Positions 1-42,262 of a DNA stretch of 42,262 nt are shown in pieces; position 1 is the stretch's first letter, and each line of letters opens with the position of its first letter. The stretch lies in contig JAJRQB010000070.1 in assembly GCA_024280485.1 (NCBI GenBank), positions 1 through 42,262 of the forward strand, in the 5' to 3' direction. Below the pieces are notes generated by a model. It saw nothing but the letters and a program-made list of their open reading frames with translations. It did not search any database and was not told the origin of the DNA. The position numbers were made by a program, and so were the translations under genes. This DNA is from Deltaproteobacteria bacterium. Lineage in GTDB: Bacteria; Desulfobacterota; Desulfuromonadia; Desulfuromonadales; Geopsychrobacteraceae.

Positions 1-1416
1 CTGATATTCCATCTCAGGATCGCTGTCGGCGACGATACCAGCTCCGGCCTGCAATAAAATTCGCTCTTTTTCGACCATCAGGGTGCGGATAGCGATCGCC
101 AGATCCATGTTGCCACTGAAGGAGAAGTAGCCGACCGCGCCGCCGTAGATCCCCCGCCGGTGAGGTTCGAATTCATCGATAATCTCCATGGCACGAATTT
201 TCGGAGCCCCGGAGAGAGTCCCGGCTGGGAAGGCCGCACGGAACACATCAAAAGCATTCAGACCCTCGCGCAACTTGCCACGCACATTAGAAACGATATG
301 CATCACATGTGAATAACGTTCGATCACCATCAGCTCGCTGACCTCTACGCTACCGCCACGAGCCACCCGACCGACATCGTTACGGCCGAGATCGATCAAC
401 ATAATATGCTCGGCGCATTCCTTGGGGTCGGCGAGTAACTCCTCTTCAAATTGACGATCCTCTTCAGGAGTCGCTCCCCGCGGACGGGTTCCGGCGATCG
501 GTCGCACCTCAACCTGCTCCCCCTCTTTGCGAACCAGCACCTCAGGGGAGGCACCAACCACCAGATTGTCACCGAAGCGCAAAAAATACATGTAGGGTGA
601 AGGATTAATGGTCCGTAGGGCACGGTAAATATCGAAGGGATCGGCCTGAAGCTTGCCTTCGAAACGCTGCGACAGCACTACCTGAAATATGTCCCCCGAA
701 CGGATATATTCTTTGCACTCATCAACCGCCTGACGGAAACCATCAGGGGTAAAGTTAGGAGTCAGCGCCTGCTCCAGCTCCTCATGCCGCTGGGCAATCC
801 GATGCGGCAGGGGTTGCCTGAGTTGTTCGATCAGGCCATCGATCCGCTTAATTCCGCGTTCGTAAGCCTGGCCCAAATCTTCGCCCTTAGCAAGATGGAC
901 GTTACATACCACCTTGATTTTCTGACGCATGTTGTCAAAGATTAAAAGCCCCTCGGTCAGCAGAAAGCAGGCATCCCAATTGTCACTGTCACGCTCATTC
1001 TTATCAGGCAGCTCCTCTACAAAGCGCACCATATCGTAGCCGAGATAACCGACAGCACCACCGAAGAAGCGGGGCAAACCATCAACCTCTACTGGCTGGT
1101 AGTCGCTGAGCAATTCCTGCAGCTTGGCGATCGGATCATCCGTCTCACCATTCTGCTCTATGCTGTCGTTATGGACGACCTCAAAATAGCGACCTCGACA
1201 GCGAAATATCCGTGCCGGCCCACTACCCAGGAAAGAATAACGCGCCCACTTCTCGCCCCCTTCAATCGATTCCAGCAAAAAAGAAGTCTTGCCATCATCT
1301 ATCTTACGAAAGGCAGAAACAGGAGTCTCCATGTCCGCGAGGATTTCACGATAGACAGGAATCAGGTTGCCCTGTTGCGCAAGAGCTGAAAATTCTTGTT
1401 GGGAGGGGAGATACAT
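1..1416 (-). CDS. trpE: Anthranilate synthase component I (partial, C-terminus beyond left edge)
   Basis: Converts chorismate with ammonia (from the glutamine amidotransferase partner TrpG) to anthranilate, the first committed step of tryptophan synthesis in the cytoplasm. Translating the minus strand from ATG at 1416 gives 472 codons that run off the window. The N-terminal TrpE domain reads MYLPSQQEFSALAQ, followed by the chorismate-binding domain. Diagnostic stretches are LIDLGRNDVGRVA, AGTLSGAPKIRAMEII and GIVADSDPEMEYQ, the last being near the end of the usual ~490-500 residue protein, so only some 25-30 residues should be missing. The GAPK motif and N-terminal domain favour TrpE over PabB, although an aminodeoxychorismate synthase cannot be fully excluded without its neighbours. 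The gene is transcribed leftward, presumably into other trp genes outside the window. Confidence 0.93.
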   Translation of the reverse strand, partial: MYLPSQQEFSALAQQGNLIPVYREILADMETPVSAFRKIDDGKTSFLLESIEGGEKWARYSFLGSGPARIFRCRGRYFEVVHNDSIEQNGETDDPIAKLQELLSDYQPVEVDGLPRFFGGAVGYLGYDMVRFVEELPDKNERDSDNWDACFLLTEGLLIFDNMRQKIKVVCNVHLAKGEDLGQAYERGIKRIDGLIEQLRQPLPHRIAQRHEELEQALTPNFTPDGFRQAVDECKEYIRSGDIFQVVLSQRFEGKLQADPFDIYRALRTINPSPYMYFLRFGDNLVVGASPEVLVRKEGEQVEVRPIAGTRPRGATPEEDRQFEEELLADPKECAEHIMLIDLGRNDVGRVARGGSVEVSELMVIERYSHVMHIVSNVRGKLREGLNAFDVFRAAFPAGTLSGAPKIRAMEIIDEFEPHRRGIYGGAVGYFSFSGNMDLAIAIRTLMVEKERILLQAGAGIVADSDPEMEYQ

Positions 1417-1445
1417 GTTGGACCTATCACGGGTAAAAATAGAAA

Positions 1446-1475
1446 TTTCTACCATTTAAAGCCGCGATAAGTCAA
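1446..1475 (-). promoter_or_regulatory. Candidate sigma-70 promoter with a 12-bp palindrome upstream of trpE
   Basis: On the minus strand TTGACT (1475-1470) and TAGAAA (1451-1446) are separated by 18 bp and point at the trpE start. The -10 box overlaps the perfect palindrome TAGAAATTTCTA (1440-1451), which could be an operator. I saw no leader peptide with tandem Trp codons. The promoter match is moderate. Confidence 0.35.
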
Positions 1476-1532
1476 GAATCGACGGGCGTTAAGCTCTCTA
1501 TACGCGGTCACAATGAAGAATACAATTCTTCA

Positions 1533-1566
1533 CAAAAAAAAGGAGTTGCCCGACTCGGACAACTCC
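1533..1566 (-). terminator. Rho-independent terminator of the mucR-like gene
   Basis: GGAGTTG (1542-1548) pairs with CAACTCC (1560-1566). Read on the minus strand the hairpin is followed by an uninterrupted run of T residues (complement of the A run at 1533-1541). It lies about 30 bp after the stop of the regulator gene and separates it from trpE. Confidence 0.85.
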
Positions 1567-1595
1567 TCTTCATTCTTCGGGTGCTGCAAACAGGC

Positions 1596-2030
1596 TTACT
1601 TCTTCTTGCCCTTGGCGGCACGGGCCTTAGCAAGTCCGCCAGCCAGGTCTTTATCAAGAGCCATTTGCCGTCTGCTCTCAATATAATCTTTGGCGGCCAA
1701 AGTCGTACCAGCGGGAATATCAAACATAGTTCGGTACTCTTTTGGGGTCATTTCATGTGACGTACCCAGATGTCTTTTAAGAGTAACGAATCCCTTACCA
1801 CAAACCATGCAAGTGATCTGCTTCTTACCAAATGCCTTCCGCTTTGAAATGACAGGGGCAGTAGATGCAAGCTCTTCTTCCCCAACAACTGGAGCAGCTT
1901 CACCTTTATCCATTGCAGACAATGCGGCATGTAGTTCTTTTAGTTCCGTAAAAAGTTCATCTTTTGTCATCTCTGTTGACGCTGCATGTGCTGATACAAT
2001 TTTTGCGGCTAATTCAGTAATAGTGGCCAT
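1596..2030 (-). CDS. MucR/Ros family zinc-finger transcriptional regulator
   Basis: A 144-residue DNA-binding protein. Residues ~1-60 are an acidic, helical N-terminal region. The C-terminal half carries the Ros/MucR-type finger CMVCGKGFVTLKRHLGTSH followed by the family hallmark MTPKEYR and a basic tail ending AKGKKK. MucR/Ros proteins bind AT-rich promoter DNA and usually repress surface or exopolysaccharide genes and themselves; the target here is unknown. The gene is divergent from the octaheme cytochrome gene across a 648-bp AT-rich region, so it may act there. It stands alone, with its own terminator. Family assignment is firm; function is inferred. Confidence 0.88.
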   Translation of the reverse strand: MATITELAAKIVSAHAASTEMTKDELFTELKELHAALSAMDKGEAAPVVGEEELASTAPVISKRKAFGKKQITCMVCGKGFVTLKRHLGTSHEMTPKEYRTMFDIPAGTTLAAKDYIESRRQMALDKDLAGGLAKARAAKGKKK

Positions 2031-2678
2031 TTTTTATCCGTTGGTTAAAGTGAATGTTATATTGCATTCTGTAAAGGTAAAACATATTTATTGAATAAAT
2101 CAACACATGAAATAAATAAAAAAGAATCCCCAATAGACAGAATAGCCACAAATACTTTTAAACAAACAGAAACTTAAGAGTACAGCATCTTTTAACGAGC
2201 ATCAATTTCTTCCCAAACCTCAAGGTCCAAAAATATTGTCTCCGGCGGAAATGCTACGATCTGATGGCCATCAAAAGGTTGAGTCATCATCTGTGGTTGG
2301 AATTCATGATTCTAATCAAGGTCATACCTATAACTAACCACTGAGATTCATGATTTGTGTAGACTTTCAGCTGCTCACAGTAGAACAATTAATTCAGATC
2401 ACCCTTCACATAAAACCTTACCGTGACACCTCTTTCAAATCCTCATCACAACACTCATGCACATCTTGACCTAGGTCAAAGAAATAGAATAAGAACTCTT
2501 TTATCTTGCCCATGCAAAGAGACCGTTGACCCACGCCAACCACTTGACAGCCTCCGATTACCTGTTCTAGTTAGTGAGTCCAAATCCTACCAAGAAGAAG
2601 ATGTCACTTTCTAAGCTGTAGAAATCTATATCTGCCTACATTCTGTTGCTTGCTCACTCTAACCCTGGGAGGCTTTCC
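2031..2678. other. Divergent control region between mucR-like gene and octaheme cytochrome gene
   Basis: This 648-bp stretch has no convincing gene. It is AT-rich near the regulator (about 2060-2170). It holds two copies of ATTCATGATT at 2302-2311 and 2346-2355, spaced 44 bp (about four helical turns), and the TTGACC/GGTCAA palindrome described separately. A 63-codon reading frame at 2423-2614 lacks a ribosome-binding site and recognisable protein features, and I do not call it a gene. Confidence 0.6.
2466..2507 (+). promoter_or_regulatory. HcpR-like operator and class II-type promoter of the octaheme cytochrome gene
   Basis: TTGACCTAGGTCAA at 2466-2479 is a perfect 14-bp palindrome. I recall a TTGACC-NN-GGTCAA core for HcpR, the CRP/FNR-family regulator controlling hcp and nitrosative-stress genes in deltaproteobacteria. 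A site centred at 2472.5 acting at -41.5 would put the start near 2514, and TATCTT (2502-2507, 4 of 6 matches to TATAAT) sits where the -10 box is then expected. The palindrome is seen directly; the regulator and promoter are inferred. The implied 5' leader is about 165 nt. Confidence 0.6.
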
Positions 2679-4283
2679 ATGAACAAGGTCAAGGTTACAT
2701 CTGTTTTAATGTCTGCGTTGCTGGCAGTTCTGCTATGTATCAGCAGTGCTTATGCTGTCGCGGATATCGACAAGGACACCCAAAAATGTATTACCTGCCA
2801 TCTCGCTAACAAGATGGCACCAAAAATGATCGAAATGTGGGAAAATTCAAAACATGCGGAAAACGGTGTCGGTTGCCTCGCTTGTCACCAGGCAGAGAAG
2901 GGCGAGTTTGATGCCTTTGAACATAACGGTTTCACTGTTGGACTCTATCCAACACCGAAAGACTGTTCTCAGTGTCACGAAAAAGAAGTAACTGAACACA
3001 CCAAGTCGAAGCATGCTTATCAATTCTGGCTCTATGCCCCTGCCGACCGCGCTATTTTTGAGCCGATTATCGGCACCAAACAAGGCTGTGAATCCTGTCA
3101 CAACATCTCCAACCAGTGGCCTGACGGCTCAATTGGAGAGTGCGATGCCTGTCATCCCAAGCACAGCTTCTCTATCGAGGTTGCCCGGACACCGCAAACC
3201 TGCGGCGAGTGCCACTTAGGTCCTGATCATCCGCATATCGAAATCTATAACGAATCGAAGCATGGCAACATCTACGCAGCACTAGGCGACAAATGGGACC
3301 TCTCCTATCGCTCTGATGATTTCGAGAATATTCCCATTGAAGCACCAGTCTGCACCACCTGTCACATGGATGCTGTCGGCGATATGAAATCGACCCATAA
3401 CGTCTCCGCGCGTCTGGGCTGGGAATCTCAAGCTCCATGGTCTTATCGCACTATCTGGTTTGAAGAAGAGTTGGGAAGCTGGCAAGACAAGACTCAACGG
3501 ATGCAGAATGTCTGTGCTAACTGCCACGCACCGACCTTCATCAAAGATCACTTCCTCGCTTATGACCTGGTTAACTTGCAGTACAACGAAATACGTCGTG
3601 CATTCCTCTATTGGGTTAAGCTCTACGTCAAAGAAGGGCTGATCAAGCCACTCAAAGAGACCTTTAACGACGGCAAGGAGAGAGCTCAGTCGCAACTGGT
3701 CATCAACGCTGGCTGGTACACCACAGCTTCAGAGATGATGTACAACGGATGGCATCATGAAGGTCGTCGCTTCCGTCACGGTGCTGCCATGGGTGGTGCT
3801 GACTATGTACAGTGGCACGGCGTCTGGGAACTGCAGCATGACATGCAGGAGATGATCAACTGGGGTGCTGAGCATGGTGTCGAGGAAGCTATGAAGATTG
3901 CTGAATCTGATTCTCCGGCTAAATTCTTCCCCTACAAACTCTATGATTTCCCTGGTGGCGTATATTCCATCTCGACCAAAGAGAATCAGGGCGTAACAAC
4001 AACCCAACAGTACATTCCCGACTACTGGGAAAAAGTTAAAGCCAACGTCGAGCAAGCCTACAAAAAAGGCTTCCTCACCAAGGTAGCGTGGGATCGCTGG
4101 ATGGAGCGTTACAACAACAAGGACCATTTCGATGGAACCAAATATGGTTCACATCCACTCTATGGCCCTTACAATGAGCGCAAGAAATTAGAGTTGAACT
4201 TGAAGGATCCGAATTCACCCTTGAGCCAGGCGATCAATATCAACCTGCCGTCTCCATCTCCGGCCGAAGAAAAGATCAAGTAA
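2679..4283 (+). CDS. Octaheme c-type cytochrome of the hydroxylamine oxidoreductase (HAO) family
   Basis: A 534-residue periplasmic multiheme redox enzyme. It has a signal peptide (residues ~1-26, cleaved after SSAYA) and exactly eight CXXCH motifs, at residues 37, 66, 96, 137, 155, 175, 225 and 279, the octaheme HAO arrangement. The region after the last heme has family stretches such as HEGRRFRHGAAM (~360-371) and GADYVQWHG (~373-381). No C-terminal membrane helix is visible. The start ATG at 2679 is chosen over an upstream in-frame TTG at 2646 because GGGAGG (2667-2672) lies 6 nt ahead and the signal peptide starts here. Relatives either oxidise hydroxylamine or hydrazine or reduce nitrite/hydroxylamine. 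In an anaerobe without an adjacent ammonia-oxidation system a reductive or detoxifying role is more likely. Whether the P460 cross-linking tyrosine is present needs an alignment; Y376 is a candidate. No NapC/NrfH-type quinol partner is adjacent. Confidence 0.93.
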   Translation: MNKVKVTSVLMSALLAVLLCISSAYAVADIDKDTQKCITCHLANKMAPKMIEMWENSKHAENGVGCLACHQAEKGEFDAFEHNGFTVGLYPTPKDCSQCHEKEVTEHTKSKHAYQFWLYAPADRAIFEPIIGTKQGCESCHNISNQWPDGSIGECDACHPKHSFSIEVARTPQTCGECHLGPDHPHIEIYNESKHGNIYAALGDKWDLSYRSDDFENIPIEAPVCTTCHMDAVGDMKSTHNVSARLGWESQAPWSYRTIWFEEELGSWQDKTQRMQNVCANCHAPTFIKDHFLAYDLVNLQYNEIRRAFLYWVKLYVKEGLIKPLKETFNDGKERAQSQLVINAGWYTTASEMMYNGWHHEGRRFRHGAAMGGADYVQWHGVWELQHDMQEMINWGAEHGVEEAMKIAESDSPAKFFPYKLYDFPGGVYSISTKENQGVTTTQQYIPDYWEKVKANVEQAYKKGFLTKVAWDRWMERYNNKDHFDGTKYGSHPLYGPYNERKKLELNLKDPNSPLSQAININLPSPSPAEEKIK

Positions 4284-4298
4284 CGAATTACGTTGAGA

Positions 4299-4330
4299 TA
4301 ACGCGGGAGAACCCAAGTTCTCCCGCGTTA
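4299..4330 (+). terminator. Strong hairpin after the octaheme cytochrome gene
   Basis: A perfect 14-bp stem, TAACGCGGGAGAAC (4299-4312) with its complement at 4317-4330 and a 4-nt loop. Only a short T stretch follows (TTT), so it could act as an attenuator or as an mRNA-stabilising 3' end rather than a full stop before the next gene. Confidence 0.7.
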
Positions 4331-4381
4331 TTTAAGTAGCATCAAAATATCTGTCTGACTTAATTTGGGAGTGTAGGTTCT

Positions 4382-4900
4382 ATGATGAAAAAAGCTCTAA
4401 GTACAACATTGGTTTTTCTTTTAACTGCTGTTTTTTCAACGGCAGCCTATGCCTCCAACGAGAACATCGTCGCCAGTCTGGATAGTAAAAAAGTTACAGT
4501 AGAGGTCTTGACAACCTATGTCGAAGATGTGGCAGGAGACAACTACAAGTCATGGCTCCGAGATAAGGTTGGCCTCCGTAAACTAGCTGACTTTTATATT
4601 AATCGTACGCTCCTGCTTAAGTACGCAAAACTGAATGTCGACAAAAAAAATACCATCGTCACGAATCACAGTGCCCGGAGTGTTGATGCAGACGCCATGC
4701 TTCTCTCTTCACTGCTGCAAAGTGAAATTCAGGACAAGGTCAATGTCACGGATGAAGCTGTCCGTGCCTACATGGTAGAAAAGAAAATCACCTCTGAAAA
4801 GCTGGCCAGACAAGAGATTGAATCTGACCTTAAAAACGAACTGATGGGTGTTTTGGTTGAAAAGGTCCGTAGTGGACACAAAATTGAGTATTTGAATTAA
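4382..4900 (+). CDS. Small secreted protein resembling the SurA/PpiC N-terminal chaperone domain
   Basis: 172 residues with a signal peptide (MMKKALSTTLVFLLTAVFSTAAYA) and an all-helical mature part. The layout ASLDSKKVTVEVLTTYVEDVAG, then DFYINRTLLLKYAKLN and later NVTDEAVRAYMVEK, resembles the N-terminal region of SurA and PpiC-type proteins. There is no parvulin peptidyl-prolyl isomerase domain, and the protein ends where one would begin, so a chaperone-only role is possible. GGGAG at 4367-4371 supports the first of two tandem ATG codons. It sits 98 bp after the octaheme cytochrome with the same orientation and is followed by a clear terminator, so it may help fold or heme-load that cytochrome. 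Identification is by pattern only; treat it as a hypothetical periplasmic protein. Confidence 0.72.
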   Translation: MMKKALSTTLVFLLTAVFSTAAYASNENIVASLDSKKVTVEVLTTYVEDVAGDNYKSWLRDKVGLRKLADFYINRTLLLKYAKLNVDKKNTIVTNHSARSVDADAMLLSSLLQSEIQDKVNVTDEAVRAYMVEKKITSEKLARQEIESDLKNELMGVLVEKVRSGHKIEYLN

Positions 4901-4933
4901 GACATTCACGATAATCAAAAAACCGATCAAAAA

Positions 4934-4961
4934 GTCGAGCAATAAACCGCTCGGCTTTTTT
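4934..4961 (+). terminator. Rho-independent terminator closing the cytochrome locus
   Basis: GTCGAGC (4934-4940) pairs with GCTCGGC (4949-4955), one G-U pair, followed by six T residues at 4956-4961. A short A run before the hairpin may make it work on the other strand too. Confidence 0.85.
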
Positions 4962-5091
4962 GTGCCTTTAAATTTAGACACAATCATTTAACCGCTGCGA
5001 TAAATAAAAACAGTTGCCGGCTAAAATAAATCAGTGCACAGCAAATAATAATTGCACCTTTATAAAAATGGAGCTATGTTCTCCGCAGATG

Positions 5092-5119
5092 TCGACAATC
5101 GACAATCGACAATCGACAA
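5092..5119 (+). repeat. Four tandem copies of a 7-bp unit (TCGACAA)
   Basis: TCGACAA occurs four times without interruption at 5092, 5099, 5106 and 5113. The array ends 3 nt before the GGAGGAG ribosome-binding site (5123-5129) of the gntR gene, so it lies in the 5' leader. Confidence 0.9.
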
Positions 5120-5138
5120 CACGGAGGAGCACCCCAGG

Positions 5139-5801
5139 ATGGTGATCAACAAGTCGACCTACAAAGATTATGTCGTTGCCCATGTCTATGAGCGGCTACA
5201 AAAAGGCGAACTGAATCCGGGCGATCAGGTCTTGGAGAGCCATCTAGCCACCGAGTTGGGCCTGAGTCGCGCCCCGATCCGTGAGGCGTTGCAGCAGCTG
5301 GTGGCTGACGGCTTGCTGACCTACAAACCTCAGGTCGGCAACTTCGTCGCTGCCCTCTCTCCCAAGGAGATCATCGATGCCTATGTAACCCGTGGTCTAC
5401 TGGAAGGGTTCGCCGTGGCCGAAGCCCTTGAGCATTACACTGAAGAGGACCTGGAAGATCTGGAGGAATACTGCCTGCGGATGGAGAAGCACGCCCGACG
5501 CGGCAAACAGAAAGAGTTAATTGAGATCGGCACCGAATTCCATCAACTGCTCTTCAACAAGAGCAACAATATCCAATTGATCGAATATACCCAGCGGCTC
5601 AGCCACAAGCTGCATCTGCTCTTTTACAAGCACTGGGCCAGCCTCTATACCCCGGAGGAGATTCGTGACCGCCATCAAGAGTTGGTCTGTGTACTCCGCA
5701 AAAAAGAACGCCCTCTGGTGGAACAGGCTTTAAGAGAACACTACAACGAAACCGGCCAGAAGGTCGCACGCCTCTACGAAGAGAATGAAGAAGGAGAATG
5801 A
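5139..5801 (+). CDS. GntR family (FadR/FCD subgroup) transcriptional regulator
   Basis: A 220-residue regulator. Residues ~1-75 form the winged helix-turn-helix, including LATELGLSRAPIREALQQL and the wing YKPQVGNFVA. Residues ~80-215 are a helical FCD ligand/metal domain with the histidines expected for metal binding (EFHQLLF, RDRHQELV, REHYNE). The longer frame opening with TTG at 5052 reads through a 7-bp repeat; ATG at 5139 is preferred because GGAGGAG lies 9 nt upstream and the protein then starts like other family members. The gene is followed at once by an aminotransferase and, further on, a CoA-transferase, so it probably senses an amino acid, 2-oxo acid or acyl intermediate and controls these genes. 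Its last codons lie in a 13-bp tandem repeat. Confidence 0.9.
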   Translation: MVINKSTYKDYVVAHVYERLQKGELNPGDQVLESHLATELGLSRAPIREALQQLVADGLLTYKPQVGNFVAALSPKEIIDAYVTRGLLEGFAVAEALEHYTEEDLEDLEEYCLRMEKHARRGKQKELIEIGTEFHQLLFNKSNNIQLIEYTQRLSHKLHLLFYKHWASLYTPEEIRDRHQELVCVLRKKERPLVEQALREHYNETGQKVARLYEENEEGE

Positions 5802-5840
5802 AGAAGGAGAATGAAGAAGGAGAATGAAGAAGGAGAATGA
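5781..5840 (+). repeat. 13-bp tandem repeat (4.6 copies) spanning the gntR stop and the next ribosome-binding site
   Basis: GAGAATGAAGAAG is repeated perfectly at 5781, 5794, 5807 and 5820, plus an 8-nt partial copy at 5833-5840. The array contains the gntR stop codon (5799-5801) and supplies the AAGGAG sequence in front of the aminotransferase. Every unit carries an AAGGAG followed closely by ATG. Since 13 is not a multiple of 3, copy-number change shifts the frame. Confidence 0.95.
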
Positions 5841-5845
5841 CGAAA

Positions 5846-7141
5846 ATGCCTAATGGACAACACGAGGTTCATCTCAACCTGAATGTGCGTGGGCTGCCGG
5901 TCTCGGCGACCCTGAGGATTAACGAACAGAGCAACAAGCTGCTCGCCGAGGGAAAGCAGGTCTTCAAACTAGGCCTGGGCCAATCGCCCTTTCCGGTTCC
6001 GGCACCGATAGTCAGAGAATTACAGACCAACGCTCACCAGAAAGATTACCTGCCGGTCAAGGGCTTGCCTGCCCTCTGCGACGCGGTCGCCGGTTACTAT
6101 CGACGTACCCAGGGCTTGAGTCTTCGCAGTGAGGATATCCTGATCGGCCCCGGCTCCAAGGAGCTGATGTTCATCCTTCAGCTGGTCTACTACGGTGATC
6201 TTGTCATCCCCACCCCAAGCTGGGTCTCCTACGCGCCCCAGGCCCATATCATCGGCCGCCATGTGCGCTGGCTGCAGACCGAGGCCAAGAACAACTGGTT
6301 GCTGACATCAAGCGAACTCGAAAAACTCTGCGCCAAGGATCCGACCAAGCCACGGATCGTCATCCTTAACTACCCGAACAATCCGACCGGCTGCTCCTAT
6401 TCGACCGAACAGCTGCAGGAACTGGCCGCGACTGCGCGCAAATACAAGATCATCCTGCTCTCCGACGAGATCTACGGCGAACTGAATTATCAGGGAAACC
6501 ACCAGTCGATCGCACGTTACTACCCGGAGGGGACCATCATCGCCAGCGGCTTGAGTAAGTGGGCTGGAGCCGGCGGCTGGCGACTTGGCACCTTCGCCTT
6601 TCCGGCCGAACTCGACTGGCTGCTCGACGCAATGGCCGTCGTCGCCAGCGAGACCTTCACCTCGACCAGTGCCCCGATCCAGTATGCAGCGGTCAGCGCA
6701 TTCAAGGGTGGCGACGAGTTGGAATACTACCTGATGCAATCGCGCCGCATCCTGCGCTCTATGTCCGGCTGGATCTGGCAAACACTATCTGATGCTGGCG
6801 TGAAGGTGGCCCGTCCCGACGGCGCCTTCTACATGCTCCCCGATTTCGAACCGCTGCGCCCCCAACTTGAGGCGCGCGGCATAGAGAACAGCGAACAACT
6901 CTGCCAGCGTCTGCTCGACGAAACAGGGGTTGCGATGCTGCCCGGCAGCTGCTTCGGTCGCCCCGAGCAGGAGTTGACGCTGCGCCTCGCCTTCGTCGAT
7001 TTCGATGGTGCGCGTTCGCTGGCGGCGGCAGAACAGGTCCCGGCCGATCAGGAGCTGAACGATGACTTCCTGCGCCAATACTGCGAAAAGGTCCTGACCG
7101 CCATCGAGCGGGTTTGTGATTGGCTGCAGCAGTCGAAATAG
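5846..7141 (+). CDS. Class I/II pyridoxal-phosphate aminotransferase
   Basis: A 431-residue fold type I PLP enzyme, likely moving amino groups between an amino acid and a 2-oxo acid. Seen in order: the substrate-side NYPNNPTG motif, SDEIYGEL with the PLP-binding Asp and Tyr, and SGLSKWAGAGGWRLG containing the Schiff-base lysine, followed by the C-terminal small domain. Two starts are possible. ATG at 5837 is only 1 nt from AAGGAG, which is too close; ATG at 5846 (MPNGQHEVHLN) has AAGGAG (5830-5835) at 10 nt and is preferred. It is coupled to gntR through the 13-bp repeat, and a 3-oxoacid CoA-transferase follows, suggesting a catabolic route from an amino acid via a keto acid. The specific substrate cannot be told from sequence; aspartate or aromatic amino acids are the generic guess. 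Confidence 0.9.
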   Translation: MPNGQHEVHLNLNVRGLPVSATLRINEQSNKLLAEGKQVFKLGLGQSPFPVPAPIVRELQTNAHQKDYLPVKGLPALCDAVAGYYRRTQGLSLRSEDILIGPGSKELMFILQLVYYGDLVIPTPSWVSYAPQAHIIGRHVRWLQTEAKNNWLLTSSELEKLCAKDPTKPRIVILNYPNNPTGCSYSTEQLQELAATARKYKIILLSDEIYGELNYQGNHQSIARYYPEGTIIASGLSKWAGAGGWRLGTFAFPAELDWLLDAMAVVASETFTSTSAPIQYAAVSAFKGGDELEYYLMQSRRILRSMSGWIWQTLSDAGVKVARPDGAFYMLPDFEPLRPQLEARGIENSEQLCQRLLDETGVAMLPGSCFGRPEQELTLRLAFVDFDGARSLAAAEQVPADQELNDDFLRQYCEKVLTAIERVCDWLQQSK

Positions 7142-7149
7142 AGGCATCT

Positions 7150-7189
7150 GCTGTCATCGCACTTGGCTGCCGCGAAGTGCGATGACAGC
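7150..7189. repeat. 15-bp perfect inverted repeat between aminotransferase and CoA-transferase
   Basis: GCTGTCATCGCACTT (7150-7164) and its exact complement (7175-7189) flank a 10-nt loop. There is no T run after it, so it is not a standard rho-independent terminator. It could stabilise the upstream mRNA end, act as a partial terminator or be an operator. Confidence 0.8.
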
Positions 7190-7228
7190 CTGCTCTAAAC
7201 TATCCTAGTATCCAGGCTGGAGATTAAG

Positions 7229-8590
7229 ATGAAAGCGGTTTTCACCGATGCCCGCGAAGCCTTAAAAGGGCTGACCCAAGACAAGATGACCATTGCCGCC
7301 GGGGGCTTCGGCCTCTGCGGCATCCCCGAACAGCTGATCATCGCCCTGCGTGACAGCGGTGCCAGGGAGCTGACCGTGGTCAGCAACAATGCCGGGGTTG
7401 ACGATTTCGGTCTGGGGCTGCTCTTGCAGACCCGGCAGATCAAAAAGATGATCTCTTCCTATGTCGGCGAGAATGCCCTCTTCGAACAGCAGTATTTAAG
7501 CGGTGAACTGGAGCTGGAACTGACACCCCAAGGGACCCTGGCAGAGAAGTTGCGCGCCGGCGGCGCAGGCATCCCGGCCTTCTACACCCGCACCGGCTAC
7601 GGCACCCTGCTAGCCGAGAACAAACCGACGGCCAGCTTCGGTGACAAGGACTATGTACTTGAAGAGAGTATCGTTACCGACCTTGCGGTGATCAAAGCAT
7701 GGCGCGCTGATAAAAGCGGCAACCTGCAGTTTCGCAAAACCGCGCTCAACTTCAATCCGCTCTGCGCCAAGGCGGGGCGTATCTGCGTGGTCGAAGTCGA
7801 AGAGATCTGCGAAACCGGCAGCCTCGATCCCGATCAAATCCACCTGAGCGGCAACTACTTCGACCGCATCCTGCTCAACCCGACGCCAACCAAGCCGATA
7901 GAACAACGCACCATCGCCGGAGCCACAACCTTAAAAGGCTTCAGCCCCAAACGCGAATGGATGGCCAAACGCGTAGCCAAGGAGTTCGCCGACGGCATGT
8001 ACGCCAACCTGGGGATCGGCATGCCGACCCTGGTCTCCAACTACCTGCCGGACGACATCCAGGTAGTCATGCAATCGGAAAACGGCCTGCTCGGCATCGG
8101 CCCCTTCCCGAGCGAAGAAGATCTCGACCCCGACCTGATAAATGCCGGCAAACAGACCATCAGCGAACAGCCGGGCAGCAGTTACTTCGACAGCGCCGAC
8201 TCCTTCGCCATGATCCGCGGCGGTCATATCGACCTCTCGGTCCTCGGCGCCATGCAGGTCTCTGCTCGCGGAGATCTCGCCAACTGGATGATCCCCGGTT
8301 CCATGGTCAAGGGTCCCGGTGGTGCCATGGACCTGGTCTCCGGGGTCAAAAAAATCATCATCATGATGGACCACTGCGCCAAGGACGGTTCGCCCAAGAT
8401 CCTCGAAGAATGCAACCTGCCGCTGACCGGCAAAAATGTCGTCGACCTGCTGGTCACCGATCTTGGTGTATTTGAGATTGATGCGGATAAAGGGCTGAAA
8501 TTGATTGAACTGGCGCCAGAATCGAGTTTGGAGCTGGTTAAGGAGAAGACCGGTTGCTCCTTCGCGGTTGCCGATGATCTAAAATCGTAA
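7229..8590 (+). CDS. Fused alpha-beta 3-oxoacid (acetoacetate-type) CoA-transferase
   Basis: A 453-residue family I CoA-transferase that would move CoA between an acyl-CoA donor (succinyl- or acetyl-CoA) and a 3-oxo acid such as acetoacetate. The alpha half (residues ~1-215) begins with the glycine-rich [12 protein letters not shown]. The beta half (from ~235) contains [10 protein letters not shown], whose Glu (residue 284) is the expected covalent catalytic residue, and [10 protein letters not shown]. In most bacteria the two halves are separate genes; here they are one frame, as in mitochondrial SCOT. CTGGAG (7217-7222) lies 6 nt before the ATG. It is the third gene in the gntR-aminotransferase group, separated by a hairpin. 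Ketone-body or branched-chain/aromatic amino acid breakdown are plausible roles. Confidence 0.92.
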
Positions 8591-8663
8591 CCTGCAGGAG
8601 CCATTAGCGTAATCTGTAATGAGTTAACGGATCTCCGGCATCAACACCCCTGACACTCACCGG

Positions 8664-8742
8664 AAACTTAAATACAATACTTGTTAATTTAAGTTTTCTC
8701 CAGTAACCTTAAACAAGAAATCATCTTATTTAAGGTTACTGG
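8664..8742. promoter_or_regulatory. Two inverted repeats in front of the fic gene
   Basis: The first repeat pairs AAACTTAAAT (8664-8673) with ATTTAAGTTT (8687-8696). The second pairs CCAGTAACCTTAAA (8700-8713) with TTTAAGGTTACTGG (8729-8742), only 9 nt before the fic ATG. No T run follows either. All arms share a CTTAAA core, consistent with an operator for one regulator (possibly autoregulation), or with an RNA structure hiding the fic start region. Confidence 0.65.
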
Positions 8743-8751
8743 ATTATTAAT

Positions 8752-9948
8752 ATGCGGAAAAAAGATCTCTCTCCAACTCGCCAAAAACTACTCGTCCCCG
8801 CTGAAGGCTATTCCGGCGCACAGGCCCTTATCCCGCCACCAACACCGCATAAACTGGCACTTACGGGAGACTACAGGAACAAGCTAAGTCGTGCCCATAA
8901 AGCACTAGACCTACTGGAAGAGGTATCAGCCCGACTTCCCAATCCAGATCTCATTACCAGGACAGCTGATCGCCGCGAAGCAGTGCGCAGCAGTCAGATC
9001 GAAGGCACCAGTTCGGATATGAACGATTTGCTGACTTATGAGGCAACGGGTAGTGATGCAGGAATGCCACCAGATGTCCGCGCCACCAGAAACTATGTAG
9101 TGGCACTTGAGGAAGGACTAAATAAGGTTCGGGAGGCTGGAGCCCCAGCGATTGATGGTTGCCTGATAAAGGAAATCCACTCGCGCCTGATGAACGGAGT
9201 AGATTACAGCGGGACACCCGGACAGTTCAGGGATAAGCAAAACTGGATCGGAGGGGGTGGAAACATCTATAATGCCCGCCTTGTCCCTCCACCGCACACA
9301 CATGTACCTGCCTGTATGGATGATCTGGAAACATTGCTCCAGTATTCCGCTTCAGAAGAGGACCAAAAGGTTCTCTCGATTGTGATTCGGATGGCAATAG
9401 CGCATGTACAATTCGAGAGCATCCACCCCTTCATTGATGGAAACGGCCGGGTAGGTAGGATCTTACTCCCTTTGATGTTGGCGGCCGAGGGGTATCCTCC
9501 GGTTTACCTGGCAGGCTACCTGAAAGATAATCAGCGGGAGTATTATGATTTGCTTGCTGGGGTCCAGCTTAAAGACGAGTGGGCCGATTGGGTTAGTTTC
9601 TTTGCCCTTGGTGTGGAATCCGCAGCTCAGGAATCAATAAGAACAGGTCTTGCGCTAGAAAGGGTCTTGGTAAAGTGGAAAAAGTCGGTATCCGAACTTG
9701 GATTAAGATCCCACTCTATCCTGCACAAGTTCCCGGAACTCATGATTGGCACCCCGGTTTTGACGGTCCACCAAGCCAAGGATGCATTAAAAACTTCGTT
9801 TCCATCGGCCAGCGCAGCCTTGGCGCAATTAGAGAAAATGGGGATACTGGCTCGAACAAACGAATATCGTCGCAACAGAGTTTTCGTCGCGAAAGAGGTC
9901 ATCGATATCCTCAATCGGCCGTCAGGTGGAGAGGATATCGACTTATAG
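8752..9948 (+). CDS. Fic domain AMP-transferase, class II (N-terminal inhibitory helix)
   Basis: A 398-residue enzyme expected to transfer AMP from ATP onto protein hydroxyl groups. The catalytic motif HPFIDGNGRVGR starts at His225 and is intact. The inhibitory motif (S/T)xxxE(G/N) is present as SSQIEG (S80, E84, G85) in the N-terminal Fic_N region, marking a self-inhibited class II protein similar to Shewanella SoFic. The last ~90 residues (ALKTSFPSASAALAQLEKMGIL) look like a winged helix, suggesting DNA or partner binding. There is no adjacent antitoxin gene, consistent with inhibition in cis. It is monocistronic, preceded by a pair of inverted repeats and followed by a bidirectional terminator. 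The ATG at 8752 has no obvious strong Shine-Dalgarno sequence; the preceding inverted repeat occupies that position. Confidence 0.93.
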   Translation: MRKKDLSPTRQKLLVPAEGYSGAQALIPPPTPHKLALTGDYRNKLSRAHKALDLLEEVSARLPNPDLITRTADRREAVRSSQIEGTSSDMNDLLTYEATGSDAGMPPDVRATRNYVVALEEGLNKVREAGAPAIDGCLIKEIHSRLMNGVDYSGTPGQFRDKQNWIGGGGNIYNARLVPPPHTHVPACMDDLETLLQYSASEEDQKVLSIVIRMAIAHVQFESIHPFIDGNGRVGRILLPLMLAAEGYPPVYLAGYLKDNQREYYDLLAGVQLKDEWADWVSFFALGVESAAQESIRTGLALERVLVKWKKSVSELGLRSHSILHKFPELMIGTPVLTVHQAKDALKTSFPSASAALAQLEKMGILARTNEYRRNRVFVAKEVIDILNRPSGGEDIDL

Positions 9949-10029
9949 CCGCCGCCCCCTGTGTCAGCATAGTTGTCTCGAATATGATTTACAGCAAATT
10001 TCACTTGCCTAAAGAGTTTTGAGCTAAAA

Positions 10030-10064
10030 AAATACCCTCTCAGCAATTTGCAGAGAGGGTATTT
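10030..10064. terminator. Bidirectional terminator between fic and lysE-type gene
   Basis: AAATACCCTCTC (10030-10041) pairs with GAGAGGGTATTT (10053-10064), a 12-bp stem flanked by A residues on the left and T residues on the right. It can end both the rightward fic and the leftward exporter transcripts. Confidence 0.85.
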
Positions 10065-10109
10065 CAAACACTTTAAGCCTGGGTCCAAGGCGCCATTATT
10101 ACCTTCTGA

Positions 10110-10748
10110 TTATTCCTGACTTGCGGTCGCAAGAAAGACACCGGAACCGACAAAAGCGCTACCAAACACTTTGTCCATAAAACCGGGCAATTTAATCCGC
10201 GCAGAACCCATCTTTGCCCTCTCCGCCATCAACCCAAAGCCGAACAGACAGAGAAGCGACAGGAACATGAAGGTCAGAATCAGGATGGTGAACTGCGGCA
10301 CCATCGCTCGATCGGGCTGAATAAACTGCGGGAAGAGTGCGGTGGTGAAGGCGATGGCTTTGGGGTTGGTGAGAGCCACCAACAGACCATTGACATACAG
10401 CTTCATAATATTTGGCCGACGTGCAACCTCGCTCTTGCCAGCGGTGCGGATCGTATTAAGGCCTAACCCCTTGCGCCAGAGTTTTACCCCCAGGAAAATC
10501 AAATAACAGGCCCCGACCAGCTTCACCGTAATAAATATCGGTGCCGAATGAAGAATGACTGCACTCAGTCCCAGAACCGAGAACAGCGACATAAAAAACA
10601 GGCCGGTTATGTTCCCAAGCATGGTGGCAACAGAATATTTTGTGCCGAAGGAAACGCTGTGCGTCGACACCAGCAGCGCTGCCGGCCCTGGGGTCAGGCA
10701 TGCGACCAGCGCAATCGAAGCGAAAATCAACCAACTGTCAAAAGCCAT
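10110..10748 (-). CDS. LysE/RhtB family amino acid exporter
   Basis: A 212-residue inner-membrane protein with about six hydrophobic segments. The N-terminus MAFDSWLIFASIALVACLTPGPAALL has the LysE/RhtB signature PGP in the first helix, and NGLLVALTNPKAIAFTTALFPQF is the conserved mid-protein NPK region. Members export homoserine, threonine, lysine or similar compounds by proton exchange. The substrate is not predictable here. It is a single gene, transcribed toward the fic terminator. Confidence 0.9.
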   Translation of the reverse strand: MAFDSWLIFASIALVACLTPGPAALLVSTHSVSFGTKYSVATMLGNITGLFFMSLFSVLGLSAVILHSAPIFITVKLVGACYLIFLGVKLWRKGLGLNTIRTAGKSEVARRPNIMKLYVNGLLVALTNPKAIAFTTALFPQFIQPDRAMVPQFTILILTFMFLSLLCLFGFGLMAERAKMGSARIKLPGFMDKVFGSAFVGSGVFLATASQE

Positions 10749-10818
10749 GAGACATACCTTTCACTAACAATCCATAAGTACAAATCATAACCTGATTTGA
10801 AGTAATCATCAACCCAAC

Positions 10819-10910
10819 CCTTCTCCATAAGGGAGAAGGTGGCCAAAGGCCGGATGAGGGGTATTTTGTGAGTTCCCCCCTCACCCTAGCCCTCTCCCTC
10901 ATGGAGAGGG
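10819..10910. repeat. REP-like inverted doublet (two hairpins)
   Basis: CCTTCTCC (10819-10826) with GGAGAAGG (10832-10839) forms one hairpin and CCCTCTCC (10890-10897) with GGAGAGGG (10903-10910) a second. Between them TGAGGGG (~10855-10861) can pair with CCCCTCA (~10876-10882). The two halves are inverted versions of one sequence, the layout of repetitive extragenic palindromes. The rest of the 10749-10949 gap holds the exporter promoter region and nothing else I recognise. Confidence 0.75.
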
Positions 10911-10949
10911 GACAAATTCAAGCAGGGCCCTCTTTTCAACAATTTCAGC

Positions 10950-11204
10950 CTATGCCCGTTTCACCCCATAGTCACTGGCCCAGTGATCAAAATCACTGAT
11001 CCTCGGCAGTTCGAGTCTATGCCCGGCGGGATGTGTTCCGGCCGCACGTAACAGCTCAACAACTACAGCACGCGATTTAAGCACCACCACAATCGCCCGC
11101 GCCGAAAAGCGCCCGCGATAGTCATGCCAGCGCGCCACAACCTGCTGCCCGACGGCCAGCTGCTGATCTTCAAGATGTTGCGAAAGAATTGGATCGGGAC
11201 CCAT
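10950..11204 (-). CDS. Small hypothetical protein downstream of glutamate dehydrogenase
   Basis: 84 residues, no signal peptide or membrane segment. The centre QQVVARWHDYRGRFSARAIVVVLKSRAVVVELL alternates hydrophobic and polar residues, suggesting a small beta-barrel, but I do not recognise a family. On the minus strand AAAGGA lies 9 nt before the ATG, and the start is 25 nt after the glutamate dehydrogenase stop, so the two genes are probably co-transcribed. The good ribosome-binding site and tight spacing argue that it is real. Confidence 0.62.
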   Translation of the reverse strand: MGPDPILSQHLEDQQLAVGQQVVARWHDYRGRFSARAIVVVLKSRAVVVELLRAAGTHPAGHRLELPRISDFDHWASDYGVKRA

Positions 11205-11229
11205 GTTTCGATTTCCTTTGAGCTATTAA

Positions 11230-14214
11230 TTAAACAAAGTGGCGCTGCAAATGGCCACTAAGAACCTGTTCGTATTCGGCATCGCGATCTTCCTGATAGA
11301 CCATCGATGATGCAATTTCACTCGCCAGAATAGCCGCTTGATACTTGGGCGGCAGTTGACCGATCCGCTTGCGGTAACGCGGGTTTTCCCGCAACAGGCG
11401 TGGCAGGTGAGCCAGCAAGGCCTTGCGGTAGAGCGGCTTGCTGCCCAGTTTCGGGTTCTGTTGAAAATAAGTGAACAGCCGCGCATAGTGAACATTGATC
11501 TCTTTCGAGAGCGCAGCCGAGATATCGGTATAACTGACCGTGCCGTCCAGTTCGGCATATCGTCTAAAGATCAGGCGTGCTTCATCGGCGGCGCGTTTTT
11601 CGAGGATCTCAAGCACATCACCGACGTACTCCTCCTTATTGGCGAAGAACTCCTTCTCATTCATCAGCAGGTTGGCAATGATCTCGTAGGAAGAGGAGAT
11701 GACGCCGCACTTGTTGGCCGAGGCATCGCGCATGATGACCACCCCGGCCTGCTGCAACAGATCACGCGCATCTGGGGTAATAAAGGAGTTGGCCCCCTCG
11801 ATAATCGCCTTGGCGCTCGGCTTGCCATCCGACAGAAACTGCTGCCAGTTTTCGGCATGAATCGTCTCGGGACGTCCACCGGCCGGGATAAACAGATCGG
11901 CCTCGACTTCGAAGATCAGGTTATTGAAGAGACGGTAAAACTCATCGACGGTGATCCATTCCTCGATCAGCTCATCACTACGCTTTGTCAGCTTGCGATA
12001 GAGCACACGCAGGCCGTCACGTTTGGTCTGACTGCGGAAAATCAGCATCCCACCATCATGCAGAGCCTGCGGATCGAACTGATCGATATCGCTCTTCAGC
12101 ACCACCTGTTTCAGTGCCTCATGATCGGCACCATCCGGATCGACCAGGGCACCGCTGCCGTCGAGGATCAGACGGATCTGCACCTGCGGGCAACGTTCTA
12201 ACAACAACCGCAGGCCGTTACCGGCGACATCACCGCCCGGTCCCCCGGTAATTTTGACGCTGAAGGGATCCTTGCGCGCATCGATACCGAGGTGTTCTAG
12301 AGTAATCTCGGCAAAACGGATCACCCCGGTCGAGGTCACACCGTACTCCTTGTGGTTGATCCCGAATTTCTTACTAGATATCACGCCAACCCCGAGCATA
12401 TAGCCGCGCTTCTCGGAAATTCGCGCGATCAGCTCGACCATCTCATCGTGCATGTTCTCATCGGGGCCGAGTTCGATCGGCTCATCCTCACCGTAATAAT
12501 CGACGACCCGTTTATCACGTGCAGTACCATCTTCGGTGACATAGATATCGAGAAAGGCCTGAATAAAGCCGTACTGCAGTTTATAGAGTCGTCGGGTGAC
12601 GGTTTCGGGATTATCAAGATCGGCGGCATCGAGCGCGACGACCATCTTCGAACCGCCCTCGTAGATATCCTTATTCTTCAGATGCTGGGTATGCGCCAGC
12701 ACGTAGTTCTCGCGGAAGAGAGTATTGGCACTGACGATATAGTCGTCGCGGTTTTTCGCCATCACCGTGCGCCAACCACCGCGGGCGATATCGGAGAAGC
12801 CGATGTGATAGCCGCAGCCGTGACGACCGAAGAAGAAGGTCACCCTAAAGGGGCGTTCCGGCGGCAGATCGGAGGTATGTTCGGCCCCCAGTTCATCGAG
12901 GTAGCCCGGTGCCAGACGGAAGGCCAACGCGTGCTTTTGGGGGACGAAGAAGTTGGTCTTCAGAGTATGACTGATAAAAAGCAGGCAACAGCGGAAGACT
13001 GTGCGTCGGATAGCATCCAGGTAGGCGTGGCCACTGTTGTAAACGCTGATCACCCGCGAAAGCTCGGTCAGCTCGCGCTCATAGTTTTCATCGCGACCTG
13101 GCAAATTCGGCTCGAAGCGCAAACGGAACAGGGCGACCAGCCGCAGGGTCATCTCAATATCGGCATCGAAGGCCGCTTCGACCTCCTGATAATCGAAGCG
13201 ATCAGGCTGGTTGTGCGCCAGAGTGGTATGACAAAAACCGACGAAAGCGTTGACCAGCGAAGCATCGACCCCAGTCAGATGCCCGGCGGTAACAAGCCGA
13301 TAGGTATCGCCCACGGTAGAAAGGATCTGGGTGTTAAAGAGTTCATGCTCGAGTTGATTATAGAGGAAACCATCCTTATCGAGCAGCTTGTTCCCCTCTC
13401 CATGCAGATAAAAGGTCCCGAGAAAATAGGGATGAGTCCCATTATGAATGGTCAGGCAGTAGGCGCGCTTGATGCCGAGACCGAGGCGCTGGTAGACCTC
13501 CATCACCTGCTGCAGAAAATCGAGCTGGGGTGGGTTACCGGCGGCGAACAAGATTCGATACTCGGGCTCGCCTTGAAGCTCTATTGCTGGTTCTGCGTCA
13601 AAATAGATTCCTCCACTCTGGACCGCTTGTTGATAGAGCCATAGAATCTGGGCAACACGGCGCGCGGGAGAAAAGCGCACATAGTTCTCGTTGTTGATCC
13701 AGAGCAGGCGAATCTCTTTATCAAAACGGGAAAAATCATACTTCGGATAATGTTCCTTAATGGCATTTTTGATTTCACGTTGCAAGCGCATCGGAATGCG
13801 TGGCTGACCAGCAGCATTTATCTCATCGGCCGTACGCCGGTCAAACTCGAAACGCTGCAATTCAAGTTCTTCGCCTATACCGGGAATCGGTCCGTAAGAA
13901 TGCGTGAATTGCGCATAAGAGATTTCACGTTCCCGCAGCAGGCGAAGGGTCTGATAAAGAGAACCCGGCTGATTCAGCCGGGCCAGGATCAAAGTTTTGT
14001 CCGTATCGCGCAATACGAGGCGCTTGTTGCGTTTCAGATAGGGCAATTGAATCGCCAGCGAGCCGATCGCTTCGGCCTCGTCATGCATGGTCACCGACAG
14101 ATAGGCATGCATCTGCTCCTGTATCCACTGCAGGTTAGCCCCCGCATCCAGACAGCGGGCCGTAATCGATTTTGAAACTTGGCGAAACCAACGCGATTTT
14201 TCTGTCTCAGTCAT
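11230..14214 (-). CDS. Large NAD-specific glutamate dehydrogenase (~115 kDa class)
   Basis: A 994-residue cytoplasmic enzyme deaminating glutamate to 2-oxoglutarate with NAD. The long N-terminal half (~1-430) is the regulatory extension of large GDHs. The catalytic core includes FSDIARGGWRTVMAKN, the substrate-lysine region GGSKMVVALD, GPDENMHDEMVELI and the NAD-binding KITGGPGGDVAGNGLRLL followed by LILDGSGALVDPDG. It is shorter than the 180-kDa bacterial class (~1600 residues) and matches the ~1000-residue group. A GAGG sequence lies 7 nt before the ATG on the minus strand. This suggests catabolic glutamate use, fitting the nearby aminotransferase. A long antisense frame (12352-13644) is a codon-bias shadow. 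Confidence 0.9.
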   Translation of the reverse strand: MTETEKSRWFRQVSKSITARCLDAGANLQWIQEQMHAYLSVTMHDEAEAIGSLAIQLPYLKRNKRLVLRDTDKTLILARLNQPGSLYQTLRLLREREISYAQFTHSYGPIPGIGEELELQRFEFDRRTADEINAAGQPRIPMRLQREIKNAIKEHYPKYDFSRFDKEIRLLWINNENYVRFSPARRVAQILWLYQQAVQSGGIYFDAEPAIELQGEPEYRILFAAGNPPQLDFLQQVMEVYQRLGLGIKRAYCLTIHNGTHPYFLGTFYLHGEGNKLLDKDGFLYNQLEHELFNTQILSTVGDTYRLVTAGHLTGVDASLVNAFVGFCHTTLAHNQPDRFDYQEVEAAFDADIEMTLRLVALFRLRFEPNLPGRDENYERELTELSRVISVYNSGHAYLDAIRRTVFRCCLLFISHTLKTNFFVPQKHALAFRLAPGYLDELGAEHTSDLPPERPFRVTFFFGRHGCGYHIGFSDIARGGWRTVMAKNRDDYIVSANTLFRENYVLAHTQHLKNKDIYEGGSKMVVALDAADLDNPETVTRRLYKLQYGFIQAFLDIYVTEDGTARDKRVVDYYGEDEPIELGPDENMHDEMVELIARISEKRGYMLGVGVISSKKFGINHKEYGVTSTGVIRFAEITLEHLGIDARKDPFSVKITGGPGGDVAGNGLRLLLERCPQVQIRLILDGSGALVDPDGADHEALKQVVLKSDIDQFDPQALHDGGMLIFRSQTKRDGLRVLYRKLTKRSDELIEEWITVDEFYRLFNNLIFEVEADLFIPAGGRPETIHAENWQQFLSDGKPSAKAIIEGANSFITPDARDLLQQAGVVIMRDASANKCGVISSSYEIIANLLMNEKEFFANKEEYVGDVLEILEKRAADEARLIFRRYAELDGTVSYTDISAALSKEINVHYARLFTYFQQNPKLGSKPLYRKALLAHLPRLLRENPRYRKRIGQLPPKYQAAILASEIASSMVYQEDRDAEYEQVLSGHLQRHFV

Positions 14215-14290
14215 TAGATATCCTCTTTGATATCGAAAAGCCTATGGATGGAACTGAAGAACTTCAAAGAATATTCATGCCCAATAATTC

Positions 14291-14340
14291 AAAAAAATAC
14301 AAAAGAAACCCGTTTCAAGACATACTCGAAAACGGGTTTC
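14291..14340 (-). terminator. Terminator of the TRAP-uspA operon
   Basis: GAAACCCGTTT (14305-14315) pairs with AAACGGGTTTC (14330-14340). Read leftward the stem is followed by T-rich sequence (complement of the A-rich 14291-14304). It lies 111 nt after the uspA stop. The remaining bases to 14450 show nothing I recognise. Confidence 0.82.
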
Positions 14341-14450
14341 TTGATCAATCAAACTGAACCCTGCAGGCCCAGTACAAAAAGCCGTAACATTTATCCAGCC
14401 TTGCCGTAAGAACTCTTTTGTCCTTTAGGCAGGGAAGAACTCTCATAAAT

Positions 14451-14945
14451 TCAGTGACCCACGAGTGGCGGAACAGTCACCACAACCCGGTGTGATTTAC
14501 GCAGAATTTTTTCTGCCACGCTGCCTAAAAAGGCATAATGCAATCGCCCTTTACTGTGACTGCCCAGAACGATCATATCAACGTCCAGACGGTCTGCAAC
14601 GCTTAAAATCATCGGTACGGGCTCGCCATGGTGTACTTCTATCTGTGGAGAATGTTCCAGATCAGCCTTCATCAACTCGGTTTCGCCGCGCAGAATCACG
14701 TCAAGCTGTTCGCGGGTCTGTTCCGCCAGGCTCGCCTCGTTGGTTGCATTCAATTTTGCCAGTTGGTCCGGGCCCATTGCCAGAGCAACCATATTGAGCA
14801 CTGCGGTGTCCACTGTCGGCATGACATGCAGAATATGCACCTGAGCATCGAATTTCACGCCAAGCTCGAGTGCATAACGGATGACATTTGAAGACTCTTT
14901 GCTTAAATCTTTGGCAACAAGAATACGTTTTAAATTAATCGACAT
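14451..14945 (-). CDS. UspA family universal stress protein, TRAP-associated
   Basis: A 164-residue single Usp domain. It starts MSINLKRILVAKDLSKESSNVIRYALELG and ends with the nucleotide-binding motif GSHSKGRLHYAFLGSVAEKIL (G-x2-G-x9-G-S type), so it should bind ATP. It begins 22 nt after the TRAP permease stop and shares its terminator, so it is the last gene of that operon. A Usp protein (TeaD) encoded with the ectoine TRAP transporter TeaABC modulates uptake in Halomonas. By analogy this one may tune the TAXI-TRAP system. The ATP-binding assignment is strong; transporter control is inference from position. Confidence 0.9.
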   Translation of the reverse strand: MSINLKRILVAKDLSKESSNVIRYALELGVKFDAQVHILHVMPTVDTAVLNMVALAMGPDQLAKLNATNEASLAEQTREQLDVILRGETELMKADLEHSPQIEVHHGEPVPMILSVADRLDVDMIVLGSHSKGRLHYAFLGSVAEKILRKSHRVVVTVPPLVGH

Positions 14946-14967
14946 GTCATTCTCCCTTTCAACTCAA

Positions 14968-17550
14968 TCAGGCAACGAGAGTCTCTTCTTCTTTTTTTCT
15001 ACGGGCCTGAACCCACCAGATAAAACCGTACAAAAACAGCGTCGGAACATACATAAGCTCTTTGGGTGGACGCTTAGTCGGCACCTGAATATTCAGAATC
15101 TCCTGATCAAAATCGATCCCCGCTTTTTCAGCCGGGCTGGAAAAAGCGACATTTTCAATCAGAACCTTGCCTTCTTCGAGGCGCGTTTCGATCCCAACCC
15201 CAATCAAGCGCTCGGCGCCGGTTGCCTCATCACCGATGGTCAGCATGATGGTTTTGGTAAACTCCTTACCACTCATTTTCTCCCCCTTGAGCATTAAGCG
15301 CAAGGAAGAGCCCGGCTCCATCTCACCAATCCAGGTTTCGAGTTGTGCTGGCGGCTCCTGGGTCAGGGGTGGATAAAATTCATCCCAGACGATCCCGGGA
15401 CGGAACAGGATCAGCGCGATCAGCAACAGGCCGACCGTCTCCCAGACCCGGCATTTTGTCAGGAAATACCCCTGGGTCCCGGCGGCAAAGGCGAGCATAG
15501 CCAGAACCGCTCCGGCGACCACCAGCACCAGATGGTACCAGTGGTCGATACCGATCATCAGCAACTGGGTATTGAAGATGAACATGAAGGGCAACACCGC
15601 AGTGCGGATGTCGTAGGTGAAGCCCTGGATGCCGGTCTTGATCGGATCCCCGCCCGAGATCCCGGCGGCGGCAAAAGCCGCCAGCCCGACCGGCGGCGTG
15701 TCATCGGCGAGAATACCGAAGTAGAAGACGAACAGATGGACCGCGATCAACGGGACAACCAAGCCGTTCTGTGCGGCCAGATCGACGATGACCGGGGCCA
15801 TCAGGGTTGAGACGACGATATAGTTGGCGGTAGTCGGTAACCCCATACCGAGGATCAGACTGATAACGGCGGTGAAAAACAGGATCAGCATCAGATTACC
15901 ACCGGAAATGTACTCAACGAACTCAGTCATGACCAGACCGATACCGGTCAGGGTCACGGTCCCGACCACGATACCGGCGGCGGCGGTAGCGACACCGATG
16001 CCGATCATGTTCCGCGCCCCGGCAACACTGCCGTTGATCAGATCCATAAAACCGGCTTTAAAGTGAAAGTCAATGCCCTGCGCCTTACGGAAGACACCTT
16101 TCAAGGGCCGCTGAGTCAGCAGAATAAAGATCATCAACATCGTTGACCAGTAAGCCGACAGAGCCGGCGACAGGCGTTCCACCACCAGGCACCACATCAG
16201 CACCACGATCGGTAACAAAAAATAATAACCGGACTGCGCGGTCCTGCCGAGATGGGGCAACTCCTTGATCTCGTGGGAGACCTCCAGTTCCGGAACCTTA
16301 CAGGCATACCACAACAGAAACAGATAAGCAGCTGCCAGCAGCACTCCAACGATATAGATCGTCGCAGCGCCGGCAACATCCTTGATCCAGCCGAGGCCGT
16401 AATAGGTCACTCCGCCGACAATGATCAAGAAGAGGATTGAAAAGACAAAGGAGAACAAGCGTTGCGCGGCGGTGGTGGTGACAGTTTTCTTCATCCCCTT
16501 CAGACCCATCTTACAGGCCTCGAGATGGACGATATATACCAGGGCAATATAGGAGATGATTGCCGGCAAAAACGCATGCTTAATAACTTCGATATAGGTA
16601 ATGCCGACATACTCAACCATCAAGAAGGCAGCCGCACCCATGACCGGCGGCATCAACTGTCCGTTGGTGGAGCAGGCGACCTCAATCGCACCTGCTTTTT
16701 CCGCGCTGAAACCGACCTTTTTCATCAACGGAATGGTAAAGGTTCCGGTGGTCACCACGTTGGCGATCGAGGAGCCAGAGACCAGACCGGTCAAGCCGGA
16801 TGAGACCACCGCCGCCTTGGCCGGGCCACCCTTTAAGTGTCCAAGCGCCGCAAAAGAGGTGCGGATAAAATAGTTACCCGCCCCTGCAGCTTCGAGCAAG
16901 GCCCCGAACAGCACGAACATAAAAACCATGCCGTTGGAAACCCCCAACGCCACACCGAAAACGCCTTCAGTACCCAACCAGTAATGGGACATCCCCTTGG
17001 ATAAACTGGCCCCCTTATGCGCGATAACCTCCGGCATAAATTGTCCGCCAAAGGAGTAGAGAATAAAGATCGCCGCTACAACCATCAATGGGGGGCCCAG
17101 AGCCCGACGGGTCGCTTCCAGCAACAGAATTAAGCCGACAACCCCAACGATCAGGTCGATCTGATTCGGTATGCCGGGACGATCCGCGAGGGACGTATAG
17201 AAGATATATAGATAAGCTGAGCAGAAGGCGCCGAGCAGACCAAGCAGCCAATCCTGCACAGGAATATACGTTTTTGGTGATTTCTTGAATGTCGGAAACG
17301 CAGTAAAGGAGAGGAAAATCGCAAAAGCCAGGTGAATCGCACGTGCCTCGGTGTCATTCAGGACAAAGAAATTAAACAGAAAAGGGAGTGGCGAGGCATA
17401 CCAGAGCTGGAACAGCGTCCAGATAAGCGGGATAAAAAACAGAACTTTTTTAGGGAATGCCCCCGTCGGATTTCGCGCACCAGACTCCGTTTCAGCAATC
17501 ATCTCCTGGAGTTCATCATCAGACTTGATATTTTCGGTTGCTTCGGTCAT
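14968..17550 (-). CDS. TRAP transporter fused 4TM/12TM permease, TAXI type, with C-terminal DUF3394-like domain
   Basis: An 860-residue inner-membrane protein joining the small (DctQ) and large (DctM) TRAP subunits. After a soluble N-terminus (~1-25) there are about four helices, then the large domain with glycine-rich motifs such as SGLTGLVSGSSIANVVTTGTF, ILGMGLPTTANY and FYFGILADDTPPVGLAAFAAA. The last ~130 residues (LRLMLKGEKMSGKEFTKTI onward, with a PDZ-like SSPAEKAGIDFDQEIL) match the extra domain known as DUF3394 in TAXI permeases, and the protein closes with one more helix and a basic tail. It uses an ion gradient to take up the ligand delivered by the TAXI binding protein encoded upstream. 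The substrate is not deducible; characterised fused TAXI systems carry 2-oxo or dicarboxylic acids such as 2-oxoglutarate. Confidence 0.94.
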   Translation of the reverse strand: MTEATENIKSDDELQEMIAETESGARNPTGAFPKKVLFFIPLIWTLFQLWYASPLPFLFNFFVLNDTEARAIHLAFAIFLSFTAFPTFKKSPKTYIPVQDWLLGLLGAFCSAYLYIFYTSLADRPGIPNQIDLIVGVVGLILLLEATRRALGPPLMVVAAIFILYSFGGQFMPEVIAHKGASLSKGMSHYWLGTEGVFGVALGVSNGMVFMFVLFGALLEAAGAGNYFIRTSFAALGHLKGGPAKAAVVSSGLTGLVSGSSIANVVTTGTFTIPLMKKVGFSAEKAGAIEVACSTNGQLMPPVMGAAAFLMVEYVGITYIEVIKHAFLPAIISYIALVYIVHLEACKMGLKGMKKTVTTTAAQRLFSFVFSILFLIIVGGVTYYGLGWIKDVAGAATIYIVGVLLAAAYLFLLWYACKVPELEVSHEIKELPHLGRTAQSGYYFLLPIVVLMWCLVVERLSPALSAYWSTMLMIFILLTQRPLKGVFRKAQGIDFHFKAGFMDLINGSVAGARNMIGIGVATAAAGIVVGTVTLTGIGLVMTEFVEYISGGNLMLILFFTAVISLILGMGLPTTANYIVVSTLMAPVIVDLAAQNGLVVPLIAVHLFVFYFGILADDTPPVGLAAFAAAGISGGDPIKTGIQGFTYDIRTAVLPFMFIFNTQLLMIGIDHWYHLVLVVAGAVLAMLAFAAGTQGYFLTKCRVWETVGLLLIALILFRPGIVWDEFYPPLTQEPPAQLETWIGEMEPGSSLRLMLKGEKMSGKEFTKTIMLTIGDEATGAERLIGVGIETRLEEGKVLIENVAFSSPAEKAGIDFDQEILNIQVPTKRPPKELMYVPTLFLYGFIWWVQARRKKEEETLVA

Positions 17551-17650
17551 GGCAAAACCCTTCTGCGTGGCGACGGTGGATCTGTCCCATTCAACGAGTG
17601 TCTCTATCTAATGATTTGCACAACGGCTACAAAATGCCGATTTGAGATGA

Positions 17651-17687
17651 AAAAAATGCACCGCCGCGTTGCGGCGGTGCATTTTTT
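17651..17687 (-). terminator. Strong intercistronic terminator between TAXI binding protein and permease
   Basis: AAAAAATGCACCGCCGC (17651-17667) is fully complementary to 17671-17687 around a 3-nt loop, with A and T tracts on either side. It lies 19 nt past the binding-protein stop and about 100 nt before the permease start. Both genes run the same way, so it probably acts as a leaky terminator that keeps binding-protein expression above permease expression. Confidence 0.85.
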
Positions 17688-17706
17688 CTGACATATCAGG
17701 GCAGGA

Positions 17707-18678
17707 TTACATCAGACCTGCTTCTTTATAATATTTGACTGCGCCTTTGTGCAACGGGGCAGAAAGGCCATCCTTGATCATTTCCTCTTTCTTCAGGTTG
17801 GCGAAAGCCGGGTGAAGTTTCTTGAAATCATCGAAGTTTTCGAAAACAGCCTTGACAACATTGTAGATAACGTTCTCAGGAACCTTGGTTGAAGAGACGA
17901 AGGTTGCTCCGACACCGAAAGTCTGGGTGTCGGTGGCGGTACCACGATACATGCCGCCCGGGATGGTGGCGGTGCGATAGTAGTCAGCGTCGTTGACCAG
18001 CTTGTCAACCGCAGGACCGGTGACATTGACCATAACGGAATCACAGGAGGTGGTCGCTTCCTTGATCGAACCGCTTGGGTGACCAACGGTGAAGACGATA
18101 GCGTCGATCTTGTTGTCACACAGGGCACTGGACTGCTCGGAGGATTTCAATTCGGATGCCAGTTTGAAGTCACCCTTGGACCAACCTAGAGCACCCATTA
18201 GAACTTCCATGGTGCCGCGCTGACCGGAGCCCGGGTTACCGATATTAACCCGCTTACCCTTGAGATCCATGAAGTTCTTAATCCCGGAATCTTTACGCGC
18301 AACAACGGTGAAGGGCTCGGGGTGAACCGAAAAAACAGCGCGCAGATCTTTGTTGGCGCCCTGCTTGGCAAACTTACTGGTGCCGTTATAGGCATGATAC
18401 TGCCAATCGGACTGAGCGACACCCATATCCAACTCGCCGGCTCTGATGGTGTTCAGGTTATAAACCGAACCGCCGGTACTCTCGACCGAACAGCGAATGC
18501 CATGCTCTTTTCTGGTCTTGTTGACCAGGCGGCAAATCGAACCACCGGTCGGGTAGTAAACTCCGGTAACACCACCGGTGCCGATGGTAACGAACTGGGT
18601 CTCGGCTTGAGCCTCAGGCGCCGGTACAAAAGCAACGGCCACAGCCAGCATCAGCAAAGAAAACAGCATTCTCTTCAT
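17707..18678 (-). CDS. TAXI family TRAP transporter solute-binding protein
   Basis: A 323-residue periplasmic protein. Signal peptide [25 protein letters not shown] is followed by the TAXI family start [28 protein letters not shown]; later family stretches are [29 protein letters not shown] and [12 protein letters not shown]. It captures a small, probably acidic, solute and hands it to the fused permease. AGGAGG lies 8 nt before the ATG. It is the first gene of a binding protein-permease-uspA operon. A sigma-54 promoter 82 nt upstream of the start codon and an adjacent NtrC-type regulator make its control unusually readable. Confidence 0.95.
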
Positions 18679-18770
18679 TTTTGGTTCCTCCTCGTAACTG
18701 TATTATGGGTAGGAAGCCTGCCTCAATGCAGAGTCCCAAGGTGAGTAAGTCTAGCTTAAAAGAAAGAGAT

Positions 18771-18786
18771 AGCAAGGTGGGTGCCA
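18771..18786 (-). promoter_or_regulatory. Sigma-54 (-24/-12) promoter of the TAXI-TRAP operon
   Basis: Read on the minus strand the sequence is TGGCACCCACCTTGCT. It has the invariant GG and GC dinucleotides exactly 10 nt apart and matches TGGCAC-N5-TTGCW closely. The predicted start is near 18760, giving a leader of about 80 nt before the TAXI ATG at 18678. The upstream gene encodes a GAFTGA-containing activator, which strengthens the call. Confidence 0.85.
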
Positions 18787-18931
18787 GATTTAAGCACTGC
18801 CTGCAAAGGCACTTATATAAAGGTGTTTCACCCCAAAAAGGGAATGGTCAGGAGACTCTAAGGGTATAACCGAAGAAGGGTCTTTCTATTTGTCAGGCCT
18901 TATTTCTCATTAAAGAACAGGGACTTGCGAG

Positions 18932-18970
18932 AACTATAACCTTTAACATAGTTATAACTTTAGTTATAGG
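18932..18970. promoter_or_regulatory. Candidate enhancer (upstream activating sequence) for the sigma-54 regulator
   Basis: CTATAAC (18934-18940), TAGTTATAAC (18949-18958) and TAGTTATAG (18961-18969) form three related half sites; the outer two are inverted with respect to each other. The cluster lies about 170-210 bp upstream of the predicted TAXI transcription start, the usual range for NtrC-type activators. It also sits 26 bp from the stop of the regulator gene. Binding is inferred. Confidence 0.6.
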
Positions 18971-18994
18971 CATTCATGGCCACCGCGACTGACT

Positions 18995-20404
18995 TTATTT
19001 CTTCAACCGCTTGCTCAACGCTGGCTGTGAAATTCCCAGCAGTCTGGATGCGATACTCTGGTTCCCCTCTGCCCGACGCATGGCATCATCTACCAGTAAC
19101 TGCCCTGCTTGTTGCAGGCTCGGCAGCTCTCCTAATCCACTGAAGGGATTCTCCCCCGCGCTAAGGTTCGGCACATGCTCGTCCAATTTCTGCTGGCCGA
19201 TCCGTTCAACAAAGCTCTTCATTGAGAGTATCCGCCCCTCGTGCAGACTGACCGCGTCGTGAATCATCGCCTCCAACTCACGAATATTGCCGGGAAAGCC
19301 ATAAGTCGTCAGTAGCATCGCTAACTCGGGCGGCGGGGTCGGTTTCTTTTTGTCAAGCTGACAAGCTGCTTTCTCCAGAAAATGATCGAGGAGTAATGGC
19401 AGATCCTCCTTGCGGTGGCGAAGTGGAGGAATCTGGACATGGTGAGAGAGTAATCGATAGTAGAGATCACGCCGGAACTCGCCACTCGCCATCCGGGCCT
19501 CGAGATTCCGGTGAGTCGACACCACCACCCGTGCGCTCATCTGTTTCGGTTGATCACTACCCAACGGATAGTACTCACCCTCTTGCAACAAGCGCAGCAG
19601 TTTAACCTGCGAAGCTGGACTCAAATCACCGATCTCATCAAGAAACAAGGTCCCTTCGGCGGCCTGCTCAATAATTCCGTTGCGTCGAGAGTCGGCGCCG
19701 GTAAAAGCGCCGCGCAGGTGGCCGAACAGAGTGTCCGAAAAATGATTATCATCAAGACCGGCGACGTTAACCGAAACCAGTGGGCCATTGCTGCGGCTGA
19801 GTTGATGAATTGCCTTGGCAATCAGCTCTTTGCCGACACCACTTTCGCCAGTAATCAGAATTGGCTGACGGCTCGGGGCCACGGCTTCGACATATTTAAA
19901 AACCTTGCGCAGTACTGGACTGGCCGTAATAATCGATGCAAAAGCCTCGTGAGATTCGGGTTGATCCTGGAAAAAATTCTGCCGCATAACGTGGTTTTCC
20001 TGCTCGAGCTCAACCATCCGCACCGCGCGAAGTACCCCATCGACCAGGCGACCCTCATCGACGGTCTTAACGAAATAGTCGAAGGCACCCTGCCGCATGC
20101 AATGCACGGCAGTTTCCAACTGGTTCATACCGCTGAGGATGACCACCCTGATCTGCGGGTGTTCGGCAACAATTTGCTCAAGAAGCTGCTCTCCTGAGAG
20201 ATGCGGCATGGTCAGATCCAGAACCACAACGCCGATCTTCTGCGCGGCGATGAGATCCATGACCTGCCGACTGTCAGAACACTGAATCAGGTTATTGATC
20301 GCACCCGGCCCTTCGAGGGTCATACTTAAACGCTTCAACCATGGCAGTTCATCGTCAACTAGCAACACTCCAAAGGCAGGATAAAGAGCCTTTCTATTCA
20401 TCAT
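18995..20404 (-). CDS. Sigma-54-dependent response regulator (NtrC/DctD type)
   Basis: 469 residues with three domains. The receiver (~10-125) has the acidic pair D17-D18, phospho-acceptor D63 in [13 protein letters not shown] and the conserved lysine in YFVKTVDEG. The AAA+ domain has Walker A GESGVGKE, the sigma-54 contact loop GAFTGA and Walker [12 protein letters not shown]. The C-terminal Fis-type helix-turn-helix is [23 protein letters not shown]. It should bind enhancer DNA when phosphorylated and open sigma-54 promoters. It overlaps the sensor kinase gene by 11 nt, so the pair is translationally coupled. The nearest target is the TAXI-TRAP operon, whose promoter region begins right after this gene. 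Confidence 0.95.
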
Positions 20405-22136
20405 CGTTCTCCTGATAAATTGGCAACAACAACCTGACCCTCATCCCGTGTCCGGGCTCAGAGCTAAACTCCAGGCGACCCTGATGATCCTTGACGATGC
20501 CATCCGAGACCGACAGACCTAGACCCGTGCCACCGCTCTCGCGCCTGGTGGTAAAAAAAGGATCGGTTATCCGTTCGAGAAGATCAGATTCCATACCACA
20601 ACCTTCATCCTCAACAGTCAGATAGACCATCCCCTCTGGAAGTTGGCCGGTTCGCAAATGGATCGCCTGCTGACTTGAGGTCAGCGCCTGACAGGCGTTG
20701 AGAATCAAATTGACGACAACCTGCTCAATACGATGACCATTCCCTCGAAATGGGGGAAGATCGTCGGCAAACTCAACCGAAAAACAATTCGTCGATTTAC
20801 GCAACTGATTATCAGCCAAACGTAGCGCGGCTTTGATGACCCCGGCAAACTCAACAGAGTCGTTATAGCCAGAATCATTACGCCGAGCGAAGTCTTTCAG
20901 ATCTTCGACGATCCGTTTAATTTTGTGAGAACTGTCGATCATCTCATCAAGCATCTGCGGAATCTCTTCACGCATACGCGAATAATTGAACCACCCGAGT
21001 TTAAAGTCTCCATGCCGCAGGTAATGTTCTTCGAGGATTTCCACAGCATCGGGCCAGGACTTATTGAGCTGGGAAAGATTAAGCTGAATCAGACCGTTGG
21101 GGTTGTTAATCTCGTGCGCCACCCCCGAGGTAAGAATCCCCAATGAACTCATCTTGTCGGCATGCAACAACTGTTTCTGACGCACCTGTAGCTCATCAGC
21201 AGCCCGTTTACGCTCGATGATTTCCGCCTCCAACTCTCCGGTGCGTAATGCCACCTGCTTACGCAAAGTACGCGACCAAAGTGAAATAAGCACCAACACT
21301 AGAAGAAGGGGACCAACCACCAGCGCGCCGTAACGCACGATGACGATACCGGGGACCCCTTCAGGTTGCAAAACGCCGAGCCATTTTTCACGAATCTGCC
21401 CATACTCCCCCGATTTTTTGAGTAGCGAAAGCCCTTCGTTGAAGCGGGCGAGGAGAGAAAGTCTCCCCTTCTTAACTGCAAAACCGTAATTTTGGGCAAC
21501 CAGTGGCCGCGCGATGGGATGAATATTGGTCAGGTTCAATTCACTAAGCAGATATTCACCGGGCAATTTTGCGACCAGCGCACAATCATGTTGCCCCGAA
21601 GCAAGCAACGTCAGGGCATCGGTCAGGGTCGTTACCAGGAAAAGGTTAGCGACGATTTCATGCTCAAGCATGTAATCGTGCATGACGCTCCCCTTCATGA
21701 CAACAACCTCTTTACCGACCAAGTCAGCCTTCGAACGGATGGTCATATTCCCTTTACGCACCCAGATCGACTGATGAACTTTAGCGTGAGGACTGGAAAA
21801 ATCGACCTCTGAAAGCCGCTCCTCAGTATGTGCCATCCCCATCAACAGATCGACTTCACCTTTTCTCAAAGCGCGGCGGACCTGTCCCCAGTCGTTAAGG
21901 CGGATGCTGATCTCCATCCCCATCACCTTCGCAATCGCCTTCGACAGCTCGACATTGTAGCCAGCCGGAAACCCAAATTGATCCAGATATTCGTAAGGAG
22001 GGTAGTTGTGATCTCCGCCAAGCACCAGGCTACGCTCGTCAGTGACAGAGTCTTCTTCAGCCTGCGCCAGTCCGATGATACAGAGCAACAGGATCGGCAG
22101 CAGGCAGAGCGACCGCAGCAGCCTAGAAGTCTGCAT
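20394..22136 (-). CDS. Sensor histidine kinase with periplasmic family 3 solute-binding domain
   Basis: A 580-residue membrane kinase. The signal peptide/first helix (~1-26) is followed by an SBP_bac_3-type domain (~35-255: VLGGDHNYPPYEYLDQFGFPAGYNVEL, MGMAHTEERL, VVMKGSVMHDYML). Then come a transmembrane helix (~265-285), a short coiled coil, the phospho-acceptor box SGVAHEINNPNG, N-box NLILNACQAL and glycine boxes DEGCGM and GGTGLGLSV. A binding-protein fold as sensor suggests direct sensing of a small molecule, perhaps the solute carried by the TAXI-TRAP system. The start ATG lies inside the last codons of asnS (14-nt overlap) with no good Shine-Dalgarno sequence, so translation is probably coupled to asnS. 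Confidence 0.94.
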   Translation of the reverse strand: MQTSRLLRSLCLLPILLLCIIGLAQAEEDSVTDERSLVLGGDHNYPPYEYLDQFGFPAGYNVELSKAIAKVMGMEISIRLNDWGQVRRALRKGEVDLLMGMAHTEERLSEVDFSSPHAKVHQSIWVRKGNMTIRSKADLVGKEVVVMKGSVMHDYMLEHEIVANLFLVTTLTDALTLLASGQHDCALVAKLPGEYLLSELNLTNIHPIARPLVAQNYGFAVKKGRLSLLARFNEGLSLLKKSGEYGQIREKWLGVLQPEGVPGIVIVRYGALVVGPLLLVLVLISLWSRTLRKQVALRTGELEAEIIERKRAADELQVRQKQLLHADKMSSLGILTSGVAHEINNPNGLIQLNLSQLNKSWPDAVEILEEHYLRHGDFKLGWFNYSRMREEIPQMLDEMIDSSHKIKRIVEDLKDFARRNDSGYNDSVEFAGVIKAALRLADNQLRKSTNCFSVEFADDLPPFRGNGHRIEQVVVNLILNACQALTSSQQAIHLRTGQLPEGMVYLTVEDEGCGMESDLLERITDPFFTTRRESGGTGLGLSVSDGIVKDHQGRLEFSSEPGHGMRVRLLLPIYQENDDE

Positions 22137-23505
22137 GGCCGGGAGTCCGCGGAAAGGGAATAACGTCGCGGATATTTTCCATGCCGGTCAGATACATCAG
22201 CAGACGCTCAAAGCCGAGGCCGAAACCGGCATGAGGGCAGCTTCCCCAGCGGCGGATATCGAGATACCAGTCGAGTTCACCTTCAGCAATCCCGTGCGCG
22301 GTCATTTTCTGCTGTAACCGGTCCAGCCGTTCTTCGCGCTGACTTCCGCCGATAATCTCGCCGACCCGGGGAACCAGCAGGTCCATTGCGGCAACGGTCT
22401 TACCATCATCGTTGTCGCGCATGTAGAAAGCCTTGATTCCTTTAGGAAAATCGGTAACAAAAACCGGACCGGAGTAAATCTGCTCGGTCAAGAAGCGTTC
22501 ATGCTCCGACTGCAGGTCACTCCCCCACTCAACCTTGAATTCAAATTTCTGCCCGGATTTCTGGAGCTGATCAACGGTCTCGGTATAGCTGACCCGATGG
22601 AATTCGGCCTTATGCAGACTCTGCAATTTCTTGATAAGACCTTTTTCGATACGCTGGTCGAAGAAATCAAGATCTTCGGCACAATGTTCGAGGGCATAAC
22701 CGACCATATGCCGGAGAAAGTCTTCAGCCAGGTCACAGTTGCCAGCCAAGTCGCAGAAAGCCCTCTCCGGCTCGATCATCCAGAACTCTGAAACATGGCG
22801 ACTGGTATTGGAATTTTCAGCGCGAAAGGTCGGACCGAAGGTGTAGATATCGGAAAAAGCAGTAGCAAACAGCTCGCCTTGCAACTGGCCGCTGACTGTC
22901 AATCCTGTGCTGTCGCCGAAGAAATCCTGAGTCCAGTCAATCTGACCATCTTTCAACGGTGGCTTTTGCGGATCGAGGGTCGTCACCCGGAACATTTCAC
23001 CGGCACCCTCACAGTCATTTGTGGTAATGATCGGGGTATGGACATGAACAAAGTTGCGTTGCTGGAAATACTGGTGAACGGCAAAGGAGAGTGCGCTGCG
23101 CATTCTGAACACTGCACCGAAGCTGTTTGAGCGAGGACGCAGATGCGCGATGCTGCGCAGGAACTCGAAGCTATGCCGTTTTTTCTGCAGCGGAAACGAC
23201 TCATCTACCCCGCCGAGCAGTTCAATCTCAGTCACCTGAAGTTCCCACTGCTGCCCCTCTGCCGGAGAGGCAATCAGTTCACCAACGACACTCAAGCAGG
23301 CCCCGGTTCCCAGACCTGCCGGGAGTACATCCAATAACTGCGGCTCAACCACGAGTTGCAACGAGGCAAAACAACTACCGTCGTTCAGAGCGATAAATGA
23401 AACCTCTTTACCACGGCGCACTGATCGTACCCATCCGCATACTTTAACAAGCGGGGCAGGCTTGCTTTCAGCCAGGATAATTTTTATGGGTAGTCGTTTT
23501 AGCAT
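22123..23505 (-). CDS. asnS: Asparaginyl-tRNA synthetase
   Basis: A 460-residue class IIb tRNA synthetase. The N-terminal OB-fold anticodon-binding domain starts [24 protein letters not shown]; the catalytic core includes [25 protein letters not shown] and the C-terminal motif 3 region [43 protein letters not shown] is typical of AsnRS rather than AspRS. The open frame extends upstream to 23721, but those 72 codons read through a palindromic element and are not homologous to the family. ATG at 23505, with GGAGAG about 11 nt upstream, gives the normal length (E. coli AsnRS is 466). It is followed without a gap by the sensor kinase, so a housekeeping gene heads this regulatory operon. Confidence 0.95.
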
Positions 23506-23603
23506 CTTATGTATATCTCTCCATATTCTATTCACACCAAAAAGAGTTGCAACTCTAACACAGCGACCAAAGGCAAAGAAACATTGCCTTCTGGCAGTTC
23601 TAG

Positions 23604-23764
23604 CAGTCTGTCGGACTTGCCGGACCGAAGCGAAAATTTGAGCGTTTGAGGCCAGGTTTTCGCTCGTCTGCAGGCTCATAGCCATAGCTATGGGGCAAAA
23701 AGGAGCGGGAATCTGGGCCAAATGAACGAATTTGCAGCCGGTTTATGGAAAGCCCGACAGGCTG
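23604..23764. repeat. 161-bp palindromic element with imperfect terminal inverted repeats (MITE-like)
   Basis: The ends are CAGTCTGTCGGACTTGCC (23604-23621) and, inverted, CAGCCTGTCGGGCTTTCC (23764-23747), 15 of 18 matching. Inside, GGCCAGGTTTTCGCTC (~23650-23665) partly matches the complement of 23704-23720, and the centre holds the palindrome CCATAGCTATGG. The whole element can fold into one long interrupted hairpin. It encodes nothing credible. It lies just outside the true asnS start and supplies the false N-terminal extension of that frame. Confidence 0.75.
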
Positions 23765-23811
23765 CCAGGCCCTCTTTTAAGGCCAGTGTCAAACAATTCA
23801 AGCATAACTGA

Positions 23812-23844
23812 AAAGAGCCCCGGCAGTGTTGCCAGGGCTCTTTC
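23812..23844. terminator. Terminator after the OmpA-like lipoprotein gene
   Basis: AAAGAGCCC-C-GGCA (23812-23825) pairs with TGCC-A-GGGCTCTTT (23830-23844) with one mismatch, and A/T runs flank both sides. It lies 30 nt past the lipoprotein stop on the minus strand and looks bidirectional. Confidence 0.8.
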
Positions 23845-23874
23845 GTTTGTTACTGCCGGAAACTCAAGAAGATT

Positions 23875-24561
23875 TTATTGAATATCCCCATCCGGAACAA
23901 TCAGCATCTCAACCCGCCGATTCAGCTGACGACCTGCTTCGGTACCGTTTGTCGTACGCGGTTCAAATTCGCCACGGCCACTGGTAACGATTCGACCCCT
24001 GAAGACTCCACGCGCTTCCAGGGCAACACCAACGGCTTTGGCGCGTTTTTCGGAAAGCTGCTGATTATAGACCTCAGATCCGACGTTGTCGGTATGGCCA
24101 ATAATTTGGATGCTGGTCCGCGGATAACGATTGAGGATTCCAGACACCTTTTCGAGACTACGCTCAAAAGCCGGTTGAAGCCGCGATGAATTAAAGTCGA
24201 ATGAGACTTCGGAGTTCATCGTAATCTTCAAATTTTCATTCTGCAGACGCTCAACTTCAATTTGATTTGCCTGGCGCTCAGAAGCCAGTTGTTGTTCAAA
24301 CTCGGCTTGTTGTTTATCCATATAATATCCGGCACCAGCCCCTAAAGCACCACCCGCAGCACCACCGATCAATGCGCCTTTAAGAGCGCCGCCCGAGTGA
24401 TCATTCTGATAGCCGATTATCGCCCCGGCAACGGCCCCGACTGCGGCCCCGATACCTGCCTTCTGTTTCGTATGTTTATTCGGATCATTCGGCTGAATAC
24501 AACCTGCAAGGATCAGGATCAAAACCATAAAAAAAACAATACTCAGTCGTCTTGTCTGCAT
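23875..24561 (-). CDS. Lipoprotein with glycine zipper and OmpA-like peptidoglycan-binding domain
   Basis: 228 residues. The lipoprotein signal ends with the lipobox LILAGC (Cys near residue 21). Residues ~35-85 are a glycine-zipper segment (GIGAAVGAVAGAIIG, then GALIGGAAGGALGAGAG), followed by a short coiled coil (QQAEFEQQLASERQANQ). The C-terminal OmpA domain (~115-225) shows VSFDFNSSRLQPAF, IIGHTDNVGSEVYNQQLSEKRA and GEFEPRTTNGTEAGRQLNRRVE, the peptidoglycan-binding core. This is the YiaD-like architecture of outer-membrane lipoproteins that tether the membrane to the cell wall. It is a single gene with its own terminator. Confidence 0.92.
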   Translation of the reverse strand: MQTRRLSIVFFMVLILILAGCIQPNDPNKHTKQKAGIGAAVGAVAGAIIGYQNDHSGGALKGALIGGAAGGALGAGAGYYMDKQQAEFEQQLASERQANQIEVERLQNENLKITMNSEVSFDFNSSRLQPAFERSLEKVSGILNRYPRTSIQIIGHTDNVGSEVYNQQLSEKRAKAVGVALEARGVFRGRIVTSGRGEFEPRTTNGTEAGRQLNRRVEMLIVPDGDIQ

Positions 24562-24640
24562 TTTATCTTCTCCGTAATATGTAGTAAAAAAACATCTCCA
24601 ACAGATTCTAGCATAAAATGCAGATCGCCAAACGGATCGC

Positions 24641-26224
24641 TCAACTATGCTCGCGGGTCTTCAGAAAAGTGACCCCTTCCCATTCTTCGATCGTATGTCC
24701 GAGGCGCCATTCGCTGGCGGCCAGATAAGTCAAATGCCCTTCAGCGTCCCCTGAGAGATCATTCATATGCTTCTTCTGAAAATCTGCCAATAATTTCTTA
24801 TCATCACACTGAATCCAGCGCGCGGTGGTGTAGTTTACCCCTTCGTAAACAGCTGCTACGTTGTATTCAGACTTGAGCCGCTCCATGGTCACTTCAAACT
24901 GCAAGACTCCAACCGCCCCCAAAATGAATTCAGAACCGGAAAGGGGTTTAAAAACTTGAACGGCCCCCTCTTCAGCAAGCTGAAACAAGCCCTTCTGCAG
25001 TTGTTTTGACTTGAGCGGATCCTTGAGCCGCACCCGCCGGAAATGCTCGGGAGCAAAGTTGGGAATACCGGTAAACTTCAGCTCTTCTTTCTGGGTGAAA
25101 GTGTCACCAATCTTGATGGTGCCATGATTGTGCAGGCCGATGATATCACCGGGGTAGGCCTCTTCGACGTTGGCGCGATCCTGAGCCATGAAGATGGTGG
25201 CATTCGACAGGATAACATCCTTACCGATGCGATGATGACGGACCTTCATGCCGCGCGAGAACTTACCACTACAAATCCGCAAAAAAGCGATCCGGTCGCG
25301 GTGAGCCGGATCCATATTTGCCTGAATTTTAAAGACGAACCCAGAGAATGCCTCTTCACTCGGCTCGACCACCCGCGTCTGGGCCATACGCGGGCCGGGG
25401 GCGGGAGCCAGTTCACAGAAGGCATCGAGCATCTCTTCGACCCCGAAATTGTTGATCGCGCTACCGAAAAAGACCGGGCTCTGGCTGGCTTTCAAATACT
25501 CTTCACGACTTAAAGGGTTGGCTGCCCCCACTAGCAGTTCAATATCCTCGCGCAGTTCATCGGCCTGTTTACCAAGCAACTCATCAAGCCGTGGATCGTT
25601 CAAATCTTCAATTTTAATACGCTCTTCACTGCGCCCGGAGCCGGGAGTAAACAGATTGAGTTCCTTGCGGTAGAGATTGTAGACCCCCTTGAAACGCTTG
25701 CCCATGCCGATCGGCCAGGAGAGCGGTGAACATTCAATCTGCAACTTATCCTCAATATCGGCCAACAGGTCGAGGGGAGCAAGCCCCTCACGATCGAGCT
25801 TATTGATAAAAGTCAGCACCGGGGTGTTACGCATACGACAGACTTCCATGAGTTTTTCGGTCTGCGGCTCAACCCCTTTAGCACTATCGATCACCATCAA
25901 GGCAGAGTCGACAGCCGTCAAAACGCGATAGGTATCCTCGGAAAAGTCCTGGTGACCGGGGGTATCAAGCAGGTTTATCTCATAATCATGGTGATTGAAC
26001 TTCATCACACTGGTGGTGACCGAGATACCACGCTCCTTCTCGATACTCATCCAGTCGCTGGTGGCATGCCGATCGGTCTTGCGCGACTTGACCGCACCAG
26101 CCATCTGAATCGCGCCGCCAAACAACAACAGTTTTTCCGTCAGGGTGGTTTTACCGGCGTCAGGGTGACTGATGATACCGAAGGTGCGGCGTTTGGCGAT
26201 CTCTTTGGGCAAGCTGTGACTCAA
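24641..26224 (-). CDS. prfC: Peptide chain release factor 3
   Basis: A 527-residue translational GTPase that removes RF1/RF2 from the ribosome after peptide release. G1 is [12 protein letters not shown]3 [14 protein letters not shown] and G4 NKLDRE; domains II and III follow, with the RF3-type [15 protein letters not shown] near the end. Length is normal for the family. The start is a TTG codon at 26224 ([16 protein letters not shown]), supported by AAGGA 8 nt upstream; no in-frame ATG is better placed. It is monocistronic. Confidence 0.96.
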
Positions 26225-26263
26225 GGGACTGGTCCTTCTCTACAAATTGAGTAATAATAAAAA

Positions 26264-26296
26264 TAGTCGGCCCAACATAATCTGTTGGGCCGACTA
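26264..26296 (-). terminator. Rho-independent terminator after the Ig-like lipoprotein gene
   Basis: TAGTCGGCCCAACA (26264-26277) and its complement (26283-26296) form a perfect 14-bp stem with a 5-nt loop. Read leftward it is followed by TTTTTATTATTAC. It ends the lipoprotein transcript before prfC. Confidence 0.88.
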
Positions 26297-26390
26297 CTAT
26301 AGCTTAAGTCTGCTGGAGACTGAACACCCTATTTAAAGTCTACCGACTAATTTCCGGAGCAGCTCAAATTGCCCCTCCCTTCGCCGAAGC

Positions 26391-27356
26391 TCAGCGCAGA
26401 TGGCTGTCAGCACTATCCAGGGAGGCGGTGATCGTCGGGCGCAGGGTGTCGATAGCAACAATAGCAGGCGCTGCGGCAGGATTATCGTTACTCGCCACAT
26501 CGGTGAATTTGGTCGCATCAACCGTGACAGAACCTTTTCCGATAAAATCTTTGGCGGCGGTAAAGATCGCGTGGTAATGGGTCGAGTCATCCCTTACCAG
26601 CTTGCCAAGCGTGCCGTTAGCAACGAAGATATCGTTCTTCACAAAATTGAACGGGGCCTCACTAAAAGTAAAGGTGACCAGTGAGTTGTTGGGGCTACCG
26701 CCGGCGTAGTTGCCAAAACCGTCACCCAAAGCGGTCTCGACAATTCTGATCGCAACCATCGGACGCAGGGTGTCGATGGCATAGCTGTTGGAAACGGTGA
26801 TACCTGTACCTAAGTTACTGACAGAGTCGATGACCCCGGCATTATTCAAACTGATGACGTTATTGGAATCTTCGACTCCAGGAGTCGGGGTGAATATCGC
26901 CGTCCAGGTTACGCCACCATCGGCAGTACCAATTCCTGTCAAGCTGCCGTTTTCAACGGTCAGATCACTGTTTTCCAAGCCACCAACCGCGCTACTGAAG
27001 GAGATCGTCACTTGCGAGGTTTCTCCGACCGCCAGGATGGAATCGGAAAGATTGATCGTGGTATTGTTCTCATCAATGATAATTGCGATCAAATCGCCCT
27101 GTTCGTAACCCTTTTTTCTCATGCAATATTCAAAAACTTTTTCGCGCTGAAAGCAATCTTTCATATCGAGCATTGGATACTGATGCACAGGGCTCATGTT
27201 GATAACGCCGAATTTGTCAGCGATCTCACCGCATTCATCGACATGCGCAGTAAGATATTCCTGACCAGTCTTCGGATGGTTATAGACCTGCTCAGGTGGC
27301 TTGGCACAGCCAACAAGAATGAGGACTCCAAGCAACAAATAAACAACGGATTTCAT
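26391..27356 (-). CDS. Lipoprotein with a cysteine-containing N-terminal module and Ig-like repeats, apparently truncated
   Basis: 321 residues. ATG at 27356 (MKSVVYLLLGVLILVGCAKPP) is chosen over an upstream codon because AGGAG lies 9 nt before it and the lipobox LILVGC follows. Residues ~25-90 form a module with the pattern DEC...FGVINMSP...FEYCMRKKGY, shared with the small lipoprotein encoded just upstream. From ~90 to ~300 there are two bacterial Ig-like repeats (VTISFSSAVGGLENSDLTVENGSL; FTFSEAPFNFVKNDIFVANGTL). A third repeat begins (IDTLRPTITASLDSADS) but stops after about 15 residues. It is probably an outer-membrane-anchored surface protein of unknown function. The abrupt end suggests a lost C-terminus. 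Confidence 0.8.
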   Translation of the reverse strand: MKSVVYLLLGVLILVGCAKPPEQVYNHPKTGQEYLTAHVDECGEIADKFGVINMSPVHQYPMLDMKDCFQREKVFEYCMRKKGYEQGDLIAIIIDENNTTINLSDSILAVGETSQVTISFSSAVGGLENSDLTVENGSLTGIGTADGGVTWTAIFTPTPGVEDSNNVISLNNAGVIDSVSNLGTGITVSNSYAIDTLRPMVAIRIVETALGDGFGNYAGGSPNNSLVTFTFSEAPFNFVKNDIFVANGTLGKLVRDDSTHYHAIFTAAKDFIGKGSVTVDATKFTDVASNDNPAAAPAIVAIDTLRPTITASLDSADSHLR

Positions 27357-27387
27357 ATTGAAATTCTCCTGTCCCCTCACGAAGCGA

Positions 27388-27687
27388 CTAAAAACGATAG
27401 CCCTTCTCCTCCATGCAGATTACAAAAAGTCGATTACGACGCTGGCGATCGGGCTGATTCTGCGCGGCATCACCCATCATCGGACCCAGATTAATTACGC
27501 CGTAGAGTTTAGCATAATCAAGACAGGCTGCCCGATCAGCGACCTGGTCGTGCGGTCCCTCAGGTGACAGTCTCACTTCCCGCTCAAGTGGCGAGGCACA
27601 GCCAACAACCATGAGCAACAACAGTATAAAAAAATATTTAAACAAAAAAGTCCCTGACAGCCCATTAATCTTACTAGCAGATATCAT
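27388..27687 (-). CDS. Small lipoprotein paralogous to the N-terminal module of the next gene
   Basis: 99 residues with a hydrophobic signal and lipobox LMVVGC (MISASKINGLSGTFLFKYFFILLLLMVVGCASPLE). The mature part has AACLDYAKLYGVINLGPM and RLFVICMEEKGYRF, the same C...YGVIN.xP...F..CM..KGY pattern as the following Ig-like lipoprotein. It ends 31 nt before that gene's start, so the two form a pair from a tandem duplication. The module is not one I can name. The two cysteines could form a disulphide in the periplasm. Confidence 0.75.
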   Translation of the reverse strand: MISASKINGLSGTFLFKYFFILLLLMVVGCASPLEREVRLSPEGPHDQVADRAACLDYAKLYGVINLGPMMGDAAQNQPDRQRRNRLFVICMEEKGYRF

Positions 27688-27901
27688 GCCTCAAATAACC
27701 CTTGCCCTATCATCCTGAAAACACAGGAGCATACCTGACTTGATACACATATGTAAAAGTAGCCAATCCAGCCATTTGAACATCTAACCACACCAAATCC
27801 CAGCTATTTCACGACGAGTATAATATCGATCTTGACCACCAACTGTTTGAACGACTAAGGTGCTGTTGAATCTTATCAAAAAAATATTCAGGGAGATGAC
27901 A
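27688..27901. other. Divergent promoter region between small lipoprotein and upp
   Basis: This 214-bp stretch must contain promoters for both directions. The only strong box is TATAAT at 27819-27824, facing upp, without a good -35 partner. GGGAG at 27891-27895 is the upp ribosome-binding site. There is no sign of a pyrimidine attenuator or PyrR-binding structure that I can recognise. Confidence 0.4.
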
Positions 27902-28528
27902 ATGGCCGTTTTCGAGATCAACCATCCGCTGGTCAAGCACAAATTGGGACTGATGCGACAGGCAGATATAAGTACCAAGCATTTTCGCGAACTCGCATCT
28001 GAAGTTGCGCGCCTGCTGACCTATGAAGCGACCCAGGACCTTGAGACAGAAAAAGAGATGATCAACTCCTGGAACGGGCCGGTGGAAGTTGACCGGATCA
28101 AAGGTAAAAAAATCACCGTAGTACCGATCCTGCGGGCCGGACTCGGGATGATGAATGGAGTTCTCGACCTGATCCCCAGCGCCAAGGTCAGCGTTGTCGG
28201 TCTCTACCGCAATGAAGAGACCCTCGAACCGGTCACCTACTTTGAAAAGATGGCTAGCGACATGGAAAATCGCACTGCGCTGATCCTCGATCCGATGCTG
28301 GCAACCGGTGGATCGCTGGATGCCTGTATCTGTATGCTCAAGAATCATGGTTGCACCAGCATCCGCGGCCTTTTTCTGGTCGCTGTCCCCGAAGGCCTCG
28401 AACGGGTCACCAAGGCTCATCCCGACGTCGACATCTATGTCGCTTCGATCGATGAGCGGCTCAATGAGAATGGCTATATTTTACCCGGACTCGGTGATGC
28501 TGGAGATAAAATCTTCGGCACCAAATAG
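27902..28528 (+). CDS. upp: Uracil phosphoribosyltransferase
   Basis: Makes UMP from uracil and PRPP in the cytoplasm. The 208-residue protein is very close to E. coli Upp throughout: [50 protein letters not shown], the PRPP loop region DPMLATGGS and the C-terminal [18 protein letters not shown]. The frame opens earlier, but ATG at 27902 with GGGAG 6 nt upstream matches the family N-terminus. It forms a salvage operon with the uracil permease 78 nt downstream. Confidence 0.97.
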
Positions 28529-28606
28529 TTTTTCGTTCGGAGCGACAACGACCGCCTTCGTTTTTCGCCTAATGTTCTGCCACGTTTCCCCTGATGAGGT
28601 TACTCA

Positions 28607-29926
28607 ATGAGTCAAGAAAAACCACTGACTGACTACGTCTTTCGTCTGAAAGATTGCCTGCTCGGTGCCCAGATGCTTTTCGTTGCATTCGGCGCACTGG
28701 TTCTGGTGCCGCTGTTAACCGGGTTGAATGCCAATGTCGCCCTCTTCACTGCCGGAGCAGGCACTCTGATTTTCCAACTGATTACCCGTGGCAAAGTCCC
28801 GGTTTTCCTCGCCTCAAGCTTTGCCTTTATCGCTCCAATCATCTACGGCGTACAGCAGTGGGGTATCTCCGGCACCATGTGTGGATTAATGGCAGCTGGC
28901 CTGCTCTACGCAGCCATGAGCTTCGCGATCAAGGTGTTTGGTTCTGAAATCCTGCACAAGATCCTGCCGCCGATTGTCACCGGACCAGTGATCATGGTCA
29001 TCGGCCTGGTTCTGGCCCCGGTTGCTGTCCATATGGCTTCTGGCCGCACCGGCGACGGTTCGGCCTGGCTGGTTCCAGAAACCACCGCTTTTATCATTGC
29101 CGGTGTTGCCCTCGCAACTACGGTCCTCGTCTCTTTACTCGGCAAAGGGATGTTTAAACTGGTACCCATACTCAGTGGTATCGTCGCGGGCTACCTCTGT
29201 TCACTCTTTCTCGACATTTCAGGGATTTCAAGTTCTGTCCAGGCCAGCTTTGACCCCGGTACCCTGAAAAACTGGACAGCCCCGACATTGATTTCGCTAC
29301 AGTCGGTAGTCGATGCCCCCTGGTTGGCAATGCCCAGCTTTACCCTACCGACCTGGAATCTGGAAGCAATCCTCTTTATTGTCCCGGTCGCCATTGCACC
29401 AGCGATCGAACATTTTGGCGATGTACTCGCCATCGGCGGCATCTCGGGCAAGGACTACGTCAAAGATCCGGGCATCCATAAAACCCTGCTCGGCGATGGT
29501 ATTGCCACCAGTTTCGCCGCCATGCTCGGCGGCCCTCCGAACACCACCTACTCCGAAGTTTCGGGTGCGGTCGCCCTGACCCGCTCTTTTAACCCTGCGA
29601 TCATGACCTGGGCCGCGATAACTGCAATTGTACTGGCCTTTATCGGTAAACTTGGCGGATTTCTGGGGAGCATCCCTGTCCCCATTATGGGCGGCATCAT
29701 GGTACTGCTGTTCGGCGCTATTGCGGTTATCGGAATCAACATTCTGGTCAAAGCTGGCACCGACCTGATGCATCCACGTAACCTGACCATTGTGGCGGTA
29801 ATTCTGGTTTTCGGCATCGGTGGGATGAACTTCGACCTGACTGTTGTTAAATTAGGCGGGATTGGTCTGGCTGGTGTGGTTGGCGTGCTCTTGAACCTGG
29901 TGCTCCCGGGGAGAGAAAACACTTGA
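28607..29926 (+). CDS. uraA: Uracil permease (NCS2 family)
   Basis: A 439-residue inner-membrane nucleobase:proton symporter with about 14 helices. NCS2 features are the N-terminal GAQMLFVAFGALVLVPLLTGLN, the substrate-site region VAIAPAIEHFGDVLAIG with its key Glu, and GGPPNTTYSEVSGAVALTRSFNP. Together with upp it imports uracil and traps it as UMP. GAGG lies ahead of the ATG. A hairpin follows the stop. Confidence 0.95.
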   Translation: MSQEKPLTDYVFRLKDCLLGAQMLFVAFGALVLVPLLTGLNANVALFTAGAGTLIFQLITRGKVPVFLASSFAFIAPIIYGVQQWGISGTMCGLMAAGLLYAAMSFAIKVFGSEILHKILPPIVTGPVIMVIGLVLAPVAVHMASGRTGDGSAWLVPETTAFIIAGVALATTVLVSLLGKGMFKLVPILSGIVAGYLCSLFLDISGISSSVQASFDPGTLKNWTAPTLISLQSVVDAPWLAMPSFTLPTWNLEAILFIVPVAIAPAIEHFGDVLAIGGISGKDYVKDPGIHKTLLGDGIATSFAAMLGGPPNTTYSEVSGAVALTRSFNPAIMTWAAITAIVLAFIGKLGGFLGSIPVPIMGGIMVLLFGAIAVIGINILVKAGTDLMHPRNLTIVAVILVFGIGGMNFDLTVVKLGGIGLAGVVGVLLNLVLPGRENT

Positions 29927-29974
29927 CTAGCAAACTCTGAGTTCAGGAAGAGTCAATTTTCCCCGAGGGATTAC

Positions 29975-30005
29975 AATGGCCTCTCTTACTTAAAGGGAGG
30001 CCATT
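29975..30005. terminator. Hairpin between convergent uraA and GGDEF gene
   Basis: AATGGCCTCTCT (29975-29986) pairs with AGGGAGGCCATT (29994-30005) with one G-U pair. It overlaps the last codons of the GGDEF gene on the opposite strand and ends the uraA transcript; T runs are short on both sides. Confidence 0.65.
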
Positions 30006-31264
30006 TCTACGCCTTGCTTCCCGGTCAACTTGACCTTATACATCGCGGCATCAGCCCTGGCTATAAGCTGTCCCGAAGTTTCTCCATGCTCCGGGAAAAT
30101 TGCACCACCGATACTTGCCCGGATAATAATGCCCTGTCCATCGCTCACAAAATCTGCCGCCAGCACCTGAGAGATTTTCTGGGCAAAGGTTATTGCATCT
30201 TCTGGCGCAGTCACCTCAGATAAGACCACGACAAACTCATCACCACCAAAACGCGCAACGGTATCCGAGTGGCGCACGGACGCCAAAACCCGATCCGCCA
30301 CCTCTTTGAGCGCCAGGTCACCGGCCTTATGACCATAATTATCATTGATCGCTTTAAAATTATCGATATCTATAAACAAAACAGCCATCCTGCCCTTTTT
30401 CCGACTCGCAGATGCGATGGCATGCTCCAGACGATCAACCAGTAGTTCACGGTTTGGAAGCCCGGTCAATCCATCATGGATGGCCATATGTTCAAGTTTA
30501 ATTTCTAATTGTTTACGGTCGGTAATATCGCGATTGCCAGCTCGTCGCCCACGGAATCTACCTGCCTTATTATCGACCGGTTGACAGACATGATTGATCC
30601 AACGCACCTCACCCTGACGGGTCAGGATCCGAAAATCAATGTCGGCAGCACTCCAGCTTGTGGCACAGGCCTTCAGGATATGTTCTTTGACTATATCTGT
30701 GTCCTCAGGGTGGACAATTTCGACCAGCAGGTCAGGATTGTCCATAAATTCGTCGGCAGTGTAGCCCGTTATGCGCAGGCAAGAAGGCGAGTGGTAGACG
30801 GGCTTGCGCTTTGGGCTGAGCCAATACTCCCAATCGTGGGTGTGTTCGGCAAAAATCCGAAAGCGTTCCTCACTTTCATGTAGCTCCTTTTTCATTCCAT
30901 ACTGAAGCAGTGTCAGCCGAATAGCATTGGATATATTTGTTCGATCGAAGGGTTTGGTGACAAGACCGAATTCACCTGTTTTTTGTGCTCTGGCAACCAG
31001 AGGCTCATCCTTGAGAGCAGCTACAAAAAGAACCGGGATATGGTGCTGTTCGCTAATAATTCTGGCAGCCCCAATACCATCCATATTCTTATCAGGGGAA
31101 ATATCGATAAGAACAAGATCCGGGTGTTCCCTTCCTGCCAACTCGATGGCAGCTTCACCGCTAAATGCCGATCCGACAAGTAGATAGTCAGGCTTCGGCA
31201 AAATTGACAGTTCATCCATCAAAGTGGCCGATTCGTCCACTACAACCATAATCCGTATTTGAGA
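29990..31264 (-). CDS. Response regulator with PAS and diguanylate cyclase (GGDEF) domains
   Basis: A 424-residue cytoplasmic protein expected to make cyclic di-GMP. The receiver (~5-120) has MVVVDES, phospho-acceptor in LVLIDIS and the lysine of TKPF. The PAS domain (~140-250) includes ITGYTADEFMDNPDLLVEIVHPED. The GGDEF domain (~265-420) starts AIHDGLTGLPNRELLVDRLEHA; its active site ARFGGDEFVVVL is canonical. The feedback I-site RHSD lies five residues before GGDEF, so product inhibition is likely. ATG at 31264 (MSQIRIMVVVDES) follows GGA by 7 nt and begins at the receiver; the longer frame to 31318 adds nothing typical. No partner kinase is adjacent. Confidence 0.93.
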   Translation of the reverse strand, partial: SQIRIMVVVDESATLMDELSILPKPDYLLVGSAFSGEAAIELAGREHPDLVLIDISPDKNMDGIGAARIISEQHHIPVLFVAALKDEPLVARAQKTGEFGLVTKPFDRTNISNAIRLTLLQYGMKKELHESEERFRIFAEHTHDWEYWLSPKRKPVYHSPSCLRITGYTADEFMDNPDLLVEIVHPEDTDIVKEHILKACATSWSAADIDFRILTRQGEVRWINHVCQPVDNKAGRFRGRRAGNRDITDRKQLEIKLEHMAIHDGLTGLPNRELLVDRLEHAIASASRKKGRMAVLFIDIDNFKAINDNYGHKAGDLALKEVADRVLASVRHSDTVARFGGDEFVVVLSEVTAPEDAITFAQKISQVLAADFVSDGQGIIIRASIGGAIFPEHGETSGQLIARADAAMYKVKLTGKQGVEMASL

Positions 31265-31539
31265 CATCCCCAATTCCTTCTGTTTAAGACGGATGACACA
31301 TAGAATCCAGACACTCAAACTGTATCATTTCAAAAGCTATTCACAACGGGTTTACCGTGAAATACCACCCACTACGCATCAAGCACATTTTCTTGCTCAA
31401 TTCGCGCAACGGAACTACAACTAAAATTCCTGACTCTGCCCTGAACCACATAATTACAGGCCAGCGGTTCTCAAATTGATAAAAACATGTTAGATAAGTT
31501 AACTCTTTCATAGGCCTGAAACCAAAGGATCAGAATCTG

Positions 31540-32871
31540 ATGAACTATCCCGCCATCGGCTTACAAGTACCGAAAATCCTGTTACCAAAAGTCGAAACAG
31601 ACATGCGCAACTGGTCGGTAATCGCTTGCGATCAATACACTTCGGATGAGAACTACTGGCAACAATTGAATACCGAAACGACAGGCAAACCTTCGACACT
31701 CAACTTGATCTTCCCCGAGGTCTATCTTGAAGATACAGACGGTGAGGCACGTATAGCTGCTATCAATCAATCCATGGAGAGATATCTGGCCGATGGTAGC
31801 CTGAGTGAGCAGCCGAACGGCTTTGTGCTGGTAGATCGCAAAACCTGTGAAGTCGAGTCGCGCAAAGGTCTGATGGTCGCCCTCGATCTTGAACAATACG
31901 ACTACAACAAGGGCGCAACCTCACTGATTCGAGCGACCGAGGGGACAATCCTCGACCGACTGCCGCCGCGGATCAAGGTCCGTGAGAATGCACCGATCGA
32001 ACTTCCGCACATCATGGTCCTGATCGATGATCCAGAGCGCACCGTGATCGAGCCGCTGTTCGACAGCAACCCCGAGTCGCTCTACGATTTCGAGCTGTTG
32101 GCGGGAGGCGGACATATCAAGGGATACCGGATTAATAAGTCGCAACAAATCGAGCAGATCACCAGTGCGCTGAGCAAACTCGCCGATTCACAGAACTACC
32201 GTGATCGCTATCAGGTTGATGGCGAGGTCATGCTTTACGCCATGGGTGACGGCAACCATAGTTTTGCTACGGCCAAAGCGATCTGGGAGAAATTAAAGCT
32301 GGAAGCCGATGACAAAGAAGCTATTTTGGAGCATCCGGCACGTTATGCATTGGTCGAACTGGTCAATCTACACGATGCCGGACTTGAGTTTGAAGCGATT
32401 CACCGGGTGCTCTTCGATATAAATCCGGCGCATCTGTTACAAGAGATGGAGCTTTGGTTCAACGCACGTGGCGAACAGTTCGTCTACACCCCCTGTTCAA
32501 CCCTGACAGAGGCACAAGCGCTGGCATCAGCACCGCATGAAGGACAGGGGTTCAGTGTGGTCCTCGCCGGGCGCTACGGCTATTGTCAGTTGAAAAATCC
32601 ACAATTGACCCTGGATGTTGCCAGCTTGCAGACCTTTTTGGACGATTACCTGACTGAGCAACCATCGGCGCGCATCGATTATATCCACGGCGAAGAGGCC
32701 GTCAGCAACCTCGGCAAACAGGCCAATAATGCCGGATTCTATCTGCCTGCCATCTCGAAGAATAATTTTTTCCGCACCATCATCGTGGACGGAGCCCTGC
32801 CCCGTAAAACGTTCTCGATGGGTGAGGCCGACGAAAAACGTTTCTATCTGGAATGCCGGGCTATTCGATAG
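31540..32871 (+). CDS. DUF1015 family protein
   Basis: A 443-residue cytoplasmic protein of the DUF1015 family. It starts YPAIGLQVPKILLPKVETDMRNWSVIACDQYTS and has the family core YAMGDGNHSFATAKAIWEKLK near residue 240. The family is widespread but uncharacterised as far as I know; proposed links to serine or amino acid metabolism rest on gene neighbourhoods. AAGGA lies upstream of the ATG. It is followed 50 nt later by a HAD hydrolase in the same direction, so they may form an operon. The 220-bp gap before it shows nothing else recognisable. Confidence 0.88.
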   Translation: MNYPAIGLQVPKILLPKVETDMRNWSVIACDQYTSDENYWQQLNTETTGKPSTLNLIFPEVYLEDTDGEARIAAINQSMERYLADGSLSEQPNGFVLVDRKTCEVESRKGLMVALDLEQYDYNKGATSLIRATEGTILDRLPPRIKVRENAPIELPHIMVLIDDPERTVIEPLFDSNPESLYDFELLAGGGHIKGYRINKSQQIEQITSALSKLADSQNYRDRYQVDGEVMLYAMGDGNHSFATAKAIWEKLKLEADDKEAILEHPARYALVELVNLHDAGLEFEAIHRVLFDINPAHLLQEMELWFNARGEQFVYTPCSTLTEAQALASAPHEGQGFSVVLAGRYGYCQLKNPQLTLDVASLQTFLDDYLTEQPSARIDYIHGEEAVSNLGKQANNAGFYLPAISKNNFFRTIIVDGALPRKTFSMGEADEKRFYLECRAIR

Positions 32872-32921
32872 TTTTTTAAATTCTGAGAGATATAACAGCA
32901 ACCTACTGAACGGGACCAGCG

Positions 32922-33530
32922 ATGTCGCAAATCAAACATGTTGTCTTTGATCTTGGTAAGGTACTGGTTGATTTTTCTTACAGTCAACTTTTACCCATGC
33001 TACGCAAGCGCGGAGCCTTGATCCGTGACATTGAGGATTTTGCTGACCGAGTCAGGCTGGTCGAATACGAACACGGACAAATCTCAACCGATGAGTTTCT
33101 ACGCGGGATTAATGCCCTACTCAGCGCGCCATTCGAAGAGATCGAACTTAAAAATGCCTGGTGCGGAATTTTCACCCCGATACCACAGATGATGAGTTTA
33201 GCTCGCCTGCTTCATACTCAAGTCGGAGTTTACATCATCTCCAATACCGGCAAGATTCACTGGGATTACCTGCAAGAACGTTTTGCCCTGACCGATTTCT
33301 GCAAAGATGCCTTTGCCTCCTTCGAGGTCGGCCAGATGAAACCGGTCACGGCCATCTACAAAACCGCCGAAGAACGCTTCGGCTTCACCCCCGAAGAGGT
33401 CGTCTTTATTGACGACCGTCTTGAAAATGTCGAAGGTGCCCGTGCTTGCGGCTGGCAGGCGATCCACCACCGTGACTACGGACAGACTCGCGGTGCCCTG
33501 ATCGATCTCGGAGTTGACCCCACTCTTTGA
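32922..33530 (+). CDS. HAD family hydrolase (subfamily IA, YihX-like)
   Basis: 202 residues. Motif I is VVFDLGKVLVDFSY (nucleophile Asp, with Gly in the third position as in the YihX group), motif II IISNTGK, motif III lysine in GQMKPV and motif IV FIDDRLENVEGAR. The helical cap lies between motifs I and II. YihX dephosphorylates sugar phosphates such as alpha-glucose-1-phosphate; the substrate here is unknown. It lies 50 nt downstream of the DUF1015 gene. Confidence 0.9.
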   Translation: MSQIKHVVFDLGKVLVDFSYSQLLPMLRKRGALIRDIEDFADRVRLVEYEHGQISTDEFLRGINALLSAPFEEIELKNAWCGIFTPIPQMMSLARLLHTQVGVYIISNTGKIHWDYLQERFALTDFCKDAFASFEVGQMKPVTAIYKTAEERFGFTPEEVVFIDDRLENVEGARACGWQAIHHRDYGQTRGALIDLGVDPTL

Positions 33531-33607
33531 GACATCGGTCTCATTACTCGCTCTTGCCTATTTTTATGCTAGAATTTTCCCATTGTACAAAATAAATTCT
33601 TTTCCCC

Positions 33608-33636
33608 TTGCAATTGACTACCTGTTTAGTCATAAT
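33608..33636 (+). promoter_or_regulatory. Candidate sigma-70 promoter for the TVP38-flavoprotein operon
   Basis: TTGCAA (33608-33613) and CATAAT (33631-33636) are 17 bp apart, with 4 and 5 matches to the consensus boxes. They lie about 100 bp before the gene start in the 203-bp gap after the HAD gene. The gap otherwise shows only the AAGGAGG ribosome-binding site (33722-33728). Confidence 0.5.
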
Positions 33637-33733
33637 TCAGTCAGGTTAACGCCTACCCGGTCACGCGGGTTTAGTTTTGGGGTTTCTCCTGTCGACTGAC
33701 AACATGGGCAAATTGCCCGACAAGGAGGCTCCA

Positions 33734-35950
33734 ATGAAATTTCTCAGCCCCAAGACATTGCTGTTGCTCGTCATCGCAGGCGTAGTGGCAGCATTTTTCA
33801 TCTTTGATCTTGGTCAATATCTAACTCTCGACTACCTCAAACAGCAACAAGCGGCGTTTGACAGCCTCTACCAGCAGAATCGCTTCACTATGCTGGGTGC
33901 TTATGCACTCATCTATATTTTAGTGACCGCTCTTTCACTGCCAGGCGCTACCATCATGACTCTGGCTGGTGGTGCTTTCTTTGGCCTCTGGACAGCTTTG
34001 CTGGTCGTCAGCTTTGCGAGTAGCATCGGTGCAACCCTCGCGTTTCTGGTTTCGCGTTTCTTGTTGCGTGACTGGGTCCAGGCACGCTTCGGCGACAAAC
34101 TCTCATCCATCAATCAGGGCGTTGAAAAAGAAGGGGCATTCTACCTTTTCTCATTAAGACTGGTCCCTATTTTCCCCTTCTTCGTTATTAACCTGGCGAT
34201 GGGTCTGACCCCATTAAAAGCAGGTCTTTTCTATATCGTAAGTCAGGTCGGCATGCTACCGGGAACCTTTGTCTATATCAATGCCGGCACCCAGATTGGA
34301 CAACTCGAATCGGCCGCAGGCATCCTCTCATTGCCGATGATCCTCAGCTTTGCCATGCTCGGTATTTTCCCGCTGCTGGCAAAAAAAATTATCGACCTCA
34401 TCAAGGCACGCAAGGTCTATGCAAACTATGACCGCCCTAAAAGTTTCGATTACAACCTGGTGGTTCTCGGTGGTGGTAGCGCCGGGCTGGTATCTTCACT
34501 CATCGGTAGTGCGGTCAAGGCCAAAGTCGCGCTGATCGAAAAAGATAAAATGGGTGGCGACTGTCTTAATACCGGCTGTGTACCGAGCAAGGCGCTGATC
34601 CGCAGTGCTAAAATGCTCTCCTACGCCAAACGAGCGACCGAGTTCGGCTTCAAAAGCACCAAGGTTAAATTTGATTTTGCAGATGTGATGGAACGCGTAC
34701 AGCGAGTGATCGCTAAAGTAGAGCCGCACGATTCTGCAGAACGCTTTGAAAGCCTCGGGGTAGAGGTCATTCAGGGCACAGCGATGATCAAGGATCCCTG
34801 GACGATAGAGGTCAATGGTCGCACTTTGACCACCCGCAATATTATTGTCTCGACCGGTGCACGTCCATTTGTCCCACCGATCAAAGGGCTGGAGCAGGTC
34901 GAGTATCTGACCTCTGACAACATCTGGCAGTTGCGTGAGCTCCCTGAAAAATTTATCGTGCTGGGTGGTGGGCCAATCGGCAGCGAGATGACCCAGGCTT
35001 TTGCCCGCCTCGGCAGCCAGGTCACCCAGGTCGAAATGGGTGAACGGTTAATCGGCCGTGAAGACCCGGAGGTCGGCGATTATATCCGCGCGAAATTTGA
35101 GGATGAAGGAGTCAACGTACTAACCGGGCATGCTGCACAAGAAGTCAGTGTCCGCGATGGCAAAAATTTCCTGCTCTGTGAGCACGCAGGCGAACAGGTC
35201 GAAATCGAGTTCGATCGCATTCTGATCGCTGTCGGTCGGCGCGCCAATGTTGAAGGCTTTGGCCTGCAGGAACTCGGCATCGAGCTCAATCCACAGGGGA
35301 CTATCACAGCCGATCCTTTTTTACGCACCAATTACCCTAACATCCTCTGTGCCGGTGATGTCACCGGTCCCTACCAATTCACTCATACTGCAGGTCATCA
35401 AGCCTGGTACGCCGTTGTTAACGCGCTGTTCGGGGCGCTTAAAAGCTTCAAGGTCGACTATCGCGTAGTGCCCTGGTGCACCTTCACTGACGCCGAAGTC
35501 GCACGGGTCGGGCTGAGTGAAACCGAGGCGCAAGAGCAGAAGATCCCTTACGAGGTTACCCGCTACAACCTGGATGATCTCGACCGCGCGATTGCCGACA
35601 GCGAAGACCACGGCTGGGTTAAGGTCCTGACCAAGCCGGGCAAGGATAAAATTCTTGGCGTGACGATTGTCGGGTCTCACGCCGGCGATCTGCTCTCTGA
35701 ATTTGTCCTGGCAATGAAGTATAATTTGGGGCTCAACAAAATTCTTGGCACCATCCACAGCTATCCAACACTCTCTGAAATGAACAAGATGGCTGCCGGA
35801 CAATGGAAGAAGAACCATATCCCTGAAAACCTGCTGGTCTGGGTCGAACGCTATCTCCGCTGGCAACGGGGCGAGAAAGGAGGTCCTGATGAAACTGCTA
35901 CTGAGCATGCTGCTGATCTTGCTGACAGCAACCAGCGCACTGGCCTTTGA
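33734..35950 (+). CDS. TVP38/TMEM64 (DedA-like) membrane domain fused to a FAD pyridine-nucleotide disulphide oxidoreductase
   Basis: 738 residues in two parts. Residues ~1-230 are a TVP38/TMEM64 (VTT) membrane domain with about six hydrophobic segments, including GATIMTLAGGAFFG and LRLVPIFPFFVINLAMGL. From ~240 follows a complete flavin reductase like mercuric reductase or dihydrolipoamide dehydrogenase: FAD motif LVVLGGGSAGLVSS, redox pair GGDCLNTGCVPSK, NAD(P) motif FIVLGGGPIGSEM, FAD motif ILCAGDVTG and the dimer-interface HSYPTLSEMNK. The MerA metal-binding C-terminal cysteine pair is absent. ATG at 33734 has AAGGAGG 5 nt upstream. The fusion would place a disulphide reductase at the inner membrane; its substrate is unknown. 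It overlaps the DUF547 gene by 62 nt. Confidence 0.92.
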   Translation: MKFLSPKTLLLLVIAGVVAAFFIFDLGQYLTLDYLKQQQAAFDSLYQQNRFTMLGAYALIYILVTALSLPGATIMTLAGGAFFGLWTALLVVSFASSIGATLAFLVSRFLLRDWVQARFGDKLSSINQGVEKEGAFYLFSLRLVPIFPFFVINLAMGLTPLKAGLFYIVSQVGMLPGTFVYINAGTQIGQLESAAGILSLPMILSFAMLGIFPLLAKKIIDLIKARKVYANYDRPKSFDYNLVVLGGGSAGLVSSLIGSAVKAKVALIEKDKMGGDCLNTGCVPSKALIRSAKMLSYAKRATEFGFKSTKVKFDFADVMERVQRVIAKVEPHDSAERFESLGVEVIQGTAMIKDPWTIEVNGRTLTTRNIIVSTGARPFVPPIKGLEQVEYLTSDNIWQLRELPEKFIVLGGGPIGSEMTQAFARLGSQVTQVEMGERLIGREDPEVGDYIRAKFEDEGVNVLTGHAAQEVSVRDGKNFLLCEHAGEQVEIEFDRILIAVGRRANVEGFGLQELGIELNPQGTITADPFLRTNYPNILCAGDVTGPYQFTHTAGHQAWYAVVNALFGALKSFKVDYRVVPWCTFTDAEVARVGLSETEAQEQKIPYEVTRYNLDDLDRAIADSEDHGWVKVLTKPGKDKILGVTIVGSHAGDLLSEFVLAMKYNLGLNKILGTIHSYPTLSEMNKMAAGQWKKNHIPENLLVWVERYLRWQRGEKGGPDETATEHAADLADSNQRTGL

Positions 35951-36692
35951 TGACCAGCACAGCGTTTTCGACAAACTCTTAAATAAACACGTGAAATGGG
36001 ACGACCAAGGAGTCGCCTCCAAGGTCAATTATGCCGGATTCCAGCATGACAGTACGCTGCTCAAGGACTATCTTGATGATGTGGCTGCAGTTGACCAACT
36101 CGAATTCAGCAGTTGGGACAAATCTGTGCGCCTGGCCTTTCTGATCAACGCCTACAATGCCTTCACCATCAAGTTTATCTTGAGTGGCTATCCCGATATC
36201 ACCTCAATCAAAGATCTCGGGTCGCTTTTTTCGTCGCCATGGAGTAAGGAGCTTTTCCCGCTTTTTGGTAAAAAACGCAGCCTCGATCACATTGAACACA
36301 AGATCATCCGCGCTCCCGGAGCTTATGACGATCCACGCATCCATTCTGCCGTAGTCTGTGCCTCTATCGGCTGCCCCGGGATTCGCAATGAAGCCTTCAC
36401 TGGCAGTCAACTCGAACAGCAACTCGAGGACAGCCTGCGCCGTTTTCTGTCTGACAAAAGTCGCAACAGATATAATCCCCGGAATAAAACCCTTGAAGTT
36501 TCGAAGATTTTTGACTGGTATGGTGACGACTTTGGCAACGGTTTCCGTGGCCACGAATCGCTCATATCTTTCTTGGGAGACTACGCTGATATCCTTGCGA
36601 GCTCTCAAACAGATCAAGAAAAAATAAAAATCGGTCAGGTTGAACTCGACTTTTTAGACTACGACTGGAACCTCAATAAAGCAGCCCCTTAA
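35889..36692 (+). CDS. Secreted DUF547 family protein
   Basis: 267 residues with a clear signal peptide (MKLLLSMLLILLTATSALA). DUF547 features are LAFLINAYNAFTIKFIL, DPRIHSAVVCASIGCPGIRNEAF and LEQQLEDSLRRFLSD, with two cysteines (CASIGC) typical of the family. Function is unknown; a transglutaminase/papain-like fold has been suggested for related domains. The ATG lies inside the flavoprotein gene and has GGAGG 5 nt before it, so the 62-nt overlap is supported and translation is coupled. DUF547 genes often accompany such flavoproteins, suggesting a shared periplasmic thiol or metal-related process. Confidence 0.9.
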   Translation: MKLLLSMLLILLTATSALAFDDQHSVFDKLLNKHVKWDDQGVASKVNYAGFQHDSTLLKDYLDDVAAVDQLEFSSWDKSVRLAFLINAYNAFTIKFILSGYPDITSIKDLGSLFSSPWSKELFPLFGKKRSLDHIEHKIIRAPGAYDDPRIHSAVVCASIGCPGIRNEAFTGSQLEQQLEDSLRRFLSDKSRNRYNPRNKTLEVSKIFDWYGDDFGNGFRGHESLISFLGDYADILASSQTDQEKIKIGQVELDFLDYDWNLNKAAP

Positions 36693-36716
36693 CGCCGATT
36701 GTCACCTAAATTCAAC

Positions 36717-36751
36717 AAAGGCCAGCCTGCATATAGAGCAGGCTGGCCTTT
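36717..36751 (+). terminator. Terminator after the DUF547 gene
   Basis: AAAGGCCAGCCTGC (36717-36730) and its complement (36738-36751) form a perfect 14-bp stem ending in TTT and followed by CATTATT. It closes the flavoprotein-DUF547 operon. Confidence 0.85.
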
Positions 36752-36845
36752 CATTATTCAGGCGTTGACCAACTATCATCCAACTGTCAGAATAAAGCTA
36801 TAGTTTCCATATCAGGCAGCACCAATCCACAACCGGAGAAGATCA

Positions 36846-37196
36846 ATGAAAAACCACAACAGCCGCCTCGTATACTCCGACGAAATCGGCCCTAACTGCC
36901 CCAGGTGTCACAAAGCCCTGAAAAACTGCAGCTGCCAGGCAATCAAAACTATTGGTGATGGTCAGGTGCGAGTTGAACGCCAGACCAAAGGGCGTAAAGG
37001 CAAAGGGGTCAGTCTGATCTCAGGGGTACCTCTCCCTGAGAAAGAACTAAAAGAGCTGGCCAAAGAATTGAAACAGAAGTGTGGCTGCGGTGGCACCGTC
37101 AAGAACGGGGTGATCGAGATTCAGACCGACCAGCGCGATCTGTTGATTGAAGAATTGCAAAAAAAAGGCTACCAGGCCAAAAAAGCTGGCGGTTAA
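36846..37196 (+). CDS. SUI1/YciH family translation factor-like protein
   Basis: 116 residues. The C-terminal ~70 residues are an eIF1/SUI1 fold (RKGKGVSLISGVPLPEKELKELAKELKQKCGCGGTVKNGVIEIQTDQR), the bacterial YciH type thought to act in start-site selection fidelity and stress. The N-terminus has CPRC (18-21) and CSC (28-30) cysteines that could bind zinc, plus the mid-domain KCGCGG seen in many members. The ATG is preceded by GGAGAAG. It appears to be a single-gene unit with the next gene 39 nt downstream. Confidence 0.93.
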   Translation: MKNHNSRLVYSDEIGPNCPRCHKALKNCSCQAIKTIGDGQVRVERQTKGRKGKGVSLISGVPLPEKELKELAKELKQKCGCGGTVKNGVIEIQTDQRDLLIEELQKKGYQAKKAGG

Positions 37197-37235
37197 ACAA
37201 TTACCCTGTCCCATTCTCTTATCTGGACATCTGAT

Positions 37236-39263
37236 ATGCCGAGCCAAACTGATCGTTCCGTCTGCCCTTACGATTGCCCTGATAGCTGTGGCCTGCTGGT
37301 TGAAGTTGAAAATGGCCATGCCATCAGCGTGAAGGGCGATCCTGAACATCCATTTACGCGCGGCAGCCTCTGCGCCAAGATGAACCATTATGAAAAAACC
37401 GTACATTCTCCACGCAGGTTGACCACACCCCTGCTGCGTTGTGGTGAGAAGGGCGAGGACAAGTTCAGGCCGATCTCCTGGTCTGAGGCGATAACCCGCA
37501 TCGGGGAGAACTGGCGAAAAATAATCCAGGAGTCAGGGCCAGAAGCGATCCTCCCCTATTCCTACGCTGGAACGATGGGGGTTATTCAACGCAACGCCGG
37601 GCATCCCTTCTTTCATCGTATGGGTGCATCCTTGCTGGAAAGGGGTATCTGTTCACCCGCCAAAGGGGCTGGTTGGAAAGCCATCATGGGCGACACTCCG
37701 GCACCTCACCCGGACGAGGTTCTGAATAGCGATCTGGTCATCCTCTGGAGCAGCAACGCCGCCGCGACCAATATCCATTTTTTGCATAACGTTAAACAGG
37801 CTAAAAAACGTGGGGCACAGGTCTGGGTGATCGATCTATATCATCATCAGACCACTGCCATAGCAGATCATACATTTCTCGTAAATCCCGGCAGTGACGG
37901 TGCTTTGGCACTCGGAATGATGCACATTCTGGTTCGGGATAACCTCTGCGATCTCTCTTTTATTAATAAACAGGTTCAGGGTTTTGCAGAACTTCATACC
38001 GAAATTCTGCCTGCCTATACTCCGGACGTCGTTAGTCGTATCACCGGCCTGTCCACAGAAGTTATTGAACGGATAACAAAATCCTTTGCCAGCGCACGAG
38101 CGCCTTTTATCAGTATTGGAGGCGGGATATCACGCTATACGAACGGCGCCATGTCGGTCCGCAGCATTATCGCTCTGCCTGCCCTGGTCGGTGCCTGGCA
38201 GACAGATGGTGGCGGTTGTTTCGTCGGAACCAGCACAAGTGCCGCTTTTGACATGAATCTGGTCGAGCGTAAAGATTTAATCCGTGGGAATCCACGCAGT
38301 ATCAACATGAGTCGTCTCGGCGAAGCACTCTCCGAGTTAAACGACCCACCGGTTAAAAGTCTCTACATCTACAATTCTAACCCTGCGGTGGTCGCCCCGG
38401 ATCAGAACCGGGTATTAAAAGGGTTGATCCGCAACGACCTCTTCACCATCGTCCACGAGCGATTCATGACCGACAGTGCACGTTATGCCGATATTATATT
38501 ACCAGCCATGACCTCATTGGAAACAAGCGACATCTATCGATCCTATGGCAGCTACTGTATCCAACGAACCCGTCCGCTGATTCCAGCTGTCGGCCAAAGC
38601 AAATCAAATAGAGAAGTCTTCGCGATGTTGGCGACAGAGATGGATTATTCCGACCCCTGCTTTCAACAAACGGCTGAAGGTTTAATCACTGAAATCATGG
38701 ATTCGCCAACTCTGCTTCGGCAAGGGATCGACACTGAAGCCTTCTCTGCGGGAAAAGCAGTAGAACTGCTCTATCAAAAAAAGGTTGCCTTTTCGACCCC
38801 CTCCGGCCGAATCGAAATTCTCAACCCACGGCTTGATGAAAAACTGCCGCGCTATCTGCCACTGCCAGACAGTAAGTATCCGTTGCAGTTGGTTACCGCT
38901 CCAGCTCTGAAGACTCTGAATTCAACTTTTTTTGAGCAGGATGAACTACGCGACAAAAAAATGCATATCAAGATCAACCCGACCGAAGCATTAGATCGGG
39001 GTCTGGATGAAGGTCAACTGGTGAACGCTTTCAATAACCGGGGGGATGTGGATTTTTATCTAAGAATTGACGCCGGAGTACCCGCAGGTCTGGCTGTTGC
39101 CGAGGGCGTCTGGTGGCTCGAGTTTGCACCAGGAGACCGTACAGTCAATGCTTTAACCTCTCAGCAATTAACCGACCTGGGCGGCGGCAGCACATTTTAT
39201 GACAATCGGATCGACCTGCGCTGCTCAACCAGCGACCCGCGACGGCGCTCTGAACCAGCATAG
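37236..39263 (+). CDS. Cytoplasmic molybdopterin oxidoreductase with one N-terminal 4Fe-4S cluster
   Basis: 675 residues of the DMSO reductase superfamily. The 4Fe-4S ligands are C10, C14, C18 and C46 (CPYDCPDSC...GSLCAK). The Mo/W-bis-pterin domain follows (FRPISWSEAITRIGENW; GTMGVIQRNAGHPF; LVILWSSNAAATNI; VIDLYHHQTTAIADHTFLVNPGSDGALALGM), then the C-terminal pterin-binding barrel (KIEILNPRL-like region through DRGLDEGQLVNAFN). C in ERGICSPAKG (~residue 135) is a candidate metal ligand. No Tat signal precedes the cluster, so it acts in the cytoplasm, and no electron-transfer or membrane subunits are adjacent, so its acceptor is unclear. The Shine-Dalgarno sequence is weak. Substrate unknown; do not equate with formate or nitrate enzymes. 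Confidence 0.9.
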   Translation: MPSQTDRSVCPYDCPDSCGLLVEVENGHAISVKGDPEHPFTRGSLCAKMNHYEKTVHSPRRLTTPLLRCGEKGEDKFRPISWSEAITRIGENWRKIIQESGPEAILPYSYAGTMGVIQRNAGHPFFHRMGASLLERGICSPAKGAGWKAIMGDTPAPHPDEVLNSDLVILWSSNAAATNIHFLHNVKQAKKRGAQVWVIDLYHHQTTAIADHTFLVNPGSDGALALGMMHILVRDNLCDLSFINKQVQGFAELHTEILPAYTPDVVSRITGLSTEVIERITKSFASARAPFISIGGGISRYTNGAMSVRSIIALPALVGAWQTDGGGCFVGTSTSAAFDMNLVERKDLIRGNPRSINMSRLGEALSELNDPPVKSLYIYNSNPAVVAPDQNRVLKGLIRNDLFTIVHERFMTDSARYADIILPAMTSLETSDIYRSYGSYCIQRTRPLIPAVGQSKSNREVFAMLATEMDYSDPCFQQTAEGLITEIMDSPTLLRQGIDTEAFSAGKAVELLYQKKVAFSTPSGRIEILNPRLDEKLPRYLPLPDSKYPLQLVTAPALKTLNSTFFEQDELRDKKMHIKINPTEALDRGLDEGQLVNAFNNRGDVDFYLRIDAGVPAGLAVAEGVWWLEFAPGDRTVNALTSQQLTDLGGGSTFYDNRIDLRCSTSDPRRRSEPA

Positions 39264-39430
39264 CCATCTCCAGACCCGACGCCACGAATGCTGTCAATAC
39301 CGACCTTCGCCCATCCGCTGTCGCGCTTGAAGCTTCTAATCCGGTCCTGACGCAGACATACACCAAGAGCTGCCGGGACCATCTGGCCTAATGTCCCATC
39401 GGTAAAAACAACTTGAATAAATTGATTCAA
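39197..39430 (-). CDS. Small conserved protein resembling the GSU3473 family
   Basis: 77 residues, starting with TTG at 39430, which has an AAAGGGGG ribosome-binding site 6 nt upstream. The segment FIQVVFTDGTLGQMVPA, then RQDRIRSFKRDSGWAKVGIDSIRG and YAGSERRRG, resembles small Geobacter-type proteins (IQV.Y.DG...F.R..GWV.IG.DPIRG...Y.G.ERR) that I recall as the GSU3473 family. Function unknown. Its 3' end overlaps the end of the convergent molybdopterin oxidoreductase gene by 67 nt, which is unusual for two real genes, so confidence is moderate. Confidence 0.55.
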   Translation of the reverse strand: MNQFIQVVFTDGTLGQMVPAALGVCLRQDRIRSFKRDSGWAKVGIDSIRGVGSGDGYAGSERRRGSLVEQRRSIRLS

Positions 39431-39787
39431 ACGACTGCCCCCTTTCTGCACTCACGCGGCATACTCCATCAAGTATCGCTATTGATCTTCGCACCAGTAG
39501 GCTTCTATAAAGAAACAACTTAAACATACCCACAAAAGCATGAAGCCTACTCTAACCGGACCTTAGGGTTTGAATAAATAAGCAAATTGCGCAAACAGCC
39601 AGAGCGAATCGCTACCTTTCTTGTCATCTATTTGCACATAACTGTCAACTGCCGTCCAAATAGAACACCAATCGAGTGTCTTGATTGGTGTATCGTAAAT
39701 TTTGACGCTCGGAAAACATTGAGGTTTCAGGCTATAAACGATGCCCGTTCTCCAATATTAAGCGTATGGCGCTTGCAAACCGGGCAA
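39431..39787. other. Gap between the small protein gene and the NarL-type regulator gene
   Basis: There is no convincing reading frame. It contains an inverted repeat ACACCAATC (39665-39673) with GATTGGTGT (39683-39691), about 97 nt past the regulator stop. Read leftward it is followed by TTCTATTT, so it may be a weak terminator for the regulator transcript. Confidence 0.45.
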
Positions 39788-40477
39788 TCAGGATTCATCA
39801 GCCATCCCAGGGTCAAACAGGCCCAATTTCATGGCCAACTTGACCATTTCCATGGGGTTACTAACTCCCAGTTTTTTAACAACATTAGTTCGATGTTTCT
39901 GGCCAGTTTTGTAACTTATTCCCAAAGTTTGACTTATTTTCTCAGTTGAGCTCCCCGTCAACATAAGGCGAAAATATTGCCGTTCCCGATCTGACAGTGT
40001 CTCATATTTCTCTTCATCCTTGGAAAGGTTGACCTTAGGGCCTCCAATGTAGGAGGAGACCATAGCGGAACGCAGTTGAGCACTGAAATAGTAGTTACCC
40101 ATATGAACGGCATGGATCGCGTTGATCAACTCATCGCCGGAATCTCCCTTGAGAATATAGGCAGAGGCCCCCGAGCGCAGAGCCTCCTGGGCGATGTTTT
40201 CCTTGCCATGCATAGACAGGATCACGATTTTGGTTTTGGGGGCCGCCTCACGCAACAAAGAGATCGCCTCCAACCCCCCCATCTCAGGCATTGAAATATC
40301 CAGCACCACAACATCCGGGCTAAGTTTGGCGACAACCTTCAACGCTTCTTTGCCATTCCCGGCTTCGCCGATCACGTCGAACGCGGCCTCGGTGATCAGC
40401 ATTTTCCTCAAGCCCTCGCGGACCATGACATGATCGTCAACTATAACCACCTTAATCGGCTTAATCGGCTTATTCAT
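39788..40477 (-). CDS. NarL/FixJ family response regulator
   Basis: 229 residues. The receiver (~8-125) has D14-D15, phospho-acceptor D60 in VVVLDISMPEMGG and the lysine of AYILKGDSGDE. The C-terminal LuxR-type helix-turn-helix is LSDRERQYFRLMLTGSSTEKISQTLGISYKTGQKHRTNVVKKLG. It overlaps the kinase gene by 8 nt, so the two are translationally coupled and form a pair. Targets are unknown; the surface lipoprotein gene on the other side of the kinase is the nearest candidate. Confidence 0.95.
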   Translation of the reverse strand: MNKPIKPIKVVIVDDHVMVREGLRKMLITEAAFDVIGEAGNGKEALKVVAKLSPDVVVLDISMPEMGGLEAISLLREAAPKTKIVILSMHGKENIAQEALRSGASAYILKGDSGDELINAIHAVHMGNYYFSAQLRSAMVSSYIGGPKVNLSKDEEKYETLSDRERQYFRLMLTGSSTEKISQTLGISYKTGQKHRTNVVKKLGVSNPMEMVKLAMKLGLFDPGMADES

Positions 40478-41525
40478 ACACGCCCCCTGACAGTAACGGG
40501 AATTTAACCGTTATGAATGTCCCTTTTTGGACTTCAGTTGATAAGTAAAACGCACCACCTAAATCTGCAACCCGCTCGCGAATCCCCAAAAGACCGACCC
40601 CGTGTCGCGGGTTTTGTTTCGTCTGTTTATTGGGCCGGGGATCAAACCCGACACCATGATCACCCATATTAAGGGTAATACTGGAATTATCATTTTCAAG
40701 GCGAACAATGACTGCCGAGGCCTGAGCATGTTTCGAAATATTATGCAGGCACTCCTGACAAATTCGATAGAGAGCCACCTCAGTTTCACTGTCCAGGCGT
40801 AGATTCTCAGACTCCGCCGAAGGATAGGATTCCTTGATTTCAATCTCCGGATGATTTTTGGCAAATTCGGAAACCAAACTGCGCAATGACGAAACCAATC
40901 CGAGTTGATCGAGCAGGTCCGGACGCAAGCGATGAGTCACTTCACGCAGTTCATTGCCCAATTGGCTAAGGATTCCCGAAAGTTCCTTAATCTGAGTCTT
41001 TGATTCGTCACAACTTTCAGGCAAACCTCTACGCAGAGCATCAAATCCAAACTGCAAGGCCGTCAGGGTCTGGCCACACTGATCATGCAGATCATGACTG
41101 ATCCGCTTTCGTTCATCTTCTGCGGTTTTCATCAGTTTACGGGAAAGGTGTTTGACTTCTCTGGAAAAATTCTGATGTTCCTGCCAAAAGGGACGATAAA
41201 AAAGCAGATACAGGGGACTCAGAAGAACCAGAAGAATGGTCGCATCAAGAACTCCTTCAACCACACCAGAGATATCCGGCAAAAAAACGGCCATGAGAAG
41301 CATGGCAAAGGCCTCGCACAAAAAAATTGCACCGGCCATCAATATTGTCATTTGTGTCGGATTGAGTGGGTTGGAACGTTTCCAGGAGCGAATACGTCTT
41401 ACGGGATCCCGCCGTCCGGAGAAATACTTTTCCTCGGCACCAGGATCAAGAGTTGAGGAGCTCTGCCTGACCGTCGCCCTGCGCCCCACCTTCTCTGCTT
41501 CTATGTCACATATTTTCTTAATCAC
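40470..41525 (-). CDS. Sensor histidine kinase (HisKA_3, NarX/DegS-like class)
   Basis: 351 residues. Residues ~1-57 form a strongly basic cytoplasmic extension, followed by two membrane helices (~58-82 and ~90-110) with a very short loop, a coiled coil, and the HisKA_3 phospho-acceptor H144 in DERKRISHDLHDQCGQ. The HATPase domain shows ALYRICQECLHNISKHAQA, GDHGVGFDPR and HGVGLLGIRERV. With almost no periplasmic part, it probably senses a membrane or cytoplasmic signal. It is encoded just before its regulator. Confidence 0.93.
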   Translation of the reverse strand: MIKKICDIEAEKVGRRATVRQSSSTLDPGAEEKYFSGRRDPVRRIRSWKRSNPLNPTQMTILMAGAIFLCEAFAMLLMAVFLPDISGVVEGVLDATILLVLLSPLYLLFYRPFWQEHQNFSREVKHLSRKLMKTAEDERKRISHDLHDQCGQTLTALQFGFDALRRGLPESCDESKTQIKELSGILSQLGNELREVTHRLRPDLLDQLGLVSSLRSLVSEFAKNHPEIEIKESYPSAESENLRLDSETEVALYRICQECLHNISKHAQASAVIVRLENDNSSITLNMGDHGVGFDPRPNKQTKQNPRHGVGLLGIRERVADLGGAFYLSTEVQKGTFITVKFPLLSGGVYE

Positions 41526-41987
41526 TCACATACTCTCACAATAACAGGCGGTTAGACAAGATACATCGGCCGACTGTTCGTAAGTACGACGACCCGTTCA
41601 CACCCAAAATGCCTGCGTAACTCTGAAATATCCAAGTCATTCTAATAATAACGAGATGCCTGAGGAAAACAAGAGAATCCTACGGAAAACGAGCTCTCGA
41701 AATCATCACAAAACCATTTATTAATCCCTATTTTCCCTATTTAGTCTAATCGGGAAGGCCGAATGGACTTTAAATGATCTTCTCGCCATTTTGAGGGAAA
41801 TCCTACCTTTTTTTAGGAGTCTTCTCCATTTCCAAGAGAGCACAGAGTGCATAGAATAAATTCAATCTGAGAATATGCAATGAGAGTTCCTGCTGTCTGT
41901 AGCAGATTTCAGAAGAAGTACCGAGGCTCTCTATGCCTCTCAGAAATCTCAAACCGACAGCGGCAAGAAGTTGGGAGGCTGCCTGCC
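41526..41987. other. Divergent region between kinase gene and surface lipoprotein gene
   Basis: A 462-bp stretch without a credible gene. Near the lipoprotein start the leader can fold: AGATTTC (41904-41910) with GAAATCT (41943-41949), enclosing GAGGC (41923-41927) with GCCTC (41935-41939); an alternative hairpin CTGCT/AGCAG (41890-41905) overlaps the left arm. GGGAGG (41973-41978) is the lipoprotein ribosome-binding site. I looked for a cyclic di-GMP riboswitch core here and did not find one. Confidence 0.45.
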
Positions 41988-42262
41988 ATGCTAACACGAA
42001 AGAGTAGAAGCGGCGTAATCATAGGTCATCCACTATTTCTCGCCTTCAAGATTACCGTCGCCATTGTCCTGGCCTTGACTCTTACAGCCTGCGGGGGTGG
42101 TGGCGATTCAAGTGCGACTAGCGATTCAGGGAGTTCCACCGATTCAGGGAGTTCCACCGATTCAGGGAGTTCCACCGATTCAGGGAGTTCCACCGATTCA
42201 GGGAGTTCCACCGATTCAGGGAGTTCCACCGATTCAGGGAGTTCCACCGATTCAGGGAGTTC
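41988..42262 (+). CDS. Lipoprotein with hexapeptide (DSGSST) repeat linker, partial at right edge
   Basis: ATG at 41988 with GGGAGG 9 nt upstream opens a frame that runs off the window. It encodes a lipoprotein signal (LTLTAC, Cys35), a short glycine stretch (CGGGGDSS) and then the six-residue unit DSGSST repeated at least seven times from residue 46. Such Gly/Ser-rich linkers usually hold a surface domain away from the outer membrane. The functional domain lies beyond the edge. The opposite-strand frame through the repeat (ELPESV units) is a shadow. Confidence 0.82.
   Translation, partial: MLTRKSRSGVIIGHPLFLAFKITVAIVLALTLTACGGGGDSSATSDSGSSTDSGSSTDSGSSTDSGSSTDSGSSTDSGSSTDSGSSTDSGS
42123..42262 (+). 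repeat. 18-bp in-frame tandem repeat, at least 7.8 copies
   Basis: GATTCAGGGAGTTCCACC is repeated without a single mismatch from 42123 (7 full copies to 42248 plus 14 nt) and continues past the window. The nucleotide identity, not only the peptide, is perfect, pointing to recent expansion. Confidence 0.97.

Follow-up and report, generated by a model that had tools for sequence, protein, structure and literature searches.

A predicted HcpR operator upstream of an octaheme HAO-superfamily cytochrome that probably takes the place of NrfA in Desulfuromonadales

Described octaheme reductases and the HcpR regulon

In Campylobacterota such as Nautilia profundicola, the reductive Hao of the reverse-HURM pathway is, like the octaheme cytochrome of this study (OCC1), an HAO relative proposed for nitrite reduction, with Hcp proposed for hydroxylamine, and according to the available text NrfAH and the reverse-HURM module occur together in one genome sequence only (PMC3701875), an exclusion similar to the one found here. 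The Met/Trp pattern given for reductive Hao (PMC8940962, available text) is also common to OCC1. However, OCC1 belongs to another phylum, is accompanied by Nar instead of Nap, and has an HcpR-type operator and a cassette with a small partner, the two systems being likened by description. Another HAO relative, the HAOr of Kuenenia stuttgartiensis, reduces nitrite and has no tyrosine cross-link (Ferousi 2021, as reported in the accessible parts of PMC8940962 and PMC12758564), which resembles our reading of OCC1; HAOr however serves anammox metabolism and is said to form NO.

Octahemes, some of them HaoA homologues, have also been proposed for the nitrite step without NrfA in Thermosulfurimonas, Dissulfuribacter and Desulfurivibrio dismutans, the link coming from gene content, neighbourhood or proteomics (PMC5276818, PMC12142623). 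As far as the available text of these sources goes, neither an HcpR operator nor an exchange with nrfA within a genus is described, and one of the octaheme enzymes of D. dismutans is of the CxxCK type, unlike OCC1. The HcpR regulon of Desulfuromonas and Geobacter shares its motif, recognition residues and hcp and nar targets with the system below, and in the available text the nitrite-step target named is nrfHA; its other targets are unnamed cytochrome c-like genes, possibly including OCC1 (PMC1274295). Among the matches listed for literature on octaheme/HcpR, HAO, nrfA and Desulfuromonas, and within the text available for them, we found no report of an octaheme with an HcpR operator replacing NrfA.

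The OCC1 protein and its downstream partner

OCC1 and its surrounding features (Table 1) lie in a window of 42,262 nucleotides, that is, the whole stretch of DNA that was analysed.

Table 1. Positions of OCC1, its partner gene and the upstream elements in the window.
Feature	Position	Strand	Basis or remark
HcpR-type operator (predicted), TTGACCTAGGTCAA	2466–2479	.	Genome motif counts and orthologue alignment
-10-like TATCTT	2502–2507	+	Begins 22 nt 3' of the palindrome; class II CRP/FNR geometry
Second promoter-like element, TTGACA-N16-TCTAGT	2544–2571	+	In the leader; conserved in 6 aligned upstream regions
Shine-Dalgarno-like GGGAGG	2667–2672	+	Read from sequence; GGAGG invariant in 6 aligned orthologues
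OCC1, octaheme c-type cytochrome, HAO superfamily	2679–4283	+	534 aa; 8 CxxCH; signal peptide by eye
172-aa partner protein	4382–4900	+	Directly 3' of OCC1; signal peptide by eye

A sequence-only reading of this DNA had called the gene product an octaheme cytochrome of the HAO family, and this was confirmed by a count of exactly eight CxxCH motifs, a match to PF13447 (2.7e-26) and the presence of HAO-like chains among the PDB relatives (84 to 104 bits with the family profile). The best solved relative was PDB 4qo5 (181 bits with the family profile), an octaheme cytochrome labelled 'Hypothetical multiheme protein' that we take to be IhOCC of Ignicoccus hospitalis. In the alignment this protein has Phe at the position of OCC1 W379 and Asp-Val at that of D183-H184. 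The pentaheme NrfA and the octaheme nitrite reductases TvNiR and TaNiR use a CxxCK motif, whereas OCC1 contains none, and PF02335 scored 20.6 bits on OCC1, below its cut-off of 24.1; an identity as NrfA or as a CxxCK-type octaheme nitrite reductase was rejected on these grounds. A few CxxCH-only NrfAs do exist (PMC12285233, available text), hence the absence of CxxCK is not decisive on its own. The HDH equivalog profile scored 69 against a cut-off of 900.

M371, W379 and the D183-H184 pair were invariant in all 15 aligned proteins. The published pattern of reductive Hao combines a Trp in the tyrosine position with a Met eight residues earlier (PMC8940962, available text), and M371 and W379 reproduce this signature throughout the alignment. 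W379 thus apparently occupies the position of the HAO cross-link tyrosine; as the C-terminal part of OCC1 alone gave no match in the PDB, this placement rests on a weak alignment and the published motif rule. The adjoining residue is H380, and the accessible text of PMC12758564 names His as a key-site residue of reductive forms. An AlphaFold model built with the 15-row alignment was poor (mean pLDDT 47.8, pTM 0.35).

By putting W379 at the tyrosine place in 15/15 proteins, the Met-8-Trp rule argues against an HAO-type oxidation of hydroxylamine or hydrazine for energy, as do the predicted control of OCC1 jointly with hcp and nar and its exchange with NrfA, both described below. We consider oxidation the least probable of the readings weighed here, although OCC1 belongs to the HAO superfamily, retains the Asp-His pair aligned with HAO and has a likewise invariant tyrosine, Y376, three residues N-terminal of W379, which counts for something while the tyrosine mapping is weak; a reductive-to-oxidative change has also been inferred within Desulfobacterota (PMC12758564, available text).

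The gene for the 172-aa partner directly follows OCC1 at each of the nine orthologous loci for which downstream sequence was inspected. The copy in the window matched nothing significantly in Pfam or the PDB, and the ExtJ NCBIfam profile scored 20 bits on it, under the cut-off of 52.5. The gene at the same position in a relative (L030) matched SurA_N_2 (7.9e-8), and from this profile match the partner is possibly a SurA-like chaperone.

The operator, its regulator and the promoter

The palindrome upstream of OCC1 is perfect over all 14 bp, as had been claimed, and TTGACCNNGGTCAA occurs exactly in a single copy in the 4.14 Mb genome, namely at this site. When up to two mismatches were allowed, the window contained 6 matches against 1.78 expected (6 or more in 3 of 100 shuffles), the OCC1 upstream palindrome being the only exact one; a one-mismatch site at 33804 was set aside as it lies inside an ORF. 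Genome-wide there were 33 places with at most one mismatch to TTGACCNNGGTCAA, and context was read for those with an exact TTGAC-N4-GTCAA. These numbered six, as did the matches to a reversed control, hence the number of sites is uninformative and the evidence lies in their placement and conservation. Three of the six are intergenic, at hcp, at a cytochrome c-narGHJI operon and at OCC1. The exact matches that fall within genes (C69, C85 and C147; lptC-, pcm- and hrcA-like by eye) were treated as chance.

The operator is exact in seven of nine orthologous upstream regions, and in the six that were aligned all 10 arm bases are invariant, compared with 83 of 253 columns overall. In the remaining two regions (G048 and L023) it is absent and a sigma-54-like element is in place. 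This comparison drew on 13 loci with L026 and L032 excluded (start inside the gene or near its edge); G011 represents the same contig as L026.

The earlier reading had staked its HcpR assignment on an hcpR gene in the genome, and an orthologue is present, a 227-aa CRP/FNR protein (C77:5194-5877) for which DNR was the best match among solved proteins. Its recognition helix, GTVSETLSR, carries the expected Ser180-Glu181-Arg185 and agrees with the rule for delta-proteobacterial HcpR, in which the motif is wyTTGACnnnnGTCAArw and Ser or Pro replaces R180 (PMC1274295, available text). Orthologues of at least 60% identity were found in 12 of the 14 genomes searched, including all nine OCC1 carriers, and the helix is kept in the 11 that were read (all except G011). 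A frdX-like ferredoxin gene with an exact site upstream is found close to hcpR in G016, G018 and G012; the exact site is absent at the frdX-like gene of the genome studied here.

In two sister genomes an exact operator also stands before an nrfA gene, namely the nrfA of G065 and one of those of G012, so that OCC1 and these nrfA genes have the operator in common, while it is missing at the other four of the six nrfA loci examined. Two loci were used from G012, which has three PF02335 matches, and a fragment in G013, cut by the contig, was not counted. The palindrome had been expected before hcp and nrf-type genes. The first part stood, with narGHJI in addition; the second held in the two sister genomes, the genome studied here having no nrf-type gene detected by PF02335.

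With the regulator present, shared sites at hcp and nar and an exact operator in most orthologous regions, the proposal of an HcpR-like operator was upheld, and control of OCC1 by HcpR through the predicted operator is strongly supported in silico. We infer the binding of HcpR to 2466–2479, and likewise the signal, substrate and product. It is very unlikely that the palindrome is bound by a different CRP/FNR protein or by none, in which case the assignment of a role from regulation would fail. The genome does encode a second full CRP/FNR protein (L017), and the exact motif is unenriched genome-wide (6 vs 6 in the control). However, the helix of that second protein (GASREAVAEQ) has a CRP-like Arg-Glu start, for which the published rule gives G at site position 3, the arm bases are all invariant while the flanks drift, and the hcp and nar sites match HcpR targets predicted in the literature (both literature points from the available text of PMC1274295).

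TATCTT had been judged to lie at the right distance for a CRP/FNR-type activator, and its spacing from the palindrome indeed fits class II. The spacing recurs in six orthologues, the hexamers there being TACCTT, TAACTT in three, TAACCT, and TAGGGT in G024. TAnnnT at 22 nt is also found before hcp and nar of the same genome and before the frdX-like genes of G016 and G018, and is absent at the two nrfA sites and at the OCC3 sites. Class II geometry by itself places the expected transcription start near 2514, which in view of the second conserved element in the leader (Table 1) remains a candidate. Neither element was detected by a generic sigma-70 scan. The Shine-Dalgarno-like GGGAGG precedes the OCC1 start codon, ATG at 2679, and scans of the whole window with Rfam (gathering threshold) and for tRNAs gave no match.

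OCC1 and NrfA across the order

OCC1 (at least 80% identity) was found in nine of 136 genomes of the order. None of these nine had PF02335 over its cut-off, compared with 71 of the 127 others (Fisher p = 0.00096, kinship ignored), and the same contrast was seen above 100 bits (0/9 vs 64/127, p = 0.0034, kinship again ignored), an exclusion observed in mostly draft genomes and four genera. Set against it is G063, a genome of the same genus on one contig that has two NarG and neither OCC1 nor NrfA. In three of the four genera of OCC1, NrfA is present in some relatives that lack OCC1, giving within-genus contrasts with G065 (g1), G047 (g2) and G012, G015 and G019 (g18). NarG was over its cut-off in three OCC1 genomes, partial in a fourth and not found in five, and cytochrome cd1 nitrite reductase was over its cut-off in none of the 14 genomes searched, a result for which the control genomes were uninformative. 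The comparison of nitrogen genes consisted of PF02335, NarG and cytochrome cd1.

OCC1 is probably a periplasmic HAO-superfamily octaheme reductase occupying the place of pentaheme NrfA in the HcpR regulon, and it is most likely a reductive nitrite, NO or hydroxylamine enzyme standing in for NrfA. Nar would produce nitrite, periplasmic OCC1 would convert the nitrite (or NO) to hydroxylamine or ammonium, and cytoplasmic Hcp would clear leaked NO or hydroxylamine. A reductive role had been preferred over energy-yielding oxidation in the sequence-only reading, and the absence of NrfA over the cut-off in the nine carriers and the Trp at the apparent tyrosine place support that preference. Nitrosative defence and nitrite/hydroxylamine reduction may both apply. 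Partly compatible with this is a role in detoxification only, in which OCC1 under HcpR would scavenge hydroxylamine or NO that other microbes release or that Nar forms in side reactions, with no respiratory nitrite ammonification. Available literature ties HcpR to nitrosative stress, and five of the nine OCC1 genomes gave no NarG, both in keeping with such a role. We nevertheless think it somewhat unlikely, as the sister genomes have NrfA, at two loci with the same operator, and none was found in the OCC1 genomes, which indicates the nitrite step; NrfA itself can serve detoxification (PMC12285233, available text).

If OCC1 does stand in for NrfA, the reduction of nitrite during nitrate ammonification (or the defence against NO) would fall to an HAO-family enzyme in bacteria without NrfA, under the same NO-sensing switch, ammonification would be underestimated by nrfA-based gene counts, and annotation of such genes as hydroxylamine oxidation would give the wrong direction. 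The exchange between close relatives would provide natural pairs in which to test mutual substitution of HAO-type and NrfA-type reductases. More tentatively, and with slightly more doubt than confidence, we suggest that octaheme reductase, partner and HcpR operator form a small mobile cassette spreading among Desulfuromonadales-like bacteria, which would repeatedly displace NrfA and slot into its HcpR or sigma-54 two-component circuits, so that nrfA-based ammonification surveys would miss the carriers.

Stretches homologous to OCC1 are widespread, occurring in 107 of the 136 genomes of the order, and in genus g18 a paralogue adjoins OCC1. Both observations would suit a protein that conducts electrons or reduces some other acceptor, such as a sulfur oxyanion or metal, and that came under a stress promoter by happenstance. 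We regard this as unlikely, since the Asp-His pair, Met and Trp are conserved, OCC1 is exchanged with NrfA and its operator is common to hcp and nar.

Operator, regulator and promoter of the octaheme cytochrome gene

OCC1, the octaheme c-type cytochrome of the HAO superfamily, has 534 residues with eight CxxCH motifs, no CxxCK and, judged by eye, a signal peptide; it matches PF13447 at 2.7e-26, and the closest solved structures are 4qo5 followed by HAO-like chains. The sequence TTGACCNNGGTCAA has a single exact occurrence in this genome (4.14 Mb, 178 contigs), and the centre of the upstream palindrome falls at -41.5 relative to a predicted start near 2514.

Coordinates of features in the window and of related loci
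Feature	Position	Strand	Remark
Ros/MucR-type regulator gene	window 1596-2030	-	divergent from OCC1, sharing the upstream region; layout kept in genome G069
Palindrome TTGACCTAGGTCAA	window 2466-2479		seen in the sequence
-10-like TATCTT	window 2502-2507		starts 22 nt past the palindrome
Second promoter-like element TTGACA-N16-TCTAGT	window 2544-2571		between operator and start codon; conserved in six aligned upstream regions
OCC1 coding sequence	window 2679-4283	+	ATG preceded by GGGAGG
172-residue partner	window 4382-4900		downstream of OCC1
HcpR candidate	C77:5194-5877		own genome
Histidine kinase/response regulator pair	L023:1723-4632		beside OCC1
Histidine kinase/response regulator pair	L089:3018-5956		beside nrfA, genome G019
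OCC2 (octaheme paralogue)	L084:4418-5770
OCC2	L085:6924-8300
OCC2	L096:817-2208
Operon adjoining hcpR	L114:6553-8983		exact HcpR-type site
Operon adjoining hcpR	L115:5842-8254		exact HcpR-type site
Own genes similar to those of the L114/L115 operon	L119:5158-7535

The looser HcpR-type motif TTGAC-N4-GTCAA occurs six times in the genome and also six times in a reversed control, hence the count by itself is uninformative. Three sites lie within coding sequence and three are intergenic, ahead of hcp, of a di-heme cytochrome-narGHJI-narK operon (narG identified by TIGR01580, the remaining genes by eye) and of OCC1, against an exact-site rate of ~0.0006 per 400 bp. A TAnnnT hexamer follows 22 nt downstream of all three, and likewise at the frdX-like genes of G016 and G018; in relatives, neither two nrfA sites nor the OCC3 sites have one at exactly this distance. 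Flanked by divergently oriented genes, the nar site might also act on the non-nar gene, which begins ~20 nt away; hexamer spacing suits the nar direction only. Within the own genome the frdX-like gene has only a variant site with five central bases, and the OCC3 operon a site with one mismatch.

An HTH_Crp_2 search of the genome gave four matches, the two strong ones both in full-length CRP/FNR proteins. One of these two, the product of C77:5194-5877, whose nearest solved structure is a DNR protein, has the recognition helix GTVSETLSR. The accessible part of a 2005 comparative study (PMC1274295) gives the HcpR motif of delta-proteobacteria outside Desulfovibrio as wyTTGACnnnnGTCAArw, ties an altered third position to Ser or Pro replacing R180, and lists the targets hcp, frdX, nrfHA, ndh and nar. 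The residues S180, E181 and R185 of the present helix agree with this rule. Orthologues (at least 60% identity) were found in 12 of 14 genomes searched, namely all nine OCC1 genomes plus G012, G015 and G065, with none at this identity in G019 and G047, and the helix is kept in all 11 read (G011 left out). A frdX-like ferredoxin gene is found close to hcpR in G016, G018 and G012, and an exact site precedes its ORF by 97–98 nt (G016, G018) or 78 nt (G012); the 8 kb read of the G020 hcpR contig held no exact site. Helix, orthologues and frdX-like neighbourhood identify this protein as HcpR with good confidence. The sequence-only reading, which placed OCC1 under an HcpR-like operator, had called for a search for an hcpR gene and for the palindrome ahead of hcp; the genome has such a gene and, ahead of hcp, a site of the same type. 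The operon adjoining hcpR at L114 and L115 codes for a protein that by eye looks like a lipoprotein and for a cytochrome carrying nine CxxCH motifs.

OCC1 and NrfA across the order

OCC1 orthologues were present in nine of 136 genomes of the order. The NrfA profile PF02335 had no match in the own genome and exceeded its cut-off in none of these nine versus 71 of the other 127 (Fisher p 0.00096, kinship ignored), or 0/9 versus 64/127 above 100 bits by hand count (p 0.0034, kinship ignored); six of the nine held short sub-cut-off stretches, at best 22.1 bits. Contrasts also appear within genera: in g18, five genomes have OCC1 (G011, G016, G017, G018, G020), three have NrfA (G012, G015, G019), G013 has an NrfA fragment at a contig edge, and G010 and G014 (59% and 71% complete) have neither. 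In g2, G048 has OCC1 and G047 NrfA; in g1, the own genome and G069 carry OCC1, G065 carries NrfA, and six genomes carry neither. Among these six, G064 shows a 25-bit PF02335 stretch, barely over cut-off, within an octaheme homologue, and the one-contig genome G063, with two NarG, has neither OCC1 nor NrfA, showing that absence of both is possible. The single g20 genome carries OCC1.

Nine orthologous loci (at least 80% identity; own, G069, G016, G017, G018, G020, G024, G048, L023) were compared in their upstream regions. Seven hold the exact operator; it is absent upstream of OCC1 in G048 and L023, where a sigma-54-like -24/-12 element agrees with the consensus at 10 of 12 positions, scored without a shuffle control. 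In an alignment of six regions, with pairwise identity down to 52%, all 10 bases of the operator arms are invariant versus 83 of 253 columns overall. At L023, OCC1 is divergent from genes for a Tll0287-domain histidine kinase and a sigma-54 response regulator, and the pair adjoining nrfA in G019 is 48 and 57% identical to these.

Six nrfA loci were examined (L084, L087, L088, L089, L090, L094). The exact operator is present at L088 of G012 and L094 of G065, which accords with the expectation of the same operator type ahead of nrf-type genes, here in relatives. L090 has a one-mismatch site in a genome without an HcpR orthologue, L084 a sigma-54-like element, and the remaining two no exact, one-mismatch or sigma-54-like element, with the scan of L087 confined to the exact site. 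Each of the two promoter element types found at OCC1 therefore occurs at nrfA too. Gene order is c7-c5-c19-c8-c9-OCC2-c4-nrfA in G015 and c7-c5-c8-c9-OCC1-partner-OCC2-c4, then contig end, in G020; G018 has the same upstream neighbours ahead of OCC1-partner-OCC2, with no nrfA within the 13 kb read. The paralogue OCC2 (37–38% identity in alignment, 41–43% across the best stretch) lies beside OCC1 or near nrfA in g18 genomes.

Although G020 (g18) belongs to another family, its OCC1 shares 92% identity with the own protein; the figure is 61% for its HcpR and 77–78% for its congeners' PrfC (PrfC was not found in G020 itself). It clusters with g1 (83/85) and L023 (87/93) in the OCC1 tree and with G012 and G015 of g18 in the HcpR tree. 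A constraint uniting the four g18 rows, a group picked after seeing the OCC1 tree, was only marginally rejected (p-AU 0.042). Transfer of OCC1 is likely for G020; in G048 and G024 the identities of OCC1 and the main PrfC stretch are close (84 versus 87% and 80 versus 81%).

Direction of catalysis and possible role

In 15 aligned proteins (seven OCC1, five of a group 57% identical and three OCC2), M371, W379 and D183-H184 are invariant, as is Y376, three residues from W379. D183-H184 align with an Asp-His pair of HAO that has an active-site role. According to the part of PMC8940962 available, reductive Hao has Trp in place of the cross-link Tyr of oxidative HAO and Met eight residues earlier; an excerpt of PMC12758564 instead places His at the key position in reductive forms, describing most forms outside anammox bacteria as reductive. 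H380 adjoins W379 in OCC1. The M371/W379 pattern lends moderate support to reductive catalysis, with W379 mapped to the cross-link Tyr indirectly, through a weak C-terminal alignment to 6h5l and a poor structure model.

HcpR would most likely activate nar, OCC1 and hcp jointly: Nar would reduce nitrate to nitrite, OCC1 would turn nitrite (or NO) into hydroxylamine or ammonium, with Hcp cleaning up. NarG is over cut-off in three carriers (the own genome, G069, G011), and G020 has a partial one. The other five OCC1 carriers (G016, G017, G018, G024, G048) show it only as short weak stretches, which leaves room for a purely defensive role of OCC1. Cytochrome cd1 exceeded its cut-off in none of 14 genomes searched (stretches of 20 to 23 bits in three, the own among them). 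The proposed joint scheme resembles the Nautilia reverse-HURM pathway, where NrfAH and Hao are likewise seldom found together (PMC3701875, in excerpt). For other bacteria that lack NrfA, the nitrite step has been proposed to involve octaheme proteins (excerpts of PMC12142623, PMC5276818). The individual parts are of known kinds; the literature searched showed no report of their combination, in which an HAO-type reductase would fill the nrfA slot of an HcpR regulon. The 2005 comparative study already refers, in its accessible part, to cytochrome c-like genes within HcpR regulons (PMC1274295), hence it may foreshadow part of the arrangement.

The 57% relatives at L029, L030 and L031 follow genes that by eye resemble those for cytochrome b and Rieske proteins, with a histidine kinase and response regulator nearby, suggesting a quinol-linked version. 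The partner gene lies directly 3' of OCC1 in all nine orthologous loci with downstream sequence read. At L030 a SurA-N-like gene occupies its position, which suggests that the partner may be an assembly chaperone.
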